Origin: Saprospira grandis DSM 2844
GTDB taxonomy: Bacteria; Bacteroidota; Bacteroidia; Chitinophagales; Saprospiraceae
DNA length: 64,000 nt
Assembly: GCF_000275825.1 (NCBI RefSeq)
Contig: NZ_JH719942.1
Span: 1,193,914-1,257,913 of the forward strand
Direction of reading: 5' to 3'
Part shown: one piece after another, positions 1 through 64,000 of the stretch
Numbering within the stretch: the stretch's first letter is position 1
How the letters are laid out: each line of letters starts with the position of its first letter
Notes under the pieces: model-generated
What the model was told of the DNA's origin: nothing
The model's input: the letters and a program-made list of their open reading frames with translations, nothing else
Databases searched by the model: none
Program-made: the position numbers and the translations under genes

Positions 1-346
1 TCGGTCCCACTACTATCTATGGCCGCAAGGGCCATTTGGCTGCTATCGCTAGGCGGCAAACTATCTAAAGCTGGGGCATCAACGAGCTTATCCGTTTCCT
101 TTTTTGGCCTCCTCTGGCCTTGGGGTCTGTACTAGGCAGTTGATCGAGGCCCTCATCGCTAGCCGCTATTGTTGTATCGCTGGCGGGCAGTTGGGCCGCA
201 GCCGCTTTGCGCGCTTTTTTTTCTGCTTGGAGGGCTTTGCGGGCCATTTTGGCCTGGGGCGTATAATAGGGATATCGGCAGGCAGATTGCCCCAAAAGGA
301 GCAAAATGACGGCAGAAAAAAGGAAACTTTTTATCAATGCTTGCAT
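1..346 (-). pseudogene. 5' fragment of lptD, second copy, frameshifted
   Basis: From the ATG at 346 the minus strand repeats the first part of lptD (start at 4228) base for base, with one difference: a T-run of six (100-105) where the intact gene has seven (3981-3987). The missing base shifts the frame, so translation ends at 65 after QKRKRISSLMPQL instead of continuing QKKETDKLVD. The fragment runs off the left edge, so its full extent is unknown. Upstream it is fused in frame to ruvA. It is either a recent duplication that has already lost its frame or an assembly artefact. Confidence 0.8.
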
Positions 347-375
347 AGCTAGTATTCTGTTCTGATCTTTTTGGG
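1..375. repeat. 375-bp direct repeat, copy 1
   Basis: It is identical to 3882-4257 apart from one T in a homopolymer. It covers the start of lptD plus about 29 bp of upstream sequence and stops at the shared bases TTTTTGGG. In copy 2 the same point is the first base of a GC-rich element; here it is the junction with ruvA. Confidence 0.95.
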
Positions 376-895
376 CCTTTATTTTATTAAAGCCCAAGGC
401 CAAAAGCGCATCCAATGCCTCCGAACGAATAGGGTTCTCCCCCACCGTTTGACCCTGAATAGAAGCCGCAATGGCCTCGCTTACCGCACCACTTTCTTTG
501 AGCAATTTGTCTTTTAACTCCAAAATGATCCGCTTCGCCGACTTTGGGCCAATGCCCTTGGCCGACTTCAATACCGCCACGTTTTCAGCAATAATTGCCC
601 CCCGAATCTCTTTGGCCGACATAGCCGACAACAAGACCCGAGCCGTGTTGGCCCCCACTCCAGATACCGAAATCAACTGCTCAAATAGTTGCAGCTCCTC
701 CGCTGTAGCAAAGCCATATAAGGCCTCTTGGTCCTCTTTTACCAAATGATGCGTGAGCAACTTGGCCTTATCTAAGGCTTGCACCGCCTGATAGGTCTGC
801 AAACTGATGTGGAGACGATATCCCACGCCACCAACATCCATAATCAATTCTGTAGGGCTCTTATATACGAGCGTACCATGCAAGTAGGCAATCAT
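65..895 (-). CDS. ruvA: Holliday junction helicase subunit RuvA, C-terminus replaced
   Basis: RuvA binds the four-way junction and recruits the RuvB motor during recombination repair. The OB-fold domain I (residues 1-63, starting MIAYLHGTL) and both helix-hairpin-helix motifs of domain II (SGVGANTA at 78-85, GIGPKSA at 114-120) are intact. Domain III, which contacts RuvB, begins normally (EALDALLALGFNK) and breaks at about residue 175. There the frame passes into the duplicated lptD leader (KDQNRILAMQALIKS) and on to a frameshifted tail. Family members are about 200 residues; this frame gives 276, of which only about 175 are RuvA. RuvB coupling is therefore probably impaired unless an intact copy lies left of the window or the junction is an assembly error. 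Confidence 0.85.
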   Translation of the reverse strand: MIAYLHGTLVYKSPTELIMDVGGVGYRLHISLQTYQAVQALDKAKLLTHHLVKEDQEALYGFATAEELQLFEQLISVSGVGANTARVLLSAMSAKEIRGAIIAENVAVLKSAKGIGPKSAKRIILELKDKLLKESGAVSEAIAASIQGQTVGENPIRSEALDALLALGFNKIKAQKDQNRILAMQALIKSFLFSAVILLLLGQSACRYPYYTPQAKMARKALQAEKKARKAAAAQLPASDTTIAASDEGLDQLPSTDPKARGGQKRKRISSLMPQL

Positions 896-1085
896 AATTT
901 CCTTTAGATAACGATAACAAAAAGCAAAACGTGGGTAACTTGACCCTTTTGTCTGCCTTTAGATGCAAAAAAGCCCTAAAATAGGGCTAATCAATCGGGT
1001 TTACAAGTCGCTAAGATACAACAGATTTTTACGAACTTGCAAATCTACCCCGCTCTCCCTGCTTTTTTCCTAACTGTTTCTTAAT

Positions 1086-1240
1086 TTTTTTTTGGGGCTG
1101 CCCCGCCCTGCAGGCGGGTCGGGCCATTGCACAGCTCGCAGGTCTGCTCGGCCCTGCGCGGGCTGCGCCCGCTTGGTCTGCCGCCTGCGGCGGCCCTGCT
1201 ACAGCCCCTCAGCCGCGGGCCTTCGGCCCTTTCTACTGTA
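1086..1240 (+). repeat. GC-rich modular repeat (GMR) locus 1
   Basis: A typical copy reads: T-tract; GGGGCTGCCCC; variable stem 1; TCGGGC; the core GCTCGCAGGTCTGCTCGG; CCCTGC; variable stem 2; GGTCTG; variable stem 3; CCCTGCT; CCCTCAGCC; variable stem 4. Stems differ in sequence between loci but stay self-complementary. This copy lies between the ruvA start and the lptD 3' end. Directly after it are two small hairpins (1236-1255 and 1265-1277). Confidence 0.9.
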
Positions 1241-1287
1241 GGTGGAAACCTACAGCAATAATGGTATTGCTTCGCAATGGTATAAAT

Positions 1288-1317
1288 AAAGGCTCAAAAC
1301 CTAGGTTTTGAGCCTTT
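1288..1317 (-). terminator. Intrinsic terminator of lptD
   Basis: A perfect 30-base palindrome (AAAGGCTCAAAACCTAGG and its complement) lies 11 bases past the lptD stop. It could act in both directions. Confidence 0.8.
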
Positions 1318-1327
1318 ATACTAACCC

Positions 1328-4228
1328 TTAGTAGTCATCAAAACGAGTTTTGTTCACCGGCAATTTAAGAAAGCCCAAGGAACCCGGACGCACCTGCACA
1401 AAGAAGTTCCAAGTCTGCTGCTCCGGCTGCCAACGCATGCCCATCTCCCAACAATGCAAGGATCGACTAAAACCAAAGTCCGGATAGGTAATCCGCTTTT
1501 TGTCAAAATCATAGCCCATTCTGTAAATCCGAATGTCCCAGTTTTTAGATAAACGAAAAGCTCCCGACATGGAAATCTCATTGGCCGTAAATTGTAAACT
1601 ATCCACCCCCTCTATATACGCTCGACTAAAGCGTAGGTTGTAGTTCAAACTCAATTGCTGAAGAATGTCAAAGGATTTGGCCTCTTCTTCTTTCTTGCTC
1701 TTCGATTTATAGGGGTCCGAAAATAATTGCTTGAGCGAGTTGGGGTTGATTTGCGTACTCAAGGCCAAAGCCCCAGAGGTGAAACGTGCCAAACGACCGT
1801 TTTTGGTCCACTCTAAGGTGTTTAAACGCCTATTGGTATTTTCATCGGCAATGTAGGGATCAAAAACCATAGAAAAAGTCGCATTGACCATCTTAAATAA
1901 GGTAGTGTTGGCGTTCAAGTTGATGGTGGACCAACGCAGACTGTCCGCCGCAAAGTTGTAGTTCCCCGATACATTCAAGTTGTTCAAGATCGGAAATTTG
2001 TTGCTCTTCTGTTTGCTGGTATCTCGACGAGAACGCTTGAGCTTTCCCTCTATCCGACTATTCAAACTATAGGTCAATAGGGCCTGCTCTCCCCCTGAGG
2101 GTACAGCATCAAAACGACGGTAGGTCGTCAGCTCATCTGGATAACGAGTGTCCGTTTGGACCTCTCCATAGTATCCCCAAAAATCACTCTGGTAGTCGGG
2201 CCGCCAACTTAAGCCAAGATTGGGACGAATGACCGCCCGCACCTTTTCTAAACGACCAATGTTATAGGTCCCCGTGGCAAAAAGCTGGGTACTCATGTTT
2301 ACCCCCGCACTAAAGTTCCGTACGGCATTAAAGCCATAGTCTCTAAATGTATTTAAGGTGCCAAAGGTAGTATCCGCATCAATATTTGAGATGATCGTCG
2401 GATCATCCTCATCATAGCTGGTGTCGGCAGAGATAACTAATGTGGGGTCAAAACTTTGCTCATTGGCGTAGAAGTACCAACTCTCCTGATAAGAAATAGT
2501 AGGCTGTACATTGATGTATTTAAATAATTTGAGCGATAAATTGACTCTTGGCGAATGCACCACCGAATATTTGGCCTCTTCCATCGCATCAGCCAAACCA
2601 TCTGCAGAAAAGAGCAAGCTGTCCGCAATCTGAAAGCTGTTGTTGGCCGTGGCCGAATAAGAAAATCCTATCCGCTCGTACCAACGCTGTTTGCCTAACT
2701 GTATCTTCCGCTGAAAGGGGTAGATTTGGTTCATGGTCAAGGTCGTTTGCGGAGCCGTAATGTTCATGGTATTGCTGCTGGTGTTCTGCGAGTGACGGGC
2801 AGCAATGGCCAAGGAGAAAGGAGTCCCCAAAAAGCGTTTGCTATAAGAAATACTCGATTGTAAGGTAGACTGCAAGGTCAAGTTGGCCGAGGGCTCGGTG
2901 TTTCTAAAGTAATCAGAGGTCCCTAAGTTTACACTGGCCGAAAAACTTTGGCTGGGGTGCGCCTTGGCATCCTGCTGATGGGTCCAGCTAATGTTAAAGT
3001 CTTTGAGCAAGCTATAATCTGGGGTGCCCGGCTCGTCCTCTACGGTCCGCGCATAGCTCATCCGAAAACCTCCAGAGGCCTTATAACGCATTTTATAGTT
3101 GGATTCTAAATTTACTCTAAAGGTCCCCCGAGTATAAAAGTCCCCCGTTAGTTTGAGGTCCATTTGGTCACTAATGACCTGATAATATCCAATTTCTCGA
3201 ATCCCCGCCCCCCAGTTTGGCGAAAAATCAATGTTTGTGCTGAGGATCAAGCCCGATTTTCGGCTGTTGGTGATCGGAAAAAAGCCAAAGGGCAAGGCCA
3301 AAGGGGTCGGACTTCCCATAATTTCTATAAAGGAAGGCCCTACCACAATCAATTTACCCGGAATCACCTTGGCCCGACTACTTCTCAGGCCAAAATGCGG
3401 ATACTTATGATCGCAGGTGGTGTAGGTGCAGCCCCCCGCATATAAAACGTCATTACTGGCCGTACTATCTCCCGATTTACTAATAAATTTAGTCGCTTTT
3501 GACAGAAAATAACCGTCGCCTTGCTCCGTGCTGGTATCAAAGACTTTCCCTTTTTTGGTCTTAAAGTTATACATGATTTTCTTGGCCTCAAACTTTTGGT
3601 TTCCATCCGAAAAGTAGGGCATTTCTCGAATCCCAGAGGGCTCGGTACTATCCGGAAAACCTCGGGCGGTAGCAATAGAAGTCAAAAAATCTACCTCAAT
3701 ATAGCCCGCCTTGAGCTGATAGCGACCATAGTTAATTTCTGCCGAGCCATAGAGATAAATCTTCTGGTTCATGAGGTCATAAATGGTCGAGTCCTTGGCA
3801 TCGTATTGCACGGGAGAATCTAGAGAATCGGGATTAAAGACAATAAGCGGCAGACTATCGGCCTGGCTCAAGGCCAAACTGTCGGTCCCACTACTATCTA
3901 TGGCCGCAAGGGCCATTTGGCTGCTATCGCTAGGCGGCAAACTATCTAAAGCTGGGGCATCAACGAGCTTATCCGTTTCCTTTTTTTGGCCTCCTCTGGC
4001 CTTGGGGTCTGTACTAGGCAGTTGATCGAGGCCCTCATCGCTAGCCGCTATTGTTGTATCGCTGGCGGGCAGTTGGGCCGCAGCCGCTTTGCGCGCTTTT
4101 TTTTCTGCTTGGAGGGCTTTGCGGGCCATTTTGGCCTGGGGCGTATAATAGGGATATCGGCAGGCAGATTGCCCCAAAAGGAGCAAAATGACGGCAGAAA
4201 AAAGGAAACTTTTTATCAATGCTTGCAT
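1328..4228 (-). CDS. lptD: LPS-assembly outer-membrane protein LptD (OstA family)
   Basis: It encodes 966 residues. LptD forms the outer-membrane barrel that inserts lipopolysaccharide delivered from the periplasm. An N-terminal signal peptide (MQALIKSFLFSAVILLLLGQ) precedes a low-complexity Ala/Asp/Ser stretch. The OstA jellyroll follows (about residues 95-215, with KIYLYGSAEINYG), then the conserved plug region (GGCTYTTCDHKYPHFGLRSS) and a long beta-rich barrel ending in an aromatic-rich tail (WNFFVQVRPG). I chose the ATG at 4228 because the 42 residues upstream are translated GC-rich repeat and would bury the signal peptide. The 5' end is duplicated at 1-375. The seven-T run at 3981-3987 is the site of the indel between copies. 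Confidence 0.88.
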   Translation of the reverse strand: MQALIKSFLFSAVILLLLGQSACRYPYYTPQAKMARKALQAEKKARKAAAAQLPASDTTIAASDEGLDQLPSTDPKARGGQKKETDKLVDAPALDSLPPSDSSQMALAAIDSSGTDSLALSQADSLPLIVFNPDSLDSPVQYDAKDSTIYDLMNQKIYLYGSAEINYGRYQLKAGYIEVDFLTSIATARGFPDSTEPSGIREMPYFSDGNQKFEAKKIMYNFKTKKGKVFDTSTEQGDGYFLSKATKFISKSGDSTASNDVLYAGGCTYTTCDHKYPHFGLRSSRAKVIPGKLIVVGPSFIEIMGSPTPLALPFGFFPITNSRKSGLILSTNIDFSPNWGAGIREIGYYQVISDQMDLKLTGDFYTRGTFRVNLESNYKMRYKASGGFRMSYARTVEDEPGTPDYSLLKDFNISWTHQQDAKAHPSQSFSASVNLGTSDYFRNTEPSANLTLQSTLQSSISYSKRFLGTPFSLAIAARHSQNTSSNTMNITAPQTTLTMNQIYPFQRKIQLGKQRWYERIGFSYSATANNSFQIADSLLFSADGLADAMEEAKYSVVHSPRVNLSLKLFKYINVQPTISYQESWYFYANEQSFDPTLVISADTSYDEDDPTIISNIDADTTFGTLNTFRDYGFNAVRNFSAGVNMSTQLFATGTYNIGRLEKVRAVIRPNLGLSWRPDYQSDFWGYYGEVQTDTRYPDELTTYRRFDAVPSGGEQALLTYSLNSRIEGKLKRSRRDTSKQKSNKFPILNNLNVSGNYNFAADSLRWSTINLNANTTLFKMVNATFSMVFDPYIADENTNRRLNTLEWTKNGRLARFTSGALALSTQINPNSLKQLFSDPYKSKSKKEEEAKSFDILQQLSLNYNLRFSRAYIEGVDSLQFTANEISMSGAFRLSKNWDIRIYRMGYDFDKKRITYPDFGFSRSLHCWEMGMRWQPEQQTWNFFVQVRPGSLGFLKLPVNKTRFDDY

Positions 4229-4257
4229 AGCTAGTATTCTGTTCTGATCTTTTTGGG
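3882..4257. repeat. Direct repeat, copy 2, at the lptD 5' end
   Basis: Partner of 1-375, with one extra T in the run at 3981-3987. The repeat ends where GMR locus 2 begins (GGGG at 4255). Confidence 0.95.
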
Positions 4258-4409
4258 GCTTGCCCGCCCTTCGGGCGGGCCGGGCTGTGTCAGGGCTCGC
4301 AGGCTTGCTCGGCCCTGCGCCAGCAAGCTGGCTGGCTCTGGCCCTTTGGGCCACCCTTATCCATCCCTAAGCCGTTTTGGCCTTCGGCCAAAGGGGCAAA
4401 GCCCCTTCA
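4255..4409 (+). repeat. GMR locus 2
   Basis: A GGGGCTTGCCC variant with stem 1 GCCCTTCGGGC and stem 2 GCCAGCAAGCTGGC. It lies directly upstream of lptD and supplies a false in-frame N-terminal extension to that gene. Confidence 0.88.
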
Positions 4410-4511
4410 TTTGGCCCTATAATTATAGACGTAAGCCAAGGCAAAGGCGTTGGCCACGCAAAAATCTTACTTTTTAGGCCAAAGCCCCAAGTTTTTGCAT
4501 AGAATGTTAGA

Positions 4512-4554
4512 AAATAAAAGCCAAACCTCTTTTTAAGAGGTTTGGCTTTTATTT
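4512..4554 (-). terminator. Intrinsic terminator of the kinase gene
   Basis: A stem of about 20 base pairs (AAATAAAAGCCAAACCTCTT and its complement) with a two- to three-base loop, 31 bases past the stop at 4586. The A/T flanks on both sides allow action in both directions. Confidence 0.85.
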
Positions 4555-4585
4555 AATGAAAAACAGGGCTGTTCCGTTTTTCATA

Positions 4586-6022
4586 TTAAAGAATACTCAG
4601 TTTCCTGATATAGGTATTAAAATTTTCTTTAGACATTTTATTATGTGAATCAGATTTCATCATCAATGTATATCGAAATGACTTACTAAAAATAACAAAG
4701 TCACCACTAAAAAACCTTCGCACTTGTCTTATATCATCTCTAGAAATATGATCATACCCTTCTCCATCTACAATGTCATTATACATTTCTATGGGAAGAT
4801 ACTCTTGAGTTGAAATTCTTTCACATAGATACTCCATATTATCATTAAAATCAGATGGTCCTAATGGTGCTAAACTATACGTTTCCAACCTAAAAAAGCT
4901 CCCGTTCAAATTTTCAGACATAGACTCAAAAGATAATTTTTTAGGTTTAACAATATCTATAACGCCTGGAAAAATTAGCTCTATACAGCCATCTTCTGAA
5001 GACTTCTTTACATCTATTAAGTTATTATGACCATCGTTTGGTTTAAATACATAATTCAATTGATCTATATTACTAATCAACTTTAAAACATTTAATATAT
5101 CTTTAAAACTACTCCATACAGCCGCATCAGGAATAGACACAGGAAATAAAACATTTTGTATATATCTCCATTGATCATCAACCCTTCCATGATAATTATT
5201 GTTCTTTTTTTTCCACAAAAGAAGCTTTTCTAAAAAAAGTTGAGCAGTTGGCCGTTTAGATGGATCATTACTTGTCGATTCTATTAGTAACTCATCTATA
5301 GGTATAGTATATTTTTTTTCACTAATATTCAATTCTTGATTCGTACTATATTGCCCTTCAAAACCTCGTTCATTTCCGCATATAACCATCCAAAAGGTCT
5401 TTGCTAAAGAATATATATCAGATTTCAAATAATCAATATTACTCTCAGGATATCTACTTATCTCAGGAGCAATGGTCCAGCGTGGTCCTATTCTATCTTT
5501 AGGTCCTGTGATGTCTTCCTTATTCGGAAAATCTACTAATCCAAAATCTATAATTACAGGTTTACCATTTACAACGATAAAATTTAATGGTTTTATATCT
5601 CTATGAGCAATAGTTCTAGCATGAAGTTGCACTATAATTTGAGTGATTTCAATAAAAACATCTATTTTTTTCTCAAAAGGATAGTTTTTAACAACCTCTA
5701 CTAGTGGCTCACCTAATGGCATGACATAAAAAGGCGGAGATTCTGAACCTACTTGAGGTAAACTAGAATCTATTATCTTAACTACACCTTTAATATCTTG
5801 ACAAGATTTAATTATTGTTACCTCATCCTGAAACCGCTGATGTGCCTGTTCTTTTTTTTTGATCAACAATTTAATGGCATATTGTTCATCATCTTTGTTT
5901 CTACAAGTCCAGACAGATCCATTTCCCCCATGACTTACTTTTTCAATCAACTCCCAATCTCCATACACATCCCCCCTATTAAATTTCCGCTTCATATTCC
6001 CATTATTAAATTTCTTTTCCAT
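4586..6022 (-). CDS. Eukaryotic-like serine/threonine protein kinase
   Basis: It encodes 478 residues. The kinase domain spans about residues 20-275 and has every catalytic motif: a glycine-rich loop (VSHGGNGSVW, 29-38), Lys51 in YAIKLL, the loop HRDIKPLN (140-147, catalytic Asp142), DFG (159-161) and APE (185-187). It should be an active kinase. There is no transmembrane segment or signal peptide, so it is probably cytoplasmic. The last 200 residues match nothing I recognise. The gene is clearly richer in A and T than its neighbours, is rich in Asn, Ile and Lys codons, stands alone with its own terminator, and sits between two GMR copies, which suggests horizontal acquisition. An alternative start is Met10. 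Substrate and role are unknown. Confidence 0.85.
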   Translation of the reverse strand: MEKKFNNGNMKRKFNRGDVYGDWELIEKVSHGGNGSVWTCRNKDDEQYAIKLLIKKKEQAHQRFQDEVTIIKSCQDIKGVVKIIDSSLPQVGSESPPFYVMPLGEPLVEVVKNYPFEKKIDVFIEITQIIVQLHARTIAHRDIKPLNFIVVNGKPVIIDFGLVDFPNKEDITGPKDRIGPRWTIAPEISRYPESNIDYLKSDIYSLAKTFWMVICGNERGFEGQYSTNQELNISEKKYTIPIDELLIESTSNDPSKRPTAQLFLEKLLLWKKKNNNYHGRVDDQWRYIQNVLFPVSIPDAAVWSSFKDILNVLKLISNIDQLNYVFKPNDGHNNLIDVKKSSEDGCIELIFPGVIDIVKPKKLSFESMSENLNGSFFRLETYSLAPLGPSDFNDNMEYLCERISTQEYLPIEMYNDIVDGEGYDHISRDDIRQVRRFFSGDFVIFSKSFRYTLMMKSDSHNKMSKENFNTYIRKLSIL

Positions 6023-6083
6023 AGCTACTTTTAATGTAAAGTAACAAATAATTGCTATAAATGAGAATAATATTATATACGTC

Positions 6084-6412
6084 TAGCAGGCGGCGAAGCC
6101 GCCGCAAAGGAGCGCAGCGACGCGGCAATAGCCAGATTTAAACGCACTCACTTTTATAGTTTGCAGCAATTTCCCGCTAGTCGGCCCTATTTTCCTCGGC
6201 CATAGCGAAGGCTATGCCCTTAAAAAATAGCTGGCCTAGCAGAAAATTCATAGCAAACGATGGCCAAAGCAGCGCGATTAAATCTGGCTGAGGGATGGAT
6301 AGTGGGGCGGCGCAGCCGCAGACCCAGCCGCCTTTGGCGGCGCAGGGCCGAGCAGACCTGCGAGCCACGACACAGCCCGACCCGGCCAAAGGCCGGGGCA
6401 GCCCCAAAAAAA
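6084..6412 (-). repeat. GMR locus 3, split by an insert
   Basis: The left part (6084-6124, GGCGGCGAAGCCGCC then GGAGCGCAGCGACGCGG) and right part (6289-6412, TGAGGGATGG to GGCAGCCCC) are contiguous in other copies, for example 43004-43026. Here about 160 bp separates them. The right end merges with the T-tract of the sucB terminator. Confidence 0.8.
6125..6288. mobile_element. Foldback insert of about 160 bp inside GMR locus 3
   Basis: The ends are near-perfect inverted repeats: GCCAGATTTAAaCGC at 6131 and the complement of GCCAGATTTAAtCGC ending at 6288. The interior is also imperfectly self-complementary around a central GCCATAGCGAAGGCTATG hairpin, so the whole piece can fold as one long stem. 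It has no coding capacity. It resembles a MITE, although I cannot define a target-site duplication. Confidence 0.5.
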
Positions 6413-6438
6413 AGACCAACCCCAAAAAGAGGTTGGTC
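6403..6438 (-). terminator. Intrinsic terminator of sucB
   Basis: On the minus strand GGACCAACC is followed by a short loop, GGTTGGTC and eight T. The T-tract runs straight into the GGGGCTGCCCC end of GMR locus 3. Confidence 0.85.
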
Positions 6439-6463
6439 CATTATGCTTTATAGGCCTATTGAT

Positions 6464-7723
6464 CTAGAGATCGAGCAACAAGCGAGTAGGATCTTCGAGT
6501 AATTCTTTAACTTTCACGAGGAAAGTTACCGAAGTGCTACCGTCGATCACGCGGTGGTCATAAGAGAGGGCCAAATACATCATGGGACGGATTTTGACCT
6601 CGCCGTCTATGGCCATGGGGCGCTGCTGGATAGTGTGCATCCCCAAAATAGCCGATTGTGGTGGGTTGATAATGGGCGTGCTCATCATTGAGCCAAAAAC
6701 GCCACCATTGGTAATGGTAAAGGTTCCGCCGCTCATTTCGTCCAGGGTCAATTTACCGCTGCGGGCCTTGCCGGCAAGCTCCTTGATTTTCCACTCCACA
6801 TCAGAGAAGCTGAGCGACTCCACATTATGAACGGGAGGCACCACTAGGCCAGTGGGCGTAGAAATGGCGATAGAGATATCGGCATAATCGTGATAAATAA
6901 GGTTTTTGCCATCTTCTGTGAGTTGAGCGTTCACATCGGGCATTTCCATAAGGACCTTAGCGCAAGCCTTGGCAAATAGCGACATAAAGCCGAGTTTGAT
7001 GCCATATTTCTTGACAAAATCCTCTTGGTAAGTTTTGCGCAACTTCATGATATTGCTCAAGTCTACCTCATTGAAGGTAGTAAGCATGGCCGTTTCATTT
7101 TTGGCATAGACCAAGCGAGAAGCGATAGTACGGCGCATGCGCGACATCTTCTCTTGGCGTTTTTCGCGGCTAAAGTTAGCGGCTCCGCTAAGGGGAGGAG
7201 CGGCCACAGTTTTAGGCGCTTCTTTTTTGGGAGCGGCCTCTTTTTTGGGTGCGGCTTGCTTGTTGGCTATTGCCTTGAGTACATCTTCTTTGATGATACG
7301 ACCATCTTTGCCGGTGGCTTGGATATCGGCGGCAGTAAGGCCATTTTCATCCATGAGTTTACGGGCAGCGGGAGAAGGATGTCCAGCCGCATAGCTATCC
7401 TCTTTGGGGGCAGCTACCTCTGTTTTTTCTTCTTGGGCGGGAGCTTTTTCCTTTACTTCTGGGCTGCTTTCGGCGCCGCCAGAAACGCTCGTATCAATTT
7501 TGGCATAAACGCCACCGATTGGAATATCATCATCCTCGGCAGCAACCCAAATAAGTTTACCTGCTTTTTCGGCAGGAGCTTCTACGGTGGCCTTATCTGA
7601 TTCAAATTCGCAGATGGCCTCATCTTGTTCTACATAGGCGCCATCTTCCTTGAGCCAGGCCGATAGCGTCACCTCTGTAACTGATTCCCCAATTACGGGT
7701 ACTTTTAGTTCAATAATACTCAT
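6464..7723 (-). CDS. sucB: 2-oxoglutarate dehydrogenase E2, dihydrolipoyl succinyltransferase
   Basis: It encodes 419 residues. It transfers the succinyl group from the E1 intermediate through lipoate to CoA in the TCA cycle. Domains in order: one lipoyl domain (1-75) with the modified Lys44 in FESDKAT; an Ala/Lys/Pro linker; the peripheral subunit-binding domain (about 113-152, [14 protein letters not shown]); a second linker; and the catalytic acetyltransferase domain (about 190-419) with the active-site motif YDHRVIDG near the end. A single lipoyl domain and the sequence [20 protein letters not shown] favour SucB over pyruvate dehydrogenase E2. The E1 gene is not adjacent in this window. 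Transcription ends at the terminator at 6403-6438. Confidence 0.92.
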
Positions 7724-7804
7724 TTCTTAAATTGAAATTATGGTGGTATATGGTTCTACTTACAATATATAAATAATTCTAGATATAGGCGACTGCCTTG
7801 GGGC

Positions 7805-8986
7805 CTAGTTTTCCTGATAGATGTAGCTATATTCATCTAATTTGAGCAGTTTTTCGCCTTGAAAAAGCTGTTTTTTCACTGGATTTTGGCGAACATTATA
7901 CTCAATGATGGTAATAGAATGGGCGCCATTTTCTCTAAACTCCGTTTCGGTATATTTCAGCAGGCGGTCGGCGGCATCATAGCTATATTGCTCTCTGTAT
8001 TGGGGGCTTCCATCAATGGCCCGTTCATAGAGTTGGAGTTTTCCGGTAGCATTATAGACCTTTTTCTCGGTCTTGATGATGTCCTTTTCTTTTTTGTCTT
8101 TATAATCGACTTTTTCGCTAGCCACGGGGCCATTATAGCTAAATTTAGAGGTCTTAAACTTCTTTTTGTAGTTATATTCTACACTTTTAATGGGCCGATT
8201 ATTTTTGTACTTGCTCACTTTTTTGTGGCGGATAGTCACTTTGCCATTACTTTGGCGCAGGCCATAACTAATTGTCGATTTCTTAATTTCGCCTGTTTTT
8301 TTGTTGTACTTATTTTTGGTTTGGTTCCAATCGCTATAGACATAGCCTGTAGACTCTAGCAAAAGGGTATCAAAAAGGTACTTACAATTCATTTCTCGGA
8401 CCTTTTCGGTGCCCAGCTCACTTTTATCCGTGGCGGTCCATTTAATAATTTGGCCGGCGGCATTGCGTTCCACCTCATCAATATGGATAAGGGGGGGCGA
8501 GTAGCTATAATCCGTACTTTTGCTATAGACCAACTGCCCTGTTTTATCGTAGCGGTTTTCGCTGGCTCGGCTTAGTTTTCCTTGGGCATCAAACTGCTGC
8601 ACCCGCTCTCTTTCGGTAGCGCTATGTTGGTGGCTTTTAAAGGTAGTTTTCTTCTTTTTGGTCTTTTTTGGGCCGCCTTCATAGGCCAAATATTCATTAT
8701 AAAACTCGCCCATATAGCTGTTGGGGCTATAGCTATAATGATAATGCAATTTGGCGGTTTTTTGGCCCTGGGGGTAGGCATAATGCCAGCGATCTTGCCG
8801 CGTCATAATCTGCTTATCATCATAAACAGACTCTCTCAAAATGCTCAGGAACTGCTCGCCTTCTTCGGTAAAGCTATAGCTATGCTGAATAATCTGGCTC
8901 ACACTATCGAGACGCATCTCGAGTTGGGCCTGAAGCAAGGGCGAAAAGGCCAAGTAACAACTAATAAAAACTAATCGGCTAAACAT
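7805..8986 (-). CDS. Secreted YD-repeat-like protein 1
   Basis: It encodes 393 residues, the last gene of a five-gene tandem family. A signal peptide (MFSRLVFISCYLAFSPLLQAQ) is followed by many short beta-hairpin units of the YD/Rhs kind (FDAQGKLSRASENRYDKTG, YNATGKLQLYERAIDG, YDAADRLLKYTET). The tail ends in aromatic and acidic residues (LDEYSYIYQEN), as in its paralogs. There is no T9SS sorting domain and no toxin tip, so it is probably periplasmic or outer-membrane associated. I chose the ATG at 8986 because the longer frame to 9124 is translated GMR locus 4. Function unknown; the Lys/Tyr-rich composition suggests it binds another polymer. Confidence 0.75.
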   Translation of the reverse strand: MFSRLVFISCYLAFSPLLQAQLEMRLDSVSQIIQHSYSFTEEGEQFLSILRESVYDDKQIMTRQDRWHYAYPQGQKTAKLHYHYSYSPNSYMGEFYNEYLAYEGGPKKTKKKKTTFKSHQHSATERERVQQFDAQGKLSRASENRYDKTGQLVYSKSTDYSYSPPLIHIDEVERNAAGQIIKWTATDKSELGTEKVREMNCKYLFDTLLLESTGYVYSDWNQTKNKYNKKTGEIKKSTISYGLRQSNGKVTIRHKKVSKYKNNRPIKSVEYNYKKKFKTSKFSYNGPVASEKVDYKDKKEKDIIKTEKKVYNATGKLQLYERAIDGSPQYREQYSYDAADRLLKYTETEFRENGAHSITIIEYNVRQNPVKKQLFQGEKLLKLDEYSYIYQEN

Positions 8987-9011
8987 TGATATAATTTTAA
9001 TGAGGATACAA

Positions 9012-9154
9012 TTTTGGGGCTGCCCCGGCCTATGGCCGGGTCGGGCTGTGGCGCAGCTCGCAAGTCTGCTCGGCCCTGCAGCCCTTTGGGCTTTGGTCTG
9101 GCCCTTTGGGCCACTGCTATCCATCCCTCAGCCAGGCGGCTGCGCCGCCTTCTG
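9012..9154 (+). repeat. GMR locus 4
   Basis: It lies between the start of YD protein 1 and the end of YD protein 2. Stem 1 is CCCGGCCTATGGCCGGG, stem 2 is AGCCCTTTGGGCT and stem 3 is GGCCCTTTGGGCC. Confidence 0.9.
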
Positions 9155-9167
9155 GACCCAGAGGGCT

Positions 9168-10412
9168 CTAATCTTTGCGTTTGCGGGGGTGGTATTCATA
9201 AATAAACTCATCCTTATGTACAATGCGGTCATTTTTGAGCAGCTCTAGGCTGGCCACATTCCCCCATTTGTCATAGGTCAAACGCTCTTCTTCTTTTTCG
9301 TTACTCTCTCTATTGATTTTGATTGTTTTGATGCGGTTGCCATAATCATCATAGGCATATTGCACAATGCTCACCACCTGTTCATTTCGGCTTTTGGTTT
9401 GGACCAAAATATTGCCATAGACATCATACTCTGTATTGGTTACCCAAATGCTTTCTTTTTTAGAGCGCTTGCGTTTTTTCTCTCGGTCAAAGCGTTCGTT
9501 TTCGGTTTGGCGGATCAGCACACTATCTCGGTATTCATTGACAAACTCGCTGACGAACTTGCCCTCAATGTATTTTTTCCAGCGAATCAGAAAGCTATTT
9601 TCAAAGTAGCGAATATCTTTTCTGAAGAGTTTCCCATTGACCTTTTCTACGGTAATGGATTTAGTGAGGTAGCCATCTTGGTCCCTTTTATAGCGGGTTT
9701 TTATTTCTTTTCGGGGTTGGTTGGGTTCTTCCACCAGTTCTAAAGAGCGGATAACCTCTTCCTGTTTATTGTAGAACCAATTTCGCTGGCGGGTAACTAT
9801 TCCTTTCGTATTAAAGTACTGTTCTACCTCCTTATTTCCGGCCTCATCATAAGTGAGCAGATAGGTAATGGCCACCGAAGCTTGTTGGCCATCTACATAA
9901 GAAATTTCTTCAATTTTGTTCTTATTGTTCTTTTGGTCCCAATAAATCTTCACCTCTCTTTCTAGGAGATTATCGCCATTGTAGTGCAGGCTATTTTGGT
10001 GGCGGCCTCGGCTATCGTAGCTATGAATAATTTTGCGTTGGCTATTGAGGTTGCTGTCCAAGCTCATCTTAAAGTACTCTTCTCGAGTGACGGCTCCATA
10101 TTCATTAAAGTACTTTTCGGTTTGGGTTTGCAGCTCCAAGCCCTTATTGAGGGCTGGCACATAATGTTTTTGCTGCAGGAACTTAATCTGTGGTTTTTGG
10201 GCCAAGAGGAGCTGCGGCAAAAGGGCCAAAAAGAGGAGAAGAGCGAAGCCTCGGCCTAGCGCTGCGGAATAGTGGCCCGAAGGGCCAGACCGGCGCAGGC
10301 AAAGCCTGCGCTGGGCCGAGCAGACTTGCGAGCTATGTAGCATAGCGCCGACGAGCGCAGCGAGGCGGAGGCCCCTAACAGCAGAAAAACCAGATGTTTT
10401 GAGTATATTCAT
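9168..10412 (-). CDS. Secreted YD-repeat-like protein 2 with GMR inside its leader
   Basis: It encodes 414 residues. The leader starts MNILKTSGFSAV, is interrupted by about 43 residues encoded by GMR locus 5 (RGLRLAALVGAM to SAALGRG), then resumes with the hydrophobic core FALLLFLALLPQLLLAQ and its cleavage site. Removing the element restores an ordinary signal peptide. The mature part has YD-like units (YDSRGRHQNSLHYNGD, YDEAGNKEVEQYFNTKG, YDVYGNILVQTK, YDDYGNRIKTIK) and the paralog motif FENSFLIRWKKYIEG. It ends EFIYEYHPRKRKD. Initiation could also occur at the ATG inside the element (AMLHSS). Export may be altered by the long n-region. Function unknown. Confidence 0.75.
   Translation of the reverse strand: MNILKTSGFSAVRGLRLAALVGAMLHSSQVCSAQRRLCLRRSGPSGHYSAALGRGFALLLFLALLPQLLLAQKPQIKFLQQKHYVPALNKGLELQTQTEKYFNEYGAVTREEYFKMSLDSNLNSQRKIIHSYDSRGRHQNSLHYNGDNLLEREVKIYWDQKNNKNKIEEISYVDGQQASVAITYLLTYDEAGNKEVEQYFNTKGIVTRQRNWFYNKQEEVIRSLELVEEPNQPRKEIKTRYKRDQDGYLTKSITVEKVNGKLFRKDIRYFENSFLIRWKKYIEGKFVSEFVNEYRDSVLIRQTENERFDREKKRKRSKKESIWVTNTEYDVYGNILVQTKSRNEQVVSIVQYAYDDYGNRIKTIKINRESNEKEEERLTYDKWGNVASLELLKNDRIVHKDEFIYEYHPRKRKD
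10241..10376 (-). repeat. GMR locus 5, inside a coding sequence
   Basis: The minus strand reads GGGGCCTCCGCC, the variant core GCTCGCAAGTCTGCTCGG, a stem GCGCAGGCTTTGCCTGCGC, GGTCTGGCCC and AGCGCTAGGCC. It begins at codon 13 of YD protein 2 and keeps the frame open for about 43 codons. Confidence 0.85.
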
Positions 10413-10498
10413 TGGTATAGTTGTTTTTCGGGAAAATCGTAAAATTGGGCGATAAAGGTACAGACTAAGGCCCAAAAAAGGGGGGCTCGAGGGGCTTT

Positions 10499-11629
10499 TT
10501 AGTTGGGGTAGTAGATATATTCATAGCTCCGTTCTTGGATAAGTTTTTTATCTAAAAACTGCCGATGTTGGAGGGGCAGGCCTTTGGCGGTATAGCTCAG
10601 TTCTTCTTCTTTGACCTCCTCATTGACTTTATCGACGGTTTTTTGACGGATAAGTCGTTGGGCTTCATCATAGAAAAAGTAGCGGACCTCTACCAGTTTT
10701 TCTCCTTCTCGGATAGCTTCTTTGACGGGCAGTCCGGCATCATTGTTCTTGGTGCTAATGCTTCGGAGGGGTTGGTAATCCATTTGTTGGAGGGGGTCTT
10801 TTCGGCTTTCCTCATATTCTAGGGGAGACAATTGGAAAGGCAAAGGGGGTGGGATTTCGCTGGGGCCCTGCTCTCGAATTTGTTCTTTATCGTGTTTAAA
10901 ATGGCTATAGAGCACGCCATTTTGGTAGCGTTGCCACTCTGTGATAAAGCAATTTTCAAAATTTCGGACTTCTTTATAGCGGTCTTTGCCATTTTGCAAA
11001 ATGCTTACTGATCGTTGGATTTGGCCTTTTTTATTATACTCATGCAAAATGCTGAGGCTGCGTTTGCTGCCATCTTCTTGGAGGTCCCAGGCGTTGCTTC
11101 CTAGCAGCTCGCCCAATTGGCTATAGAGGTAGTTCACCTCGCTCACCAATTGGTCTTCGGTATTATAGGTTTGGACCTGTTTGATTTGCCCTTGGCTATT
11201 GTAGCTATAGAGGGTATATTGCTGCTGAAAACCGGGGGGTTGGTAGGCGGTTTGGGTCACCTTTAGTTTTCGGCCCTGCTCATCTAGTTGTCGGTCTTCG
11301 CTCCAGACCAAGGCCTGCATAGAGTCGTAGCGCAGGCGGCCCACCAACTGGCCCAAGCGGTCGTATTTAAAGTGCTCTGCACGTTGAAGCTGTTCGCCTT
11401 TATAAAAACTCTGCTGCACCAAATTGCCATAGATATTATACTCTAAGACGGTCTTTTTTTGCAGCAGGCGTTGGTTATCCTTCAGGCGATAATCGAGAAT
11501 GCGTTTCTCTTTGATCTGCGGAATGCTATCGGTTGCCTGCCCCCAAAGCGAAGGCCCCAAGCAACAGAAAAGCAATAGAAGTTTAGCGATATTGATAATT
11601 GTAGCGTTTTTCTGAGATGATCTGTCCAT
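10499..11629 (-). CDS. Secreted YD-repeat-like protein 3
   Basis: It encodes 376 residues. The N-terminus is MDRSSQKNATIINIA followed by the hydrophobic stretch KLLLLFCCLGPSLWGQ, a signal peptide ending in GQ. YD-like units follow (YNIYGNLVQQSFYKGEQ, YDRLGQLVGRLRYDS, YNSQGQIKQVQTYNTEDQ, YNKKGQIQRSV), then the family motif NFENCFITEWQRYQNG, a Pro-rich break (EIPPPLPFQ), and a tail ending ERSYEYIYYPN. The start overlaps the stop of the upstream paralog by 47 bases, so the two are probably co-transcribed and translationally coupled. Function unknown. Confidence 0.78.
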   Translation of the reverse strand: MDRSSQKNATIINIAKLLLLFCCLGPSLWGQATDSIPQIKEKRILDYRLKDNQRLLQKKTVLEYNIYGNLVQQSFYKGEQLQRAEHFKYDRLGQLVGRLRYDSMQALVWSEDRQLDEQGRKLKVTQTAYQPPGFQQQYTLYSYNSQGQIKQVQTYNTEDQLVSEVNYLYSQLGELLGSNAWDLQEDGSKRSLSILHEYNKKGQIQRSVSILQNGKDRYKEVRNFENCFITEWQRYQNGVLYSHFKHDKEQIREQGPSEIPPPLPFQLSPLEYEESRKDPLQQMDYQPLRSISTKNNDAGLPVKEAIREGEKLVEVRYFFYDEAQRLIRQKTVDKVNEEVKEEELSYTAKGLPLQHRQFLDKKLIQERSYEYIYYPN

Positions 11630-12713
11630 CTACATAAACAGCACGACGTAGCATATTGTTATTGTCGTCAAATTCTTGGACCTCCTCCTCTACTCTTGTT
11701 TCTTTCTCTCCTTCATAATCTACTTTCTTGCTACTAATCAAATTGTTGCGTTCGTCATAGCTATAGAAGGTAATCTGCGTAACTACATCATCTACTTTTT
11801 GGATGGTCTTGGTTTTGTTCCCCTTATCGTCATATTCATCTTCATTGGCCCAACGGCCAAAGCCGCCGCCGCCAAATCCACCGCCGCCAGCTAGGCCGCC
11901 GCCATCATTATTAAAGGTCATCATGACTCTAGCCTTAGAGGGATCAAAGCCGCCTTTTTTGGCGCCTCCAAACTCACTGATCAACTCGCCATTTTTGTAT
12001 TTGAGTTGTTCTTCTACTCGGTTGCGGACAAAGGTGGTCATCTCTTTATATTTATCCTGACCATCATCTATTTCCTTTTCTGAGGAAGCCAAAAAGCCGT
12101 TTTCGTCATATTCGGTTTTTTCGCTTTCCTTATACTTTTTACCAGAGGGCAGCTTTTCCCATTTGGTATACTTGATAATTTCATCATCGGCATTGTACTT
12201 CCAGCGCTCCTGCCCTACTTTTTTCCCATCGGGGCTAAAAAGTGTTGTCTTATCGAGCAGGCCATATTCGTCATACTCGTACTCTTTGGTATAACGAGTA
12301 TCGGGCGCTTTGAGGTAGTCAATGTATTCTAGCTTTACAATGTCTTTATCGTCATTGTAATGGCTTTGTTCCATCTTGAGCGGATCCCCCATTTCATCGT
12401 ATTCTGTTTCTTCTTCTACTCTCAGAATGCGTCCCTCAAAGGTTTTTTTGATTTCCTTTTGCGGCGTTAATTGACCGATGGGGTTGGCCACAAAGATTTT
12501 TTGCAAAATCAAGCGTCCCTGCTCATCATATTCCTTGAGCTCCTTTTTGGTGGTCAATAAACTATCTTTTTGGATCTCTTCCTTGATTTCTCTTTGCTGA
12601 AACTCCAAAGATTTCACCTTAGCCTTTTGGGCCAATAGGGGCTGACTAGCCAAAGAAAAGCCAATAAAACCTATCAAATAGGCCGCTTTCTTTATTTTAT
12701 TATTAGTGATCAT
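11583..12713 (-). CDS. Secreted YD-repeat-like protein 4
   Basis: It encodes 376 residues. The signal peptide is MITNNKIKKAAYLIGFIGFS..PLLAQ; I chose this ATG over the longer frame to 12761 because it begins directly at the leader. Its YD-like units are more acidic than those of its paralogs (YDEQGRLILQKIFVA, YDEMGDPLKMEQSHYNDD, YDEYGLLDKTTLFSPDG, YDENGFLASSEKEID). A Gly-rich insert (GGGLAGGGGFGGGGFG, about 280-300) separates the main body from a last repeat block. It ends SEKRYNYQYR. It lies 50 bases downstream of paralog 5 and overlaps paralog 3. Function unknown. Confidence 0.78.
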   Translation of the reverse strand: MITNNKIKKAAYLIGFIGFSLASQPLLAQKAKVKSLEFQQREIKEEIQKDSLLTTKKELKEYDEQGRLILQKIFVANPIGQLTPQKEIKKTFEGRILRVEEETEYDEMGDPLKMEQSHYNDDKDIVKLEYIDYLKAPDTRYTKEYEYDEYGLLDKTTLFSPDGKKVGQERWKYNADDEIIKYTKWEKLPSGKKYKESEKTEYDENGFLASSEKEIDDGQDKYKEMTTFVRNRVEEQLKYKNGELISEFGGAKKGGFDPSKARVMMTFNNDGGGLAGGGGFGGGGFGRWANEDEYDDKGNKTKTIQKVDDVVTQITFYSYDERNNLISSKKVDYEGEKETRVEEEVQEFDDNNNMLRRAVYVDGQIISEKRYNYQYR

Positions 12714-12763
12714 ACTAAAATTTGACGCTTTTATAGGTTCCTGCAGACAGAATATAGGCAAGC

Positions 12764-13984
12764 TTAATCCTTATAAAAATAATAGGTTTTCTCAAATTTT
12801 CGCCCATCTTCTAGCATTAATGTAGTTCTTTGCTGACGGCCCTTTGCATCATACTGATGACGCAATTCTCTTACTTTTTGCTCCCGGACCCACTGCTCTT
12901 CTCGCAAAATTTGTTCCTTGCTATTATAATAAATATCTAGGCGATAATTCAATAGGCCCAAACTATTGTAATAATAGTTTTCTTGCTTTTCCAATTGCCC
13001 CAAGCTATCGTAGTAGTATTTCTCTTCTCGCTTGAGCTTGCCCGCTACCCAATAGTTCAATTCGCTCTTTAGGCTGTCCTGAAGATAGCTAATTGCTGTC
13101 CGCTCTTTTACTTTCCCATGATCATACTCTATTTCTAGGACCAATTGGCCCTTTTCATATTTCTTTGTATGACATTCACTCAGATAACGATATTTGGGCT
13201 GCTTTTTCTCTTTCTGCTCTTCTTCCCCTTTCTTTTTGGGCTTGGGGCTGTTCTTAAAACGCTTGCAGATATGCGACTGGTAAAAGAGTATCCGCCCCTG
13301 CTCATCATATTTCCAAACCGTTTTGTACCGCCTGCTGCTGCTCTTGCCTTTCATGAGCTTGGGCTGCCCTTTTCGGTTGTATTTATATTTGTACCACTCT
13401 CTGCGCTCTTTTTTATAAACCACCTTGCCGCCCCGCTTTACGGTGCTCCAATGTACATAACGCCCCTTTTTCTTGAGCTTGCCCGCCTTATTGTATTTCA
13501 TCCGCCAAGACCGATGAGAGGTGCTCCCCCGATAATCAAAGGTCTCTTCGACAAGCAATTGCCCCTTTTCATTATAAGTCAAGCTATCTTCCCGCTGCAA
13601 CTCTCCCGTTTTATCAAAATAAAGTTGCTTGCTCCGCAATTGCTCGTCGGCCCCATATTTTATATAATGGGTTTTCAAGAGCTGCGACTGAGGCTGCCCG
13701 CCCTTCACCGAATACTTCAGTTGCTGCTGCTGCCCCAATTTCGCCTCCTCATCATACTGATACAAAAAAGAAGATTTTAAGCTGCCCGCTGGCTGCTTCC
13801 GATACTCGTATTCTTCCTGCCCAACTAGCTCGCCAGCCTCTCCATAACGCCAAACCTGCTTCTTAATGGGCATACTGTCCCCCTCCATATTATACTGGTA
13901 TTGCTCCACTCGCAATTCCCGATACGCTTGCCCCCAAAGCATAAATGGACATAAAAGGAGGACAAATTGTAGGTAGTTCTTCAT
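12764..13984 (-). CDS. Secreted YD-repeat-like protein 5, first of the tandem set
   Basis: It encodes 406 residues and is the most upstream and most basic member. The signal peptide is MKNYLQFVLLLCPFMLWGQ. YD-like units include YDEEAKLGQQQQLKYSV, YNEKGQLLVEETFDYRG, YDEQGRILFYQSHIC and YYNSLGLLNYRLDIYYNS. A strongly basic middle (KRFKNSPKPKKKGEEEQKEK) is peculiar to this copy. It ends RKFEKTYYFYKD. GMR locus 6 lies between its start and the divergent meaB gene, so the promoter of the set should be near 13985-14000. Function unknown. Confidence 0.78.
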   Translation of the reverse strand: MKNYLQFVLLLCPFMLWGQAYRELRVEQYQYNMEGDSMPIKKQVWRYGEAGELVGQEEYEYRKQPAGSLKSSFLYQYDEEAKLGQQQQLKYSVKGGQPQSQLLKTHYIKYGADEQLRSKQLYFDKTGELQREDSLTYNEKGQLLVEETFDYRGSTSHRSWRMKYNKAGKLKKKGRYVHWSTVKRGGKVVYKKERREWYKYKYNRKGQPKLMKGKSSSRRYKTVWKYDEQGRILFYQSHICKRFKNSPKPKKKGEEEQKEKKQPKYRYLSECHTKKYEKGQLVLEIEYDHGKVKERTAISYLQDSLKSELNYWVAGKLKREEKYYYDSLGQLEKQENYYYNSLGLLNYRLDIYYNSKEQILREEQWVREQKVRELRHQYDAKGRQQRTTLMLEDGRKFEKTYYFYKD

Positions 13985-13999
13985 ATTTTTGTTTAATAT

Positions 14000-14130
14000 T
14001 TTGGGGCCTCCCGCCTACGGCGGGCGCTACGTTTCGCAGCTCGCTGTTCGCTCGGCCCTGCGGCGGCTTTGCCGCCTAGGTCTGGCCTAACGGCCACTGC
14101 TCCACATCGCTAGGCCAGTCGCTTCGCTCC
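14000..14130 (+). repeat. GMR locus 6
   Basis: A GGGGCCTCC variant between the divergent YD protein 5 and meaB starts. Core GCTCGCTGTTCGCTCGG, stem 2 GGCGGCTTTGCCGCC, end motif CACATCGCTAGGCC. Confidence 0.88.
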
Positions 14131-14136
14131 TTCAAC

Positions 14137-15249
14137 ATGCAAAAGATTGGCCCTAAACCTATAGAGATGGAAAATAATAAAGATAAAAAATCAGCCCTGC
14201 ATATTGCCAAGGGCGTCAGAGAAACGCCAACTTTCAAGAAAAAGCAATTGGCCCGCTTCAAAAGACGAAAACCCTCTGTAGAGGAATTGCTGCAGGGAAT
14301 TTTGGCCCAAGACCGCCTTTTGCTTAGCCAAGCCATTACCCTGGTCGAAAGCCAAAAAGCAACAGACCGCATCAAGGCCGACCAACTCATAGAGGCCTGC
14401 CTCCAACAACAGAAGTCGAGCCTCCGCCTTGGCATTACAGGATCTCCCGGTGTGGGCAAAAGTACGTTTATCGAATCCTTTGGCCAAATGCTTATCCAAA
14501 AAGGTTTCCGCCCAGCCATTTTAGCTATTGACCCCAGTAGCCAACGCACGGGTGGCAGTATCCTCGGCGATAAGACAAGGATGCAAACTTTATCTAGCCA
14601 CCCCCAAGCTTTTGTGCGCCCCTCTCCCGCTGGCGATGCCCTAGGCGGAGTGGCCCGAAAAACCCGAGAGGCCATCTTTTTATGCGAAACGGCTGGCTTT
14701 TCTCCCATTATTGTAGAAACCGTGGGGGTGGGCCAATCGGAGCTAGCGGTGCACTCTATGGTCGATTTCTTTATGCTTTTATTGCTGCCCAATGCTGGCG
14801 ATGAACTACAGGGCATCAAAAGAGGGGTGGTTGAAATGGCGGACCTCCTGCTGGTCAATAAGGCCGATGGCGAAGCCCTGCAAGCAGCCAAAAGAAGCAA
14901 GCAACAATACCGCAATGCGCTCCACCTCTTTCCGGCCCAAAAATCGGGCTGGGCCCCCAAGGTGAGTCTGGCCTCTGGCCTACATGCCCAGGGATTAGAA
15001 GCCATTTGGGAGCAAATTCAAGACTATTGCCAGCTGACCCAAAATAACAACTACTGGGCTCAAAGAAGAGCCGAACAAGCCGAATACTGGATGCGCCAAA
15101 GCATCGAGCAAGAGCTGCTCCGCCACTTCTATGAGCACCCCAAGGTACAGAGCCAATGGCCCGCTTGGCAAAGCGCCGTCCGCAATGGGCAAAGCTCTTC
15201 GTTTCGCGCCGCTAGAGAACTCCTCAAATTGGTCCAAAAAGAAGACTAA
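14137..15249 (+). CDS. meaB: MeaB/ArgK-family G3E GTPase
   Basis: It encodes 370 residues. This family chaperones B12-dependent mutases, chiefly methylmalonyl-CoA mutase, by gating cofactor loading and protecting the radical enzyme. Visible motifs: P-loop GSPGVGKST (102-110), the family signature AIDPSSQRTGGSILGDKTRM, ETVGVGQSE (switch region) and the base-recognition motif NKADG. The C-terminal helical extension used in dimerisation is present. The mutase genes are not adjacent here. The ATG at 14137 lies just past GMR locus 6; the ATG at 14167 (MENNKDKK) is an equally possible start. Confidence 0.88.
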   Translation: MQKIGPKPIEMENNKDKKSALHIAKGVRETPTFKKKQLARFKRRKPSVEELLQGILAQDRLLLSQAITLVESQKATDRIKADQLIEACLQQQKSSLRLGITGSPGVGKSTFIESFGQMLIQKGFRPAILAIDPSSQRTGGSILGDKTRMQTLSSHPQAFVRPSPAGDALGGVARKTREAIFLCETAGFSPIIVETVGVGQSELAVHSMVDFFMLLLLPNAGDELQGIKRGVVEMADLLLVNKADGEALQAAKRSKQQYRNALHLFPAQKSGWAPKVSLASGLHAQGLEAIWEQIQDYCQLTQNNNYWAQRRAEQAEYWMRQSIEQELLRHFYEHPKVQSQWPAWQSAVRNGQSSSFRAARELLKLVQKED

Positions 15250-15480
15250 ACCCAGCGGGAGGCGGCGCAGCCGCCTCGGCCACAACAAGGCCTTTAGGCC
15301 GCAGTTCGACGACCAAAGGGAGTAACCGATGCGGCGGGGTGGCCGTTAGGCCAGACCAAGGAGCCGAAGGCGACGCAGGGCCGAGCAGACCTGCGAGCCC
15401 CAAAGCGACAACAAGCCCTTTAGGGCGCAGTTCGACGACCAAAGGGAGTAACCGCCTGCCGCAGGCAGGAGGCCCCAAAA
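15250..15480 (-). repeat. GMR locus 7 with two nested GTTACTCC modules
   Basis: A long copy between the convergent ends of meaB and the RND gene. The submodule GTTACTCCCTTTGGTCGTCG (seen here as its complement) occurs twice, at about 15303-15327 and 15429-15452, each beside a hairpin of the CTTTAGG or CCTTTAGGGC kind. Confidence 0.85.
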
Positions 15481-15488
15481 CAGTAGCC

Positions 15489-15526
15489 CAAAAAACAAAA
15501 AAGGCCCCTACCGAAGTAGAGACCTT
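15489..15526 (-). terminator. Intrinsic terminator of the RND gene
   Basis: The minus strand shows AAGGTCTCTA, CTTCGG loop, TAGGGGCCTT (G-T pairs allowed), then a T-rich tract. It is 30 bases past the stop. Confidence 0.7.
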
Positions 15527-15555
15527 AAAGTAAGCTTGATCAAAGCCTGGGTTTA

Positions 15556-18500
15556 CTATTTTTTGCGGCCAAAGAGGCTCCCCAAAAAGCTATTCATCTT
15601 ATACATCATCCAGTACATGGCCGGAACAATGACTAGGGTAAGGAAAGTAGCGAAAATGAGGCCATAGACCACCGTCCAAGACATGGCGCCCCAGAAAGCG
15701 GCATTATCGCCTCCCCAGTAAATATTGGGGCTAAGCTCTGTAATTAGGCCATAGAAATCAAAGTTGAAGCCAACGGCTAGGGGGATGAGGCCCAAAACCG
15801 TAGTAATAGCCGTGAGGAGTACGGGACGTAGACGGGTTTTTCCGCCCTCAATAATCGACTGTCTGACCTCATCATCGGAGAGTTGGTCTTGGCCCGTTTC
15901 CTCCTTCCGCCTCTTCTGCAGAAAGTCCGTATAATCAATAAGTACAATGGCGTTATTTACCACCACCCCAGCCAAAGAGATAATGCCGATACCAGTCATG
16001 ATGATAACAAGGTCCATACCGGTAAGGATGTAGCCCAAGAGCACCCCAATAGTACTAAAGAAGACCGAAACGATAATGATAAAGGGTTTGCTAAGCGAGT
16101 TGAACTGCGAAACGAGGATCAGGAAGATGGCCAAGATGGCAATAGTAAAGGCCGAGCCCAAAAACTCCATAGCGGCGGCTTGCTCCTCTTGTTCTCCAGT
16201 AAACTTAAAGCTATAGCCCTCGGGCATATCGTAGTCGTTCATAATAAACTGCAACTGCTGCACCACCTCATTGGCATTAAAGCCCTCTAGCACATTAGAA
16301 TAGATGGTGATGGTCCGTTTCTCATCCTTTCGCTTAACGGCATTATAGGTAGTGCTGGGCACCTTCTTGGCCACCGAAGAAATGGGAATCTGAACAATTT
16401 GTCCGCCTGCGTCCATATTTCGGAAGGTCACATTTTGGTTCATCAGGGCCTCTTGGCTTTGGCGGTACTCCTCGCTAAAGCGGAGCATGATAGGATATTC
16501 ATCTTCTCCCTCCTTAAACTTAGAGACCTCGCGGCCATAAAGAGACGTACGAATTGTCATGGCAATATCATAGGTAGATAGGCCATAGCGGCGGGCCGCT
16601 TCTCGGTCAATCTCGATAAGGTCTTGCTGCACACTAGCATTGACATTCACCTTGAGTTCCTCTACTCCGGGTATATTGGCATTGCGAAGCTTATTGAGGA
16701 CCGTATTGGCCACTGCAGAAAGCTCTCTCATTTCTACATCATCGCCAGAAATTTCTAGGTTGATAGGCTTACCCGTGGGAGGACCTTCTTGGTTGCGGTC
16801 TACCACAATTTCTACTCCAGCATAACCTTGGACCGATTGGCGGATTTCCTCCATAATTTGGCTAGTCAATACCCCTTGGCGTTCGTCGGCAGGCACAAAA
16901 GAAACCGTTAGACGGGCCTTGTTGGGCGTGGCGCCAGGCTCGGGGGGACCCGAGGGGTCTGAGGTGTTTTCTCCAATTTGAGAAAGTACGGCCTCAATAA
17001 CGCCCTTTTCGTCATAGGGGCGAACAACAGCCTCTACCTTGGCTTTTAGTTCCTTCATCAATTCATTGGTTGCCTCAATGCTACTTCCAATAGGAAGATC
17101 GACAAAGACATTGACGTATTTGGGTTCTGCCGCGGGGAAGAACTCTACCTTAGGCGGGAAAACCCCCATCAGAATTACGGAAAGAAAGAGCAAGCCAATA
17201 ACACCCAAAAATAGGAGGTAAGGCATAACCCCTTTTAGGGCAAAACTAATAAATTTGTCGTAGATATTCTCTAGTATAGGGAGAAACTTATCTTGGAAAA
17301 AGACAGCCCCAGGAGCAAACAAAAAGACATTCATGGCGGTCAAGATCGTGACGATACCAAAGAGGTTTCGGACCCAATCGCTGCCCGCAATCCAGCCTGC
17401 TACGGCAATAATGGCCAAAACGCCAATCCAAATCAAGTTGTTCATGAGCTTCTTCCCTTTCTGCTCCTCAATCTCTTCTGGCGTTTTTTCTTTGGTCATC
17501 AAGGCGGCGGTAAATACAGGCGTAAGTACCAAGGCCACAAAGAGCGAAGAAATTAGAACAATAATGAGGGTCAAAGGCAAATAGCCCATAAATTCACCCA
17601 TCAGGCCGGGCCAGAACAAAAGCGGAAAGAAAGCCGCCAAAGTGGTCGCCGTAGAAGAGATGATCGGCATGGCCACCTCTCCCGCTGCCTTTTTAGAGGC
17701 ATCCTTGAGGCTATAGCCCTCTTGCACATATCGGAAAACATTCTCCACCACTACAATAGAGTTGTCTACCAACATCCCTAGAGCCAAAATGAGCGAGAAG
17801 AGCACAATCATATTGAGGGTAACGCCCATGAGATTTAGGATTAAAATCCCAAGGAACATCGACATAGGAATAGCCAAGCCCACAAATAAGGCATTGCGCA
17901 AACCAAGGAAAAACAAAAGGACCAAAACCACCAGGATAATCCCCGAGATGATACTATTTTGTAGGTTAGACACCTGGTTGCGGGTATCTACAGACTGATC
18001 ATTAAAGATTTGGACCTTCAAATCAGAAGGAAAGCGCTTGGCCTGCGCCTTTTCTACCAACTCCTTAATTTTATCCGAAGCATCCAATAGGTTTTCTCCA
18101 GAACGCTTAATCACATCCAAAGAAACCACCTGCAATTGGTCGCTACGAGCAATAGAGGTAGGATCCTCAAAACCCATTTTCACGCTGGCAATATCCTTGA
18201 GAAAAACCGGGTTTTGAAACTCCGAGCGGATGATGATATTCTCAATCTCTTGTACATTTTTAAACTCGCCCACTACCCGTACCGAACGGTTAAAGCCCTC
18301 CGACTTAAAGTCTCCAGCAGAGAGCGTCAGGTTTTCCATACTAATGGCATTGGCAATATCATTAAAGCTCAATTTGCGGCTTTGCATCTTAAACCAATCC
18401 ACATCAATTTTTACCTCCTTATCCGAGGTTCCCTTGAGCTTAACTTCCGAGATTTCCGACAGTTTCTCAATTTCATCCTGCAAATACTCTCCATATTGGC

Positions 18501-18999
18501 GGAGTTCGTCCTCGGTATAACGACCCGATATATTAACCGTCAGGATCGGAAATTCAGAGAAGTTGATTTCAAAAACATCGGGACCCGCCGTTAAATCCTG
18601 CGGAAAATCTGCATCGTTTTTGGCCTTGTCTACGGCATCTTTTACCTCCCGCAAGGCCTTTTCTACTTCTACATTGGTATTAAATTCTACAATGATATTC
18701 GAGAAGTCCTGAATAGAGGTGGCCTCCAATTTTTTAATTCCCGTAATGGACCCAATCTCTTTTTCTAGCGGAATGGTCACCAGTTTTTCCATATCCTCGG
18801 CAGAGTTCCCCGAGTAGGTCGTTCCTACATAAATAGTAGGAATCACAATTTCTGGAAAGGCCTCTTTGGGCATGGTCAAATAAGATTGTGCTCCAAAAAG
18901 GAAGATAATTCCCGTTAGCAAAAATATACTAATAGCATTATCTACAGCAAAGTTACTTGGCCCAAAACTCCGGTAGAGTTTCTTTTTTTCTTGGCTCAT
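15556..18999 (-). CDS. RND efflux transporter, inner-membrane pump (HAE1/AcrB family)
   Basis: It encodes 1147 residues. It is the proton-driven pump of a tripartite efflux system. The N-terminal helix (AISIFLLTGIIFLFGAQSYL) is followed by the first porter region (YSGNSAEDMEKLVTIPLEKE), a helix bundle with the motif GMLVDNSIVVVENVFRY, a long cytoplasmic insert rich in Lys/Glu, a second porter region (GPPTGKPINLEISGDDVEM) and a second helix bundle (GIISLAGVVVNNAIVLIDY). It is longer than AcrB (about 1050). It is last in an operon with TetR, TolC and adaptor genes, from which it is separated by 395 bases filled with GMR locus 8. Substrate unknown. Confidence 0.9.
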   Translation of the reverse strand: MSQEKKKLYRSFGPSNFAVDNAISIFLLTGIIFLFGAQSYLTMPKEAFPEIVIPTIYVGTTYSGNSAEDMEKLVTIPLEKEIGSITGIKKLEATSIQDFSNIIVEFNTNVEVEKALREVKDAVDKAKNDADFPQDLTAGPDVFEINFSEFPILTVNISGRYTEDELRQYGEYLQDEIEKLSEISEVKLKGTSDKEVKIDVDWFKMQSRKLSFNDIANAISMENLTLSAGDFKSEGFNRSVRVVGEFKNVQEIENIIIRSEFQNPVFLKDIASVKMGFEDPTSIARSDQLQVVSLDVIKRSGENLLDASDKIKELVEKAQAKRFPSDLKVQIFNDQSVDTRNQVSNLQNSIISGIILVVLVLLFFLGLRNALFVGLAIPMSMFLGILILNLMGVTLNMIVLFSLILALGMLVDNSIVVVENVFRYVQEGYSLKDASKKAAGEVAMPIISSTATTLAAFFPLLFWPGLMGEFMGYLPLTLIIVLISSLFVALVLTPVFTAALMTKEKTPEEIEEQKGKKLMNNLIWIGVLAIIAVAGWIAGSDWVRNLFGIVTILTAMNVFLFAPGAVFFQDKFLPILENIYDKFISFALKGVMPYLLFLGVIGLLFLSVILMGVFPPKVEFFPAAEPKYVNVFVDLPIGSSIEATNELMKELKAKVEAVVRPYDEKGVIEAVLSQIGENTSDPSGPPEPGATPNKARLTVSFVPADERQGVLTSQIMEEIRQSVQGYAGVEIVVDRNQEGPPTGKPINLEISGDDVEMRELSAVANTVLNKLRNANIPGVEELKVNVNASVQQDLIEIDREAARRYGLSTYDIAMTIRTSLYGREVSKFKEGEDEYPIMLRFSEEYRQSQEALMNQNVTFRNMDAGGQIVQIPISSVAKKVPSTTYNAVKRKDEKRTITIYSNVLEGFNANEVVQQLQFIMNDYDMPEGYSFKFTGEQEEQAAAMEFLGSAFTIAILAIFLILVSQFNSLSKPFIIIVSVFFSTIGVLLGYILTGMDLVIIMTGIGIISLAGVVVNNAIVLIDYTDFLQKRRKEETGQDQLSDDEVRQSIIEGGKTRLRPVLLTAITTVLGLIPLAVGFNFDFYGLITELSPNIYWGGDNAAFWGAMSWTVVYGLIFATFLTLVIVPAMYWMMYKMNSFLGSLFGRKK

Positions 19000-19040
19000 A
19001 TCGTTTAATTCTGATTGCTTTGATTTAACTGATCTTTGTT

Positions 19041-19389
19041 TTTTGGGGCCTCAGCTGCGCTGCGCTTGCTGCGCTACGTTTACTCCCTTTGGTCGTCGAA
19101 CTGGCGCCCCTATAGGGGCTGGTTGTCGGGGCTCGCAAGCCTGCTCGGCCCTGCAGCCGCTTTCAGCGGCTTGGGTCTGCGGCTTCGCCGCCCCCCTCCA
19201 TATCGCTAGGCCAGCCAACGCTTGGTCCTTGCGGCTAGAGAAGCGGGCTGCGCCCGCTTCGGCTTAGGGATGGATAGCAGTGGCCCAAAGGGCCAGACCA
19301 AAGGCAGGCGAAGCCTGCCTGCAGGGCCGAGCGAGCAGCGAGCTGCGACACAGCCCGGCCCGCCCAAAGGGCGGGCAAGCCCCAAAAAA
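19041..19389. repeat. GMR locus 8, two copies in opposite orientation
   Basis: A plus-oriented copy (19041-19215) carries a nested TACTCCCTTTGGTCGTCG module (19080-19129). A minus-oriented copy (about 19256-19389) follows it. The pair fills the gap between adaptor and pump genes of one operon and should therefore be transcribed. Confidence 0.85.
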
Positions 19390-19394
19390 ACAAC

Positions 19395-20567
19395 TTAATT
19401 TTTCTGAGCAGTAGTGGAGCTCAGCACCTTCACCTTATCACCATCAATGGCTTTGCGAGCACCTTTCACGATTAGGGTTTCATCGCCTTGCAAACCCGCC
19501 TCGAGCATAGTTTCATTTTGGTAGCTACGCCCCAGTTCAACGATGCGCTTTTTGGCTTTTCCGTCCTTGGCCAACATCAGGTAGTTGTTGCCATCTACAT
19601 CCTGCAAAAGCAAGTTGCTATTGACCACCACCACATCTTCGGCCTCAAAATCCTTAATCTTAATTGTGGCCAAAAGGTTGGGTTTAATCAACCCGCCTTG
19701 GCTAGCCAATGGGGCCTCAATGGCAAAGGTTCGGTTGGTAGAGTTGATGCTTCGGCTCACTTCATTTACACGGACCGTTTGGTTTTGGCCAAGGGCTGGA
19801 AAATAGAGCTCTACCTGATCGCCTACTTTGACCTTACCCAAAAGGTTTTCGGGCAGCTGTGCCACCACCTTGAGCTGGTTGGTATTGAGAATCTGGATGA
19901 TAGGGGTGCCCGGGCCTGTAATTTCACCTGCCTTGAGCATGACTTTCTCCACATAGCCCGAAATGGGGGCGTATACATTGGATTTGCTCAGCTCAAACTC
20001 TAGGCGCTCCTTACTTTTGGTCAGTTGTTCTACCTGGCTTTCGGCCTGAATAAACTGCACCTCAGAGCCAATCTTTTTCTCCCAAAGCTTTTTCTGCCGA
20101 TCAAACATGTCTTGGGCCAACTTCAATGAAGTTTTGAGCTCTTCTAGGCTTTTGCGGATGCTTTCTACATCTACCTTAGCCACCAAATCGCCTTTTTTTA
20201 CAAATTGGTCTTCACGGACCAACATTTTGGTAATTCGGCCTCCAGTTTCAGAGCTAGCAAAAGCGGGATCTTGGGCTGTGGCAATATTTCCCTGTACCTC
20301 TACATAATGCGAGAAGGCCTTTTTTTGCACAGGCTGAGTGGTAATATCGACAAATTTCTCGGGCCGAGCCGTGGTGTCTACCTCCCCTAGGCGCTTTTAC
20401 AATTGGGCCAGTTCGCCTTCTAGGGTTTTGATGGCCTCCTTTTTTGTTTGGATGGCTTGGCGAATTTTAGCGGGATCCTTCATTTGATCGGGCGCTACTC
20501 CTGCCCCACCGCAGGCGGCCAAACTAAGGGCCATAAGGGCCACAAAACTATATTTTAGCGTTTTCAT
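19395..20567 (-). CDS. RND efflux adaptor (membrane fusion lipoprotein), broken by in-frame stop
   Basis: It links the inner-membrane pump to TolC. From the ATG at 20567 the frame encodes a lipoprotein leader (MKTLKYSFVALMALSLAACGG, lipidated Cys19), a coiled segment (IRQAIQTKKEAIKTLEGELAQL), then TAA at codon 57 (20397-20399). The same frame continues KRLGEVDTTARPEKFVDIT into the adaptor body: lipoyl-like halves (GGRITKMLVREDQFVKKGDL, YAPISGYVEKVMLKAGE), a hairpin helix and beta-barrel. The next in-frame ATG is 20330, which would lack the leader. The nonsense codon is a real mutation, a sequencing error or a readthrough site; the rest of the frame shows no decay. It lies 25 bases after tolC. 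Confidence 0.8.
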
Positions 20568-20592
20568 GCTGTATAATTGGTTTTAACAAGTT

Positions 20593-21990
20593 CTATTTCA
20601 AGGGATTTCCTAGGGCCTTGTCCAAATCTGTTTTGGCAATGACTAGATCGTAAATAGCATTCATATAATTGGCCTGCGTGCGATAAAGCTCCTGCTCGGC
20701 TGTGCTGATTTCTGTACTAGAGCCCACTCCTTCTCTATACTTGAGGCGGGTAGTTTCCAAAATGCGCTCGGCCAAGGCCAAGTTCTTCTTTTGGTTCTCT
20801 AGGCGCTCCGAAGCATTGAGGTAGGTGGCTCTGGCATTGCGGATTTCTAGCTGGGTGGCTAGGGTAAATTGCTTAATTTGGATATCCACTTTGGTCGCAT
20901 CAATTTTGGCCATTTGGATGTTGGCATCCTTCTTAAAGCCATCAAAGATGGGCACATTGAGTTGTAGGCCAATGACCGTAATGGGGTTAAATTCCCCCTG
21001 ATCACTATCAAAAAGATTGTTGCGTTGTAGCTGGTACTGATGGGCCAAAAAGCCAGATAGATTGGGCAGATAGCCCGCCTTATAGCGCTTCATATTGAGG
21101 TCCATCAAATCGCGGTTGAGGCGCAAGACCTCTAGCTCGGGCCGCTTACTAGCCGAAGCCTCCCCCTCTAGATCGTCCTGAGAAGGGGCCTGCATCAGAC
21201 TTTCCAACTCATCTTTAAGGACAATAGACTCCTCTAAAGGGTAATTCATTTGGAACTTAAGGACATTATAGGCCAATTGCGTTTGCCGCTCTATCATCCC
21301 CCTTTCCGATTGCAAATTGGCCAGACTGAGATCTAGACGATCTACATCTAGTTGCTCTACCAAACCACTTTCAAAAAAGGCCTGGGTTTCATCTCGCATA
21401 TTTTGCAAGTTCTCTAGGTTTTTGTCCAAAACCCCTAGGTTCTCTTCCGCCAACAAAACCGCCAAATAAGCCTTTTTGATGGTGTAGGGAATCTCATGGG
21501 CGGTCAGCGTCTTTTGCTTACGGCTCAATTCGGCTACAGAACGCGCCGCTTTTAATCCCACAAAATAAGAACCATCAAAAATGAGCTGGCTCAAAGTAGC
21601 CCCAGCGGTCAAAGTATTGGTGACCCCAAATTCAGCAGGGAACAAACCTGCATCGGGTAGGTTTGCTGTAGTTCCTTGCGGAACGAGCTGATAGCCCTCT
21701 AGGGTCCCCACCACAATAGGCGAAATAAAATCGGGTAGATACTGTACGGGCAAGTTCGCATTGTAGTTATACTCTACAGTACCACTCAATTGGGGCAACC
21801 CAATGGCCCGAGTATCTCGGATTTGTTGCTTAGCATATAGAATATCCTGCTCTGCAGTTTGCAGATCTAAGCTTTTATCTAAGGCATAATCAATGGCCTC
21901 TTCCAAAGAGAAACTAGCCGGAGATTGAGCCGAAGACCAGCCCGCCAAGAAGAGAAAAACAAGGCTGTACAGCCCTTTGCTTAAGTTCAT
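20593..21990 (-). CDS. TolC-family outer-membrane efflux protein
   Basis: It encodes 465 residues. It is the outer-membrane exit duct of the tripartite pump. The signal peptide MNLSKGLYSLVFLFLAGWSSAQ precedes two repeated helical halves typical of the family: SLEEAIDYALDKSLDLQTAEQ in the first, and LNVPIFDGFKKDANIQMAK with LKYREGVGSSTEISTAEQEL in the second. Length agrees with the family (420-500). It starts 13 bases after the tetR stop and precedes the adaptor by 25, so the order tetR, tolC, adaptor, pump is one operon. Confidence 0.9.
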   Translation of the reverse strand: MNLSKGLYSLVFLFLAGWSSAQSPASFSLEEAIDYALDKSLDLQTAEQDILYAKQQIRDTRAIGLPQLSGTVEYNYNANLPVQYLPDFISPIVVGTLEGYQLVPQGTTANLPDAGLFPAEFGVTNTLTAGATLSQLIFDGSYFVGLKAARSVAELSRKQKTLTAHEIPYTIKKAYLAVLLAEENLGVLDKNLENLQNMRDETQAFFESGLVEQLDVDRLDLSLANLQSERGMIERQTQLAYNVLKFQMNYPLEESIVLKDELESLMQAPSQDDLEGEASASKRPELEVLRLNRDLMDLNMKRYKAGYLPNLSGFLAHQYQLQRNNLFDSDQGEFNPITVIGLQLNVPIFDGFKKDANIQMAKIDATKVDIQIKQFTLATQLEIRNARATYLNASERLENQKKNLALAERILETTRLKYREGVGSSTEISTAEQELYRTQANYMNAIYDLVIAKTDLDKALGNPLK

Positions 21991-22003
21991 CTCAATTTTA
22001 TAT

Positions 22004-22630
22004 TTAGGAAGGTGAAAAAAGTTGTTCTAATTGTTCTAGGTAGTCCTTAAGGGTCGCCTTGCCCTTATCCGACACAATGCCGTGCAGATGATAAGCCATC
22101 ATGGCCCGATGCATACTGGAACGAGAAAACTTATCAGGCGGAAATAATTCAGCATCCAAAAAGAGCTCGACCATACCTATATATAGACGGCTCACAATTT
22201 CCGCATTCAAATCAGGCCGATATAAGCCCTCCTCTATGCCTCGATCCATATTGCTTTTCATCATATTAAAGATGAAGGTCTTGCGAAACTTATCAAATTC
22301 GCCCCAAACCGCCTTATGGTATTTTCGCAAATCAAACATCAAAGAAGGGTTGATATGCTGAATATTTTTCTGAATCTCTCGACCCGTCAAAAACATTTCT
22401 TCCAAGGCATTTTTAGCCTCCTGCTGTACCAACGTACAAGTCAGCTTCTCTTGATCAAAATGCAGCCGTAATACCTTCATGATAAGATCCTGCTTGTTCT
22501 TTATATGTACATAAAGCGTCTTTTTAGACATGCCCAACTCTCGAGCAAGGTCCGACATCGTAACGGAGCGAATGCCGTACTGCCGAAACATTTTATCCGC
22601 AGCTGCTAATATTTTTTGTAGTTCGTCCAC
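22004..22630 (-). CDS. TetR-family transcriptional regulator of the efflux operon
   Basis: It encodes 208 residues. The N-terminal helix-turn-helix (ILAAADKMFRQYGIRSVTMSDLARELGMSKKTLYVHIKNK, about residues 7-46) is typical of TetR, and the C-terminal two-thirds is a variable ligand-sensing helical domain. The frame opens with GTG at 22630; no in-frame ATG precedes it closely. As the first gene of the efflux operon it probably represses its own promoter. Inverted repeats in 22680-22750 are candidate operators. Confidence 0.87.
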   Translation of the reverse strand: MDELQKILAAADKMFRQYGIRSVTMSDLARELGMSKKTLYVHIKNKQDLIMKVLRLHFDQEKLTCTLVQQEAKNALEEMFLTGREIQKNIQHINPSLMFDLRKYHKAVWGEFDKFRKTFIFNMMKSNMDRGIEEGLYRPDLNAEIVSRLYIGMVELFLDAELFPPDKFSRSSMHRAMMAYHLHGIVSDKGKATLKDYLEQLEQLFSPS

Positions 22631-22696
22631 AACATCAAATTTTATTTTGTCAGTAGTTCTCTAGTGCTTTTTATTTAGCCTGTAAAGTACAAAAAA

Positions 22697-22724
22697 GGAA
22701 ACTTTTAATGTTTCTTTGGTTTCC
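22697..22724. promoter_or_regulatory. Candidate operator between tetR and methyltransferase gene
   Basis: GGAAAC and GTTTCC flank a 16-base spacer. A second, wider pair CTGTAAAG/CTTTACAG lies at 22680-22687 and 22743-22750. Position and symmetry suit a TetR site, but this is inference only. Confidence 0.35.
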
Positions 22725-22890
22725 TCCTGGACCTAAATCCCTGCTTTACAGTGGCGAAACTAAGGACTAAAACTCGGAAACCCAAAATATGTTTAAAGTT
22801 TCCTCGGTTTTTTTATCATTTTTTTTGTTCGCTTGGGAGCCCCAAGGGCTGCTAGATTTTTTCTTAACTTGGGCACAAATCAATAGAACT

Positions 22891-23685
22891 ATGTGGACTG
22901 CGCTTTTTTCCTTCTATCAACGGGCTCAATCGGGCCGCAAAATAGCTTGCCCCGCCTTGCAAGCATGGCGAGAATTGGTCTTGGAGGATCATCGGCAATT
23001 TTATTGTTTTTCGGCCCTAGAGGGACAGCGCGATTTACTCCGACACGATAGTCGGCCCATTCAAATTCAAGATTTGGGCGCAGGCAGTCGAAAGTCAGCC
23101 CCTAAACGAGTATCCGATTTGGCGAGGCGCTCGCTCTCTCCCGCCTGGCAGGCCCAGTTCTTATTTCGCCTCATCAATTTTCATCAGCCCCAAACAATCT
23201 TGGAGCTAGGGACCTCCTTGGGCATTTCGGCGCTTTATCAGCATGCGGCCAAGCGCTCGGCCCAAATGATTAGCATAGAGGGCTGCCCCGAAATTCACGC
23301 TATTGCCCAAAAGAATGCCCGCTTGTTTGGCGCCTCCACTAGTTTGCAGCTTTGGCAAGGCAGCTTTGCGGAGCTATTGCCCTCGGCCCTGCAGCAGTTG
23401 GGCCAGTTGGATTATGCCTTTATTGATGGGCATCATTTGCGGCAACCCACCCTAGATTATTTTGAGGCTTGCCTGCCTTATTTGGGCCCCAATGCCCTCC
23501 TGGTTTTCGACGATATTTATTGGTCCGAGGAGATGCAAACCGCCTGGAAAGAACTCAAGGCTCACCCTAAAGTCAGTTATAGTATTGATTTGGGCTGGGC
23601 GGGCTGCCTCTTTTTTGCCCCCCGTCCCCAAGGCTGGCCCCAACAGCTAGAGTTGGTTCCTTTTTGGGCCAAACCTTGGTCTTAA
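22891..23685 (+). CDS. Class I SAM-dependent methyltransferase
   Basis: It encodes 264 residues from the ATG at 22891 (MWTALFSFYQRA). The frame is open to 22789, but that stretch encodes only a hydrophobic run unlike the family start. The SAM-binding motif I is TILELGTSLGIS, followed by an acidic SIEG after the second strand, LDYAFIDGHH, and a late FDDIYWSEEM. The conserved upstream block QDLGAGSRKS..RVSDLAR matches a Bacteroidota O-methyltransferase-like group. The substrate cannot be inferred. It is divergent from tetR and ends at GMR locus 9. Confidence 0.75.
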   Translation: MWTALFSFYQRAQSGRKIACPALQAWRELVLEDHRQFYCFSALEGQRDLLRHDSRPIQIQDLGAGSRKSAPKRVSDLARRSLSPAWQAQFLFRLINFHQPQTILELGTSLGISALYQHAAKRSAQMISIEGCPEIHAIAQKNARLFGASTSLQLWQGSFAELLPSALQQLGQLDYAFIDGHHLRQPTLDYFEACLPYLGPNALLVFDDIYWSEEMQTAWKELKAHPKVSYSIDLGWAGCLFFAPRPQGWPQQLELVPFWAKPWS

Positions 23686-23702
23686 CTAGCTTGTTTTCTT
23701 CT

Positions 23703-23832
23703 TTTTTTGGGGCCCGCGGCCAGCAAGCTGGCCGCCGCTATGCTTTGGGGCTCGCTATTCGCTCGGCCCTTCGCTGGCTGCGCCAGCTTGGTCTGGCCTA
23801 CGGCCACCCCTCCGCAGCGCTGGGCCGCTCAA
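23703..23832 (+). repeat. GMR locus 9
   Basis: A GGGGCCCGCGGCC variant with stem GGCCAGCAAGCTGGCC, core GCTCGCTATTCGCTCGG and end CGCAGCGCTGGGCC, just past the methyltransferase stop. Bases 23833-24078 after it hold no gene or clear motif. Confidence 0.88.
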
Positions 23833-24078
23833 CGGTCTTTTTTCTTTTGGCGGTCTTCTTCGGCAGTTAATTTTATAAGCTCTAGGCTAGCTTTTCAAAC
23901 AGCCCTCTAAAGAGGGCCTTTGGATAAGGATCTTCTCTGCAATAACTATTTACTAAGGCCATCTATATCCACCTTTGAGGCCCTTTAGGGCTGACTCCAT
24001 TGGATTAGCCTAGGGGCTTGTCCCTAGGCGATGATTGGCTGCCCCTGCTTTTGAGTCTTTAGCTGGACTCATTTATTG

Positions 24079-24644
24079 CTCCTATTATAGTAGTTCTACT
24101 GTTCCAATACACTAGTTGTAGTGCTCGCATACCGTAGCTATACTGTATGATTGAGGTAGTCAAAGTCCTCTATATACGTTATGGAAGTGTATAACATACG
24201 TTGTGTAAGTGTATGATATAGGTTGTGGAACTATATCATATAGGTTATAGAACTGCATAATATAGGTTGTAGGACCCCAAATAGACGTTCCAGGACGTCT
24301 ACTTTGGGGTCCCTAGACGTCTATTTGGGGGTTAAGGGACTTATCTCATGGGGTCTAACAACCTATACAATAGAGTCCAGAACGTACCTAATGGGGTCTA
24401 GGGACCTCCTCCATGGGGTTAGGGGACCTATATCATACAGTTCGAAACGTCTATTATGGGGTTGAGGGACCTATCTCATGGGGTCTAACAACCTATACAA
24501 TAGAGTCCAGAACGTACCTAATGGGGTTGAGGGACCTACTCTATAGGGTTAGGGAACCTATATCATACAGTTCGGAACGTCTATTATGGAGTTGAGGAAC
24601 CTATATCATAGAGTATAACCACCTCTATTTAGGTTTTGGGGACA
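24079..24644. repeat. Degenerate 22-bp-period tandem array A
   Basis: About 26 consecutive units of 22 bp (three are 20 bp: 24167-24186, 24451-24470, 24581-24600). Early units share ATATAGGTTGTGGAAC; later ones share ATGGGGTTnAGGGACC. A higher-order 130-bp duplication (24341-24470 and 24471-24600) differs at about 10 positions. The period is not a multiple of three and no gene lies here. Units 24271-24314 form an 18-bp hairpin (GGACCCCAAATAGACGT with its complement). Confidence 0.8.
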
Positions 24645-24698
24645 AAAAAGGGGGAGCTTTAGGCAGGAAGAAAGAAGAATCAGGACAGATCTAGGCAC

Positions 24699-24736
24699 AA
24701 AAAAAAAGAGTCACTGATAAAATCAGTAACTCTTTT
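24699..24736 (-). terminator. Intrinsic terminator of tRNA-Val
   Basis: On the minus strand AAAAGAGTTACTGAT pairs with ATCAGTGACTCTTTT and nine T follow. The tract is followed by GTGCC and array A. Confidence 0.85.
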
Positions 24737-24740
24737 GTAG

Positions 24741-24815
24741 TGGGCGAAGAGGGATTCGAACCCCCGACCCTCTGGGTGTAAACCAGATGCTCTGAACCAA
24801 CTGAGCTATTCGCCC
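24741..24815 (-). tRNA. tRNA-Val (anticodon UAC)
   Basis: A 75-base cloverleaf: acceptor GGGCGAA/TTCGCCC, D-arm AGCTCAGTTGGTTCAGAGC, anticodon arm TCTGG-TTTACAC-CCAGA, T-arm with GGTTCGAATCC, discriminator A. CCA is not encoded. Confidence 0.95.
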
Positions 24816-25007
24816 TTATTTTTGTGTTGCTTTCCGTTGAATGCGATGCAAATATACGGCAAGAATTTAAACTTCCAAACATTTTTCAAGAAAAGGGAGA
24901 AAAAAACGGCAAAAAAACCTAAACCTTGGGCCAAAAGCCCTTTTTACTGGCCTTCTTTGTATTTTCGAGCTAAATTTTTCATAAAAATTATTTTGTATTC
25001 CTGCATC

Positions 25008-25161
25008 TAGCAGGCGGCGAAGCCGCCGCAGGCTGAGGGATAGTAGGGGGTGGCCGCAGGCCAGACCGAGCTTTTTTGAGCAAAGCGAAAAAAAGCGCAG
25101 GGCCGAGCGAACAGCGAGCCCCCGCATAGCCCGACCCGCCCGCAGGGCGGGGCAGCCCCAA
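25008..25161 (-). repeat. GMR locus 10
   Basis: Between the tRNA-Val promoter region and the AsmA-like gene. Stem 2 here is the long GAGCTTTTTTGAGCAAAGCG type and stem 1 is CCCGCCCGCAGGGCGGG. Confidence 0.9.
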
Positions 25162-25195
25162 ATACATCTTACTTCTCCCCAAAAAAGAAAGCGAC

Positions 25196-27916
25196 ATGAG
25201 TCCAAAGCCCAAAAACCAAAAACCCAAGAAGAAAAAAAGCCTAGCTTGGCGAGTATTATCGACCCTTTTCTTTTGGTCCCTAATGTTTACGATGATCGCC
25301 GTAATTGCCCTGATTGTTATGGCCGCCTTTTATGAGGCCAAAATTGGGGGCTTGGTGGTCCAGGAACTACGCAAAAGCCTAAAAACGGAGCTCAAAGTAG
25401 AGCGAGCAGAACTCTCTTTGATTTGGGATTTCCCCAAGGCTTCGGTCAGTTTGAAAAACCTAGCCCTACATGATAATAGTGGCGATAGTAGTCGTTATTT
25501 GCTGCAAGCCGAAGACCTCTCCTTGAAGTGTAGCATTTGGGGATTGCTGTCGGGGCATTATCAATTTAATGCGATCAGTATATCTAATGCATCCATTGAT
25601 GTGCGGCAATATAAGGATGGGCGGACCAATTACGACATCTTTATTACGGAAGAAGAAGCCGAGGAAACGGGCCAAAGCAGCGACCTTAATCTTTCGATTA
25701 AGGATGCCAATTTTAAGAATGTTAAGCTGCGTTATTTGGACCAGATGATGGACCAAGATGTTAGCTTTTTGCTAGAGTCAGCCTTTTTTGCGGGCGATTT
25801 TAATAATGAGCGCTATATCCTGAAAAGCTTGGCCAATATCCAGATGAACTATCTGGAGATGGGCGGCGAGCGCTACCTAGAAAATAAAGCCCTGGGCTAT
25901 AATGCCAATATTCAGATTGACCACCTAACCCAAAGTTATAGCATTAAAGAGATGAAACTGCAGGCGGAGGGCAATGAGTTTTTGACCACGGGAGAGGTCG
26001 TTTTGGTGCCTAAGGGGAGCCGTTTGGACCTCAAATTTGAGTCGGACAAAGCCAAACTCGGCGCCTTGCTTCAATTGCTGCCGCCCAAGCTCCTCCCCTA
26101 TTTAGGCGGCTTTGAGAGCAATGCTTACATGAGCTTTAAGGCCGAAACCAAGGGCTTACTAGCCCCCAACAGCCTGCCGATGACCAAATTTAACTTTGGT
26201 TTGCGTAGTGGCAGACTGAGCCACCCCAATATGAGTCAATCGCTCAAGGGCGTTAACTTTGATGTAGAATTTGAAAACCGAGGCGGCAGCTCCAATCAGG
26301 CCCTATTAGAGCTCAAAAACTTTGAGGGCAGCTTGGGCGGTCATCCTATTTCCTTGGCCCTAAGGGTAGAGGATTTAGACAACCCCCTAATTGATTTTAG
26401 CTTTGACGGCAAGCTGCCCATTGACCTGATCAAAGGATTTTTGGGCGAAGAAGTGAGCAAGGGCCAAGGCCTGCTCGCCATAGAAAATGTGGCCCTAAAG
26501 GGAAGGCTAAACGATATGCTCAACCCTCGCTACATCCAAAAAGTCAATTTGGGGGGAGCCCTGCGTTTTGATAATGTGGGCCTTGTTCGCTATGGCGTGC
26601 CACTGAGTATTCCCGAGGGGAGTCTGGCCCTCAACAACAATGTGTTTTCGGTCAATAAACTACAATTCAAAAGCCGCAAATCTGACATCCTGCTGCAGGG
26701 GAATTTCCAGAATATTTTGCCCGTTCTCTTTGCCGACTCTAGCAACTCTAAGCAGGCAGAACTAGGCTTTAAGGCCAGTTGGGCCTCTGAAAAACTAGAT
26801 ATTGATGAGCTGATGTTGGCCGCCTTGGGCCCCCAAAGTCAGGAGCCTTTGCCTACAGATTCTATTGCGGCAGATTCGGTTCGGGCCGAGAAAAACGAAC
26901 AGCGAATGTTTGTCTCTAACTTCCTTTTCGGAAGCTTTAAGCTGCATATTCAACAGCTCAATTATGGAGAATTTGAATTTAAGAACATTGATGGCGAACT
27001 CGCCTTTCAGAACAACAAAATGGACCTCAAAGGGCTTTCTCTAGAGGGCTTTCAGGGTAAAATGCGCCTAGATGCCCGCTATACCTTTGATTTGGCGCCC
27101 AAGTTACTAGCCTTTGCCGAACTAGAAAAGATCGATATCAATCAGTTTTTTGAGCAAATGGATAACTTTGGGCAAACCACCTTAGAAGCTCGGCATTTGC
27201 GTGGCCGCTTGAGCAGCTTGGTCAAGCTAAACGCCTTTTGGGATGAACAGGGCCATTTTATGGATAATGAACTCTCTGTTTTGGCCGATGCAAGTTTAGA
27301 AGATGGCGAAATCATTGGCTTTGAAATGTTGGAGGATTTTGGTCAGTATATTAAGGTCAAGGACCTCAAACACATTCGATTTAGTCGAGTAGAAAACCAG
27401 TTCCGCATTGCCAACCGCAAGCTCTATATTCCCGCCATGTTCATTCAAAGCAATGCCATGAATATCACGCTTTCGGGCAGCCATAGTTTTGACCAAGATA
27501 TGGACTACCGCTTCAAGATCAATGTGGGCCAAATTCTGGCCAACCGCTTCAAGCGCTACAATAAGGATATGGAGCCTTTGCCCGCCCGCAAAAAGGGCCT
27601 CTTCAATGTTTATGCGCGCATGTATGGCAACCTCTACGATGAGGAATATCAATATCAGATGGGCCGCAAAAAGGTTAAAAAACTCATGGAGGCCGATATG
27701 AAGGAAGAAACACTAGCCCTGAGCAATAGCCTAAAAGCAGAATTTATGGGCAGCGAATTTGCAGCCCGTGGCGGCAGCGCTCCCTCTGGCAACAACTTCC
27801 AACGAAAGGTCAATACCTTAGAAGAACCCGACGAATGGGCCGATATTCCAGAATATAAAGGCGGTAGTGGCGGCAGTATCGAGGAAGAAGAAGAACCGGA
27901 ATATATTGAGTGGTAA
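25196..27916 (+). CDS. AsmA-family envelope protein
   Basis: It encodes 906 residues. A basic N-terminus and one transmembrane helix (about 20-50, TLFFWSLMFTMIAVIALIVMA) anchor a long periplasmic beta-rich body. AsmA signatures are ELSLIWDFPKASVSLKNLAL near the start and the late repeat region GSHSFDQDMDYRFKINVGQIL. AsmA-like proteins belong to the bridge-type lipid-transfer group that moves phospholipid between membranes or affects outer-membrane assembly. The tail is acidic and Gly/Ser-rich (GGSGGSIEEEEEPEYIEW). It is a single gene between two GMR copies. The stop is 7 bases before GMR locus 11. Confidence 0.82.
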   Translation: MSPKPKNQKPKKKKSLAWRVLSTLFFWSLMFTMIAVIALIVMAAFYEAKIGGLVVQELRKSLKTELKVERAELSLIWDFPKASVSLKNLALHDNSGDSSRYLLQAEDLSLKCSIWGLLSGHYQFNAISISNASIDVRQYKDGRTNYDIFITEEEAEETGQSSDLNLSIKDANFKNVKLRYLDQMMDQDVSFLLESAFFAGDFNNERYILKSLANIQMNYLEMGGERYLENKALGYNANIQIDHLTQSYSIKEMKLQAEGNEFLTTGEVVLVPKGSRLDLKFESDKAKLGALLQLLPPKLLPYLGGFESNAYMSFKAETKGLLAPNSLPMTKFNFGLRSGRLSHPNMSQSLKGVNFDVEFENRGGSSNQALLELKNFEGSLGGHPISLALRVEDLDNPLIDFSFDGKLPIDLIKGFLGEEVSKGQGLLAIENVALKGRLNDMLNPRYIQKVNLGGALRFDNVGLVRYGVPLSIPEGSLALNNNVFSVNKLQFKSRKSDILLQGNFQNILPVLFADSSNSKQAELGFKASWASEKLDIDELMLAALGPQSQEPLPTDSIAADSVRAEKNEQRMFVSNFLFGSFKLHIQQLNYGEFEFKNIDGELAFQNNKMDLKGLSLEGFQGKMRLDARYTFDLAPKLLAFAELEKIDINQFFEQMDNFGQTTLEARHLRGRLSSLVKLNAFWDEQGHFMDNELSVLADASLEDGEIIGFEMLEDFGQYIKVKDLKHIRFSRVENQFRIANRKLYIPAMFIQSNAMNITLSGSHSFDQDMDYRFKINVGQILANRFKRYNKDMEPLPARKKGLFNVYARMYGNLYDEEYQYQMGRKKVKKLMEADMKEETLALSNSLKAEFMGSEFAARGGSAPSGNNFQRKVNTLEEPDEWADIPEYKGGSGGSIEEEEEPEYIEW

Positions 27917-27918
27917 TC

Positions 27919-28094
27919 TTTTGGGGCTGCCCCGCCAGTAGGCGGGTCGGGCTGTCCGCTGCTCGCTGCTCGCTCGGCCCTGCAGGCTTTTTCGCTTCGC
28001 TTCAAAAGCCTTGGGTCTGCCGCCTGCGGCGGCCCTGCTCTCATCCCTCAGCCGCGTCGCTGCGCTCCTTTGCGGCGGCTTCGCCGCCTGCTAG
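27919..28094 (+). repeat. GMR locus 11
   Basis: Immediately after the AsmA-like gene. Stem 2 is the long AGGCTTTTTCGCTTCGCTTCAAAAGCC type (27 bases, described in two halves AGGCTTTTTCGC and GCTTCAAAAGCC). It carries the full stem 4 module ending GGCGGCTTCGCCGCC. Confidence 0.9.
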
Positions 28095-28100
28095 ACGCAT

Positions 28101-28140
28101 AAAAAAAGCGCCCATGCTCTGAGGAGCATAGGCGCTTTTT
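28101..28140 (-). terminator. Intrinsic terminator of the acidic lipoprotein gene
   Basis: The minus strand shows AAGCGCCTATGCTC, short loop, GAGCATGGGCGCTT and a T-tract, 13 bases past the stop. Confidence 0.85.
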
Positions 28141-28153
28141 GCTTTGGGCCAGA

Positions 28154-28876
28154 CTAATAGGCCTTTACCTTATCGGAAAAAGAGTTAAAGATATCGCTGG
28201 CGTAGTTAAATATTTTTTCTTCTGCCTTAAAGTTATCGCTAGGCTTAAACTCTCCGCCTAGGCCTTCCACCTTATTGTTTCCGGCTAATTGATAATAATT
28301 TTGGCCCTCAAAAACGTGTAGATCTAAATTAGTCGGACTCACATCGCTCACGCAATCGAGTTGGCTAAAGCAGTAGATTTCGGCCTCGCCATCCTTATCT
28401 TCATCGGCAATTTGGAAAGCTGCATTAGGAAACTTGCTGACTAGGTCAAAGTTGCAATTTTCCATATCGTAATGCTTAATATTTTGGCGTTTGGCTTCTT
28501 GGCCATCCCAGAAATAATAGCCTAGGCTCATATAGTGGCGGCCTTCAGAAAAGTATTGGTTGCGGAGCAAATAGTAAGTGCCCTTAATATCCTTTACCTC
28601 AGTGGCTTCTTCTAGATCGGGGCCATGCACCATCAGGCCATTGAAGGGGAGTTTTTTGGCGGGCACTGCCGTCATCGTAATTTCAAAAGGGCCAGCAGCG
28701 GCTTCGGCAAAAGCCTCTTCCTCGCTCATGGGTTCCTCTTCTGTTTCTTTTTGGGCCTCTTCTTTGGGCGTTTCTTTTTGGGCCGTTTGCTCATCTGTTT
28801 GAGGAGCAGATTGGTTTTGGCAGGCGCTGCCCATCAGCAAAAAGGCCAGGGCCAAGGGGATAAATAGTTTTCTCAT
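28154..28876 (-). CDS. Acidic lipoprotein of unknown function
   Basis: It encodes 240 residues. The lipobox leader MRKLFIPLALAFLLMGSACQ predicts lipidation at Cys19. Residues 20-60 are a Glu/Gln/Lys-rich spacer (TAQKETPKEEAQKETEEEPM), the usual tether between lipid and domain in Bacteroidota lipoproteins. The globular part has TYYLLRNQYFSEGRHY, a Tyr/Phe-rich core and a calcium-loop-like DEDKDGEAEIYCFSQLDCVSD. No family was recognised. It stands alone with its own terminator and GMR copies on both sides. Confidence 0.7.
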   Translation of the reverse strand: MRKLFIPLALAFLLMGSACQNQSAPQTDEQTAQKETPKEEAQKETEEEPMSEEEAFAEAAAGPFEITMTAVPAKKLPFNGLMVHGPDLEEATEVKDIKGTYYLLRNQYFSEGRHYMSLGYYFWDGQEAKRQNIKHYDMENCNFDLVSKFPNAAFQIADEDKDGEAEIYCFSQLDCVSDVSPTNLDLHVFEGQNYYQLAGNNKVEGLGGEFKPSDNFKAEEKIFNYASDIFNSFSDKVKAY

Positions 28877-28923
28877 GTTTTCTATAGTAAATTAGTGGAG
28901 ATAAATAGCGTAGATATGCGCAG

Positions 28924-29052
28924 AGCCGCCCTTCTGGCTGAGGGGCTGTAGCAGGGCCGCCAAAGGCGGCAGACCAAAGCGGCGCAGCCGCTGCAGGGCC
29001 GAGCAGACCTGCGAGCTGCGCAATGGCCCGACCCGAAGGGGCAGCCCCAAAA
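28924..29052 (-). repeat. GMR locus 12
   Basis: Between the lipoprotein start and the ArsR gene 3' end. Core complement GAGCAGACCTGCGAGC, stem 3 GCCGCCAAAGGCGGC. Confidence 0.9.
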
Positions 29053-29120
29053 TAAAAAAGCTTTACCTCCAAAAGATAAAGCAAAAGACGGAAGTCCGAA
29101 AGAAAGTCATCAAAAAAAGC

Positions 29121-29420
29121 CTAAAAACACTGCTCTACATAGGCAAGCACCTGCGCCACTGCTTCATCTTTGATGGCATAAAAATGTTTGTTACCTTCGG
29201 GACGGACCACAAGCACCCCTTTATTTTTGAGAATGCCCAAATGATGAGAAACCACCGCCTGCTCAATATTGAGGATGCCATGAATATCCTTAACGGGCAA
29301 TTCGCCTTTCTCTTTTAGAAGGTCGACAATAGCCAGACGAAGAGGATGGGCAAGGGCGCGAAGGGCCGCAGCAGCAGCTTCTAGGGTCGCAATGCTTAAT
29401 CTAGCTTCTAACTGACTCAT
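29121..29420 (-). CDS. ArsR-family winged-helix regulator
   Basis: It encodes 99 residues. The ATG at 29420 (MSQLEARLSIA) is chosen: the longer frame to 29546 adds 42 residues unlike the family. The winged helix is clear: RALAHPLRLAIVDLLKEKGE, the recognition helix IEQAVVSHHLGILKNKGVL, and a wing ending RPEGNKHFYAIKD. Classic ArsR metal-binding cysteines (CxC in the recognition helix) are absent, so it probably senses something other than arsenite. It is divergent from the metalloprotease gene. The 260-base gap between them is AT-rich and likely holds both promoters. Confidence 0.85.
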   Translation of the reverse strand: MSQLEARLSIATLEAAAAALRALAHPLRLAIVDLLKEKGELPVKDIHGILNIEQAVVSHHLGILKNKGVLVVRPEGNKHFYAIKDEAVAQVLAYVEQCF

Positions 29421-29494
29421 AGGATGTTGATTTAATTTGAGGTATACAATTGAAACAAAGTTAATCAAAAAAGTAGAAGGTCCTAAAAAATTAG

Positions 29495-29508
29495 CTATAT
29501 AAATATAG
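29495..29508. promoter_or_regulatory. Candidate ArsR operator palindrome
   Basis: A perfect CTATATAAATATAG palindrome lies 75 bases upstream of the ArsR start. ArsR proteins bind AT-rich inverted repeats of this size; the assignment is inference. Confidence 0.35.
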
Positions 29509-29681
29509 TCCTTTTTATATGTAGTTAGGAGATATCTAAAGTTCAAAATATAATTTTACAAACTAGCTATTAACAACTATTTTGCTTGTCTTGGCCGTAT
29601 ATAAGCCAACAAAAGTGCAAAAAATACATTTAGTGCTAGGGCAAAATGCCCTTCTTTCGTCAATCATTAAAACCAACAGCT

Positions 29682-31199
29682 ATGCGATTGCTATACTTTT
29701 CTTTTTTATGCTCGCTCCTTTGGGTGGGGCAACTACTGGCCCAACAGGCGCCCTGTGGGGTCTCTTTGGCCGATGGAGCCGCCATTAAGGCCCAAATGAT
29801 GGAAAACCGCCGCAACATCAACTTGGCCCAGATTAGCCGACAAAATACCACTTATATTCCCTTAAGTCTGCATTTGGTGGGCAGTGAATCTGGGCAGGGT
29901 TTTGCCTCGGGCAGCAAGGCCGTAGAAATGCTTTGCAAGCTCAATAGCGATTTTGCCGACCAAAATATTTTCTTCTATCTCAATGGTCCAGTTCGCTTTA
30001 TTTATGATGATGTGATTTATGATGATGCCTATAATAATACGGGCCAAATTAGAATGAGCAGTTATAAGGTCCCCAATAGCCTCAATGTTTTTGTGAGTGC
30101 CAATGTGAGCCGCTCGGTGGCGGGTTATTATACGCCTTCTCGCGACTTTGTTTTTATTCAAAATAGCTATGCCAATGGTAGTTCGACCACCATTACGCAT
30201 GAGCTCGGCCACTTTTTCACCTTGCCACATACCTTTTATGGTTGGGAGGGCATAGATGCCCGGGCACAATATAGTGGCAGCCCTGCCCCAGTAGTTGTCA
30301 ATGGGCGTTTGGTCGAAAATGTAGACCGAGGAATTGGGGCCAATTGCGCCAATGCCGCCGATGGCTTTTGCGATACCGAAGCCGATTATATTTCGGAGCG
30401 CTTTAGCTGCCCTGTTTCTACTAGTTTGCAAGATCCTATAGGGGTCAGTTTGCAAATCAATAGCGACTACTTCATGTCTTATTCTAGCGATAATTGCCAA
30501 AATACTTTTTCGCAGGAACAAAAGAATGCCATGCTCGCCGATATGGCCAACCGTGGCTGGACCAATTTCCCTGCGCCCAGCAGTATGGATAGCCTAGACG
30601 GTAGCCAACTCCAAGGCATTAGCCCCATCAACAATGATTTTGCCCAAGAAACCAATGGACAAATTCGCCTAGAATGGGATGCTTCTACAGCACCCAATGC
30701 CAACCAATGGGTCATTACGGTAGAGCGTATTTTTAACAATATTCCCTTGGGGCAGGTCTATACCGCTAGCGTGATGAATCAGAATTTTGCCTTTATTCCT
30801 AGCTCGGCTTTGGGGAGCAATCGTCAGTTTCGCTGGACCGTCAAGCCCCTGCAGCCAGCCTATACTTGTGCCCCCAGTTCTTCCCCCTTCTATTTTCAAA
30901 CGGGCACGGTTAGCAGTAGCCATAACTTGGCTGATTTGGCCCAAAATGAGCTGCAGATTTTCCCCAATCCCATCCAAGATGCCGCCCTACAGCTTCGGCT
31001 GACGGCCTTGGCCAATAGCTCGGCCCAACTGGCCATTTATGGTTTAGATGGTCGCATCATTTGGGAGAAACAGAACTTGGCCCTAATCGCTGGCGAGCAA
31101 GATTTCCGCCTAGCGATTCCAGCACTAGCCCCTGGCCAATATTTTATCCTGATTCGTAGTGATAAACAAGTTTGGAGACAGGCTTTTATTAAGCAGTAG
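29682..31199 (+). CDS. Secreted M43-like metalloprotease with type A T9SS sorting domain
   Basis: It encodes 505 residues. Signal peptide MRLLYFSFLCSLLWVGQLLAQ. The zinc site is HELGHFFTLPH (173-183: His173, His177, His183, catalytic Glu174), as in pappalysin-type (M43) peptidases, with a later Met-turn candidate SDYFMSYSSDNC. A beta-sandwich linker follows (about 300-420), then a C-terminal sorting domain of type A (LQIFPNPIQDAALQLRL to the end, with GQYFILIRS), which directs export through the type IX system and surface attachment or release. The ATG at 29682 begins the leader; the frame upstream to 29646 is open but lacks leader character. A role in predation or nutrient acquisition is plausible but not shown. 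Confidence 0.88.
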   Translation: MRLLYFSFLCSLLWVGQLLAQQAPCGVSLADGAAIKAQMMENRRNINLAQISRQNTTYIPLSLHLVGSESGQGFASGSKAVEMLCKLNSDFADQNIFFYLNGPVRFIYDDVIYDDAYNNTGQIRMSSYKVPNSLNVFVSANVSRSVAGYYTPSRDFVFIQNSYANGSSTTITHELGHFFTLPHTFYGWEGIDARAQYSGSPAPVVVNGRLVENVDRGIGANCANAADGFCDTEADYISERFSCPVSTSLQDPIGVSLQINSDYFMSYSSDNCQNTFSQEQKNAMLADMANRGWTNFPAPSSMDSLDGSQLQGISPINNDFAQETNGQIRLEWDASTAPNANQWVITVERIFNNIPLGQVYTASVMNQNFAFIPSSALGSNRQFRWTVKPLQPAYTCAPSSSPFYFQTGTVSSSHNLADLAQNELQIFPNPIQDAALQLRLTALANSSAQLAIYGLDGRIIWEKQNLALIAGEQDFRLAIPALAPGQYFILIRSDKQVWRQAFIKQ

Positions 31200-31203
31200 G
31201 CTA

Positions 31204-31350
31204 TTTTTTTGGGGCTGCCCCGCCCTGCGGGCGGGTCGGGCTGTCCGCAGCTCGCTGCTCGCTCGGCCCTGCGCGGGCTACGCCCGCTAGGTCTGCCGCC
31301 TGCGGCGGCCCTGCTCTCATCCCTCAGCCTGCGGCCCTTTGGGCCTGTAG
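31204..31350 (+). repeat. GMR locus 13
   Basis: It starts at the T-tract GGCTATTTTTTTGGGG directly after the protease stop. Stem 1 CCCGCCCTGCGGGCGGG, stem 2 GCGGGCTACGCCCGC. Confidence 0.9.
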
Positions 31351-31458
31351 GGCGCAAAATGGGGCTAGCTGACAAATTGGCCGCCTATTGGGAACTGGAA
31401 TTATCTTTGACGGCTTTTAACTAAGTTCAACATCATCCCCTTAGACACAGTATAGTAT

Positions 31459-31929
31459 ATGTTCGGAAATTTCAAACGCTGGTTAGGCTTCTCGGAAGTC
31501 AAGATGCGCATATCGGCCCTAGAGGTCTATCCCACAGATGTAAACACCATCAATGCAGAATTACTTTTTTCGGCCAAGGGTGCCGCTAGTATTGAGGCCA
31601 TTCGTCTTCGCCTGATTGAGCGCTATGAGCGTGGGCGGGGCGAGAACAAACAGATTGATGAATACATTTTGGGCGAAAAGCTCATTGAGGAGCCCTTACA
31701 TTTAGAAAATGGGCAGGACTTCAGTTTGTTTTTCAAGCTTCCCTTTCAGTTTCAGCTCTCTAATATGGATCGTTTGGAGCGCTCTAATGTTTTGGGCAAG
31801 AGTTTGGCGGGTTTTGCCAAAAGCCTCAAATCGGCTAAATCTAGTTATAGAATTGAGGCCGTGGCCCAATTAGAGGGCCAAGAAGGCCAACTTTGGGAAG
31901 AATGCAAAATTCGTTTTCAGGGAAAATAA
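31459..31929 (+). CDS. Small arrestin/Spo0M-like protein (tentative)
   Basis: It encodes 156 residues with no signal peptide or membrane segment. The pattern MRISALEVYPTDVNTINAELLFSAKG..IEAIRLRLIERYERG and the later FSLFFKLPFQFQ suggest an all-beta arrestin-like sandwich similar to the N-terminal half of Spo0M proteins. Identification rests on pattern only. A strong terminator follows at 31945, so it is a single-gene unit. Function unknown. Confidence 0.5.
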   Translation: MFGNFKRWLGFSEVKMRISALEVYPTDVNTINAELLFSAKGAASIEAIRLRLIERYERGRGENKQIDEYILGEKLIEEPLHLENGQDFSLFFKLPFQFQLSNMDRLERSNVLGKSLAGFAKSLKSAKSSYRIEAVAQLEGQEGQLWEECKIRFQGK

Positions 31930-31944
31930 GGCTTTGCATTTTCA

Positions 31945-31983
31945 GCAAAAAGGCCCAACTTTATAGAAGTTGGGCCTTTTTGC
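31945..31983 (+). terminator. Intrinsic terminator
   Basis: A near-perfect hairpin GCAAAAAGGCCCAACTT/AAGTTGGGCCTTTTTGC, 15 bases past the stop at 31929. It can act in both directions. Confidence 0.9.
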
Positions 31984-31987
31984 GTTT

Positions 31988-32155
31988 AGGCGGGCGGCCT
32001 TTAGGCCGTTTTTGGCGAGCTCATCCGCCGGCCCAGCGCTGCGGAGGGGTGGCCGAAGGCCAGACCGAGCTGGCGAAGCCAGCGAAGGGCCGAACAGACC
32101 TGTGAGCCCCGCAGCATAGCGGCGGCCAGCGAAGCTGGCCGCGGGCCCCAAAAAA
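31988..32155 (-). repeat. GMR locus 14
   Basis: Between a terminator and the next gene start. A GGGGCCCGCGGCC variant with GGCCAGCGAAGCTGGCC; it ends 10 bases before the ATG at 32166, so it lies in or next to the promoter/leader of that gene. Confidence 0.88.
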
Positions 32156-32165
32156 ATAAAAAACT

Positions 32166-32906
32166 ATGTATCCACTTCTTCTCTTTTTAACGGTATTGAC
32201 CCTAGCGGTTTTGTTTTTAGCTTGGCGATTATTGCAATCGCCCAAGGCGCCCCAACAAGAAGAAAGCGAGGCGCCCCTCAACAACCAGCAGCAGTTGGGC
32301 CAGCGCCTTCGGCATGCCTTATATTGGGCCGAGCGGCATGAGCGGCAGGCCAAAGAAGAGCTAGAAAGCGGCTATCGGCAGCAAAAAGAGCTCTTAGAAA
32401 GCTTGGGGCGGCCTAGCTATGTCGAGCTACCGAGCAAGTCCCTTTTTTTCTGTTTGCGCCCCATAGACGAGGGCCAAAATATCTATTATTATCAGAGAGA
32501 TTTGCAAGAAAAGCGGGAAGATTACTTGGAGGAAAGCCAGCGGATTTTGCAAGAATTTGAGCAAGAGCGGGAGGTATTAGTACAGCAAATTGGGCTTTTT
32601 GGGGAGTTGCAGCAATCGCATCGAGAAAACCTGCAGCGCTTGGAGGCCCTTAAAAAAGGGGACCAAAGTTGGGCTCAGCTCGAGCGGCATCGGCAGTATT
32701 TGGCCCAGCAAAAAGCCCAGGATAAAAAAGAAGAGGCCGCCATTTTGCAGCAATACCGCCTAGCACTCATTGCCGAAGAGCTGGCCTTTCAGGAAGACTG
32801 CCAGCAGGCCTATGAAGAGCTCCTTCAGGAGGATCGGCTGCTGTTGGGGCCAGAGCTCGAGCAGCTGCGGGCTAGAGTAGAGCAGCAAGATCCTGACCGT
32901 GGCTAG
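32166..32906 (+). CDS. Membrane-anchored coiled-coil protein, unknown function
   Basis: It encodes 246 residues. An N-terminal transmembrane helix (LLLFLTVLTLAVLFLAWRLL) is followed by a Gln/Glu/Arg-rich chain that should form long coiled coils (about 40-90 and 105-245, for example EEQEREVLVQQIGL-type heptads in 115-140). No catalytic motif is visible. It resembles many lineage-specific envelope proteins. The next gene begins 65 bases later, so both may share a transcript. GMR locus 14 is directly upstream. Confidence 0.6.
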   Translation: MYPLLLFLTVLTLAVLFLAWRLLQSPKAPQQEESEAPLNNQQQLGQRLRHALYWAERHERQAKEELESGYRQQKELLESLGRPSYVELPSKSLFFCLRPIDEGQNIYYYQRDLQEKREDYLEESQRILQEFEQEREVLVQQIGLFGELQQSHRENLQRLEALKKGDQSWAQLERHRQYLAQQKAQDKKEEAAILQQYRLALIAEELAFQEDCQQAYEELLQEDRLLLGPELEQLRARVEQQDPDRG

Positions 32907-32970
32907 GCTTTTGCATAAAGAGAAGAAAAAAACTAACTTAACACTCAGAACGCTAAATTTACAGATAAGT

Positions 32971-34569
32971 ATGAGAACTATTTGCATGTTTCTTCTTGCC
33001 CTTATGGGCTCCCCTTTAGTATGGGCTAGCAAGCCAGCAAACTCCGATGGCTCCATTCAAAAAATTTTACTCCTCAGCGAGCAACAAAAGTACCTGATTA
33101 AGCAAAGCGCAAAAGCCTTTATGGGCCTCGCCAATAGCCCTAAGGTGGTCGATTACTACCTACAGATTGACTCTTCGCTCTTGGTTTTTGAGGAAAACCT
33201 AGTGGAGCTAGAAGAATTTAGTGAGTCGCCAATTCTTAAACCCGCCCTAACCGACCTAAAAAACAACTGGAAGGAATACAGCCTTGTCGTCAGCCGAGAA
33301 ATTGGCCCAAAGACCTGCTCTAAACTGCTCAAACTGGAGCGCAAAACCTATGAGGCGGCAGAGGCCTATCGCTTTGCGCTCAGTGGATATATTGCTCAGA
33401 TTTACCCCAATATTGCACGCAACCTCAAAGAATCTTATGGCCTGAGTAGCCGGGCCTACACCCAAGCTATTTTTGCCGAAAGTTATATGTTTTATCAATA
33501 TGCTAGTCGCTTGGAGCTGCCCGAAAAGCGAAGTTTGGAGCGCAGCCTAAAAAAGGTAGAAGAACAAACCCTAGCCAATTTTGATATCCTGCTCAATAGT
33601 AAAATCAATACCGCAAGCACCAAAGGACAACTCCAAAGTATTAAAGAAAAATGGCTGGGGCTGGCTAAGGAGTTTGAGCAATACAACTCCAAAAGCCGTA
33701 GCTATATGACTAGCCTAGCCGGCCATTCGGATGAAAGCAGTCAGGCGCTTTGTCGGCTTGCCCGTGAGTACAGCCAGTTGGTCGAGGTCCTATCTGTGAG
33801 CCATTTGGTGGCCATGGTGAGCCGCCACCGCGCCCAAAATAAAGAAATGGCGCGCACCTACCTACTTGCGGCCTTTGAGTTGGAGCGCGACCGCAGCGTC
33901 CGTCAATCATTAGATGAGCTCATCTCGCAATTTGAGAACCGCAATCGCCGTTTGGTGGTTTTTGCCCCCACCAAAGCCGCTCGTCGGTCGGCAGAAACCA
34001 TTGGTCGATTCTGGAAAAACTACAAAAAGGCCCTAAAGAAAAACTATACCGAGGAGGGCCTCTTCAAACTCATTGAGCAAAGCCATATTATCATGGCGGC
34101 CTGCGACCGCATGGCAGAAGACCTAGAAAATTATGCTGGCCAGCTCCCACTCTACCCCAAAGAGCAGAAAGAATTGCCCAAAGAAGAGCGCATCATTCAC
34201 TTGCTCAATATTGTGGGCCATCAAACTACCGACATTCAGCGCCTCTTGATTTATCGAGTACAAACGGCCAAAAACCAGGGCGGAAGCATTTCGCTGCGCC
34301 GCTATGAAGACACCGTAAAGGAGTTTGAGCAGACCTTGCAGCAGCTACAAACTTTTGAGGACAACACCCCCGCCATTGTCGAGGGCCTACATAAATTGGA
34401 AACCCTTTGGACCCAGCTCAAAAATGATTATTTGGGGGCCAAAACCCTAGAAAAAGAGGAGCTGCTTAGCTGTATTGAGCAAATTGATTTATTGGCTAGC
34501 GAGTTAGAACAACTGAGTATTCTCTATGAAAACATGGTCAATACTTTGGTCCAATATAGCTTAAAATAA
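32971..34569 (+). CDS. Secreted helical protein with PilJ-like sensor repeats (tentative)
   Basis: It encodes 532 residues. Signal peptide MRTICMFLLALMGSPLVWA; the start at 32971 is chosen because the frame upstream to 32899 adds only a basic stretch. The rest is nearly all helix. Two regions (about 25-130 and 395-500) have the spacing of PilJ/NIT-type periplasmic sensor bundles: an early LSEQQKYLIKQSAKA, later LVELEEFSES..LTDLKNNWKEY, and EFEQTLQQLQTFEDN..LHKLETLWTQLKND. There is no transmembrane or signalling domain, so it would be a free periplasmic or surface protein. Function unknown. A terminator follows 8 bases after the stop. Confidence 0.55.
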   Translation: MRTICMFLLALMGSPLVWASKPANSDGSIQKILLLSEQQKYLIKQSAKAFMGLANSPKVVDYYLQIDSSLLVFEENLVELEEFSESPILKPALTDLKNNWKEYSLVVSREIGPKTCSKLLKLERKTYEAAEAYRFALSGYIAQIYPNIARNLKESYGLSSRAYTQAIFAESYMFYQYASRLELPEKRSLERSLKKVEEQTLANFDILLNSKINTASTKGQLQSIKEKWLGLAKEFEQYNSKSRSYMTSLAGHSDESSQALCRLAREYSQLVEVLSVSHLVAMVSRHRAQNKEMARTYLLAAFELERDRSVRQSLDELISQFENRNRRLVVFAPTKAARRSAETIGRFWKNYKKALKKNYTEEGLFKLIEQSHIIMAACDRMAEDLENYAGQLPLYPKEQKELPKEERIIHLLNIVGHQTTDIQRLLIYRVQTAKNQGGSISLRRYEDTVKEFEQTLQQLQTFEDNTPAIVEGLHKLETLWTQLKNDYLGAKTLEKEELLSCIEQIDLLASELEQLSILYENMVNTLVQYSLK

Positions 34570-34576
34570 TCCGTTT

Positions 34577-34605
34577 AGCCCTTCTGTTTTGAAGGGCTTT
34601 TTTTT
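34577..34605 (+). terminator. Intrinsic terminator
   Basis: AGCCCTTC-tgtttt-GAAGGGCT followed by eight T. The T-tract is also the first part of GMR locus 15. Confidence 0.9.
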
Positions 34606-34780
34606 GGGGCTGCCCCAGCCTGCGGCTGGGTCGGGCCATTTCGCAGCTCGCAAGTCTGCTCGGCCCTGCAGGCTTTTTCGCTGCGCTTCAAAAGCCTTGG
34701 GTCTGCCGCCTGTGGCGGCCCTGCTACAGCCCCTCAGCCGCGTCGCTGCGCTCCTTTGCGGCGGCTTTGCCGCCTGTAGA
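34598..34780 (+). repeat. GMR locus 15, between convergent terminators
   Basis: It shares its T-tract with the terminator at 34577 and ends 5 bases before the terminator at 34786. It closely resembles loci 11 and 18, including the long stem 2 and the GCGTCGCTGCGCTCC stem 4 module. Confidence 0.9.
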
Positions 34781-34785
34781 TCCGT

Positions 34786-34827
34786 AAAAAAAGGGGAGAA
34801 GAATCTACAGATTCTTCTCCCCTTTTT
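34786..34827 (-). terminator. Intrinsic terminator of the OmpA-like gene
   Basis: A GGGGAGAAGAATC/GATTCTTCTCCCC hairpin with A and T tracts on both sides, 20 bases past the stop at 34847. It could work in both directions. Confidence 0.9.
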
Positions 34828-34846
34828 GCTGGACCAATAAAGGCCA

Positions 34847-37126
34847 CTATTTACTTTGGCGAATCACTCTAAACTCTGTTCGGCGGTTTTCGCCATGCTG
34901 AGCTTCATCACAGGCGCTAAAATCATCGCAGCCATTGAGTAGTTGGCTTTCGCCTAGGCCCAAATAGCTCAAACGGGCCTCAGAAATTCCCTTTTCAATC
35001 AGGTAATCGGCTACTGATTTTGCTCTACGAGCAGAGAGCTCCAAATTATAATTGGCATCTCCACGAGAATCGGTATGCGAGCGAATCTCGACCACCAAGT
35101 CGGGATTATTGACCATAATATCGAGCAATTGTTGCAGCCCCGTAGAGCGTTCTAGATTGATTCGATCTTGATCATAATCATAATAAATTGCATCAATTTG
35201 GTAGACCTGTTCTCCTTCAAAGCCATTGGGGTTTCCGCCACCAAAGCTGCCCCCTTCTCCATTTGGATTATTGGGATCATCTAGCTTAAAGAGTTCGGGT
35301 AGGGCCACATTGGCAGTAAAGGTCGTATCCTCATCAATATGGAGTGTACTAAACTTATTGGTGCTAGTAAAATAGCCTTCTTTACTTGCCTTAATTACAT
35401 ATTGGCAATTGGCCAAGGCCTTTAGGCTATAATTACCTTCTGCATCGGTGCTGCTTTTGGTTGTTCCTTTTTGGCAGTTGCTTAGGAGTTCTAGCTGCGC
35501 ATTGGCTAGGGGTTCTCCGGTTTTATCATCAAGGACTTGGCCCTCTACTTTAATTTCCAGTTTTTTGGCCACCGTAGGCACTTGAACAAAGAGGCGGGCC
35601 CCCATGGCATAACCTTCTGTAGAGATAGTCACTGAAGTATCGCCAAAGGCGGGAGAAAAGACCTCGAAAGTACAGCTTCTATTGAGTGGCAATTGGAGTT
35701 GGACCTTTCCATCCACATCGGTTAGATACTCTTTGCGGGGAAAGCAATCAGAGGTTAGGCTCACCTCATCTACCCCCTTACCTGTCAGCTTATCAAAAAC
35801 GAGTAGTTCTGTATTAACGGCTAACTTAGTAAAGAAGAAAATATCGGTAGCGCCTACTGCGCTATCTCGGTTAGAAGAGAAATAGCCAGAGATTCCAGAG
35901 CTATCATCTTGCATATAGGCAAAATCGTCGAAGCGGCTATTGATAGGAGAGCCTAGATTTTCTAGGGGTCTCCATCGGCCCTTATAAGCCTTAGAAGAAT
36001 AGACATCGAGTCCACCGAGGCCCGTATGTCCATCAGAGGCAAAATAAAGCGTTCCGTCTGAGGCTAGCCAGGGGAAGACCTCATCGCCTTCGGTGTTAAT
36101 TTCTGGGCCGAGGTTAATCGGTTCGCTCCAGCCGCTACCTTCTAGATAAGAAACGTAGAGGTCCATACGGCCAAAGCCTCCGGGCATATCTGAGGCGAAG
36201 TACATTTTATCGCCTTCTGCATTGAGGGTGGGATGGGCCACAGAATAAGACTTGCGGGCAAAATCGACGCGGCGGCCTTTTTTCTCCCAGCCTGTATTGG
36301 TCATTTTAGTACTCATAATTTGAGTTTGGACAATACCGGCACCATCTCTTTCCACCTTTCCTTTTTGAAAATAATTTCGGGTAAAGTACATAGTTGTTCC
36401 ATCGGGAGAAAAAGCCACAGGGCCATCATGGTAGCGAGTATCTACAATCTTATCGAAGGGGCGGGATTTGCCATACTTATAAGCCTTAGTTTCCTCATCT
36501 ACCAGGCGGCGGTCACAGTAATAGACATCGACAAAGGGGCGGCCGGTCCAGGCGGACTGAAAAAACAGCGGAGCGGCTCCGGTGTCTCTTTCGGCGCAAT
36601 AGACAACTCCCTTACGGTGTGTATTGAGGCCAAACTCATCGTATTTGGTGTTAATTTCTCGAACATTACGGACGATATAGAGGGCTCCACTATTTGTGAG
36701 CAGCGCTCGGAGGCTATCGTCGCAGGCCTCAATAAGTTGTGGGCCGCGGAGATCGCCGGGGGCGAGTTCTCTAAACTTCTCGAAGCTCACGCGAGCCTCT
36801 TGGGGGCGATTATTAGACAATTGAGAGAGGCCCAAATAAAAATGGAGCTCGGCATTGGCCTCGGGGTGGAGGACTGCTTTGGCGTACCAGCGTTCGGCCT
36901 TTTGGTAATTGCCGATGCGGCGGTAGCAGTCGGGCAGATTGAAAAGGGCCTCGGGCTCTGTTTTCTTGGCCAAAATCTTTTCATAGAGCTGGATGGCCTT
37001 TCTAAAGTTCAGTTGTTGGTAGAACTTGTTGGCCTTAGTCAGCTTGGCAGATTGTGCTTCTAGGCCTGTGCTGGCAAGCGCTAGGCAGAAAAAGGCTAAG
37101 CAAAGGCGGGATAAGATGGATGTCAT
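34847..37126 (-). CDS. OmpA-family protein with TPR, propeller and regulatory domains (PorE-like)
   Basis: It encodes 759 residues. Signal peptide MTSILSRLCLAFFCLALASTGLEAQ; the frame upstream to 37369 is translated GMR locus 16 and is rejected. Domains: TPR repeats (about 28-130, FYQQLNFRKAIQLYEKIL); a propeller of PD40/WD40-like strands (about 170-430: GPVAFSPDGTTMYFTRN, AHPTLNAEGDKMYFASD, EVFPWLASDGTLYFASDG); a carboxypeptidase regulatory-like domain (about 530-610, VEGQVLDDKTGEPLANAQLEL); and a C-terminal OmpA peptidoglycan-binding domain (VEIRSHTDSRGDANYNLELS, ENRRTEFRV). This order is that of PorE, which anchors the type IX secretion apparatus to peptidoglycan. A T9SS cargo gene follows upstream, which fits. 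Many Bacteroidota have several such paralogs, so the name is not certain. Confidence 0.85.
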   Translation of the reverse strand: MTSILSRLCLAFFCLALASTGLEAQSAKLTKANKFYQQLNFRKAIQLYEKILAKKTEPEALFNLPDCYRRIGNYQKAERWYAKAVLHPEANAELHFYLGLSQLSNNRPQEARVSFEKFRELAPGDLRGPQLIEACDDSLRALLTNSGALYIVRNVREINTKYDEFGLNTHRKGVVYCAERDTGAAPLFFQSAWTGRPFVDVYYCDRRLVDEETKAYKYGKSRPFDKIVDTRYHDGPVAFSPDGTTMYFTRNYFQKGKVERDGAGIVQTQIMSTKMTNTGWEKKGRRVDFARKSYSVAHPTLNAEGDKMYFASDMPGGFGRMDLYVSYLEGSGWSEPINLGPEINTEGDEVFPWLASDGTLYFASDGHTGLGGLDVYSSKAYKGRWRPLENLGSPINSRFDDFAYMQDDSSGISGYFSSNRDSAVGATDIFFFTKLAVNTELLVFDKLTGKGVDEVSLTSDCFPRKEYLTDVDGKVQLQLPLNRSCTFEVFSPAFGDTSVTISTEGYAMGARLFVQVPTVAKKLEIKVEGQVLDDKTGEPLANAQLELLSNCQKGTTKSSTDAEGNYSLKALANCQYVIKASKEGYFTSTNKFSTLHIDEDTTFTANVALPELFKLDDPNNPNGEGGSFGGGNPNGFEGEQVYQIDAIYYDYDQDRINLERSTGLQQLLDIMVNNPDLVVEIRSHTDSRGDANYNLELSARRAKSVADYLIEKGISEARLSYLGLGESQLLNGCDDFSACDEAQHGENRRTEFRVIRQSK

Positions 37127-37190
37127 ATTAGAAAAAGCTTTAGAAAGCGTAAAGGGTCGATAATATAAAGGTCTGCTCCTTTTGCGGTTT

Positions 37191-37331
37191 TGCAGGCGGC
37201 GAAGCCGCCGCAGGCTTAGGGATGGACAGCAGTGGCCCGCAGGGCCAGACCGAAGCGCTTTAGCGCTGAAGGGCCGAGCGAAGAGCGAGCTGCGAAACAG
37301 CCCGACCCGCCCAAAGGGCGGGGAAGCCCCT
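37191..37331 (-). repeat. GMR locus 16
   Basis: Between the OmpA-like gene start and the 3' end of the surface-protein gene. Stem 4 GGCGGCGAAGCCGCC, stem 2 GCGCTTTAGCGC, stem 1 CCCGCCCAAAGGGCGGG. Confidence 0.9.
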
Positions 37332-37347
37332 CTAAAACAGCCCTCAT

Positions 37348-40300
37348 CTAGCGAGCGATCTGGATCCATTGGCGGCCCAAGAGAACGCCATTTGTTCCGT
37401 AAACAATCAGGTAATAATTGCCATCGGGTAGGTCATTGCCTTGGAAGGTACCGTTCCAGTCATTTTGATAATCTTCTTGGCGGAAGACCTCATTGCCCCA
37501 GCGGTTATAGACCACTACTTCATTGCCGGGAAAGTTTTGAATAGTTTCGATGACCATAAAGTCGTTTACTCCATCATTATTGGGAGAGAAGCCGTCATAA
37601 ATCGTGAACGGGCTACAGGGGATATCGAGATAAACCGTAGCGGTATCGGCGCCCCAAGGGTTAAAAATCACATAATCGAAGGCATCATCTCCGCAGAAGC
37701 CGGGATTAACAGTATAGGTAAAAGAGCAATCATTTTGGTTGAGTTGGCCCAGGTTGGGTTGGCTAAGGAGAGCCACCGTATAGTTGGCCGTATTGAAGCT
37801 ATCATTGAGGCAAACATTAATTGTAGCCGTATTTTGGCCAAAGATCAGTTCTAGGGTATCATCTTGAGTGATTGGGGCGGGTAGTGCCACCTCCACAAAA
37901 AGGTAAGAGGTATCGCAAGCGCCGTTATTGGAGCAGACCAAGAAGCAACCGAGATCACTTCCGAGGCTATCGCCGACATAGGTCACGCAAGCGGTTTGTT
38001 GGTCGATAATAAAGTTCACAGCTCCAGAAGAAGCGTTGGCGCAGAAATTATAGATGGTATCTACAGAAGGCACCTCTGTGGTATCTAGGCAGAAGGTAAA
38101 CTGCTCACCGACCAAAATGGTATCTTCAAATTGCTCAGTGGTGGCACAGTACAAATTCACCAAAGCGGCATCGCTACAGTTGAGTGGGCCATTGACCACC
38201 AAATTATAAGTTCCTTGAGCGGGGAAGCTGAGTACCGTTCCTTGGGCGTATTGAGGTTGGACCGTAGGGCCTACATTAGAAACCGTTCCGGAAGGAATAC
38301 AGCTAATATTGAGATTATTGTAATTGGTGGTTGAAGTCGTGTTGGTTCCGATAATAATCGAGCTATCTCCGTTGATACTCCAGAAGGTATTTCCGTCATT
38401 GATATTCATAAAATTGACCACGCCCAAAAGGCCAGCGACTGTATCGGGGCCGTAGAAAACGCCATTGGCGGTCCAGCTCACCTCAAAAGCGCCAGAGCAG
38501 TTAGGGACCAAAATCACGGGATATTGGATGCGGGTCACTTCATTGCAAGCGGCAAAACCGCCGGTATAGGGTTGGCCATTGAGGCTAAAGCTATAATCGC
38601 CAGACTGCACGCTATCGAGAGGAATATTATCGATACAAGTTTCGAGAACAGAGCAATCGGTTAGTTGGCTAGTAATCGTATCGGGTAAAAGATTGGGGCA
38701 GTTAGGCTCCAAGTTATTAAAGATATAGACCATCGTATCGCAAACGCCATTATTATCGCAAAGCTCCACACAAACCGTATCGGCTCGAATACCAGAGTTT
38801 TGTTGAGGGGCGGCAGGGGTATAAGAAGCGCAGCCCGTAGTGGGATCTACGTTAATCCCCCCTACATTTTGTAGATCGCAGCCGAGGTTATTGACCGAAG
38901 CCAGGGTTCCGGCAAACTGAATATTGATAGGGCAAGTATCGACCACTGCAGAGCCAGCCGCCACATCAATAATAGCCGTATCGGGCTGAGGGGCTAGGGT
39001 AAAGATATAAATAGTGGTATCGCAAAAACCGTTATTATCGCAAACCTCCCAACAGATAGTATCTTGTCCGGCGGTATTGTTCGCGATATAATCGAAACAA
39101 GCCGTATTGGCGTTGATATTGGCTACGGCACCAAAGTTAAGTGGCGAGCAGCCCAAGTTATTCACCGTTTGCAAATTGCCAGGCAATTGGGTAGTATCCA
39201 TACAATAGGTTCCGCTTTGGTTGACATAAACCGCAGGGCGAATAGTATCTACAGAAGAGCAAGCCAAAAGCTCAATATTATTTTGTTGGATCTGGCAGCC
39301 TTGGGCATCGGTTAGCGTAAGGCTATAGTTGCCAGGCGCCACACTAGAGAGATCCTCTGTAGTTGCGCCATTAGACCAAAGGAAAGTATAAGGCGAATTG
39401 GCCCCATTTACGGTCAAATCAATATCGCCAGCTACACAGGCGGGATTGGCCGTTTGTACCTCTAGGGTCCAGTAGTTGGGCGTTGTAATTTCTACGGGCA
39501 GAAAAGACTGGCAGCCCCCAGTTTGCAAGCGGACCTCATAGCGGCCAGCGGGCAAGTTATTTTGTGGGGTATTTCCAACCAATTGGCCAGAGCTCAATTC
39601 ATAAATTTCACAAGTTGGGCAACTTCCGTTATCATCAATAACTCCAGCATTGGCGCCTGCGCAGTTGTTTGCCGTAATTGTAAAGTTGGCAGGATTGAGC
39701 GTAGATGCTCCAGCCTCATCCAACACCAAAGTATCAAAACCACTACAGCCATTCACATCAATTACCTCGATGGTATAAACCCCTGCGGTCAAGTTGACAA
39801 AAGTATTTGGACCAAACTGCTGCCCAACAAAGCTCCCGTTCAAGTAATAATCAAAGGGCACACTACCCGTAGTGGGCGTGCTGGTAAAAGAACCATTGGT
39901 TCCCCCCCCACAGGCTGGGCTGGCATCTACTGCACTGCCCAGCAAAAGGCCGCCATTTGTAGGGACCTCTAGGCGGAAAGCCGAACTACAGCCATTGGCA
40001 TCTACCAAAATGAAGCTATAATCTCCAGCAGCCAACTGATTAACCGTATCTAGGTTGTTCAAATTGGTCAAGGTAGCCGATTGCGGACCGCTATAGTTTA
40101 AAGAAAAAGGCGCTTGGCCCGTAAAGCTAAACGCAATTTCTCCTGTATTTACCGAAGTATTACAATCATCGGCCTGAATGACCGCCGTTTGGCTTGGCCC
40201 ATCCTGATGACTAATACTAAAGGGCAAAATTTGCTGACAAGCTGCCCCATCGCTAACCGTAAGCTGATAGTTGCCCGCCGCCAAAGAAGAAATGGCCGAG

Positions 40301-40590
40301 GTAGTTCCCCCATTAGACCATTGATAACTAATTGGCGCCTGTCCGCCAGTAACAACAACCCTAGCTTCACCATTAGACTGCCCACAACTCGCATCACTCA
40401 AGAGCAAGCTTTCAATTTGTAAATCACATTGGGCAGAAAGTTGATGACTAAAGATGCTGCTCCAGCAAAAACTAACCGTAAGCGCTGCTATAATGGCCGA
40501 TTTGCGGATAAAGTGTAGAGGTAAATGCATGCTCAAAAAACGAGTTATTGAAGGTATATTCTGATGGCTAAAATTAAGTAAGTTTTTCAT
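37348..40590 (-). CDS. Large surface protein with SprB repeats and type B T9SS sorting domain
   Basis: It encodes 1080 residues. The leader ends SFCWSSIFSHQLSAQ; the start is the ATG at 40590, with Met21 (40530) as an alternative. SprB-type repeats are visible (ISYQWSNGGTTSAISSLA.., YTFLWSNGATTEDLSSVA..GNYSLTLTDAQGC). The centre has regularly spaced Cys in units such as DTICWEVCDNNGFCDTTIYIF, repeated three times with variations. The C-terminus is the gliding-motility-associated sorting domain (FSPNNDGVNDFMVIE, VVVYNRWGNEVF, GTFQGNDLPDGNYYLIV). It should be exported by the type IX system and act as an adhesin on the moving cell surface. It is upstream of the PorE-like gene on the same strand. 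Confidence 0.9.
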   Translation of the reverse strand: MKNLLNFSHQNIPSITRFLSMHLPLHFIRKSAIIAALTVSFCWSSIFSHQLSAQCDLQIESLLLSDASCGQSNGEARVVVTGGQAPISYQWSNGGTTSAISSLAAGNYQLTVSDGAACQQILPFSISHQDGPSQTAVIQADDCNTSVNTGEIAFSFTGQAPFSLNYSGPQSATLTNLNNLDTVNQLAAGDYSFILVDANGCSSAFRLEVPTNGGLLLGSAVDASPACGGGTNGSFTSTPTTGSVPFDYYLNGSFVGQQFGPNTFVNLTAGVYTIEVIDVNGCSGFDTLVLDEAGASTLNPANFTITANNCAGANAGVIDDNGSCPTCEIYELSSGQLVGNTPQNNLPAGRYEVRLQTGGCQSFLPVEITTPNYWTLEVQTANPACVAGDIDLTVNGANSPYTFLWSNGATTEDLSSVAPGNYSLTLTDAQGCQIQQNNIELLACSSVDTIRPAVYVNQSGTYCMDTTQLPGNLQTVNNLGCSPLNFGAVANINANTACFDYIANNTAGQDTICWEVCDNNGFCDTTIYIFTLAPQPDTAIIDVAAGSAVVDTCPINIQFAGTLASVNNLGCDLQNVGGINVDPTTGCASYTPAAPQQNSGIRADTVCVELCDNNGVCDTMVYIFNNLEPNCPNLLPDTITSQLTDCSVLETCIDNIPLDSVQSGDYSFSLNGQPYTGGFAACNEVTRIQYPVILVPNCSGAFEVSWTANGVFYGPDTVAGLLGVVNFMNINDGNTFWSINGDSSIIIGTNTTSTTNYNNLNISCIPSGTVSNVGPTVQPQYAQGTVLSFPAQGTYNLVVNGPLNCSDAALVNLYCATTEQFEDTILVGEQFTFCLDTTEVPSVDTIYNFCANASSGAVNFIIDQQTACVTYVGDSLGSDLGCFLVCSNNGACDTSYLFVEVALPAPITQDDTLELIFGQNTATINVCLNDSFNTANYTVALLSQPNLGQLNQNDCSFTYTVNPGFCGDDAFDYVIFNPWGADTATVYLDIPCSPFTIYDGFSPNNDGVNDFMVIETIQNFPGNEVVVYNRWGNEVFRQEDYQNDWNGTFQGNDLPDGNYYLIVYGTNGVLLGRQWIQIAR

Positions 40591-40742
40591 AAAACACTAA
40601 AGAAGTCTTTTAAGAATTGTCCCTTTAAGACCAAAGCTTAGCTTTGCCAAGAGCTCCGCCCAAAGATAAAGCTTTTGAAGCGAAAAAAAGCGGTGCAAAA
40701 TTTTAAGGGCTGAAATTGAGGCAAATAGTCTAAAATAGACAT

Positions 40743-40777
40743 AAAAAAAACCGCCTCCAAAATTGGAAGCGGTTTGC
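40743..40777 (-). terminator. Intrinsic terminator of the tRNA-Lys cluster
   Basis: The minus strand shows AAACCGCTTCCAA, loop, TTGGAGGCGGTTT and a T-tract, directly after the last tRNA. Confidence 0.9.
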
Positions 40778-40778
40778 G

Positions 40779-40851
40779 TGATTTCGCCGGGGTTCGAACC
40801 CGGGACCCTTTGATTAAAAGTCAAATGCTCTACCAGCTGAGCTACGAAATC
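40779..40851 (-). tRNA. tRNA-Lys (anticodon UUU), copy 3 in transcript order
   Basis: A 73-base cloverleaf: acceptor GATTTCG/CGAAATC, anticodon loop CTTTTAA, T-arm GGGTTCGAACCC, discriminator A. Identical in body to the two upstream copies. Confidence 0.95.
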
Positions 40852-40887
40852 AACCTAAAAGGCTAAACTCTATATAAACTTTTCTTG

Positions 40888-40960
40888 TGATTTCGCCGGG
40901 GTTCGAACCCGGGACCCTTTGATTAAAAGTCAAATGCTCTACCAGCTGAGCTACGAAATC
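40888..40960 (-). tRNA. tRNA-Lys (anticodon UUU), copy 2
   Basis: Same 73 bases as its neighbours; spacers of 36 and 33 bases differ in sequence, so the copies are tandem genes in one probable transcript. Confidence 0.95.
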
Positions 40961-40993
40961 AATCCAGAAATTTAGCCTCTATATTATATGTTG

Positions 40994-41066
40994 TGATTTC
41001 GCCGGGGTTCGAACCCGGGACCCTTTGATTAAAAGTCAAATGCTCTACCAGCTGAGCTACGAAATC
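40994..41066 (-). tRNA. tRNA-Lys (anticodon UUU), copy 1
   Basis: First of three identical copies in transcript order. The promoter should lie in 41067-41170. Confidence 0.95.
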
Positions 41067-41173
41067 AATCCAAACTTAAGGTTAAAACCGAAATGTTTTC
41101 CTCCCTAAGCGGTTGCAAAAATAGGCAAGAATTTCTTTTGTCCAAAATATTTTAGCCCTTTTTTCAAAAAAAC

Positions 41174-41782
41174 TTACTTTTTCAACATCACGCCCTTGGC
41201 AATGAGGTTAAATTCAGACTGCCCTTCCGTAATTTTTGCCGCCTCTTCTTCGCTCTGCCCATCGGCCTGAGCTTGGGCTTGTAGCTCCTCAGCCGACACA
41301 TCCACTCTAAAGGCAAGTCCCTCAGCCACAACAGTTTGCCCCATAAATTCTTTGGGCAAAGCCTTATGCTCCGCTGTGCTCACAATCAATTCTTGGCCCT
41401 CGGCTGTCTTGAGCGTAAACCAACAACCCGACATTTTACACATCTCCACAATTTCTCCCTCCACTTTTATATTTTCTACACCAGGCGATTCTTGGCCCTC
41501 GCCCCATGCAATCATGCCCAAGTCTTCCGCCTGCAAAGCCGCAACAACTTCTGCCGCCGTTTTGGCCCCAGCTCCATCAATTTTTTCTAGCCCATAATGT
41601 AGGCCCTCTTCCGTCAATGGCTCGGGCACAGCCCCATGCCCCTCATGATGCCCATGCTGCTCTTCTGCGGGGGCGGCTGCCGTTTCTTCCTGCGCAGACT
41701 CCTGAGGTGCCGCTTCGTTTTGGCAAGCGCCAAATCCCAAGACCAAAAATAGACTGACAATAAATGTGACTGACTTAAACAT
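41174..41782 (-). CDS. Lipoprotein with DUF4920-like domain
   Basis: It encodes 202 residues. Lipobox leader MFKSVTFIVSLFLVLGFGACQ, then an Ala/Glu/His-rich linker with a His cluster (EEQHGHHEGHG) that could bind metal. The C-terminal half has the pattern VEGEIVEMCKMSGCWFTLKTAEGQELIVST, typical of DUF4920, an OB-like domain with a conserved Cys pair, followed by FMGQTVVAEGLAFRVDVS. The molecular role of this family is unknown. It lies 107 bases from the tRNA-Lys array and precedes GMR locus 17 on its 5' side. Confidence 0.75.
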   Translation of the reverse strand: MFKSVTFIVSLFLVLGFGACQNEAAPQESAQEETAAAPAEEQHGHHEGHGAVPEPLTEEGLHYGLEKIDGAGAKTAAEVVAALQAEDLGMIAWGEGQESPGVENIKVEGEIVEMCKMSGCWFTLKTAEGQELIVSTAEHKALPKEFMGQTVVAEGLAFRVDVSAEELQAQAQADGQSEEEAAKITEGQSEFNLIAKGVMLKK

Positions 41783-41940
41783 AGTAAACTGCTTTTTATT
41801 TTGACCCCAAAAATAAGCATTTTCCAGCAGCTAGCTGTATCCTTTGGCTTTTTATCCCTTTTTGTTATAGTTTTTTCCTGCCAGAATTAGCGCCGCCCAA
41901 AACAACCTCCTCTCCTTTTTTATGTTTACCTTTTTATTTA

Positions 41941-42067
41941 TTTTTTGGGGCCTCCGCTGCGCTGCGCTTGCGGCGCTACGTTTCGCAGCTCGCAGGTCTG
42001 CTCGGCCCTGCGGCAGCAAAGCTGCCTGGGTCTGGCCTGACGGCCACTGCTGCACATCGCTAGGCCA
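41941..42067 (+). repeat. GMR locus 17
   Basis: A GGGGCCTCCGC variant between divergent genes, close relative of locus 6. Core GCTCGCAGGTCTGCTCGG, end CACATCGCTAGGCC. Confidence 0.9.
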
Positions 42068-42109
42068 AGCCCGCCCCTGGCCCAATTTTATACCCAAAGC
42101 CGCTCTTTT

Positions 42110-42976
42110 ATGAAATGGTACATCTTACGCAACCCCAAGGCCCGCCAAGCTACTGCACTAAAGCTTTGGCCCAAAATAGAGCGGCAAATTAAGGCCAGCG
42201 GCCAAGCCTATGAGGGCCAAGATGTCCGCAACCGCCAAGAAATGTTGCAGCAAATACAAGTCTACCTCAAAGAAGGTGGCCAAAATTTTCTGGTTTTAGG
42301 TGGCGATGGTAGCCTAAATGCTGCCGCCAATGCCCTCTTAGGGCAGTCTTTTCGGCCTGTAGAGGAACTCTCTTTGGCCCATTTACCCCTAGGTTGGGGC
42401 AACCACTATGCCGCAGCAAGGACCAAATACCGCCCCTGGAAAGGGCTGGCCCAAGGCATGCGCAACCCCCAACTGAGCTACCAAGATGTGGGCCTACTGA
42501 GCTGGAAAAGAGGACAAAAAACCTATCAACGCTATTTTATTCATTTGGTCCAAATGGGCTGGCTGGCCCAATATTATCAAAGCCTACAAAAAAGAGCCCC
42601 AAAAAATATTCGCCTACTCACCAAATGGCAGTTTTTTCAAAGCTGGAAGCAGCAAAGCCAAATTGGCCCAACAGAAATTGCCCTCAATGGCCAAAAGCAA
42701 GCCCTAGCCCCCTTCTTTAACTTTGCCGTGGGCCTGCAACAAAAAAACGAAAGCTTTAGCTGGAGCAGCCAAGAGAAGAAAGCCCATCTGGGCCAGCTGC
42801 TGTTTCCCCAAGCCCTATTAAATGGCCCAAAAACAAGCCCCCAATCTATTCAAGATATTCAACTGAAGTTGCCGGGCCACTGGCCTTTGAGCATTGATGG
42901 CGACCCCATTATTCGCTCTGGCAACCAACTGCATTTTCAGTTATTGCCCAAACAACTTAGGCTACTGCAGTTTTAG
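42110..42976 (+). CDS. Diacylglycerol/lipid kinase family protein
   Basis: It encodes 288 residues. The diacylglycerol kinase catalytic-domain fold is shown by the N-terminal ILRNPKA start and the nucleotide-binding motif GGDGSLNAAANALL (64-77). The next motif, usually GTGND, is PLGWGNHYA here, with the first Gly and the Asp changed. A later SIDGDPI near the end fits the C-terminal domain of YegS/DgkB-type kinases. The altered motif could mean a different lipid substrate or weaker activity. Cytoplasmic, peripheral. It stands alone between GMR loci 17 and 18. Confidence 0.75.
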   Translation: MKWYILRNPKARQATALKLWPKIERQIKASGQAYEGQDVRNRQEMLQQIQVYLKEGGQNFLVLGGDGSLNAAANALLGQSFRPVEELSLAHLPLGWGNHYAAARTKYRPWKGLAQGMRNPQLSYQDVGLLSWKRGQKTYQRYFIHLVQMGWLAQYYQSLQKRAPKNIRLLTKWQFFQSWKQQSQIGPTEIALNGQKQALAPFFNFAVGLQQKNESFSWSSQEKKAHLGQLLFPQALLNGPKTSPQSIQDIQLKLPGHWPLSIDGDPIIRSGNQLHFQLLPKQLRLLQF

Positions 42977-42980
42977 GTCC

Positions 42981-43160
42981 TACAGGCGGCAAAGCCGCCG
43001 CAAAGGAGCGCAGCGACGCGGCTGAGGGGCTGTAGCAGGGCCGCCAAAGGCGGCAGACCCAAGGCTTTTGAAGCGCAGCGAAAAAGCCTGCAGGGCCGAG
43101 CAGACCTGCGAGCTGCGAAATGGCCCGACCCAGCCGCAGGCTGGGGCAGCCCCAAAAAAA
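42981..43160 (-). repeat. GMR locus 18
   Basis: Between convergent genes. Near-identical to locus 15 in stems 2 to 4; it starts at the T-tract of the accC terminator. Confidence 0.9.
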
Positions 43161-43190
43161 TAGCCCCTCCCTAAAACGGAAGCGGCTATT
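43154..43190 (-). terminator. Intrinsic terminator of accB-accC
   Basis: The minus strand shows AATAGCCGCTTCC-gtttta-GGGAGGGGCTATT followed by T. The T-tract meets GGGGCTGCCCC of GMR locus 18. Confidence 0.85.
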
Positions 43191-43208
43191 TATAGTCAAA
43201 AGAGCAAC

Positions 43209-44579
43209 CTAATGTCCTCTTTTCTTCTTTTTGGGCTTAGCGGGCTTTAAATCAAAAGTTTCTAGAAACTTGGTGGTAAAATCACCTTTGATAAAGTCTT
43301 CATTATCCATCAATTGGCGATGGAAAGGCACCGTAGTATGTACGCCTTCTACCACAAACTCATCTAGGGCGCGGCGCATCTTAGAAATGCACTCTTCTCG
43401 TGTTCGAGCGCGGCAAATCAGCTTAGCGATCATGGAGTCATAGTAGGGCGGAATATTATAGCCAGAATACACATGCGTATCAACGCGGACGCCATGGCCT
43501 TTAGGGCTATGGAAGGACTTAATTTTGCCTGCAGAAGGGCGGAAATCATGATAGACATCCTCTGCATTGATTCGGCATTCGATAGCGTGCATTTGGGGGT
43601 AGTAATTCTCTCCAGAGAGGCGTTCGCCCATAGCAATCTTAATCTGTTCGGCGATGAGGTCATAATCAATGACTTCTTCGGTGACCGTATGTTCTACTTG
43701 GATGCGGGTATTCATCTCCATAAAGTAGAAATTGCGGTGTTTATCGACTAAAAACTCTACAGTTCCGACTCCTTCATAGTTAATGGCTTCGCCGGCTTTG
43801 ATAGCGGCTTGGCCCATCGCTTCACGGAGCTCATTGGTAAGGAAAGGAGAAGGCGACTCCTCTACTAGCTTTTGGTGGCGGCGTTGGATCGAGCATTCTC
43901 GTTCAGAGAGGTGGCAAACGGTGCCGTATTGGTCGCCAGCAATTTGGATTTCGACATGTCGGGGTTCTTCCACAAACTTCTCGATATACATCCCATCATT
44001 GCCAAAGGCGGCTTTAGCCTCCTTTTGGGCAGCTTCTAGGGCGGCTTGCAAATCGGCCTCTTTCCAGACCAGGCGCATACCTTTTCCACCACCACCGGCT
44101 GTAGCTTTAAGCATAACGGGATAGCCTACTTCTTCACAGGTTTTTTGGGCTGTTTTAAAGTCTTTGACCAAGCCATCGGAGCCGGGCACCACAGGGACGC
44201 CCGCTTTAATCATGGTATCTTTAGCCGTAATTTTATCTCCCATCTTGTTAATCTGTTCGGGAGTTGGGCCAATAAACTTGACATTATACTCCGTACAGAT
44301 TTCGGCAAAGTGGGCATTTTCGGCTAAGAAGCCATAACCGGGGTGAATCGCATCGGCATTGGTAATTTCTACCGCAGCCATAATATTGGCAATATTGAGA
44401 TAAGAATCGCTACTTGCAGCAGGCCCTACACAGACGGCCTCATCGGCAAAGCGCACATGCAGGCTATCGCGATCGGCTGTAGAGTAAATAGCGACCGTTT
44501 TGATCCCCATCTCCTTACAGGTTCGGATAACACGCAAGGCGATTTCGCCACGGTTAGCAATAAGTATTTTCTTAAACAT
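43209..44579 (-). CDS. accC: Acetyl-CoA carboxylase, biotin carboxylase subunit
   Basis: It encodes 456 residues. It carboxylates the biotin on BCCP with ATP and bicarbonate in the first step of fatty-acid synthesis. N-terminal domain [24 protein letters not shown]-grasp domain with the Gly-rich loop [10 protein letters not shown]; catalytic segment [18 protein letters not shown] with the conserved Glu, Asn and Arg; C-terminal domain [16 protein letters not shown]. Length matches the family (about 450). It is 45 bases downstream of accB on the same strand and ends at the terminator 43154-43190. Confidence 0.95.
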
Positions 44580-44624
44580 ACAATTGGTTTTGGATGAATA
44601 GCAAAGATGTTCTAGCGGCTAGAC

Positions 44625-45140
44625 TTAGACGAGGGGCTCTACAAGGAAAAGCACCTGCTCGTATTCTACGGGGCTAGCATCTTCGGCCAAAACCTTCACT
44701 ACGCGGCCAGTTACCTCAGATTTCACTTCATTAAAGAGTTTCATGGCTTCAATGAGGCAAACCGTATCATCTGGTCCAATTACGTCTCCGACCTTAACAA
44801 AAGGTGGTTTTTCTGGAGAAGAAGAGCGGTAGAACGTCCCCACCATAGGCGATTTGATTTCGAGATAATTGACATTATCTTTTAGTTCGCCAGCATCTTG
44901 GCTTTTCTCTTGAGCTGGGGCTCCTTCTTGCTGAGGGGCCACAGTGGGAGCTGCAGGAGCGGCCATAGGCATAGCGCCCATAGTAGGCATCATGGGCGCG
45001 GGAGAAATCACTTCGGTGCGTACCTTTTGGTAGTCCTTGGTCCGAATCGACAGGCTCATTTCTGTCGTTTCATATTTAAATTCCCCCACAGTAGTGCCTT
45101 GTAGCAACTTAATCAGCTCTTTAATCTGGTCAAACTCCAT
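44625..45140 (-). CDS. accB: Biotin carboxyl carrier protein of acetyl-CoA carboxylase
   Basis: It encodes 171 residues. It carries biotin between the carboxylase and transferase subunits. An N-terminal helical segment (MEFDQIKELIKLLQGTTVGEF) and a Pro/Ala/Met-rich flexible linker (about 45-85) lead into the biotinyl domain with the lysine in EAMKLFNEV. Length is typical. Cotranscribed with accC. The start lies 73 bases past the efp terminator, so it probably has its own promoter in that gap. Confidence 0.95.
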   Translation of the reverse strand: MEFDQIKELIKLLQGTTVGEFKYETTEMSLSIRTKDYQKVRTEVISPAPMMPTMGAMPMAAPAAPTVAPQQEGAPAQEKSQDAGELKDNVNYLEIKSPMVGTFYRSSSPEKPPFVKVGDVIGPDDTVCLIEAMKLFNEVKSEVTGRVVKVLAEDASPVEYEQVLFLVEPLV

Positions 45141-45213
45141 AACTATAAGTTTTTAGCAGAATCCTCCCTAGTAGGCGAGGTTTCTTAGGCTAGATAAAAG
45201 GTGTTTTATAAAC

Positions 45214-45251
45214 AAAAAAGCGCAATGCTAAACTAATCGGCATTGCGCTTT
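45214..45251 (-). terminator. Intrinsic terminator of efp
   Basis: AAAGCGCAATGC and its complement around an 11-base loop, with a T-tract on the minus strand, 17 bases past the efp stop. Confidence 0.88.
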
Positions 45252-45268
45252 GGGCCGGAGCCAGCGCC

Positions 45269-45835
45269 TTAATTTTTGACACGCTCCATATATTCACCTG
45301 TTTCGGTGTTAATCTTAATGAGGTCTCCATTCTTGATGAATAGAGGTACACGTACTTCTGCCCCTGTTTCTACTTCGGCAGGAGTAAGGGTGTTGGTAGC
45401 CGTATCGCCTTTTACGCCAGGCTCTACATAAGTAATTTTTAAAAACACGTATTGAGGCATCATGACCGCCAAAGGAATCTCTTTTTCGGCATGAAAGAGT
45501 ACTTCACAAACCTCTCCTTCCTTAAGGAACTGTACGCCATCTAGCATCTCGCGCTCAATGTCGATTTGCTCATAGGTCTCTTGGTTCATAAAGTTGAGGC
45601 GCTTATCGGCCTCATAGAGAAATTGGTACTGACGACGCTCTACGCGTACATCCTGTACTTTGTGGCCCGCGGGGAAGGTGTGATCAAGCACTTTACCCGT
45701 AGTCAAACTCTTAATTTTGGTCCGAACAAAGGCGTTTCCTTTTCCGGGCTTTACATGCTGAAATTCAACAATGATATAGGTATCATGGTTGTGCTCTAGG
45801 CACATCCCTTTACGAATGTCTGAAGTCGTTGCCAT
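45269..45835 (-). CDS. efp: Translation elongation factor P
   Basis: It encodes 188 residues. EF-P enters the ribosomal E site and rescues stalling at polyproline stretches. The three beta domains are complete: KOW-like domain I with the tip lysine in KPGKGNAFVRTK (Lys32), an OB domain II (FLKEGEVCEVLFHAEKEI), and domain III ending GDLIKINTETGEYMERV. Tip residue is Lys, so modification by a lysine-type enzyme is possible; no modification gene lies in the window. Single-gene unit. Confidence 0.95.
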   Translation of the reverse strand: MATTSDIRKGMCLEHNHDTYIIVEFQHVKPGKGNAFVRTKIKSLTTGKVLDHTFPAGHKVQDVRVERRQYQFLYEADKRLNFMNQETYEQIDIEREMLDGVQFLKEGEVCEVLFHAEKEIPLAVMMPQYVFLKITYVEPGVKGDTATNTLTPAEVETGAEVRVPLFIKNGDLIKINTETGEYMERVKN

Positions 45836-46037
45836 TTTAGGAATAATTTACAATTACAGTGAAGTTGTTCTACTTCTTTGGGTAGCTTTAGGGGGTCAAA
45901 GAAAAATCTTTTTGCCCCAATGGCCAAAGAATATAGCTAAATTTTATCTTCTGGGGTGGAATTTCAACCGCTAAGATAGGAAGAAATAAGTATTCAAGCG
46001 CCCTAGATGTTGGCTGGAGCCAAAATTTATTGCGTTC

Positions 46038-46188
46038 TACAGGGCCGAAGGCCCGCAGGCTGAGGGATGGTAGGGGGTGGCCGAAGGCCAGACCGAGCTT
46101 TTTGAGCAAAGCGAAAAAAGCGATGGGCCGAGCAGAGCTGCGAGCCCCCGCACAGCCCGACCTGGCCAAAGGCCAGGGCAGCCCCAAA
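46038..46188 (-). repeat. GMR locus 19
   Basis: Between the divergent efp and aldehyde dehydrogenase starts. Stem 2 AGCTTTTTGAGCAAAGCG type, like locus 10; stem 1 CCTGGCCAAAGGCCAGG. Confidence 0.9.
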
Positions 46189-46264
46189 TCCTCCTTAATA
46201 TGAATCTATAAGCCCTACTTTTTATTTTTTTGCTTATCTTTTGTCATCACCAAAATCAATCTAT

Positions 46265-47680
46265 ATGATCTCTTCTAGCCATTTATTAGAAGACCCTAAT
46301 CTGGACCAAATCCCCGAATTACTGGCCCAACAACGCAGCTTTTTTGCTAGCCAACAAACCAAATCCCTACAGTTTAGAAAGGCCCAGCTCGAACGCCTGC
46401 ACCAAAAGATTGTAGAACGAGAACAGGAGATTTTAGCCGCCTTGCATAGCGACCTGCGCAAGCATGAGTTTGAAGCCTACTCAACCGAACTGGGCTTTGT
46501 TTTGGTCGAGCTTAAAAAGGCCATCCAACAACTGCCCAAATGGATGAAGGCCCAAAAGGTGGGCACCCCCCTTTTCCTCTTTAATGCAGGCAGCGAGATC
46601 CGCTCCGAGCCCTATGGCCTGAGCCTGATTATTGGCCCATGGAACTACCCTTTCCAACTGCTTTTTGCCCCCCTTATTGGCGCCCTGGCCGCCGGAAACA
46701 CCGCTATTATCAAGCCCTCAGAGCTGGCCCCAGCAACTTCGGCCATCTCCGCAGAGATTATCCGAGAAGCTTTTCCCCCACATTATGTGGCCTGCCTAGA
46801 AGGAGGCGTGCCAGTGGCCCAAGCCCTACTCAAAGAACGTTTCGACTATATTTTCTTTACGGGCGGAACCAAGGTGGGCAAAATCGTTTATCAAGCAGCT
46901 GCCCAACACCTTACCCCCGTTACCCTGGAGCTAGGCGGCAAAAGTCCCTGTTTAGTAGACCGCGATACAGACCTCAAAGCTACCGCCAAACGCATCGTTT
47001 GGGGCAAGTTTACTAATGCTGGACAAACTTGTATCGCTCCCGATTATGTGCTGGTGGATAAGGCCGTAAAGGAGCCCCTAATTGCCGAAATGAAACGCCA
47101 AATCAAAAAGGCATATGGCAATACCCCCCAACAATCCGATAGCCTGGCCCGAATTATCAATGCCGCCCATTTTAACCGCCTGATTGCCTACCTCAAAGAT
47201 GGCCAAATTGCCGCCGGCGGCGATTATGAGGAAAATGAAGGCTACCTCTCCCCTACCCTGATGACGGAGGTCGATCTGGACAGCCCCCTCATGCAGGAGG
47301 AAATTTTTGGCCCCATTCTCCCCATCATTAGCTACGATAGCCTGCCCGCCGCTATCGAGTTTATTAACCAACGCCCCAAACCCCTGGCCCTCTATATCTT
47401 TAGCAAAAATGATAAGCATGTAGAACGCGTTTTGGCCGAAACCTCTGCCGGCGGCGCCTGCGTAAACGATACCTTACTGCATATTGTCAACCCCAACCTC
47501 CCCTTTGGCGGAGTAGGCGATAGCGGCATCGGCGCCTATCATGGCCAAAGCTCTTTCCAACTCTTTTCTCACCAGAAATCAGTGCTCAAACGTAGCTTCC
47601 TCATCGATGACCCCGTCCGATATGCCCCCTATAAACTGGGCATCAAATGGCTCAAAAAACTCATGGACTGGACCCTATAA
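46265..47680 (+). CDS. Aldehyde dehydrogenase (class 3-like)
   Basis: It encodes 471 residues. It oxidises aldehydes to acids with NAD(P). Conserved sites: cofactor-binding GPWNYPF (124-130) and FTGGTKVG (198-205), the general base Glu222 in LELGGKSPC, and the nucleophile Cys256 in NAGQTCIAPDY. The C-terminus has SGGACVNDTLLHIVNPNLPFGGVGDSGIGAYHG-type sequence (read in parts: GGACVNDTLLH, PFGGVGDSGIG) typical of class 3 fatty-aldehyde enzymes. A hydrophobic or basic tail (KRSFLIDDPVRYAPYKLGIKW) may contact membrane. The ATG at 46265 is used; a TTG at 46241 is in frame. It may act on lipid-derived aldehydes. Confidence 0.9.
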   Translation: MISSSHLLEDPNLDQIPELLAQQRSFFASQQTKSLQFRKAQLERLHQKIVEREQEILAALHSDLRKHEFEAYSTELGFVLVELKKAIQQLPKWMKAQKVGTPLFLFNAGSEIRSEPYGLSLIIGPWNYPFQLLFAPLIGALAAGNTAIIKPSELAPATSAISAEIIREAFPPHYVACLEGGVPVAQALLKERFDYIFFTGGTKVGKIVYQAAAQHLTPVTLELGGKSPCLVDRDTDLKATAKRIVWGKFTNAGQTCIAPDYVLVDKAVKEPLIAEMKRQIKKAYGNTPQQSDSLARIINAAHFNRLIAYLKDGQIAAGGDYEENEGYLSPTLMTEVDLDSPLMQEEIFGPILPIISYDSLPAAIEFINQRPKPLALYIFSKNDKHVERVLAETSAGGACVNDTLLHIVNPNLPFGGVGDSGIGAYHGQSSFQLFSHQKSVLKRSFLIDDPVRYAPYKLGIKWLKKLMDWTL

Positions 47681-47685
47681 ACCAG

Positions 47686-47716
47686 AAGCTTCCTCTTCTC
47701 GAGGGAGCTTTTTTTT
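47686..47716 (+). terminator. Intrinsic terminator
   Basis: AAGCTTCCTC-ttct-GAGGGAGCTT then eight T, 5 bases after the dehydrogenase stop. Confidence 0.88.
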
Positions 47717-47722
47717 ATGCTA

Positions 47723-47860
47723 TTTTGGGGCCCGCGGCCAGCTAGGCAAAGCCTAGCTGGCCGCCGCTATGCTCTGCGGCTCGCAGGTCTGCTCGGCCCT
47801 GCGCGGGCTTCGCCCGCTGGGTCTGGCCTGCGGCCACCGCTGCGCAGCGCTGGGCCTTTT
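47723..47860 (+). repeat. GMR locus 20
   Basis: A GGGGCCCGCGGCC variant with stem GCTAGGCAAAGCCTAGC, like loci 9 and 14. It lies between the dehydrogenase terminator and the metH promoter. Confidence 0.9.
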
Positions 47861-47952
47861 GCGCAGCCAAGCCCCTAGCCTCAGTTTTTTTTTAAAAAAA
47901 ACTACTTAAAATAAGAACAAAGTCGATTCGCCTTTTTTTAAACTCGGGCCAC

Positions 47953-47960
47953 TATATTTG
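47953..47960 (+). promoter_or_regulatory. Candidate metH promoter (-7 element TATATTTG)
   Basis: It matches the Bacteroidota -7 consensus TAnnTTTG, 62 bases before the metH ATG. No clear -33 TTTG is visible. Confidence 0.45.
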
Positions 47961-47972
47961 TAGCCAATCCAA

Positions 47973-47993
47973 GCCTCCTGATGAGCAGGAGGC
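47973..47993 (+). promoter_or_regulatory. Leader hairpin upstream of metH
   Basis: GCCTCCTG-atgag-CAGGAGGC followed by CTTTATTT, starting just past the predicted transcription start. It could attenuate or stabilise the metH transcript. No known SAM or cobalamin riboswitch core is recognisable. Confidence 0.4.
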
Positions 47994-48021
47994 CTTTATT
48001 TCACAAGATTAACGTACGCAC

Positions 48022-51000
48022 ATGAGTCTAACACTTCGTCCTACGCATCAACAAATGGCAATGCAACGCCTGCACGAACGGATCGAACAGCAGATTTTGG
48101 TCATTGATGGAGCTATGGGGACCATGTTACAACAGTACAAATTGCAAGAAGCCGACTACCGCGGAGAACGCTTTGCCGACTTCCATCGCGATTTGAAGGG
48201 CAACAATGATTTGCTCTCTATTACTCAACCCCATCTGGTCACGGAGGTCCATAAGGCCTACCTAGAAGCCGGAGCCGATATTATCGAGACCAATACCTTT
48301 AACGCTACCGCTATCTCTCAGGAAGATTACGATATGCAGGAACTGGTCTATGAACTCAATTATGCCTCGGCCCAATGCGCCCGCGCCGCCGTAGATGCCT
48401 TTAATGCCGAAAACCCAGAGAAGTTTTGCTTTGTGGCCGGCGCTATGGGCCCCACCAACCGCACGGCTTCGCTCTCCCCAGATGTAAATAACCCCGGCTA
48501 TCGAGCCATTAACTTCGAACAACTACGGGCCGCCTATTATGAACAGGCCAAAGCCCTAGCCGAAGGTGGCGCCGACCTCTTCTTAGTCGAAACTGTTTTT
48601 GATACCCTCAACTGTAAAGCAGCCCTCTTTGCTATCGATCAGTATTGTGAGGAGGTAGGCATTGCCTATCCCGTTATGGTATCCGGAACCATTACCGATG
48701 CTTCTGGCCGTACCCTTTCGGGCCAAACAGTAGAAGCCTTCTGGCTGTCGGTTAGCCATGCCAACTTGTTTTCTGTTGGCCTCAACTGCGCCCTGGGCGC
48801 AGCCGAAATGCGCCCGCATATCGAAGCACTTTCTAATATTGCTCATTGCTATATTAGTGCCTACCCCAATGCAGGACTGCCCAACGAAATGGGAGAATAT
48901 GACCAAACCGCCCAAGAAATGGGCCTACTCATTGAAGATTTTGCCCAAAGTGGCTTTATCAATATCGTAGGAGGCTGCTGCGGTACTTCGCCAGCGCATA
49001 TCCGCCGAATGGTAGAGGTGGTGGCCAAGTTGCCCATACGCAAAAAGCCCGCTCCTATGCAACTCTCGGCCTATTCTGGCCTAGAACCCCTGATTGTCCG
49101 CCCCGGCTTCAACTTTATCAATGTTGGAGAACGGACCAATGTGACGGGCTCCCGCAAGTTTGCCCGCCTAATCAAAAATGGCAACTATGAAGAGGCCCTC
49201 TCTGTAGCCCAACAACAGGTAGAAGGCGGCGCCCAAATTATTGATGTGAATATGGATGAAGGAATGCTCGACTCGGTAGAGGCCATGAGCTATTTCCTCA
49301 ACCTTATCGCCTCCGAACCCGATATCGCCCGCCTGCCCATTATGATCGACTCTTCTAAATGGGAAGTGATTGAGGCCGGTCTCCGCTGCGTGCAAGGCAA
49401 GGCTATTGTCAATTCTATCTCGCTAAAAGAAGGCAAAGCGGCTTTTCTCCAACAAGCTAAATTGGTCCGCAGATATGGCGCCGCCGCCGTAGTCATGGCC
49501 TTTGATGAAGTAGGCCAAGCCGATACTATGGAACGCAAAGTGGAGATTTGTAGCCGCGCCTACAAAATCTTGACAGAAGAGGTCGGCTTCCCCCCCCAAG
49601 ATATCATCTTCGACCCCAATATTTTCGCCATCGGAACCGGTATCGAAGAACATAATAATTATGGGGTAGACTTTATTGAAGCCACTAAGGAAATTAAACG
49701 CCGCATGCCTTTGGTCAAAATTAGTGGTGGGGTGAGTAATCTCTCTTTCTCTTTCCGTGGAAATAATATCGTTCGAGAAGCTATCCACTCGGCCTTTTTG
49801 TACTATGCGGTCCAAGCAGGTATGGATATGGGCATTGTCAATGCCGGTATGATTGAGGTCTATGAAGATATTCCCAAAGAACTATTAACTCTTGTGGAGG
49901 ACCTCATCTTCAACCGCCGCCCCGATGCTACAGAACGCCTAACCGATTATGCCGAACAGCTCAAGGGCCAAGGCGGCAAGAAGCGCCAAGAGGACCTCAG
50001 CTGGCGAGAAGTGCCCGTTGAAGATCGCCTTTCCCATGCTCTAGTTAAGGGAATTACCAAGTTTGTGGTAGAAGATACCGAAGAAGCCCGACAACAATAT
50101 AGTAGCCCCCTAGATGTCATTGAAGGACCACTGATGTCGGGGATGAATATTGTAGGCGACCTCTTTGGCGCAGGAAAGATGTTCCTCCCTCAGGTGGTGA
50201 AATCCGCCCGAGTGATGAAACAGGCCGTTGCTCATCTTACCCCCTTTATTGAGGCCGAGAAATCTGCTGGCCAATCAACTAGAGGCAAAATCCTTCTGGC
50301 TACAGTCAAAGGGGATGTGCACGATATTGGGAAAAATATTGTAGGGGTGGTCTTGGCCTGCAATAACTTTGAGATCATTGATATGGGCGTTATGGTTCCC
50401 GCCAATGAAATTCTCAAAAAGGCCCAAGAAGAACAAGTAGATATTGTTGGCCTTAGCGGTTTGATTACTCCTTCTTTAGATGAAATGGTCCATATGGCCA
50501 AAGAAATGGAGCGTTTGGGCATGAAAATGCCACTATTGATTGGTGGCGCAACCACCTCTAAAACTCATACCGCCGTAAAAATTGCACCAAAATATAGTGG
50601 CCCTTCTGTACATGTTTTAGATGCCTCTAGAGCAGTTACCGTAGCCGCTTCGCTCTTGGCTAAAGAGGAAAATAAATCCGCATATATGGAGAAGGTTTTG
50701 GCCGAACAGGAACGAATCCGTCTGCAGCGTGCCAAACGGACCTCCGCCAAACGCTACCTGAGCCTAAAGAAGGCCAGAGAGAATAAACTCGCTTTAGATT
50801 GGTCCAAAATAGAGCCGGTGGTCCCCAACAAAATGGGCATTACGGTCCTTGACCAACTAGATTTGGCCACCCTTCGAGACTATATCGACTGGACGCCCTT
50901 CTTTAGCAGTTGGCAACTGGCCGGTAAGTTTCCCGCTATTTTAGAGGATGAGGTGGTGGGCCAAGAGGCTAAATCTCTCTATGCGGATGCCCAGAAGATG

Positions 51001-51735
51001 CTAGACCAAATCATTGCCGAAAACTGGTTGCAGGCCAAGGCCGTTTGTGGTCTTTTTGCCGCCAATTCCATAGATGATGATGACATTTTAGTCTATCCCA
51101 ATGGGCCAGAAGCGGAGCCGATGCGCTTGCACCATCTGCGCCAACAACGCCAAAAGGCAGCTGGAAAACCCAACTATTGTCTCAGCGATTTCTTAGCCCC
51201 TAAAGCTAGCGGAAAGACTGACTATATCGGGGCTTTTGCCGTTACTGCAGGCATTGGCATAGAACAGCATGTGGCCCGATTTGAGGCTGCTCATGATGAC
51301 TACAACGCCATTTTGCTCAAGGCTTTGGCCGATCGCTTGGCCGAGGCTGCTGCTGAATATCTTCATGCTGAGGTCCGCCGAAACTATTGGGGCTATGCAG
51401 CAGATGAGACTTTAGATAATAAAGCCTTAATTGCCGAAAACTACCAGGGAATCCGTCCCGCACCAGGCTATCCCGCCTGCCCAGAACATACCGAAAAACA
51501 AAGCTTGTTCGCCCTGCTAGAGGTGGAGGAGCGCATTGGCATTCGCCTGACGGAGAGCTATGCCATGTATCCCGCCGCTGCCGTGAGTGGTTGGTATTTT
51601 GGCCAAGAAGAGGCCCGCTATTTTGGCTTGGGCAATATCGAAAAGGATCAGACAGAAAGCTATGCGGCCCGCAAGGGCATGACGGTTGAAGAGGCCGAAC
51701 GCTGGTTGATGCCGGTCTTGAATTATGATATTTAG
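48022..51735 (+). CDS. metH: Cobalamin-dependent methionine synthase
   Basis: It encodes 1237 residues, close to the E. coli length. It methylates homocysteine from methyltetrahydrofolate through B12. Modules in order: homocysteine-binding barrel with DGAMGTML (29-36) and the zinc cysteines in GLNCALG and GGCCGTSP; pterin-binding barrel ([13 protein letters not shown]); cap and B12-binding module with DVHDIGKN, whose His coordinates cobalt; and the C-terminal activation domain that binds SAM ([29 protein letters not shown]). The TAG stop shares its G with the first base of GMR locus 21. It probably depends on B12 uptake or synthesis. Confidence 0.96.
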
Positions 51736-51884
51736 GGGCCTGCCGCCTTTGGCGGCCGGGCTGTGCACTGGCTCGCAAGTCTGCTCGGCCCTGCGGGGCT
51801 TCCGCTTCGCTTCAGCCCCTGGGTCTGCGGCTACGCCGCCCCAGTTACCATCCCTAGGCCTGCGGCCCCTTCGGGGCCTGTAGG
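51735..51884 (+). repeat. GMR locus 21, between metH stop and its terminator
   Basis: GGGGCC begins on the last base of the metH stop codon and the element ends 11 bases before the terminator at 51896. It is therefore part of the metH 3' untranslated region. Confidence 0.88.
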
Positions 51885-51895
51885 ACCCAATAAGG

Positions 51896-51927
51896 AAAGG
51901 CCCAAAACTTAGGTTTTGGGCCTTTTT
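51896..51927 (+). terminator. Intrinsic terminator of metH
   Basis: AAAGGCCCAAAACTTAGG pairs with its downstream complement, followed by five T. Confidence 0.88.
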
Positions 51928-51950
51928 CTGTTGTGGAGAGCTACTTTTAG

Positions 51951-52566
51951 CCATCAAGAGGGGTTCCCATACCCATCAGGAGGGGTTCCTATACCCATCA
52001 AGAGGGGTTCCCATACCCATCAAGAGGGGTTCCCATACCTATCAAGAGGGGTTCCCATACCCATCGAGAGGGGTTCCCATACCCATCGAGAGGGGTTCCC
52101 ATACCCATTCGCAGGGGGTTGGCTAGCCCTCTAGGGGGCTAGCCTTAGTCCTCCCAAGGGCTATTCCTAATCATTAGGACTATTCTTCTACCTCCAAGCG
52201 AGGGCTTGTCTTAGTCCTCCCAAGGACCTAATCAAATCCTCTTGAGGGGCAGCTCTAATCCTCTAGAGCTGGCCTCCTAGTCCTCAGGACCATTCTTCTA
52301 CCTAAAGAGGAGGACTTAGGCTAGTCATCGGCAGGACTTGAACTGCTCCAAAGGAGGACCTATAGAGGTCCTCTAGAGCAACTAGACCTATAGTATAGAG
52401 GACTTGAATAGGCCCAAAAGAGGAGCTACAGAAGCCCTCTAAAGGACCTCCCCTGCCCCAAGCGAGGACTTGGACAAGTACTATTGAGGAGCTATACAAA
52501 TACAAGCGAGGAGCTCACTAAGTCCTGCTGAGGGGGTTCAGTACTCCTCGCCCTTATTTCAGTCCT
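51951..52566. repeat. Degenerate 22-bp-period tandem array B
   Basis: Seven near-identical 22-bp units (51951-52104; core AGAGGGGTTCCCATAC) pass without change of register into at least 20 diverged units (52105-52544, partial to 52566). In the diverged part the best-kept positions are a pyrimidine-rich start (TCCTC) and AGGR at positions 9-12 (for example GAGGACTT). Twenty-seven units keep exactly 22 bp with no insertion or deletion. No gene is present. Confidence 0.85.
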
Positions 52567-52585
52567 TTTTGGGAAGATTTGGCAC

Positions 52586-52623
52586 AAAAAAGGAACCAAG
52601 GCCAGAAGGTCTTGGCTCCTTTT
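52586..52623. terminator. Hairpin at the end of array B
   Basis: AAAAGGAACCAAGGCC-agaa-GGTCTTGGCTCCTTTT. The longer T-tract is on the minus strand (TTTTTTGTGCC). Bases 52624-52702 hold nothing else recognisable. Confidence 0.65.
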
Positions 52624-52702
52624 GAGGAAAGAACTGAACTAAAGTTTTAACAAAAAAAGTCAATTCTGCGATTTTAATCTATGGTTTTAAATTATCTATT
52701 TT

Positions 52703-52710
52703 TATATTTG
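52703..52710 (+). promoter_or_regulatory. Candidate promoter of the phase-variable toxin gene
   Basis: TATATTTG fits the TAnnTTTG -7 element and lies 23 bases before the ATG at 52734. This favours that ATG as the true start. Confidence 0.5.
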
Positions 52711-52733
52711 ACTATTATTTAAGCGATAACTAA

Positions 52734-54444
52734 ATGTCCATGCAAGACCACAGACAGACAGACAGACAGACAGACAGACTATGATGGTCAGTTAACTGCT
52801 GTACAACAACTTCATGTTTTAGGCCGTAAAATTAGCCGAGAAGAACTTCCATTAGAGGAGGGCGAAGAGCGGCAATTTTGGCTTACAGAGCCCTATTATT
52901 TTTCGCCCAATATTGCAGAAGAAGGATTTGGCGAGGCCTACATCAATCGTTTGGAAATGGGCCCCACTGGAGTAGAAGAAATGAACCTTCTGCTTTCTGG
53001 CTTTTTTCAGCGCTATGTCTCTTTTGAGCCTATTGATCAGATAGAACTTAGCGGGCAACTAGACGGAAGCTGGGAGGTCCATATTCCTCAGTTTTCGGAT
53101 CTATCTCGGGGCTTAGATCAGGTTTCCCTTGCATTTAGTTGGCAGGAAGAGCATGAGTTTACTGCCGCATTAGAGCAGCAATTAGCCGCAGGAGGACAGC
53201 CCGCTAAGAATATTGAGGAGGAAATCCAAAACTGCAAACATTGTCCAGAAGAAGCCATAGAAGGCCAGCAATATGAAGATGCAGACGGAAAGCGCTACCA
53301 ATATGAGAATGGGCAATGGCTCGAGCATATCTGGACCGCCCCGATGGTAGAACCCATCCCTGTTAAGGCAGATAGAATAACTGCTGAAGGCAGTTCCTTC
53401 TGGGATTGGGCCAAAATTGGGGCAGAAATAGCTATTGGCTTCACTCCTTTTGGGGTTGTTTTAGATGTTATTGATTTAGGGAAAGCAATTGCGGGGGGAC
53501 ATCCAACGGATATTGCTATTGCTATGATTGGCTTTTTGCCTGCTGGGGATTTACTAAAGGCAGGGAAAAAAATTGGTGGAGGCTTAGAAGATATACTTAA
53601 GCATACCGATGAACTTGCTCCCTTTGGCGTTCAGCCGCCCAAACTGCAAGCACCTCCTAAAGAACTTGAAAAGCTAAAAGAACTACAAAAGCAAGTTCCA
53701 GAAGGCCCCAAAGCAGCTAAAGAAAGTCCGCCAATTCAAAATAATGAAGCCCCAAAAGTAGAAACACCAAAAGCAGAGCCCCCAAAACTAGAGGAACCTC
53801 AGCTAAAAGAGCCCGAACTCAAAGAGGAAATTCCCTTAGAAAAGGAGCTGGGCAAACAAGAGGCGCCAGAACTACAGGCCCCAAAAACAGAGGAAGGAAA
53901 GACTCCCCCTAAAGTTTATATTCCAGATGATGAAGACTTTGTCCGTTTACAGAAAGGAAAACTAGGGAAATACGACGAGGGGGATAAAATTCCTAAAGCG
54001 GAATATGAAAAGCTGATTAGGGAGTATAAACGAGAGCAGTTAGCGGCTAAAAAGATAGCCAGGAAAGGAGGTTTAAACAATGGCCCTAAAGAGCTAGAGA
54101 ATCATGCTAAAAAAGGTGACCATATTAAGAATATAATACCTAAAATAAATCATCAAAAACAAGCGGGCCATGTAAAAGGCACTCCTCAATTTAACAATAG
54201 ATTAAAAGGCAATAAAGCTACATCGTATTTTGAAGACATGGAAAGTGCTAAAAAATTAACTCTGGAGGCTTGGGAAAAAGGGACCGTTGTTAAAAAACAA
54301 AAAAATAGTGGTGCAATTGTTAAAGATTATGAATTTGGAAAAAATATAGGTGTCGGCCCAAAAGGAGGAGTACAAACAAAAGTTCGAGTACATCAAAATT
54401 CTAAAGGTGAAATCCATGGGCATCCTGCTGGCCCAGAAAAATAA
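52734..54444 (+). CDS. Polymorphic toxin, Ntox50-like tip, frame set by ACAG tract
   Basis: Reading from the ATG at 52734 gives MSMQDHRQTDRQTDRL and stops at 52782. The body frame is open from 52723 to 54444 but has no ATG, GTG or TTG until TTG at 52951. With one ACAG unit less, or two more, the two join to give about 568 residues. Positions counted from 52951: a beta-rich N-terminal part (to about 130, NCKHC at 94-98); a hydrophobic pretoxin-like segment (155-205, FTPFGVVLDVIDLGKAI); a Pro/Glu/Lys-rich linker (228-320); a C-terminal domain (400-497) with QAGHVKGTPQFNNRL and HQNSKGEIHGHP, resembling polymorphic toxin type 50, a BECR-fold nuclease. No signal peptide. The adjacent gene is probably its immunity gene. 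Confidence 0.7.
52750..52779 (+). repeat. Tetranucleotide tract (ACAG)7.5
   Basis: Seven and a half perfect 4-bp units directly after the ATG region of the toxin gene. Each unit gained or lost shifts the frame by one base. Confidence 0.97.
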
Positions 54445-54451
54445 TACAACT

Positions 54452-54910
54452 ATGAGTAAGCTAAAAAAAACAATATCAGACATACGTTCAAAGTATGGCA
54501 ATCTAGATGATCCAGATTATTTATTCATCATTAAAACTTATGACCAAAATCCATATCGAAACCTAATAGCCAAAATGTCAAGCTACCTAAGTCTGCTTGA
54601 CATTACAGATATCAACTATGACGCAAGCTTTGCTTTTAGTATAAAAACAAAGACCTCAAATCATCTTTTAATGATGTCTATGGTGGGAAAGTATGCAGTT
54701 TTGATTCGACAGCCTGATGTTGAATTTGAGTTTGTCAGTGAAAACAGCACAACAGACATTACAGAAGAAGAGAAGTTAATACTGCACTTACTTTTGGATG
54801 AGGGCTTTGAGCTGGTTGATGAATCTTTACTGTATAAAGTGGTATCAAATTCAGAAAATGAAGATGGAGAAAAGCTGAATGTATACCATTTGCTATTTTC
54901 AAGGGTGTAA
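54452..54910 (+). CDS. Probable immunity protein for the toxin
   Basis: It encodes 152 residues. It starts 7 bases after the toxin stop, on the same strand; the ATG at 54452 (MSKLKKTISDIRSKYG) is chosen over the longer frame from 54350, which overlaps the toxin tip. It is small, acidic and without a signal peptide (ITEEEKLILHLLLDEGFELVDE), as expected for a cytoplasmic inhibitor of a basic nuclease. Base composition is AT-rich like the toxin tip. No named immunity family was recognised. If the toxin can be switched off by the repeat, this gene could still need its own promoter to protect against sister cells. Confidence 0.6.
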   Translation: MSKLKKTISDIRSKYGNLDDPDYLFIIKTYDQNPYRNLIAKMSSYLSLLDITDINYDASFAFSIKTKTSNHLLMMSMVGKYAVLIRQPDVEFEFVSENSTTDITEEEKLILHLLLDEGFELVDESLLYKVVSNSENEDGEKLNVYHLLFSRV

Positions 54911-54938
54911 ATGAGGTAACTACCTGCCATTTAACCCT

Positions 54939-55088
54939 AGCGCCCGAAGCGCAGAACTTCCATTCGGCCTAGGGGCCTGCAAGGGGGCCGCGTAGCGGCA
55001 GACCCAGCCAGCTTGCTGGCGCAGGGCCGAGCAGACCTGCGAGCCCTGAAAGGGCCCGGCCGCCGAAGGCGGCAGGCCCCAAAAAAAA
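54939..55088 (-). repeat. GMR locus 22
   Basis: Nearly identical to locus 24, which has the same orientation 1.8 kb downstream (both share GGCCTAGGGGCCTGCAAGGG and CCAGCCAGCTTGCTGGCGC). Located after the immunity gene. Confidence 0.9.
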
Positions 55089-55157
55089 TGTAGCTTTAAG
55101 ATACTGAGATGAATCGGAGACCTTGGGTAAAGGATTCCGCACTAAAATAAATAGATA

Positions 55158-55514
55158 ATGAAAGAGGAAAAATTTGTAGAATGTGTATTCTTTGCAGAAT
55201 ATGAGAATGCAATGGTTGTAGCCAAAGATTGGAGCTTAGAGAAAATGACGTCTATCATCATTGCACAGCTTAGAGAAGAAGGTCCCGCAATAAGTTGTTA
55301 TGGTTTTTTTGTTTATTTATTATCCTGTTGGCCAATAGAGAAGCATTTGGCTATACATGAAACCTTAGGCCACATACTTTCTGCAGAAATGAATGACATC
55401 ATGGGAGGAGGCAAAATGACGGCCATTTATCACTTAAGAGAGGCTTTGGCTCTTGCGCCTGATAAAGAAGAAAATAAATTACAGTTAGAAAAACTCTTAG
55501 ACAATGTTACTTGA
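55158..55514 (+). CDS. Small helical protein, TPR-like tail (possible immunity)
   Basis: It encodes 118 residues. No signal peptide. The N-terminal part is mixed (VECVFFAEYENAMVVAKDW), then helical. The C-terminus (AIYHLREALALAPDKEENKLQLEKLLD) has the form of a single TPR-type repeat and resembles the tail of the next gene, so the two are probably diverged duplicates. Stop overlaps the next start by 11 bases, so they are translationally coupled. Location in the toxin island between two near-identical GMR copies suggests orphan immunity or regulatory genes. Function unproven. Confidence 0.5.
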   Translation: MKEEKFVECVFFAEYENAMVVAKDWSLEKMTSIIIAQLREEGPAISCYGFFVYLLSCWPIEKHLAIHETLGHILSAEMNDIMGGGKMTAIYHLREALALAPDKEENKLQLEKLLDNVT

Positions 55515-55917
55515 AATTCTAGAAGAGATTCGCTTTAAAAAAATGATTAAACTTATTCAGGAAGGCAGATTTGGAGAGGTTTGGGCAGAGTTAGATCGGA
55601 CTAAAACGCCCGAAAGTGAGAAAAAAGAAGAGCAAGCAGCCTTTTGGAGAAAGGTTGCAATTACTATATGGAGTTATAGTGATTATCAGATGGTTTACTA
55701 TGCATTTTATGCTTACCCTTTATGGCATTCAAAAAGCAGTGAAAAAAAATATCAAGCACATTTTGACTGTTGTATTTTACTGAGAAATTGTCTTCTGTAC
55801 ATGCCCTATGCTTTGTATTTAGCTGAATATCATTTGCTAGAGGCCTTAAAGCTTAATCCTGGAGATGACTTTTTAGAAAAAAAGTTGGTAAATCTAAGAT
55901 ATGAACAAAACTATTAG
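55504..55917 (+). CDS. Small helical protein, TPR-like tail, paralog of the previous gene
   Basis: It encodes 137 residues. Helical and rich in aromatic residues (YYAFYAYPLWHSKSSEKKYQ). The tail (AEYHLLEALKLNPGDDFLEKKLVNLRYEQN) is TPR-like and similar to that of 55158-55514. AT-rich. It overlaps the previous gene by 11 bases and is followed by GMR locus 23. No family recognised; immunity is the leading guess from context. Confidence 0.5.
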   Translation: MLLEILEEIRFKKMIKLIQEGRFGEVWAELDRTKTPESEKKEEQAAFWRKVAITIWSYSDYQMVYYAFYAYPLWHSKSSEKKYQAHFDCCILLRNCLLYMPYALYLAEYHLLEALKLNPGDDFLEKKLVNLRYEQNY

Positions 55918-55965
55918 AAGAATAGTTGGCAGATCTAAGATATGAAAGCTGATAGCTGTTTTGTA

Positions 55966-56270
55966 TAGGCCTCCCGCCTTTGGCGGGCGGTTACTCCCGT
56001 TGGTCGTCGAACTGCGGCCTAAAGTCCTTGTTGTCGTTTACTTCGTCGAACTGGCGCCTCTTCGAGGCTGGTTGTCGGGGCTCGCTGTTACTTGCTTCGC
56101 TGCGTCGGCTCCCGTTGGTCGGGTCGCTCGGCCCTGCGGCGGCTTTGCCGCCTTGGTCTGGCCTTCGGCCACCCCTGCACATCGGTTACTCCCTTTGGTC
56201 GTCGAACTGCGCCCTAAAGGGCTTGTTGTGGCCTGCGGCCCTAGGGGCCTGCTATATGGGCCTGTAGGTT
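55966..56270 (+). repeat. GMR locus 23 with nested GTTACTCC modules
   Basis: The longest copy. GTTACTCCCGTTGGTCGTCG at 55989 and GTTACTCCCTTTGGTCGTCG at 56184 are both followed by GAACTGCG and a short hairpin; a partial third repeat (CGTCGAACTGGCGCC) lies at 56045. Confidence 0.85.
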
Positions 56271-56692
56271 GAAACCTACAGCCAATTAACGAATGCATTT
56301 TTGTGTTCAATGGAGGGTTGAAACCCTCCATAAATAAACATTTTAGCCCTTCTTTGCTGATGGAGCCTAGTGGAACAGCAAATCCCCTCGAATGAGGGGA
56401 TGGCGATTTTTTCGATAGCCTAGGGCCTTGGCCCTAGGGTTCCTATGAAATTTATGGGGGAGAAATAATAGCAATTGTTTTTTAGTGTAGAATTGTTTTG
56501 GGCCCATGGGCTGAAGCCCATGGTTGTAGACTGAGCAAAGAGCGGGCTAAAGCCCTTGTTTGCTGGAAAATGAAAAAGGTTCGCTCCAAGAAAAAAACAA
56601 TCCTTGTTCAAAGCGGTAGAGGATTTTAATCCTCTCCGCACTATAGATGTAGAATGGGGGTGTTGTATGGCTGCTGGTTTCAACCTGCAGCC
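56262..56692. repeat. Cluster of eight small hairpins
   Basis: Stem-loops of 12-24 bases at 56262-56281 (TGTAGGTTGAAACCTACA), 56311-56330 (GGAGGGTTGAAACCCTCC), 56382-56401, 56419-56438, 56504-56523 (CCATGGGCTGAAGCCCATGG), 56544-56555, 56618-56635 and 56669-56692. Stems vary but remain complementary; loops are mostly GA, AA or TT based. A relative is at 1236-1255. No gene is present. Confidence 0.7.
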
Positions 56693-56696
56693 ACAG

Positions 56697-56857
56697 CTAG
56701 CAGGCGGCGAAGCCGCCGCAAAGGAGCGAAGCGACTTGGCCTAGGGGCCTGCAAGGGGGCCGCGCAGCGGCAGACCCAGCCAGCTTGCTGGCGCAGGGCC
56801 GAGCAGACCTGCGAGCCCTGCAAGGGCCCGGCCGCCGCAGGCGGCAGGCCCCAAAAA
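56697..56857 (-). repeat. GMR locus 24
   Basis: Near-identical to locus 22. Its T-tract is shared with the terminator of the nucleoside kinase gene. Confidence 0.9.
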
Positions 56858-56871
56858 AGGATTAGAATCCT
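56853..56871 (-). terminator. Terminator overlapping the kinase stop codon
   Basis: The minus strand reads AAGGATTCTAATCCTT and then T before GGGGCC. The TAA stop (56862-56864) lies inside the hairpin, so the coding region ends within its own terminator. Confidence 0.6.
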
Positions 56872-57521
56872 TCTGCTCTACCTTTCCAGAAATGCAGGCC
56901 TTTTTCGTAGGGTTGGGCGATGAGGTCGAGTAAGAGTTGGTAATCCTCGGGATTGTGGACAAAATCCATCCCTTCTACATCGAGGACCAGGATGGGAATT
57001 TGGTCTTTTTGGAGGCGGAAGAAATTGAAATAGGCCTGTTGGATTTTCTTGAGGTAATCGGGGGCGATATCTTGTTCGTAGCTGCGGTTGCGCTTCTTAA
57101 TTTGTCGGATTAGTTCGGGGACCGATCGGTGGAGGTAGACCAGTAGGTCGGGTTGGGGGAAGATAGAATTGAGGGTAGTAAACAGGCGTTGGAAGAGGCG
57201 GAGTTCTTCTCCGCGGAGGTTTTGGCCGGCGAAGAGCAGGGTTTTGGAGAAAACATAATCGGCTATGGTGTATTGTTGGAAGAGGTCGGGATTCATCAGG
57301 ACCTCTTGGAGTTGTTTGTGTCTTTCGGTCATGAAGAAGAGTTCTACGGGGAAGGCGTAGCGTTCGGGATTTTTGTAGAAGAGGGGGAGGAAGGGATTAT
57401 CGGAAAACTCTTCGAGGATCAGGCGGGCATTAAGGTCTTTGGCCAGCAGCTCGGAGAAAGAGGTTTTGCCGGTACCGATATTTCCTTCAATAACAATATA
57501 ATTACCGTTAGCGATTTGCAT
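56862..57521 (-). CDS. Deoxynucleoside kinase
   Basis: It encodes 219 residues. It phosphorylates deoxynucleosides for salvage. The P-loop is EGNIGTGKTS (13-22), followed by the substrate site EEFSDNPFL, the helix with ADYVFSKTLLF, and the Arg-rich lid RNRSYEQDI. It belongs to the deoxyadenosine/deoxyguanosine kinase family; the precise base cannot be told. It is the last gene of a three-gene operon, 4 bases after the folK stop. Confidence 0.88.
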   Translation of the reverse strand: MQIANGNYIVIEGNIGTGKTSFSELLAKDLNARLILEEFSDNPFLPLFYKNPERYAFPVELFFMTERHKQLQEVLMNPDLFQQYTIADYVFSKTLLFAGQNLRGEELRLFQRLFTTLNSIFPQPDLLVYLHRSVPELIRQIKKRNRSYEQDIAPDYLKKIQQAYFNFFRLQKDQIPILVLDVEGMDFVHNPEDYQLLLDLIAQPYEKGLHFWKGRAEGF

Positions 57522-57525
57522 GATG

Positions 57526-58014
57526 TTAGTTTTGGGAGGCTATTTTTTGAACGGGAAGAGGGTCTTGACAGAGCGTTAATAAATCTTGAACAGAGAGTTG
57601 GAGTTTGGGGTGAATAAATTGGGGGGCGATTTGGGCCAGAGGGGCAAGAACAAATCGGCGTTTATGGAGTTGGGGGTGTGGAATTTGGAGTTGAGGTAAA
57701 TCAATTTGTTCTTGATTGTAGAAAATAATATCGATATCTAGGCAGCGGGGCCCCCATTTTTGTTTGCGGATACGGCCAGCCTTGGCTTCTATAGTCAAAC
57801 AAGCCTTGAGGAGTTCTTCTGGGGCGAGTTTGCAATGCAGGGCCAGGGCCATATTTTCGAAATCGGCTTGATCTTCTAGGCCCCAGGCGGCGGTGAGGTA
57901 GACATCGGATTGGGCGGTAATTTGGCCCAATTGGGCTAGTTCATTTAGGGCAAACTGCAGAAAATCTCTGGGGTGGCCCATATTGGAGCCCAGAGCGAGT
58001 AGAGCGAGCGCCAT
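57526..58014 (-). CDS. folK: 2-amino-4-hydroxy-6-hydroxymethyldihydropteridine pyrophosphokinase
   Basis: It encodes 162 residues. It activates the pterin for folate synthesis by pyrophosphate transfer from ATP. Family signatures: the N-terminal LGSNMGHP, the signature GPRCLDIDIIFY with the two magnesium-binding Asp, and the C-terminal HPQLHKRRFVLAPLAQIAP. Length is typical (about 160). Its ATG follows the upstream NUDIX stop with no gap, so translation is coupled. Confidence 0.94.
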   Translation of the reverse strand: MALALLALGSNMGHPRDFLQFALNELAQLGQITAQSDVYLTAAWGLEDQADFENMALALHCKLAPEELLKACLTIEAKAGRIRKQKWGPRCLDIDIIFYNQEQIDLPQLQIPHPQLHKRRFVLAPLAQIAPQFIHPKLQLSVQDLLTLCQDPLPVQKIASQN

Positions 58015-58584
58015 TTAGCAAGATTTAAGCAGTTGGGCGATACTAGCGTAAGTATTCGCTTCGGTTTTCAGGGCTTGGAGGGGTCGCCAGGCTAAGTCTT
58101 CGATACCTTCTTCGGTTTGGGGGATGAGGGGGCCGTTGGTTAGGGCCTTCATTTGGAACCAATGCGTTTTTTTGAGCGACCAGAGCGACTTGTGGGGGTT
58201 CCAGTAAATATGATAAGTAGAAGGTAATTTGGGGCCGAGTTTGAGAGCGGCCAGGCCAGTTTCCTCCTCTACCTCTCGGAGAGCGGCTTGTTCGGGAGAT
58301 TCTCCTTTTTCGATTTTACCTTTGGGGAGGTCCCAGCGGTTGAAGCGGTAGATAGCGAGGATATCGTCTTGGTAATGGACCAGCCCTCCTGCGGCTTCTA
58401 GGTAATGGAATTGGGCCAATAGCGTTTTCCAGAGGTCCTCTAGTCCTTTGGCGGGAATAATTCGTTTTTGAGGAGGACTGTCCGCTTCAAAGCTAAGGAG
58501 GAGAGCTTTAATTTGCTCGGCCTTCCAGATTTGGGGGCCTTCAAGGAGTTGGATGTGGTGGGGTCCGTGGAAGATCGTGTACAT
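58015..58584 (-). CDS. NUDIX hydrolase
   Basis: It encodes 189 residues. The NUDIX box is GKIEKGESPEQAALREVEEE, with the expected magnesium-binding glutamates. The N-terminal half (MYTIFHGPHHIQLLEG) is an unidentified domain found ahead of NUDIX boxes in Bacteroidota; the substrate is unknown. The ATG at 58584 is preferred to the longer frame reaching 58650, whose extra 22 residues look like noise. First gene of the operon with folK and the nucleoside kinase. Confidence 0.85.
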   Translation of the reverse strand: MYTIFHGPHHIQLLEGPQIWKAEQIKALLLSFEADSPPQKRIIPAKGLEDLWKTLLAQFHYLEAAGGLVHYQDDILAIYRFNRWDLPKGKIEKGESPEQAALREVEEETGLAALKLGPKLPSTYHIYWNPHKSLWSLKKTHWFQMKALTNGPLIPQTEEGIEDLAWRPLQALKTEANTYASIAQLLKSC

Positions 58585-58885
58585 AATCAAGATTCGGCTT
58601 AGAGAAATGCTGCGAAGATAACTTTTTGTTTTGACTTTTGGGATGGCCAAAGAGGCTCGATCCTTAAAGACTTAACTTTTGGGAAGCATTTTCGAAATAG
58701 GCTTTGGGGCTTGTCTTTTTGGGAAGAGCGGGCGGCAACAAATGTTTTACAGTAAGCAGCGTAAAGGCAAAAATAATAGTTTTAATAGCTGGGCCTTTAT
58801 TTTTTTATTGGGTAAGGGCCTGCTGTAGATATGATTAAAATTTGCAGAATTGGTCGTTGATTTTAAATTTTTATTATTAAAATGC

Positions 58886-58893
58886 TAACTTTG
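58886..58893 (+). promoter_or_regulatory. Candidate promoter of the giant surface protein
   Basis: TAACTTTG fits the TAnnTTTG element in an AT-rich stretch. The 405-base gap 58585-58989 otherwise holds no gene or repeat; a leader of about 90 bases would precede the start. Confidence 0.4.
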
Positions 58894-58989
58894 TTAATAA
58901 CTTTTAAAGGGCCTATGCGACTGCATTTTAGCACTTTATTAGTGGATTTGAAACCATTTTTTATTTAACCCTTCAAATGTAATATAGCC

Positions 58990-61900
58990 TTGGAATACAA
59001 AAGTTTACATTGGAGTATTACGTCTCTGAGTAGGTGGGCCTTAGGTCTATTTCTACCCTTGTTTTTCTTGCTATTTTCGGCAGGAGAAGCACAAGCCAGC
59101 CACATTGTTGGTGGAGATGTCTACTATACCTGTCTGGGGAACAACCAGTATCAGGTAACATTTCAACTATACCGAGATTGCGATGGTATTTCTATGCCTA
59201 CCAGTTTATCGGTAAGTTTAACGGCGCCAAACTGTGGTTTGGCGCAGCCTAATATCACCTTTAATGCGGGAAGTCGTTTTGGTGATGAGATTACCCCTGT
59301 TTGTCCAGATGAGTTGCCTAACACCACTTGTGGTGGTGCGGGGACGATTCAGGGTACTCAGGTTTATGAATACACGGCTACGGTCAGCTTGCCTTCAGAA
59401 TGTGATTCTTGGGTAGTGTCTTGGAATACCTGTTGTCGAAACAGTAACATTACGAATGGAGACAATGCCGGTAGCCAATCGATGGCGATTGAGACGACGA
59501 TTAACAATGTTGGGGGCTTGTGTAACAATTCGCCTCGATTTACCTCTTTGCCTACGCCTTATATCTGTGCAGGCCAGCCCTTTACCTTTAATCATGGGGC
59601 CATTGATGTAGATGGAGACTCTTTAATTTATGAGATGATCACGCCTTTCCAGACTGGTCCTGCTGATCCTTATATTTTTCAGGGGGGAGCTACTGCGGCT
59701 CAGCCTTTCTTTACTACACCGGCCAACGGTATGGTATTTAATACCAACACAGGGCAGATGACCTTTACGCCTAGCATTGCCCAGACCTCTGTCGCTGGGG
59801 TAAGAGTTTATGAGGTGCGCAATGGCGATACGATTAGTACGATCATGCGTGATATGCAAGTGGTAGTATTAAACAACTGTACGAATACAGGGGTAACTAA
59901 TACGGAGCCTATTGTATCGGGTGGAGGAACCTATGATACCACTAACCGCTCTTTTGTTACTTGTCAGTGTGATACCCTACAGTTTCAGATTACTGCGGTA
60001 GACCCTGATGGCGATACCCTTTCTTTGGATCCGAACAACTCCAATATTGGGACTGTATTTGGACCTGCTAACTTTAGCATTTTCCAGTTTAATCCTGACC
60101 CTACTCGCCCTGACTCTTTAGAGCTATACGTACAGATTCGTACTTGTAATGCTCAAATTGGGGTAAATAACTTTACCATTGCGGTAACGGATAATGCTTG
60201 CCCCATTCCGCTTCCGGCTTACCTTGGCTTTAGCCTAGTAATTCCTGGGGTAAATGTTACGGCTAGTGATACTTCTATTTGTGCCGGTGTGGCTCAAGAT
60301 ATTCAGTTAGGTGCACAGACCTTCTCTTTGGGCCCAGGTGGCTCTGTAGCAGGTAGCTTTAACTGGGTACAGATTGGAGGACCTACGGCTCCACTTAGCG
60401 ATGATACTATTCGTAACCCTATTGCCAGTGTTCCTGCTTCTACAGTAGCTGGTGATGTCGTTACTTATGAGGTACAGTTTATTACTACTCCTGACCCCGT
60501 TACTGGAGCAAGTTGTATAACTACGGATACGGTAAGTATTGCCTTGGTTGACTTGCCACTAGATGTGACGAGCTTGGCCTCTGACACTTCACTTTGTCAG
60601 AATGGTCAGCCCAATGCTTTGAACTTTACCACCAATGCAACTGGACCTGGTATTGACTTAGTCAATGGTAACTGGACATGGACCTCTTCTCCAGCTACTC
60701 GAGTGAATGACCTTAGCGCAACGAATGTCGCTAGTCCTACAGGCTCACTTGTGGGTACCCCTGGCGACTCGGTTTCTTATTATGTAGAATATGCTTATGG
60801 AGCTTGTGTGGGTAGTGATACTATTGGCTTGAAGTTCCGCACGGGAGTTCCCGATATTACTCCTGCTGCCGATACTATTTGTCCTGGCGATACAATCGTA
60901 TTGGCCATGAACTATGGTACTGGTTCTGGCGGAATGAGCTCTGGTGCTTGTGGACCGAACCCTGGTCCTTGCGGTGGCCCTCAACAACAGGTGACTGTTG
61001 GTACGGCTACAACTACCTCTGACCAGCCTTTCCGTGGCTTTTTTGAGGATAGTCGTTTTCAGATGATTATTCCCGCTAGCGAATTGTTGGCCGCTGGAGT
61101 ACAACCTGGCCTGCTTAACGACATGACACTAAACGTAGTGGCTAAGGGAAGCTCACTACCTTTTAGTAACTTTACTGTTTCTTTGGCCTGTACTACCCTA
61201 ACGTCTATTTCTTCGGGGAGAACAACTTTCCTAACCCCCCCTAGTTCCACTGTTGTTTACAGCGGTACTTATACCACTGTTGCAGGAGCTAACCTAATTC
61301 CCTTTAGCAGCCCTTACGAATGGGATGGTACTTCTAGCCTATTGGTGGAGTTCTGCTTTGATAATGGTAACTGGACTTCTGATGATGATGTGGCCGCAGA
61401 AACGACTCCATATGTCTCTGGAATCGGTGATTTTGCCGATGGAGTGAGTGGCTGTCTTCCTGGTTCTTTGGGTACACCCACAACAACTTCTATTCGTCCA
61501 GTAATTACCTTTAGCAACTGTATCCTTCAGCCGCTATTGGTCTATGACTGGTCGCCTAATGTAGCAATCATCAATGATTCTACAGATTCTCCTTCGGTCT
61601 TCCCTGCTGGTACGACCACCTACTACGGTACGGTAATCGAAGCGGGTTGTCCTATGGTAGACTCTACAGAGATTGTTATCAATACGACTATTCCTGCTCC
61701 TGTGGTAAGCTGTGGTAACCCCACAAATTACACCAGTGAAATTCTCTTTGAATGGAGCGGTTCTACTGGCGCTACTGGCTGGGAATATAGCCTAGATTCT
61801 GGCGCTACTTGGGTAGCTGTTCCTTTGGCTCAAGACAGTGTATTGGTCACTGGCTTCCGCGATGGAGAATGCTTCCAAATTCAAGTTCGTGCCCTAGGTG

Positions 61901-63963
61901 GTGCTGGACTTTGCCCCGATAATGCCGCTACCCTATTTACTTGCTGTACGACTCCTTGTGTCAATCCCACCCAAGTATCGACAGTGGGCAGTATGGATAT
62001 TAGCTGCTACCAAGCCAATGATGGTATGATCCAACTATTGGGTACGCAAGGTGACTTGGGCCCCAATTATGACTTTACCCTCTATAATGCTGCCGATAGC
62101 CAAATTGCTTTCGTCAATACGCCCGATACCGCTAGCTTCTCTAGCCTTATGCCCGATACTTACTATGCAGTGGCTTACGACTCTTTCGGTTGTGTAGCTT
62201 ACTCGGATACAATTACTATTGCCGAGCCTGCCGAGTTTGTAGCTAGCCTTGATACACTTATTGGTACTTCTTGCTGGAACACCCTAGACGGTGCCGCTCA
62301 AGTAAGTGCTGTTGGCGGTACTGCTCCTTATGGCTTCCAATGGGATGCTAACGCAGCTAGCCAAACTACAGCAATTGCGATTAACTTGCCTTTGGGCAGT
62401 TATACAGTTACCGCTACTGATGCCAATGGCTGTCAGTCTGTAGTCAATAACATCAATGTATTTGGTCCTTTTGCTCAAGCCCCCACCGTTACTGTAAATA
62501 TTACAGACGCTACAGGCTGCCCCGCCGATGGATCTATCGAAATTACCGCAGTTCAGTCTATGGCTGGTGACCCCGTTCCCGCTAACCCCAACTCTTTGGA
62601 TTACCAATGGAGCAATGGCGCAACTGCTGTTAATACAATCTCTAACTTGACGCCCGGTACCTATAGCCTAACGATTACAGATCAAAATGGCTGTACCTTT
62701 ACCGATAGCTATACCGTTGGAGGCTCTACCGTAAATATTGATAATGCCGATCTGAATAGCCCCATTTGTGGTCTAGATAATGGTAATATCGACTTGACGG
62801 TCTCTGGCGATAATAGCTATACTTTCGTTTGGTCTAATGGCGCTAGCACTGAAGACCTATCTGACCTATCTATCGGTACTTACTCTGTTACTGTTACTGG
62901 TGCAGGTGGATGCCAAGATAGCGCTACCTTCAACCTTGTTGGTGGAACCATCGAAGCCCGCGTAGTCACTCGTGAAGAGCAAATCTGTGTCGGCGCTAGC
63001 AACGGTTTCTACGATATCGAAGTGAATTCTGCTAGCTCTGGATCTAACCAAATCACTTACCTCTGGTCTAATGGAGAAACTACCCAAGATGTAAGCAACC
63101 TCTCTGCAGGTACTTACTCGGTAACTGTTACTCTAGATGGTGGCGTTTGCGAAACTAGCCTCGATGGCCTAGTGGTCCTAGAAGATGACCCCGAAGTAGC
63201 TATCGATGTGACTAACTGTGAAGACCTTGCCGCTAATGTTCAAGGTGGATGGCCCGATAGCTCTGGCGTATTTACTTACAGCTACCTATGGAGCACTGGC
63301 GATACAGTGACTAACCTCAATGGGGTTACTGAAGGTACTTATACCCTCAGCGCTACAGATGTTAACGGTTGCTCTGCTACCGCTACTGCCGAGGTTCGCT
63401 ACCCTGTTATCGCTCCTTATATTGTAAGTCCTAGCGTTCAGGATACAAGCATGCCTATCGGTAGCACAATCGATATCGCCGCGGGTACCGCAGGCGCAGA
63501 AACTGGCGTAAGCTATGTTTGGTCTCCCGCCGCTGATGTGGCCGATGCCAACGCTTACCAAACTACCGTAACGACTCTAGATACTACGCAAAATCCTTTG
63601 GCTTTCGTTATCGTTGCCGACAATGGATCTTGCCAATCTACAGATACCCTTTACCTCAACCTTCTACCTGTCCAATTCTCTGGATTTGCCAACGCTTTCA
63701 CGCCTAACAATGATGGAGAAAACGATAGCTTCCGCCCATTGCCTTACCGCTTGAGCGATAATGTAGAGGTTGTCGAGTTTAAGATCTACAACCGCTGGGG
63801 ACAAGTTGTTTTTGATGGCGACAATAACGATCCTCGCGAGGGTTGGGATGGTACCCTCAATGGCGAATTGCAAGCCCGCGATGTTTATATCTACGTATTC
63901 TCTTACCAGTATCCTGGTGGAGAAGTACAAACTGTTCGTGGCCAAGTGACGCTTCTCCGTTAA
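58990..63963 (+). CDS. Giant surface protein with SprB repeats and type B T9SS sorting domain
   Basis: It encodes 1657 residues, the largest gene here. It uses a TTG at 58990; no ATG lies near. The signal peptide is LSRWALGLFLPLFFLLFSAGEAQA. The first part (SHIVGGDVYYTCLGNNQYQVTFQLYRDC) is a conserved start of Bacteroidota surface giants. A long middle of Ig-like domains leads to at least five SprB-type repeats near 1090-1500 (YQWSNGATAVNTISNLTPG, FVWSNGASTEDLSDLSIG, YLWSNGETTQDVSNLSAG, YLWSTGDTVTNLNGVTEG). The C-terminus is the gliding-motility-associated sorting domain (NAFTPNNDGENDSFRPL, FKIYNRWGQVVFDGD, YIYVFSYQYPGGEVQ). It is a probable type IX-secreted adhesin used in gliding. Confidence 0.92.
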   Translation: MEYKSLHWSITSLSRWALGLFLPLFFLLFSAGEAQASHIVGGDVYYTCLGNNQYQVTFQLYRDCDGISMPTSLSVSLTAPNCGLAQPNITFNAGSRFGDEITPVCPDELPNTTCGGAGTIQGTQVYEYTATVSLPSECDSWVVSWNTCCRNSNITNGDNAGSQSMAIETTINNVGGLCNNSPRFTSLPTPYICAGQPFTFNHGAIDVDGDSLIYEMITPFQTGPADPYIFQGGATAAQPFFTTPANGMVFNTNTGQMTFTPSIAQTSVAGVRVYEVRNGDTISTIMRDMQVVVLNNCTNTGVTNTEPIVSGGGTYDTTNRSFVTCQCDTLQFQITAVDPDGDTLSLDPNNSNIGTVFGPANFSIFQFNPDPTRPDSLELYVQIRTCNAQIGVNNFTIAVTDNACPIPLPAYLGFSLVIPGVNVTASDTSICAGVAQDIQLGAQTFSLGPGGSVAGSFNWVQIGGPTAPLSDDTIRNPIASVPASTVAGDVVTYEVQFITTPDPVTGASCITTDTVSIALVDLPLDVTSLASDTSLCQNGQPNALNFTTNATGPGIDLVNGNWTWTSSPATRVNDLSATNVASPTGSLVGTPGDSVSYYVEYAYGACVGSDTIGLKFRTGVPDITPAADTICPGDTIVLAMNYGTGSGGMSSGACGPNPGPCGGPQQQVTVGTATTTSDQPFRGFFEDSRFQMIIPASELLAAGVQPGLLNDMTLNVVAKGSSLPFSNFTVSLACTTLTSISSGRTTFLTPPSSTVVYSGTYTTVAGANLIPFSSPYEWDGTSSLLVEFCFDNGNWTSDDDVAAETTPYVSGIGDFADGVSGCLPGSLGTPTTTSIRPVITFSNCILQPLLVYDWSPNVAIINDSTDSPSVFPAGTTTYYGTVIEAGCPMVDSTEIVINTTIPAPVVSCGNPTNYTSEILFEWSGSTGATGWEYSLDSGATWVAVPLAQDSVLVTGFRDGECFQIQVRALGGAGLCPDNAATLFTCCTTPCVNPTQVSTVGSMDISCYQANDGMIQLLGTQGDLGPNYDFTLYNAADSQIAFVNTPDTASFSSLMPDTYYAVAYDSFGCVAYSDTITIAEPAEFVASLDTLIGTSCWNTLDGAAQVSAVGGTAPYGFQWDANAASQTTAIAINLPLGSYTVTATDANGCQSVVNNINVFGPFAQAPTVTVNITDATGCPADGSIEITAVQSMAGDPVPANPNSLDYQWSNGATAVNTISNLTPGTYSLTITDQNGCTFTDSYTVGGSTVNIDNADLNSPICGLDNGNIDLTVSGDNSYTFVWSNGASTEDLSDLSIGTYSVTVTGAGGCQDSATFNLVGGTIEARVVTREEQICVGASNGFYDIEVNSASSGSNQITYLWSNGETTQDVSNLSAGTYSVTVTLDGGVCETSLDGLVVLEDDPEVAIDVTNCEDLAANVQGGWPDSSGVFTYSYLWSTGDTVTNLNGVTEGTYTLSATDVNGCSATATAEVRYPVIAPYIVSPSVQDTSMPIGSTIDIAAGTAGAETGVSYVWSPAADVADANAYQTTVTTLDTTQNPLAFVIVADNGSCQSTDTLYLNLLPVQFSGFANAFTPNNDGENDSFRPLPYRLSDNVEVVEFKIYNRWGQVVFDGDNNDPREGWDGTLNGELQARDVYIYVFSYQYPGGEVQTVRGQVTLLR

Positions 63964-64000
63964 GCCGAGCTTTTGCCGCATGCCGAAGAGCCAATCTGCC

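Follow-up and report, generated by a model that had tools for sequence, protein, structure and literature searches.

Within the 64-kb window, by which we mean the whole stretch of DNA that was analysed (G000:C2:1193914-1257913, Saprospira), a palindromic repeat lies in the reading frame of a predicted exported protein. With a probability of roughly 0.77, we interpret it as an old repeat with several stems, which is tolerated as an in-frame passenger in a Sec signal peptide and kept as paired nucleic acid. The gene would thus be a tangible non-Rickettsia case in which selfish palindromic DNA is apparently translated and tolerated. A suggested reason for the tolerance is that signal peptides are cut off, so that an in-frame insert at this place costs little.

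The repeat copy in the leader of the focal gene

The YD-repeat match of the 414-aa protein is weak (TIGR01643, 22.1 bits at a cut-off of 15.8; PF05593 slightly below its cut-off). Orthologues were found in the two sister species G001 (S. grandis Lewin) and G002 as well as in G004, Aureispira and G061. An earlier note on this DNA had assigned a repeat copy to positions 10241-10376 and described a leader that begins with MNILKTSGFSAV and resumes with GFALLLFLALLPQLLLAQ. Both statements were confirmed, the boundaries of the copy moving slightly inward (Table 1); the order is MNILKTSGFSAV(R), repeat, GFALLLFLALLPQLLLAQ. The signal core has a mean Kyte-Doolittle value of 2.87 (11 residues). The copy matched the full length of the family's covariance model (positions 1-126; E = 2.6e-15 and 92.5 bits by cmsearch) and reached 69 bits in nhmmer with the HMM built on window copies, scores that are not independent as the copy itself was among the training sequences. 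It forms 27 of the 30 consensus pairs and is 77-89% identical to other scored places of the same genome.

Table 1. Positions of the focal gene, its leader and related repeat copies (window coordinates unless a locus is named)
Feature	Position	Strand	Evidence or occurrence
Predicted exported YD-repeat-like protein gene, 414 aa	9168..10412	-	ORF from ATG10412, TIGR01643, orthologues
Start codon and pre-repeat leader MNILKTSGFSAV plus one base	10376..10412	-	ATG and upstream flank kept in G001, G002, G004
Complete repeat copy, 123 nt (41 codons), gene-sense orientation	10253..10375	-	nhmmer, full-length cmsearch, pairing
In-frame ATG inside the repeat, codon 24; possible alternative start	10341..10343	-	Sequence read
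Signal peptide core and cleavage region directly past the repeat, GFALLLFLALLPQLLLA with putative cleavage before Q	10200..10250	-	Hydropathy; cleavage site predicted
Adjacent intergenic family copy, 121.1 bits	9016..9133	+	nhmmer/cmsearch; same site in G001, G002, G004
CHAT/TPR protein, repeat after the start codon and ahead of the signal core, no later start	L104:7285-10083		Also in G004, G000, G002
DUF4292 lipoprotein, repeat after the start codon and ahead of the signal core, no later start except for a TTG in G004	L087:2422-3366		G000, G001, G004

As had been proposed, the repeat resides in frame within the signal peptide, since the 123 nt between ATG10412 and the hydrophobic core are free of stop codons in the source genome (G000), G001 and G002. 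However, approximately 72% of the family copies are open in any one sense frame, so that the open frame of the focal repeat says little by itself, and we rejected the argument that it proves translation. Many ORFs here seem to begin upstream of a repeat merely through its openness, e.g., at 37213-37330 of the window, where an ATG is present downstream of the repeat. Because of such a later start codon, most members of the general class of ORFs that traverse a repeat at a gene start were rejected.

The focal repeat could be untranslated as well, the true start being located downstream of it or inside it and the upstream ATG being there by chance. Other repeat-crossing ORFs of the genome are artefacts of this kind, the ATG inside the repeat could serve as a start, and in their description of REPs at the N-termini of ORFs Di Nocera et al. 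2013 (PMC3733652) cautioned that many of them are untranslated. Nevertheless, we think this quite improbable. The sequence from the end of the repeat to midway through the core contains neither ATG, GTG or TTG nor ATA, ATT, ATC or CTG, and G004 has conserved the upstream ATG and its flank, this ATG giving a normal leader there. These two features set the focal gene apart from the ORFs mentioned above. Even with initiation at the internal ATG, about 30 repeat codons would be translated. Thus, if the signal peptide is made, the repeat should be at least partly translated, which agrees with the earlier suggestion that the element can be translated. Translation likely crosses the repeat, beginning at ATG10412 or, failing that, at the ATG within the repeat; a predicted tryptic peptide encoded by the repeat is, e.g., SGPSGHYSAALGR.

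Copy number, pairing and conservation of the repeat

By HMM search, 25 copies of the family were detected in the window and 157 in 464 kb of G000; extrapolated from the latter, a genome contains about 1,500 copies, approximately one per 3 kb. The copies extend from GGGGC... to ...RGCC, and most of the full-length ones measure 113-134 nt. A covariance model trained on 21 window copies identified 109 copies in 292 kb. In the family alignment, standard pairs made up 94.4% of the pair cells compared to 74.4% in shuffles, and changes on both sides occurred in 23 of 30 pairs, figures which are favoured by the fitting of the alignment to the structure. Sliding the partners by 1-3 columns decreased pairing to 33-58%. 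The terminal helix comprises five pairs. With one invariant G-U pair set aside, G-U cells (30) were not commoner than A-C cells (41). Owing to this missing preference for G-U, the stems look as if they are maintained as pairing of DNA.

At gathering scores, Rfam matched only tRNAs in the window, and a strong repeat copy gave no sensible match (E up to 5). On account of this result and of the missing G-U preference, we rejected the repeat as an RNA gene. Among the tRNAs are three near-identical tandem copies of tRNA-Lys (TTT) at 40778-41066.

We also considered that the folded repeat, situated early in the mRNA, may act as a control element of translation or mRNA stability. The predicted fold (-60.5 kcal/mol, z -2.5) and the covarying structure would suit this role, but the counts of G-U and A-C cells point to pairing at the DNA level, and the other two leader copies described below (CHAT/TPR, DUF4292) differ in sequence, one of them lying in the opposite orientation. 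The chances of such a control element appear poor to us.

For the focal segment, conservation could be compared in three genomes. G000, G001 and G002 differ at eight sites, all of which are unpaired (hypergeometric P = 9e-5) in a consensus-constrained fold that leaves one third of the bases unpaired. The variable sites are distributed 3:2:3 over the codon positions, and between G000 and G001 third-position changes account for 3 of 7 in the repeat versus 53 of 64 in the mature part. With unpaired variable sites and no codon-position bias, this small comparison points one way, to conservation as base-paired nucleic acid. The segment is apparently not conserved as protein; such protein conservation had been named before as an outcome that would speak against a moving DNA repeat. 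The leader and the first 12 codons of the focal gene are fast-evolving, indicating weak selection on the leader as protein. Taken by itself, the constant length in the three genomes has no significance, because length was also kept, or changed in steps of three, in 23 of 40 full-length orthologous pairs from G000 and G001. With its basic character and a short hydrophobic run, the encoded stretch might have been turned into useful protein, serving for instance as a second signal peptide (LAALVGAML...VCSAQ) or as a functional n-region. We consider this very improbable in view of the missing third-position bias, the restriction of the changes to unpaired bases and the fact that G004 manages without most of the segment.

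Related copies also exist in other genera (at least 138 matches in G041 and at least 150 in G102). Two members of the same GTDB genus, G003 and G005, do not contain any family copy, while about 1,500 each were extrapolated for four other members. Candidate RAYT genes (Y1_Tnp) are present in one to three copies in each of six genomes including two repeat-free ones. Neither these genes nor a reverse transcriptase were informative as candidate movers of the family, since both also occur in repeat-free relatives.

Some copies contain a second module (GGTTACTCCCTTTGGTCGTCGAACTGC...TTGTTGT), which is nested in the repeat or replaces its middle (window approximately 15324-15480 and 19101-19212). It was also encountered at some sites in G001 and G004, and orthologous copies may differ through exchange of this module, suggesting that the repeats are mosaics. 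At a median identity of 80%, orthologous intergenic copies of equal length in G001 and G004 are less alike than the DNA around them (approximately 87%). Of 52 full-length orthologous pairs, 30 had length differences not divisible by three. Judged by this comparison, the positions of the intergenic repeats are kept while their contents change fast. In addition, one copy is adjoined by a tandem array of about eight 22-nt units (CATACCCATCAAGAGGGGTTCC and variants) at 51948-52123 of the window.

Age of the insertion

The earlier note had regarded the focal copy as evidence that the family moves or spreads by insertion. Compared to other genera, an insertion is well visible. Orthologues from Aureispira (L030/L043) and G061 (L044) possess plain leaders of about 20 aa, and no repeat copy was found in the Aureispira and G061 genomes; thus, the segment was gained in the Saprospira lineage. 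The part of the claim that concerns present movement was not supported. The search for an empty site in related strains failed, as G001 and G002 carry the same insertion of exactly 123 nt as G000, and G004, which shares about 87% DNA identity (the others about 93%), has a leader that is shorter by 37 codons (111 nt missing) and keeps repeat-like sequence. The expectation of a normal leader without the element was met in part, because the G004 leader forms a good signal peptide from the conserved ATG while the repeat-like sequence is still there.

By counting alone, a segment present in three genomes and absent from the distant fourth would be equally parsimoniously explained by a recent mobile insertion in the ancestor of G000, G001 and G002 after the split from G004, which would then represent the empty site. 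We consider such a recent insertion unlikely. The G004 leader gave a better alignment with the repeat-containing form of the gene than with the repeat-free form (score difference 48 versus a shuffled mean of 12-16). The shuffles gave P values of 0.0013 for the whole middle and 0.0003 for the first 26 bases, with the reservation that the remnant comprises only about 26 nt and that the test was devised after it had been seen. At the beginning of the repeat G004 has the codons LRL with synonymous differences. At a second G004 site both ends of a repeat are kept and the middle is missing. Judging from these alignments, the focal site of G004 appears to have been trimmed and not to have lacked the insertion from the start.

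Mapping of sites between G001 and G004 (1.08 Mb, flanks of about 350 copies each way) led to the same reading. In one direction 276 of 283 mapped sites were present and 7 absent, in the other 283 of 286 were present and 3 absent, corresponding to 97.5-99% common sites among those that could be mapped; 61 and 70 sites (about a fifth) were unmapped. When aligned, most of the sites initially scored as absent proved to contain remnants, replaced middles or larger rearrangements. Among the absent sites inspected, no clean flank-to-flank empty site was found that would reveal a target-site duplication. On the basis of this mapping we rejected fast mobility, and the repeat family is, as far as these genomes tell, fixed in place today. 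Shared sites, the lack of a clean empty site among some 280 mappable ones each way and the remnant in G004 indicate that the focal insertion is old; it is best read as real but old and partly deleted in G004. The family is very large, keeps its places between species that share 87% of their DNA sequence, and has no Rfam entry. Its strong stem covariation without RNA-type wobble makes the spread and upkeep of the family a testable question.

We therefore propose the following course for the old passenger repeat. In the stem lineage of the S. grandis clade, a palindromic repeat of about 120 nt would have landed downstream of the start codon and upstream of the Sec hydrophobic core, where its 41 codons without stops did not interrupt the gene. 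Ribosomes starting at ATG10412, or at the ATG inside the repeat, would read through the segment and give a long basic n-region. Signal peptidase would then remove the repeat-bearing leader, leaving the mature protein unchanged after export, so that the segment would be tolerated, presumably neutrally, and not used. It would persist and change as base-paired nucleic acid like its approximately 1,500 relatives, most of it being lost later in G004 through an in-frame deletion.

Other export leaders and known repeat systems

In G001, a stretch of 1.08 Mb with 344 copies contained three genes with a leader-embedded repeat, corresponding to about 1% coding copies, and all of them concern export leaders. 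Besides the focal gene, they encode a CHAT/TPR protein and a DUF4292 lipoprotein (Table 1). In the DUF4292 orthologues of G003, G005 and Aureispira the leader is plain and about 20 aa long (MKFNYLAKLCLLLLLPVFFTSC, MNFNYIKSFALVLGIMLFLFSC, MNNLRWLWWLSLVLLMGAC). In the repeat-bearing lipoprotein gene the original ATG has seemingly been replaced by the edge of the repeat (PKKQYLEF...); in G004 one TTG shortly precedes the core, making a later start possible there. A fourth candidate in G000 contains a double repeat in front of GLQRRPQLLLIILAFLLPVLASAQ. Export leaders may be a recurrent landing ground, and in some genes, most clearly the DUF4292 lipoprotein gene, the repeat might now supply start codon and n-region, a possibility that we put forward tentatively and with more doubt than trust. 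If true, a selfish DNA palindrome would be an obligatory part of gene expression in such leaders.

The closest precedent are the Rickettsia palindromic elements (RPE), in-frame palindromic repeats of which RPE-1 at protein N-termini has been reported to be expressed (PMC3733652, PMC10969869). Like the RPE (approximately 100-150 bp), the focal repeat lies in frame in a protein gene and is apparently tolerated, and it probably works like an RPE insertion. However, RPEs are often located inside cytoplasmic proteins, whereas only about 1% of the Saprospira copies are coding, those being in export leaders. The Saprospira family also has different ends, belongs to another phylum and comprises about 1,500 copies. 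As the Saprospira copies lack the CGTC end tag of RPE-4 and RPE-6, we do not file the case as an RPE; the comparison covered the arrangement and the end tag.

High-copy, mainly intergenic palindromic repeats are also known as REP/BIME with RAYT transposases, but REPs are 20-40 bp long and have a GTAG or CGTC tag, while the Saprospira units, about 115-134 nt long, have several stems and the ends GGGGC...GGCC. MITEs such as ERIC and Nezha are likewise short structured elements without own genes, some of which give in-frame fusions. They differ by terminal inverted repeats of 15-30 bp, instead of which the Saprospira family has about five terminal pairs. In a literature search that did not extend to the S. 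grandis genome paper, no published description of this family was found.

Other repeated DNA was noticed in the window as well. Two stretches of approximately 380 nt (1-379 and 3882-4261) are 99-100% identical, suggesting a recent duplication or gene conversion. A tandem or near-tandem repeat with a period of 65 nt is located at 24317-24576, its 130-nt stretches being 64-92% alike.

What the first reader, a model, noticed from the sequence alone, without database searches (positions are those of the whole stretch)
24079..24644. Array A: a second, unrelated-looking array with the same 22-bp period
About 26 units between a methyltransferase gene and tRNA-Val share the same period with a different consensus (GGGGTTnAGGGACC). 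Three units are 20 bp, and two of these close a 130-bp higher-order duplication. The finding of two long arrays of the same unusual period at separate sites in one window points to a genomic family rather than accident.
Basis: seen in the sequence. Interest (0 to 1): 0.78.

Follow-up and report, generated by a model that had tools for sequence, protein, structure and literature searches.

The report
Saprospira two-helix-turn intergenic satellite element
Array A is a real, roughly 550-bp copy of a repeat element found so far only in one genus of marine filamentous bacteria, whose many different intergenic repeat arrays nearly all keep a spacing of 21-22 bases or a multiple of it, and next to which a small mobile element inserts again and again.

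Summary
Window 24081-24626 carries 25 degenerate units stepping 22 bp (four steps of 21 bp; I found none of 20 bp) and a 130-bp duplication 91.5% identical. The 22-bp signal far exceeds dinucleotide shuffles. The genome is a Saprospira close to S. grandis. (1) Array A is one copy of an interspersed element with fixed architecture (left units, a 34-60-bp central palindrome, right units). Three paralogues lie elsewhere in this genome; an orthologue lies at the same tRNA-Val site in all three finished relatives. (2) The genus holds many unrelated intergenic satellites whose periods cluster at 21-22, 41-43, 65 and 81-87 bp. At two of five loci compared between species the array has a different sequence but the same period. 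A 272-bp MITE (40 copies scored, probably over 100) lies beside arrays; one empty site shows it landing at the edge of an existing array with an 8-bp duplication. Array A evolves no more slowly than the neighbouring MITE remnant, so a host function is not supported. It resembles BrickBuilt, REP/BIME and "constant size, variable sequence" repeats without passing every test of any. Verdict: new variant of a known kind.

The parts
22789..23685 (+). O-methyltransferase-like CDS, left neighbour
   Evidence: ORF; Pfam PF13578 E 6.9e-15
23882..24060 (+). truncated copy of the 272-bp TIR-bearing MITE (consensus positions 53 to about 232); its right-hand part faces the array
   Evidence: 90% match to the MITE consensus, 53-211; rest by eye against other copies; family size
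24081..24626 (.). array A: 25 units of 22 bp, four of them stepping 21 bp; A-family element
   Evidence: segmentation, autocorrelation against dinucleotide shuffles, paralogues, orthologues
24273..24312 (.). central inverted repeat GACCCCAAATAGACGTTCCAGGACGTCTACTTTGGGGTC; landmark of the A family
   Evidence: palindrome of 34-60 bp at the same relative place in most A-family copies from four species
24317..24576 (.). two 130-bp blocks, each made of two 65-bp blocks (22+22+21)
   Evidence: 91.5% identity at offset 130; TRF periods 65 and 130
24650..24690 (-). degenerate remnant resembling the MITE left end in inverted orientation; better preserved in the G004 orthologue (AAAGTTTTAAACAGACTC)
   Evidence: orthologue alignment read against the MITE consensus; inference
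24704..24736 (-). intrinsic terminator of tRNA-Val (15 pairs plus T run), so the array lies beyond the tRNA transcript
24740..24815 (-). tRNA-Val (tac), right neighbour
51951..52560 (.). array B: clean 22-bp part 51951-52108 plus degenerate 22-bp part to about 52560; a different family with the same period

Best explanation
Array A is one copy of a Saprospira-specific interspersed satellite element. [quoted passage not shown] Shown: the periodicity, the collinear paralogues with a central palindrome, the conserved site in four species, unit-sized gains and losses between species, replacement of the array sequence at two orthologous loci, and MITE insertion at an array edge with an 8-bp target duplication. 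Inferred: the element was copied to new sites as a block, through flanking repeat modules by transposition or recombination. Its units then grow, shrink and homogenise by slipped replication or unequal exchange between similar units, and larger steps such as the 65 to 130-bp doubling arise the same way. Self-complementary DNA makes the array prone to slippage and attractive to the MITE's transposase, so the arrays serve as intergenic landing pads. No host function is needed to explain what is seen. Why the period stays at about 21-22 bp is not shown; the likeliest cause is a copying or protein-phasing step that works in whole helical turns.
For: Periodicity far above shuffles. Collinear paralogues, 67-72% over about 300-400 bp. 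Central palindrome at the same position in most A-family copies of four species. Indels between orthologues match the unit: 44 bp missing in G004, 65 and 22 bp extra in G002. Of 55 distinct arrays, 46 have periods of 21, 22 or 41-43 bp and six more 65-87 bp; the three others are 48 (fully open, probably coding), 105 and the tRNA-Lys triplet at 109 (the set is enriched by the searches used). In an unbiased 624-kb sample all but one non-coding, non-CRISPR array (L089, 105 bp) fall on 21, 22, 41 or 42. Same-locus arrays differ in sequence between species (L060/L127, L071/L121). The MITE has an array within about 80 bp of its right end in 20 of 30 copies and of its left end in none. Empty site: G002 has the array without the MITE, G001 has the MITE flanked by CAGATAGT at that array's edge. 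Array A identity with G001 is 0.962 against 0.972 for the MITE remnant, P 0.65.
Against: Array A is kept at its site in all four complete genomes, and it changes less than third codon positions (P 6e-8), although the neighbouring MITE remnant does so too. Both strands fold better than dinucleotide shuffles (z -4.8 and -7.1), so a structural role is not excluded. A within-unit dyad could not be shown for array A (P 0.40), which weakens the self-complementarity step for its units. How the A element moves was not caught: no empty site was found for it. Five of the eight unbiased arrays have no MITE beside them, and in the paralogue L010 it is the MITE's left-type end that faces the array, so the orientation rule is not absolute.
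Confidence: 0.6

Rival explanations
1. Host function as phased DNA: the arrays are runs of binding sites on one face of the helix for a nucleoid or condensation protein, and the protein's spacing sets the 21-22 bp period. Sequence may drift because only spacing and shape matter.
For: Period near two helical turns across unrelated sequences; the site beside tRNA-Val kept in four species; the same idea was proposed for constant-size repeats by Subirana and Messeguer (PMC8161180).
Against: Array A diverges as fast as the adjacent MITE remnant; array family and copy number differ between species at the same locus; no motif seen to be shared by all families.
Confidence: 0.17
2. BrickBuilt-like composite: the array is internal cargo of a MITE and spreads by transposition of the whole TIR-bounded unit.
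For: MITE pieces lie on both sides of array A; in the G004 orthologue the right side ends in a MITE-like terminus AAACAGACTC and the left begins GAGACTGTT; the P. gingivalis precedent is PMC4596501.
Against: Most MITEs here are complete, with both ends on one side of the array; the G002/G001 pair shows MITE insertion beside an existing array; G004's left GAGACTGTT aligns with array sequence in the other species and may be chance.
Confidence: 0.12
3. REP/RAYT-type system: the arrays are hairpin repeats spread by the single Y1 transposase of this genome.
For: One stand-alone Y1_Tnp gene, 131 aa, flanked on both sides by interspersed palindrome modules; units of several families hold short palindromes whose arms differ but still match.
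Against: The modules beside the Y1 gene are not the 21-22-bp arrays; no GTAG or CGTC-type head was tested on the arrays; the covariation test on 21-bp units was inconclusive.
Confidence: 0.08
4. The arrays are transcribed and act as structured RNAs or 3'-end hairpins.
For: Strong predicted folds on both strands; transcription of 52-nt repeats reported in B. coagulans (PMC8161180, PMC8625621).
Against: A strong terminator separates tRNA-Val from the array; no Rfam family matches; promoter-like sites no more than in shuffles.
Confidence: 0.05

Closest known systems
Constant-size, variable-sequence tandem repeats of bacteria (Subirana and Messeguer; PMC8161180)
   Same: Several unrelated families in one genome share one repeat length near two helical turns (20-21 nt in Bacillus); non-coding; only partly conserved between strains.
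   Different: Here the length is 21-22 bp with clear doublings (41-43) and higher multiples; arrays have defined landmarks (a shared tail, a central palindrome) and a MITE beside them; a Bacteroidota genus.
BrickBuilt MITE with 23-nt minisatellite, Porphyromonas gingivalis (PMC4596501)
   Same: Intergenic minisatellite of nearly the same period tied to a MITE with inverted-repeat ends; unit-number change between strains; same phylum.
   Different: BrickBuilt keeps one repeat sequence inside leader and tail; here many unrelated sequences lie mostly outside a complete MITE, and one empty site shows separate arrival.
REP/BIME elements as targets of insertion sequences (Tobes and Pareja, PMC1525189)
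   Same: Intergenic palindromic repeats that a mobile element uses as insertion targets.
   Different: Units are tandem with fixed 21-22-bp spacing and no REP head was identified; the inserting element is a non-autonomous MITE.

Membership tests
Constant-size, variable-sequence repeats (Subirana and Messeguer) | Several non-coding families per genome with one constant repeat length and unrelated sequences | tested here: met
   18 arrays at 21, 8 at 22, 12 at 42, 5 at 43, 3 at 41 bp, with several unrelated consensus sequences
Constant-size, variable-sequence repeats (Subirana and Messeguer) | Repeat length 20-21 or 51-53 nt | tested here: not met
   The A and B families are 22 bp (65-bp blocks in A); other families are 21 and 41-43
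[quoted passage not shown]
   CCAGAC is shared by most 21-bp families, not by the A and B families (by eye)
BrickBuilt | Array enclosed between leader and tail with terminal inverted repeats | tested here: inconclusive
   MITE remnants on both sides of array A, but most MITEs here are complete on one side of the array
BrickBuilt | One 23-nt repeat sequence shared by all copies | tested here: not met
   Periods 21-22 and 41-43 with unrelated consensus sequences
BrickBuilt | Intergenic location | tested here: met
   Array A lies between a CDS and tRNA-Val; seven tail loci read by eye are between genes
REP/BIME with RAYT | 20-40-bp palindromic unit | tested here: inconclusive
   Within-unit dyad not significant in array A (P 0.40); best dyad axis 59% paired in 21-bp units but no clear covariation
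REP/BIME with RAYT | GTAG or CGTC tag at one end of the unit | not tested
   No systematic search made
REP/BIME with RAYT | Y1 transposase flanked by the same repeats | tested here: not met
   The Y1 gene is flanked by other palindrome modules, not by 21-22-bp arrays
CRISPR | Identical repeats with unique spacers | tested here: not met
   Units are contiguous and degenerate, with no spacers
MITE (the neighbouring 272-bp element) | Terminal inverted repeats, target duplication, small size without a transposase gene | tested here: met
   TIR GAGACTGTTTAAAATTTTGTGT; 8-bp duplications CAGATAGT and CCGAATAG; consensus only 272 bp

The most novel reading that the evidence does not exclude
A dedicated process in this genus measures DNA in two-helix-turn steps and can rewrite an array at a given locus with a new sequence while keeping the step and the flanks, so that the repeat length, not the sequence, is the inherited trait.
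Probability: 0.12. Interest if true: 0.8.

Novelty: new variant of a known kind. Interest (0 to 1): 0.5.

Why it matters
Why some bacteria keep tandem repeats of one fixed length but free sequence is an open question (PMC8161180). This genus offers a natural experiment. Orthologous loci in four closely related complete genomes show the same array, an array of a different sequence, or none, together with a datable MITE insertion. That makes it possible to test whether the period comes from mutation, from a protein or from selection.

Tried and rejected
Protein-coding repeat: array A's unit is 22 bp, and the only ORF listed inside it (60 aa, 24413-24595 +) only reads through the repeats. CRISPR: no spacers. 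Known RNA: no Rfam match. Transcript of tRNA-Val: a terminator lies before the array. Within-unit palindrome in array A: not significant. Stem covariation in 21-bp units: axis visible, covariation inconclusive. Purifying selection on array A: no slower than the MITE remnant. MITE as generator of the arrays: the empty site shows an array without the MITE at an orthologous locus. IS256-type transposase as the MITE's driver: PF00872 absent from the genome; the driver was not found. MITE beyond the genus: none in 118 other genomes of the order. Quantised periods in two other genera of the family: not seen in about 400 kb. The searches made in the literature found nothing on Saprospira repeats; the J Bacteriol 2020 paper of Subirana and Messeguer is not held.

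Full report
What was checked. The window lies at G000:C2:1193914-1257913 of a 4.5-Mb genome in five contigs. A window protein finds S. grandis str. Lewin at 97% identity, on a contig of the same length as that of relative G001, so the genome is a Saprospira close to S. grandis. Array A is real: 22-bp autocorrelation 0.522, against at most 0.351 for the best period in 300 dinucleotide shuffles. Segmentation gives 25 units, 24081-24626, with four 21-bp steps that recur every 65 bp. The 130-bp duplication is 91.5% identical. The flanks, a methyltransferase-like gene and tRNA-Val, are as described.

What it is. BLAST of array A in its own genome finds three collinear relatives, two of them 69-72% identical over about 400 bp and the third 67% over about 300 bp, so this is an interspersed element. 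Orthologues sit at the same place in G001, G002 and G004. In most A-family copies of these four genomes the longest palindrome is the same 34-60-bp sequence around ACCCCAAAATAGACGTCCTAGGACGTCTATTTTGGGGT, at the same relative position. Left of it stand units of the type TATAGGTTGTGGAACT, right of it units of the type ATGGGGTTNNGGGACC (read). Between orthologues the length changes match whole units or blocks: 44 bp missing in G004, 65 and 22 bp extra in G002.

The wider family. In 624 kb chosen without regard to repeats (28 stretches and the window) there are eight non-coding arrays with periods 21, 22, 41 or 42 bp, which scales to about 57 per genome (95% range 24-112). One further non-coding tandem repeat in that sample, of 105 bp, does not fit (L089). 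Over all loci fetched, a set enriched by searches with A, B, the MITE and the tail, 55 distinct arrays have periods 21 (18), 22 (8), 41 (3), 42 (12), 43 (5), 65, 81, 82, 84 (2), 87, plus 48, 105 and 109. The 48-bp one is fully open and probably coding. The 109-bp one is the tRNA-Lys triplet. Consensus sequences fall into several unrelated groups. Most 21-bp arrays share CCAGAC and a tail TTTTGCCCTTTTTGATTTTGTTACATT, found in 15 clear copies. At orthologous loci the array can differ in sequence: at the L060 locus G000 and G002 share one 21-bp repeat and G001 has another; likewise at the L071 locus.

The MITE. Left of array A lies a truncated copy (90% to the consensus) of a repeat of which 40 copies were scored in this genome out of 113 candidates. 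Its 272-bp consensus has terminal inverted repeats GAGACTGTTTAAAATTTTGTGT / ACACAAAATCCTGAACAGTCCC. Of the 30 best copies, 20 have a tandem array within about 80 bp of the right end; none has one on the left. In the unbiased sample six MITE copies occur. Three have one of the eight arrays on the right; two more, the same copies as L058 and L073, have two to three units of a 21-bp repeat there. At the L054 locus G002 has the 42-bp array and no MITE, while G001 has the MITE at the array edge flanked by CAGATAGT on both sides. L048 carries the MITE inside an array-like sequence with the duplication CCGAATAG. At that first locus, then, the array does not depend on the MITE, and the G001 copy has the marks of an insertion at its edge. 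An older insertion with precise loss in G002 is not excluded, since G004 has a MITE-like end at the same point. The orientation rule has an exception, the A-family paralogue L010. No Transposase_mut gene is present, so the enzyme that moves the MITE is unknown. The MITE was not found in the 118 other genomes searched in the order.

How it probably works. Array A differs from G001, G002 and G004 by 3.8, 4.9 and 13.3%. The MITE remnant differs from G001 by 2.8%, flanking intergenic DNA from the three by 4-6%, and third codon positions by 11-28%. The array therefore changes like the neighbouring non-coding DNA, or somewhat faster in G004, and more slowly than third codon positions, as the MITE remnant does too (for G001). 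This gives no support for a special function. The likeliest account is a non-coding element that spreads as a block, changes by gain and loss of units, and is used as a landing site. Block spread, slippage and the cause of the fixed period are inferences. Folding of both strands is stronger than in shuffles, but a within-unit dyad in array A is not significant, and the test on 21-bp units shows a palindrome axis without clear covariation.

Compared with what is known. The pattern of constant length and free sequence was described by Subirana and Messeguer for 20-21 and 52-nt repeats, mainly in Bacillus (PMC8161180). BrickBuilt in Porphyromonas is a 23-nt minisatellite inside a MITE (PMC4596501). 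REP elements are known targets of insertion sequences (PMC1525189). The present arrays share features with each, and for each family at least one defining feature was tested and not met. About 400 kb from two other genera of the same family showed no such quantised periods.

Limits. Counts rest on stretches and searches, not on the whole genome. Loci were found partly through the repeats themselves. Only five MITE loci were compared between species, and the flank of one of them (L059) is itself multi-copy.

Noticed in passing
L138:1480-1875 (C2 about 124969-125307): A single stand-alone Y1 (IS200-like) transposase gene, flanked on both sides by the same interspersed palindrome module (GGGCTTCAGCCC type); a possible RAYT-REP pair.
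   Followed up: partly
L027:13-2125 and L094:13305-19842: Two CRISPR-like arrays, period about 70, with repeat GTTTCAATGCTGCTTCGCCTGCAATGGGTTTAGTAT or its complement; a CRISPR array also starts about 40 bp from the right side of a MITE copy in L064.
   Followed up: no
window 40778-41066 -: Three near-identical tRNA-Lys (ttt) genes in tandem, spacing about 109 bp.
   Followed up: no
window 23700-23840 and many other intergenic regions: A GC-rich interspersed module (GGGGCCTCCGC..GGCTCGC..GGTCTGGCC..) follows many genes; the intergenic DNA looks like a mosaic of repeat modules.
   Followed up: no
L132, L135, L085 (41-bp arrays): Related 41-bp units carry different hairpin stems at the same place (GGGAAAATCCC, GGGCGTGACGCCC, GGGGGATTCCCCC), suggesting that the stem is kept while its sequence changes.
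   Followed up: no

What the first reader, a model, noticed from the sequence alone, without database searches (positions are those of the whole stretch)
51951..52566. Array B: at least 27 units at exactly 22 bp, sequence lost but period kept
Seven near-identical 22-bp units continue in exact register into about 20 strongly diverged ones, with the same positions still weakly conserved (TCCTC start, AGGR at 9-12). Ordinary tandem repeats decay by indels as well as substitutions; here indels are absent over 594 bp. This suggests that spacing itself is under selection, for example for a protein that binds one face of the helix every two turns, or a processed RNA. The period is not a multiple of three and no spacer structure exists, so it is neither coding nor a CRISPR.
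Basis: seen in the sequence. Interest (0 to 1): 0.85.

Follow-up and report, generated by a model that had tools for sequence, protein, structure and literature searches.

The report
Two-turn repeat arrays in Saprospira DNA
The odd 22-base repeat block is real and is one of several dozen related blocks scattered between the genes of the predatory marine bacterium Saprospira, all built from units about two turns of the DNA helix long, with unit length kept while sequence drifts or is swapped, which suggests that something in the cell reads the spacing of the DNA.

Summary
The array exists as described: 28 units in exact 22-bp register at 51951-52566, 7 near-identical and about 20 diverged, far above chance. 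The genome is a Saprospira; its relative G057 is S. grandis str. Lewin. The array is not unique. The window holds a second one (24051-24624), and the genome probably holds several dozen (7 strong ones in a 400-kb systematic sample; none in 400 kb of four other Saprospiraceae genera). Nearly all non-coding, non-CRISPR arrays have periods near multiples of 21-22 bp, although unit sequences fall into several unrelated families. Many abut one shared 'tail' element. At loci with conserved flanks the two species often carry different arrays. In diverged arrays that do align, 87 substitutions and no indels separate the species, against 922:171 in other intergenic DNA (p=1.5e-6). In array B, half-sites of about 8 bp alternate in orientation every 11 bp and the bases between them vary most. 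Arms do not covary and G-T pairs are not enriched, which argues against an RNA hairpin. Best reading: a phased double-stranded protein-binding array, selected on spacing. The main rival is a neutral satellite homogenised by gene conversion. The binding protein is unknown.

The parts
51951..52104 (+). Array B, homogeneous part: seven near-identical 22-bp units (CCATCAAGAGGGGTTCCCATAC)
   Evidence: TRF and unit listing; unit number differs by whole units in S. grandis Lewin
52105..52566 (+). Array B, diverged part: about 20 units in the same 22-bp register, inverted half-sites (GAGGACTT type) every 11 bp
   Evidence: Autocorrelation; five collinear copies without indels over 52127-52562; phase-dependent variability
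51893..51928 (+). Terminator-like palindrome AAGGCCCAAAACTTAGGTTTTGGGCCTTTTT just before array B, shared with other B-type arrays
   Evidence: Read in the sequence; shared by paralogue and L046
51731..51893 (+). GC-rich dispersed intergenic element between the upstream gene and array B
   Evidence: Many genomic copies
52585..52626 (.). Terminator-like palindrome AAAAAAGGAACCAAGGCCAGAAGGTCTTGGCTCCTTTT after array B
   Evidence: Read in the sequence
24051..24624 (+). Array A: second two-turn array in the window, units of 21-22 bp with 65- and 130-bp higher-order repeats
   Evidence: 96% identical and indel-free in Lewin
48022..51735 (+). Upstream neighbour of array B: 1237-aa ORF (looks like methionine synthase MetH from memory, not searched), conserved in place in Lewin

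Best explanation
Array B is one member of a Saprospira-specific class of intergenic tandem arrays whose common property is a unit of about two helical turns (21-22 bp or small multiples). They most likely work as double-stranded DNA scaffolds: a dimeric or oligomeric DNA-binding protein occupies half-sites placed in helical phase (in array B an approximately 8-bp half-site, GAGGACTT, inverted every 11 bp), and neighbouring molecules touch, so that a one-base shift breaks the contacts while base changes, above all between half-sites, are tolerated. Shown: the anatomy, the period rule, the lack of indels, the phase-dependent variability, dispersal, absence from the sampled stretches of other genera, and turnover at fixed loci. 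Inferred: that selection by a bound protein causes this, and that it serves chromosome architecture, segregation or silencing rather than one neighbouring gene. The protein is not identified.
For: No indel against 87 substitutions in three orthologous diverged arrays, versus 922:171 in other intergenic DNA (p=1.5e-6) and 37:7 in the flanks of array A (p=3e-4). Substitutions depend on unit position (p=0.003 for period 22, p=0.0008 for 11; of periods 15-30 only 22 stands out) and are fewest in the half-sites. Dyad centres at 6.5 and 17.5, 11 bp apart. Complementarity is explained by each half-site matching one motif, with no arm-to-arm covariation, as for protein sites. Several unrelated unit families share the two-turn length. 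No gene-orientation preference.
Against: No binding protein identified. Families have different sequences, so one ordinary sequence-specific protein cannot read them all. Arrays are replaced or absent between species at many loci, so no single array is indispensable. Single 21- and 23-bp units exist and some families mix 21 and 22 bp. Substitutions without indels can also come from gene conversion, of which there are signs. Dyad symmetry is clear only in B-type arrays.
Confidence: 0.45

Rival explanations
1. Neutral or selfish satellite DNA. Arrays expand by slippage or unequal exchange, are homogenised by gene conversion between units and between loci, and move between loci by recombination through shared flanking repeats. 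The fixed length follows from copying whole units, and conversion adds substitutions without indels.
For: Unit number varies by whole units. Own B/Lewin B differences are clustered and the four copies show conflicting site patterns. Array B diverges faster (83% to its orthologue) than other intergenic DNA (95%). Arrays at the same locus are swapped between species and sit among shared dispersed repeats.
Against: Does not explain why unrelated unit families all have two-turn lengths. The own2/g2 orthologous pair has unclustered differences and still no indels (38:0). Array A is indel-free with only 22 substitutions, beside flanks that have seven gaps.
Confidence: 0.35
2. The arrays are transcribed and act as chains of small RNA hairpins (sponge, attenuator or processed RNA).
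For: Diverged part folds better than shuffles on both strands (z -3.5 and -2.7); one 42-bp array folds very well (L088, z -4.6 and -9.5). In some 21-bp arrays stems look different but complementary between arrays.
Against: No arm covariation and no G-T excess in five copies of array B; homogeneous part z -0.4 and +2.1, and most other arrays tested near 0; no Rfam family; array B lies between two terminator-like palindromes; two-turn pitch has no meaning for RNA.
Confidence: 0.1
3. Iteron-like binding sites of plasmid or phage replication proteins, kept on the chromosome as remnants or as decoys that titrate the initiators of invading replicons.
For: Two-turn direct repeats beside an A+T-rich conserved stretch (the 21-bp class has TTGTTAAAAATGAAAATAATGTAACAAAATC at one end), several unrelated unit families, and swapping at fixed loci.
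Against: Array B has no match in 72,556 plasmid and 50,697 phage records. Two other unit types have no exact match in 2.9 million viral contigs. Several dozen copies per chromosome is unlike an origin.
Confidence: 0.07

Closest known systems
Plasmid centromere arrays, e.g. parS/sopC of the F plasmid (twelve 43-bp tandem repeats with 16-bp inverted-repeat motifs bound by ParB; PMC6238139)
   Same: Tandem array of inverted-repeat-bearing units of about two or four helical turns, non-coding; one Saprospira class has a 43-bp period
   Different: Several dozen loci per chromosome, several unit families, no adjacent parAB operon looked for or seen, swapped between species
Plasmid iterons (general knowledge: 17-22-bp direct repeats bound by Rep)
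   Same: Unit length near two turns, unit sequence differs between families, A+T-rich stretch at one end in the 21-bp class
   Different: Not at an origin, no rep gene seen, many copies; no match of array B in plasmid or phage records
Bacterial minisatellites / VNTR
   Same: Tandem, intergenic, unit number varies between strains
   Different: Period restricted to multiples of about 21-22 bp; diverged units keep register; shared tail element
REP/BIME elements
   Same: Dispersed, intergenic, partly palindromic, sometimes tandem
   Different: REP units are longer and of few consensus types, and BIME spacing is not two turns (general knowledge); no RAYT gene looked for

Membership tests
CRISPR array | Unique spacers between repeats | tested here: not met
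   Units abut with no spacer; genuine CRISPRs of this genome have a 36-bp repeat and about 35-bp spacers
Protein-coding repeat | Open frame through the array | tested here: not met
   4-15 stops in each of six frames in all five copies
Bacterial minisatellite / VNTR | Tandem repeats with copy-number variation between strains | tested here: met
   Homogeneous part of array B differs by whole units between the two genomes
Plasmid-type centromere (parS/parC) array | Repeated inverted or direct sites bound by a partition protein encoded nearby | not tested
Plasmid iterons | Direct repeats of about two turns at a replication origin next to rep | tested here: inconclusive
   Repeat length fits; no match of array B in plasmid or phage records; rep genes not searched near arrays
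Structured non-coding RNA | Covarying stems | tested here: not met
   Arms pair no better within a unit than between units; no G-T excess; tested for array B only
Structured non-coding RNA | Transcription | not testable with these tools

The most novel reading that the evidence does not exclude
Saprospira chromosomes carry several dozen exchangeable intergenic modules (array plus shared tail) whose function depends on a two-turn DNA pitch rather than on a fixed sequence: a bacterial analogue of centromeric satellite DNA, read by a phase-sensitive, weakly sequence-specific chromosome protein.
Probability: 0.2. Interest if true: 0.85.

Novelty: new variant of a known kind. Interest (0 to 1): 0.62.

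Why it matters
Satellite-like DNA whose length is conserved while its sequence turns over is a eukaryotic theme. A bacterium with several dozen such arrays at conserved loci, and two sequenced species carrying different arrays at many of them, would let one test directly whether helical phase alone can be the selected property of a DNA element. It would also expose a chromosome-organising protein in a poorly studied group of predators. If the arrays prove neutral, they are a clean case of satellite turnover in a bacterial chromosome.

Tried and rejected
Coding (stops in all frames). CRISPR (no spacers, and no convincing spacer match to the arrays). Rfam RNA (only tRNAs). RNA hairpins. Plasmid or phage origin of array B (no match). 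Viral copies of B units (six single 17-mer matches, taken as chance) and of two other unit types (none). Promoter or terminator role by gene orientation (no preference). Dyad symmetry as the rule for all families: tested on 52 consensus units, only weak on average (mean z 0.6), clear in B-type arrays only. Extra conservation of array A (96%) was rejected as evidence of function because other intergenic DNA is about 95% identical. The S. grandis Lewin and Sa g1 genome papers are not held; the type-strain paper does not mention such arrays, and searches on tandem repeats found no report.

Full report
What the window shows. Array B begins 216 bp after the stop of a 1237-aa ORF, just past a terminator-like palindrome, and runs from 51951 to 52566 in one 22-bp register. 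TRF sees only the first 7.2 copies, but in the diverged remainder the five best lags are 110, 22, 66, 44 and 88 (0.46-0.55 identity against 0.25 +/- 0.06). A second array of this type lies at 24051-24624 in the same window.

Where it comes from. A pattern scan of named genomes together with the contig length (4,345,237) identifies G057 as Saprospira grandis str. Lewin, NC_016940.1. The window's genome is the other Saprospira species held (4.5 Mb). Aligned coding DNA of the two is 94.1% identical and aligned intergenic DNA 94.6%.

A class, not a single array. Array B has a nearly full-length paralogue in the same genome (84%, C2:2464788) and partial relatives at other loci. Array A has its own relatives. 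Autocorrelation and TRF on fetched stretches show many further arrays. Loci fetched by similarity are biased towards A- and B-like arrays, so density was taken from 20 stretches of 20 kb placed at roughly regular intervals: seven strong two-turn arrays in 400 kb, which extrapolates to roughly 75 per chromosome with a wide error. Four other Saprospiraceae genera gave none in 400 kb. Apart from CRISPRs, coding repeats, a 48-bp repeat inside a 134-aa ORF (L046/L058) and one weak 41-bp call (L086), TRF periods are 21, 22, 41-44, 65, 84-88 and 126-129. Examples of unrelated units: CCATCAAGAGGGGTTCCCATAC (22), TAGGTCTGGCTGCTAGCTGGG (21), GAACTGGTTCACCCCCAGACC (21), an 84-bp array built from four 21-mers of the type TAGCTCGACCTAAGGCGCCAC, and a 42-bp unit containing AATTTGTGAAACGGCATTTGTAAAG. 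The unit length is common to them; the sequence is not.

Modules and turnover. A 115-bp 'tail' (GACTGTTCAGGATTTTGTGTATTAGAATAAAATTTGGGCC...) has 26 near-complete copies in the genome; in 20 of them a 21-, 42- or 43/44-bp periodic array abuts its start, against 0.7% of random 180-bp segments. It sits next to arrays of most families. A second conserved stretch, A+T-rich, precedes many 21-bp arrays. At loci with orthologous flanks the two species may carry the same array (A, B, L045/L056, L052/L075, L054/L161), different arrays (L088/L163, L084/L162, L083/L165, L132/L169, L049/L160, L047/L157), or one species none (L046/L058). Arrays lie between genes in all orientations without preference; the few ORFs that overlap arrays are short and look incidental.

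Is the spacing constrained? In array B, five copies (own B, own paralogue, three in Lewin) are collinear over 436 bp without an indel at 78-91% identity. The stricter comparison uses clean orthologous pairs: own2/g2 38 substitutions, L054/L161 27, array A 22, together 87 and no indel. Elsewhere in intergenic DNA the ratio is 922 substitutions to 171 gap openings (Fisher p=1.5e-6), and in the immediate flanks of array A 37 to 7 (p=3e-4). The arrays cannot be told apart from coding DNA in this respect (4278:117, p=0.17). The direct own B/Lewin B comparison (76 substitutions, no indel) is left out of the test because its differences are clustered and the copies show conflicting site patterns, which indicates conversion between copies. 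The constraint is not absolute: copies in Lewin contain single 21- or 23-bp units near the junction, and some families mix 21 and 22.

What is constrained inside the unit? Variability depends on unit position (p=0.003 for period 22, p=0.0008 for 11; no other period from 15 to 30 stands out). It is high at positions 5-7 and 16-18 and lowest at 3-4, 9-11 and 20. Two dyad centres, 6.5 and 17.5, have 46-49% complementary pairs against 26% on average. Folding the units into 11-mers gives one half-site, roughly G-A-G-G-A-C-T-T, in alternating orientation. This is the arrangement expected for a protein that repeats along the helix about once per turn, facing alternately each way. Two limits: units within one array are related by descent, so conversion towards a consensus could produce part of this pattern; and dyad symmetry is not general in the other families.

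Why not RNA. If stems were selected, arms in the same unit should match better than arms from different units. They do not, and G-T pairs are not favoured over A-C. The folding excess of the diverged part is present on both strands, as a DNA dyad gives, and the homogeneous part has none. One 42-bp array (L088) does fold strongly, so RNA is not excluded for every family. No Rfam family matches.

Assessment. Selection on spacing by a bound protein explains the two-turn rule, the lack of indels and the phase pattern together, but no protein is known, and different families would need either a phase-reading protein or several paralogues. Neutral satellite dynamics explain turnover, unit-number change and part of the substitution excess, but not why unrelated units share a two-turn length. 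I put the first at 0.45 and the second at 0.35. Centromere arrays of the sopC type (twelve 43-bp repeats with inverted motifs; PMC6238139) and iterons are the nearest functional analogues; membership in either is not shown. I found no published description in the papers held, but the two older S. grandis genome papers could not be read.

Noticed in passing
L091:22-15493 and L077:28-2179 (own genome C2 near 3.62 Mb and 0.10 Mb): Very large CRISPR arrays: 219 and 31 exact repeats GTTTCAATGCTGCTTCGCCTGCAAAGGGTTTAGTAT; no spacer convincingly matches the two-turn arrays.
   Followed up: partly
window 52563-56843: The 4.3 kb to the right of array B is absent at the orthologous place in S. grandis Lewin, where about 1.2 kb of other DNA stands.
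   Followed up: no
window 51731-51893, 23688-23826, 25006-25162 and others: GC-rich dispersed element of about 130-160 bp next to gene ends, many copies in both Saprospira genomes.
   Followed up: no
window 40778-41074: Three identical tRNA genes in tandem at 106-109 bp spacing.
   Followed up: no
window 52750-52779: An (ACAG)7.5 microsatellite 171 bp before the start of the 497-aa ORF at 52951, possibly a phase-variation tract.
   Followed up: no
L046:12500-12761 and L058:2483-2740: A 48-bp tandem repeat shared by both species inside a 134-aa ORF, possibly a coding repeat of 16 residues.
   Followed up: no
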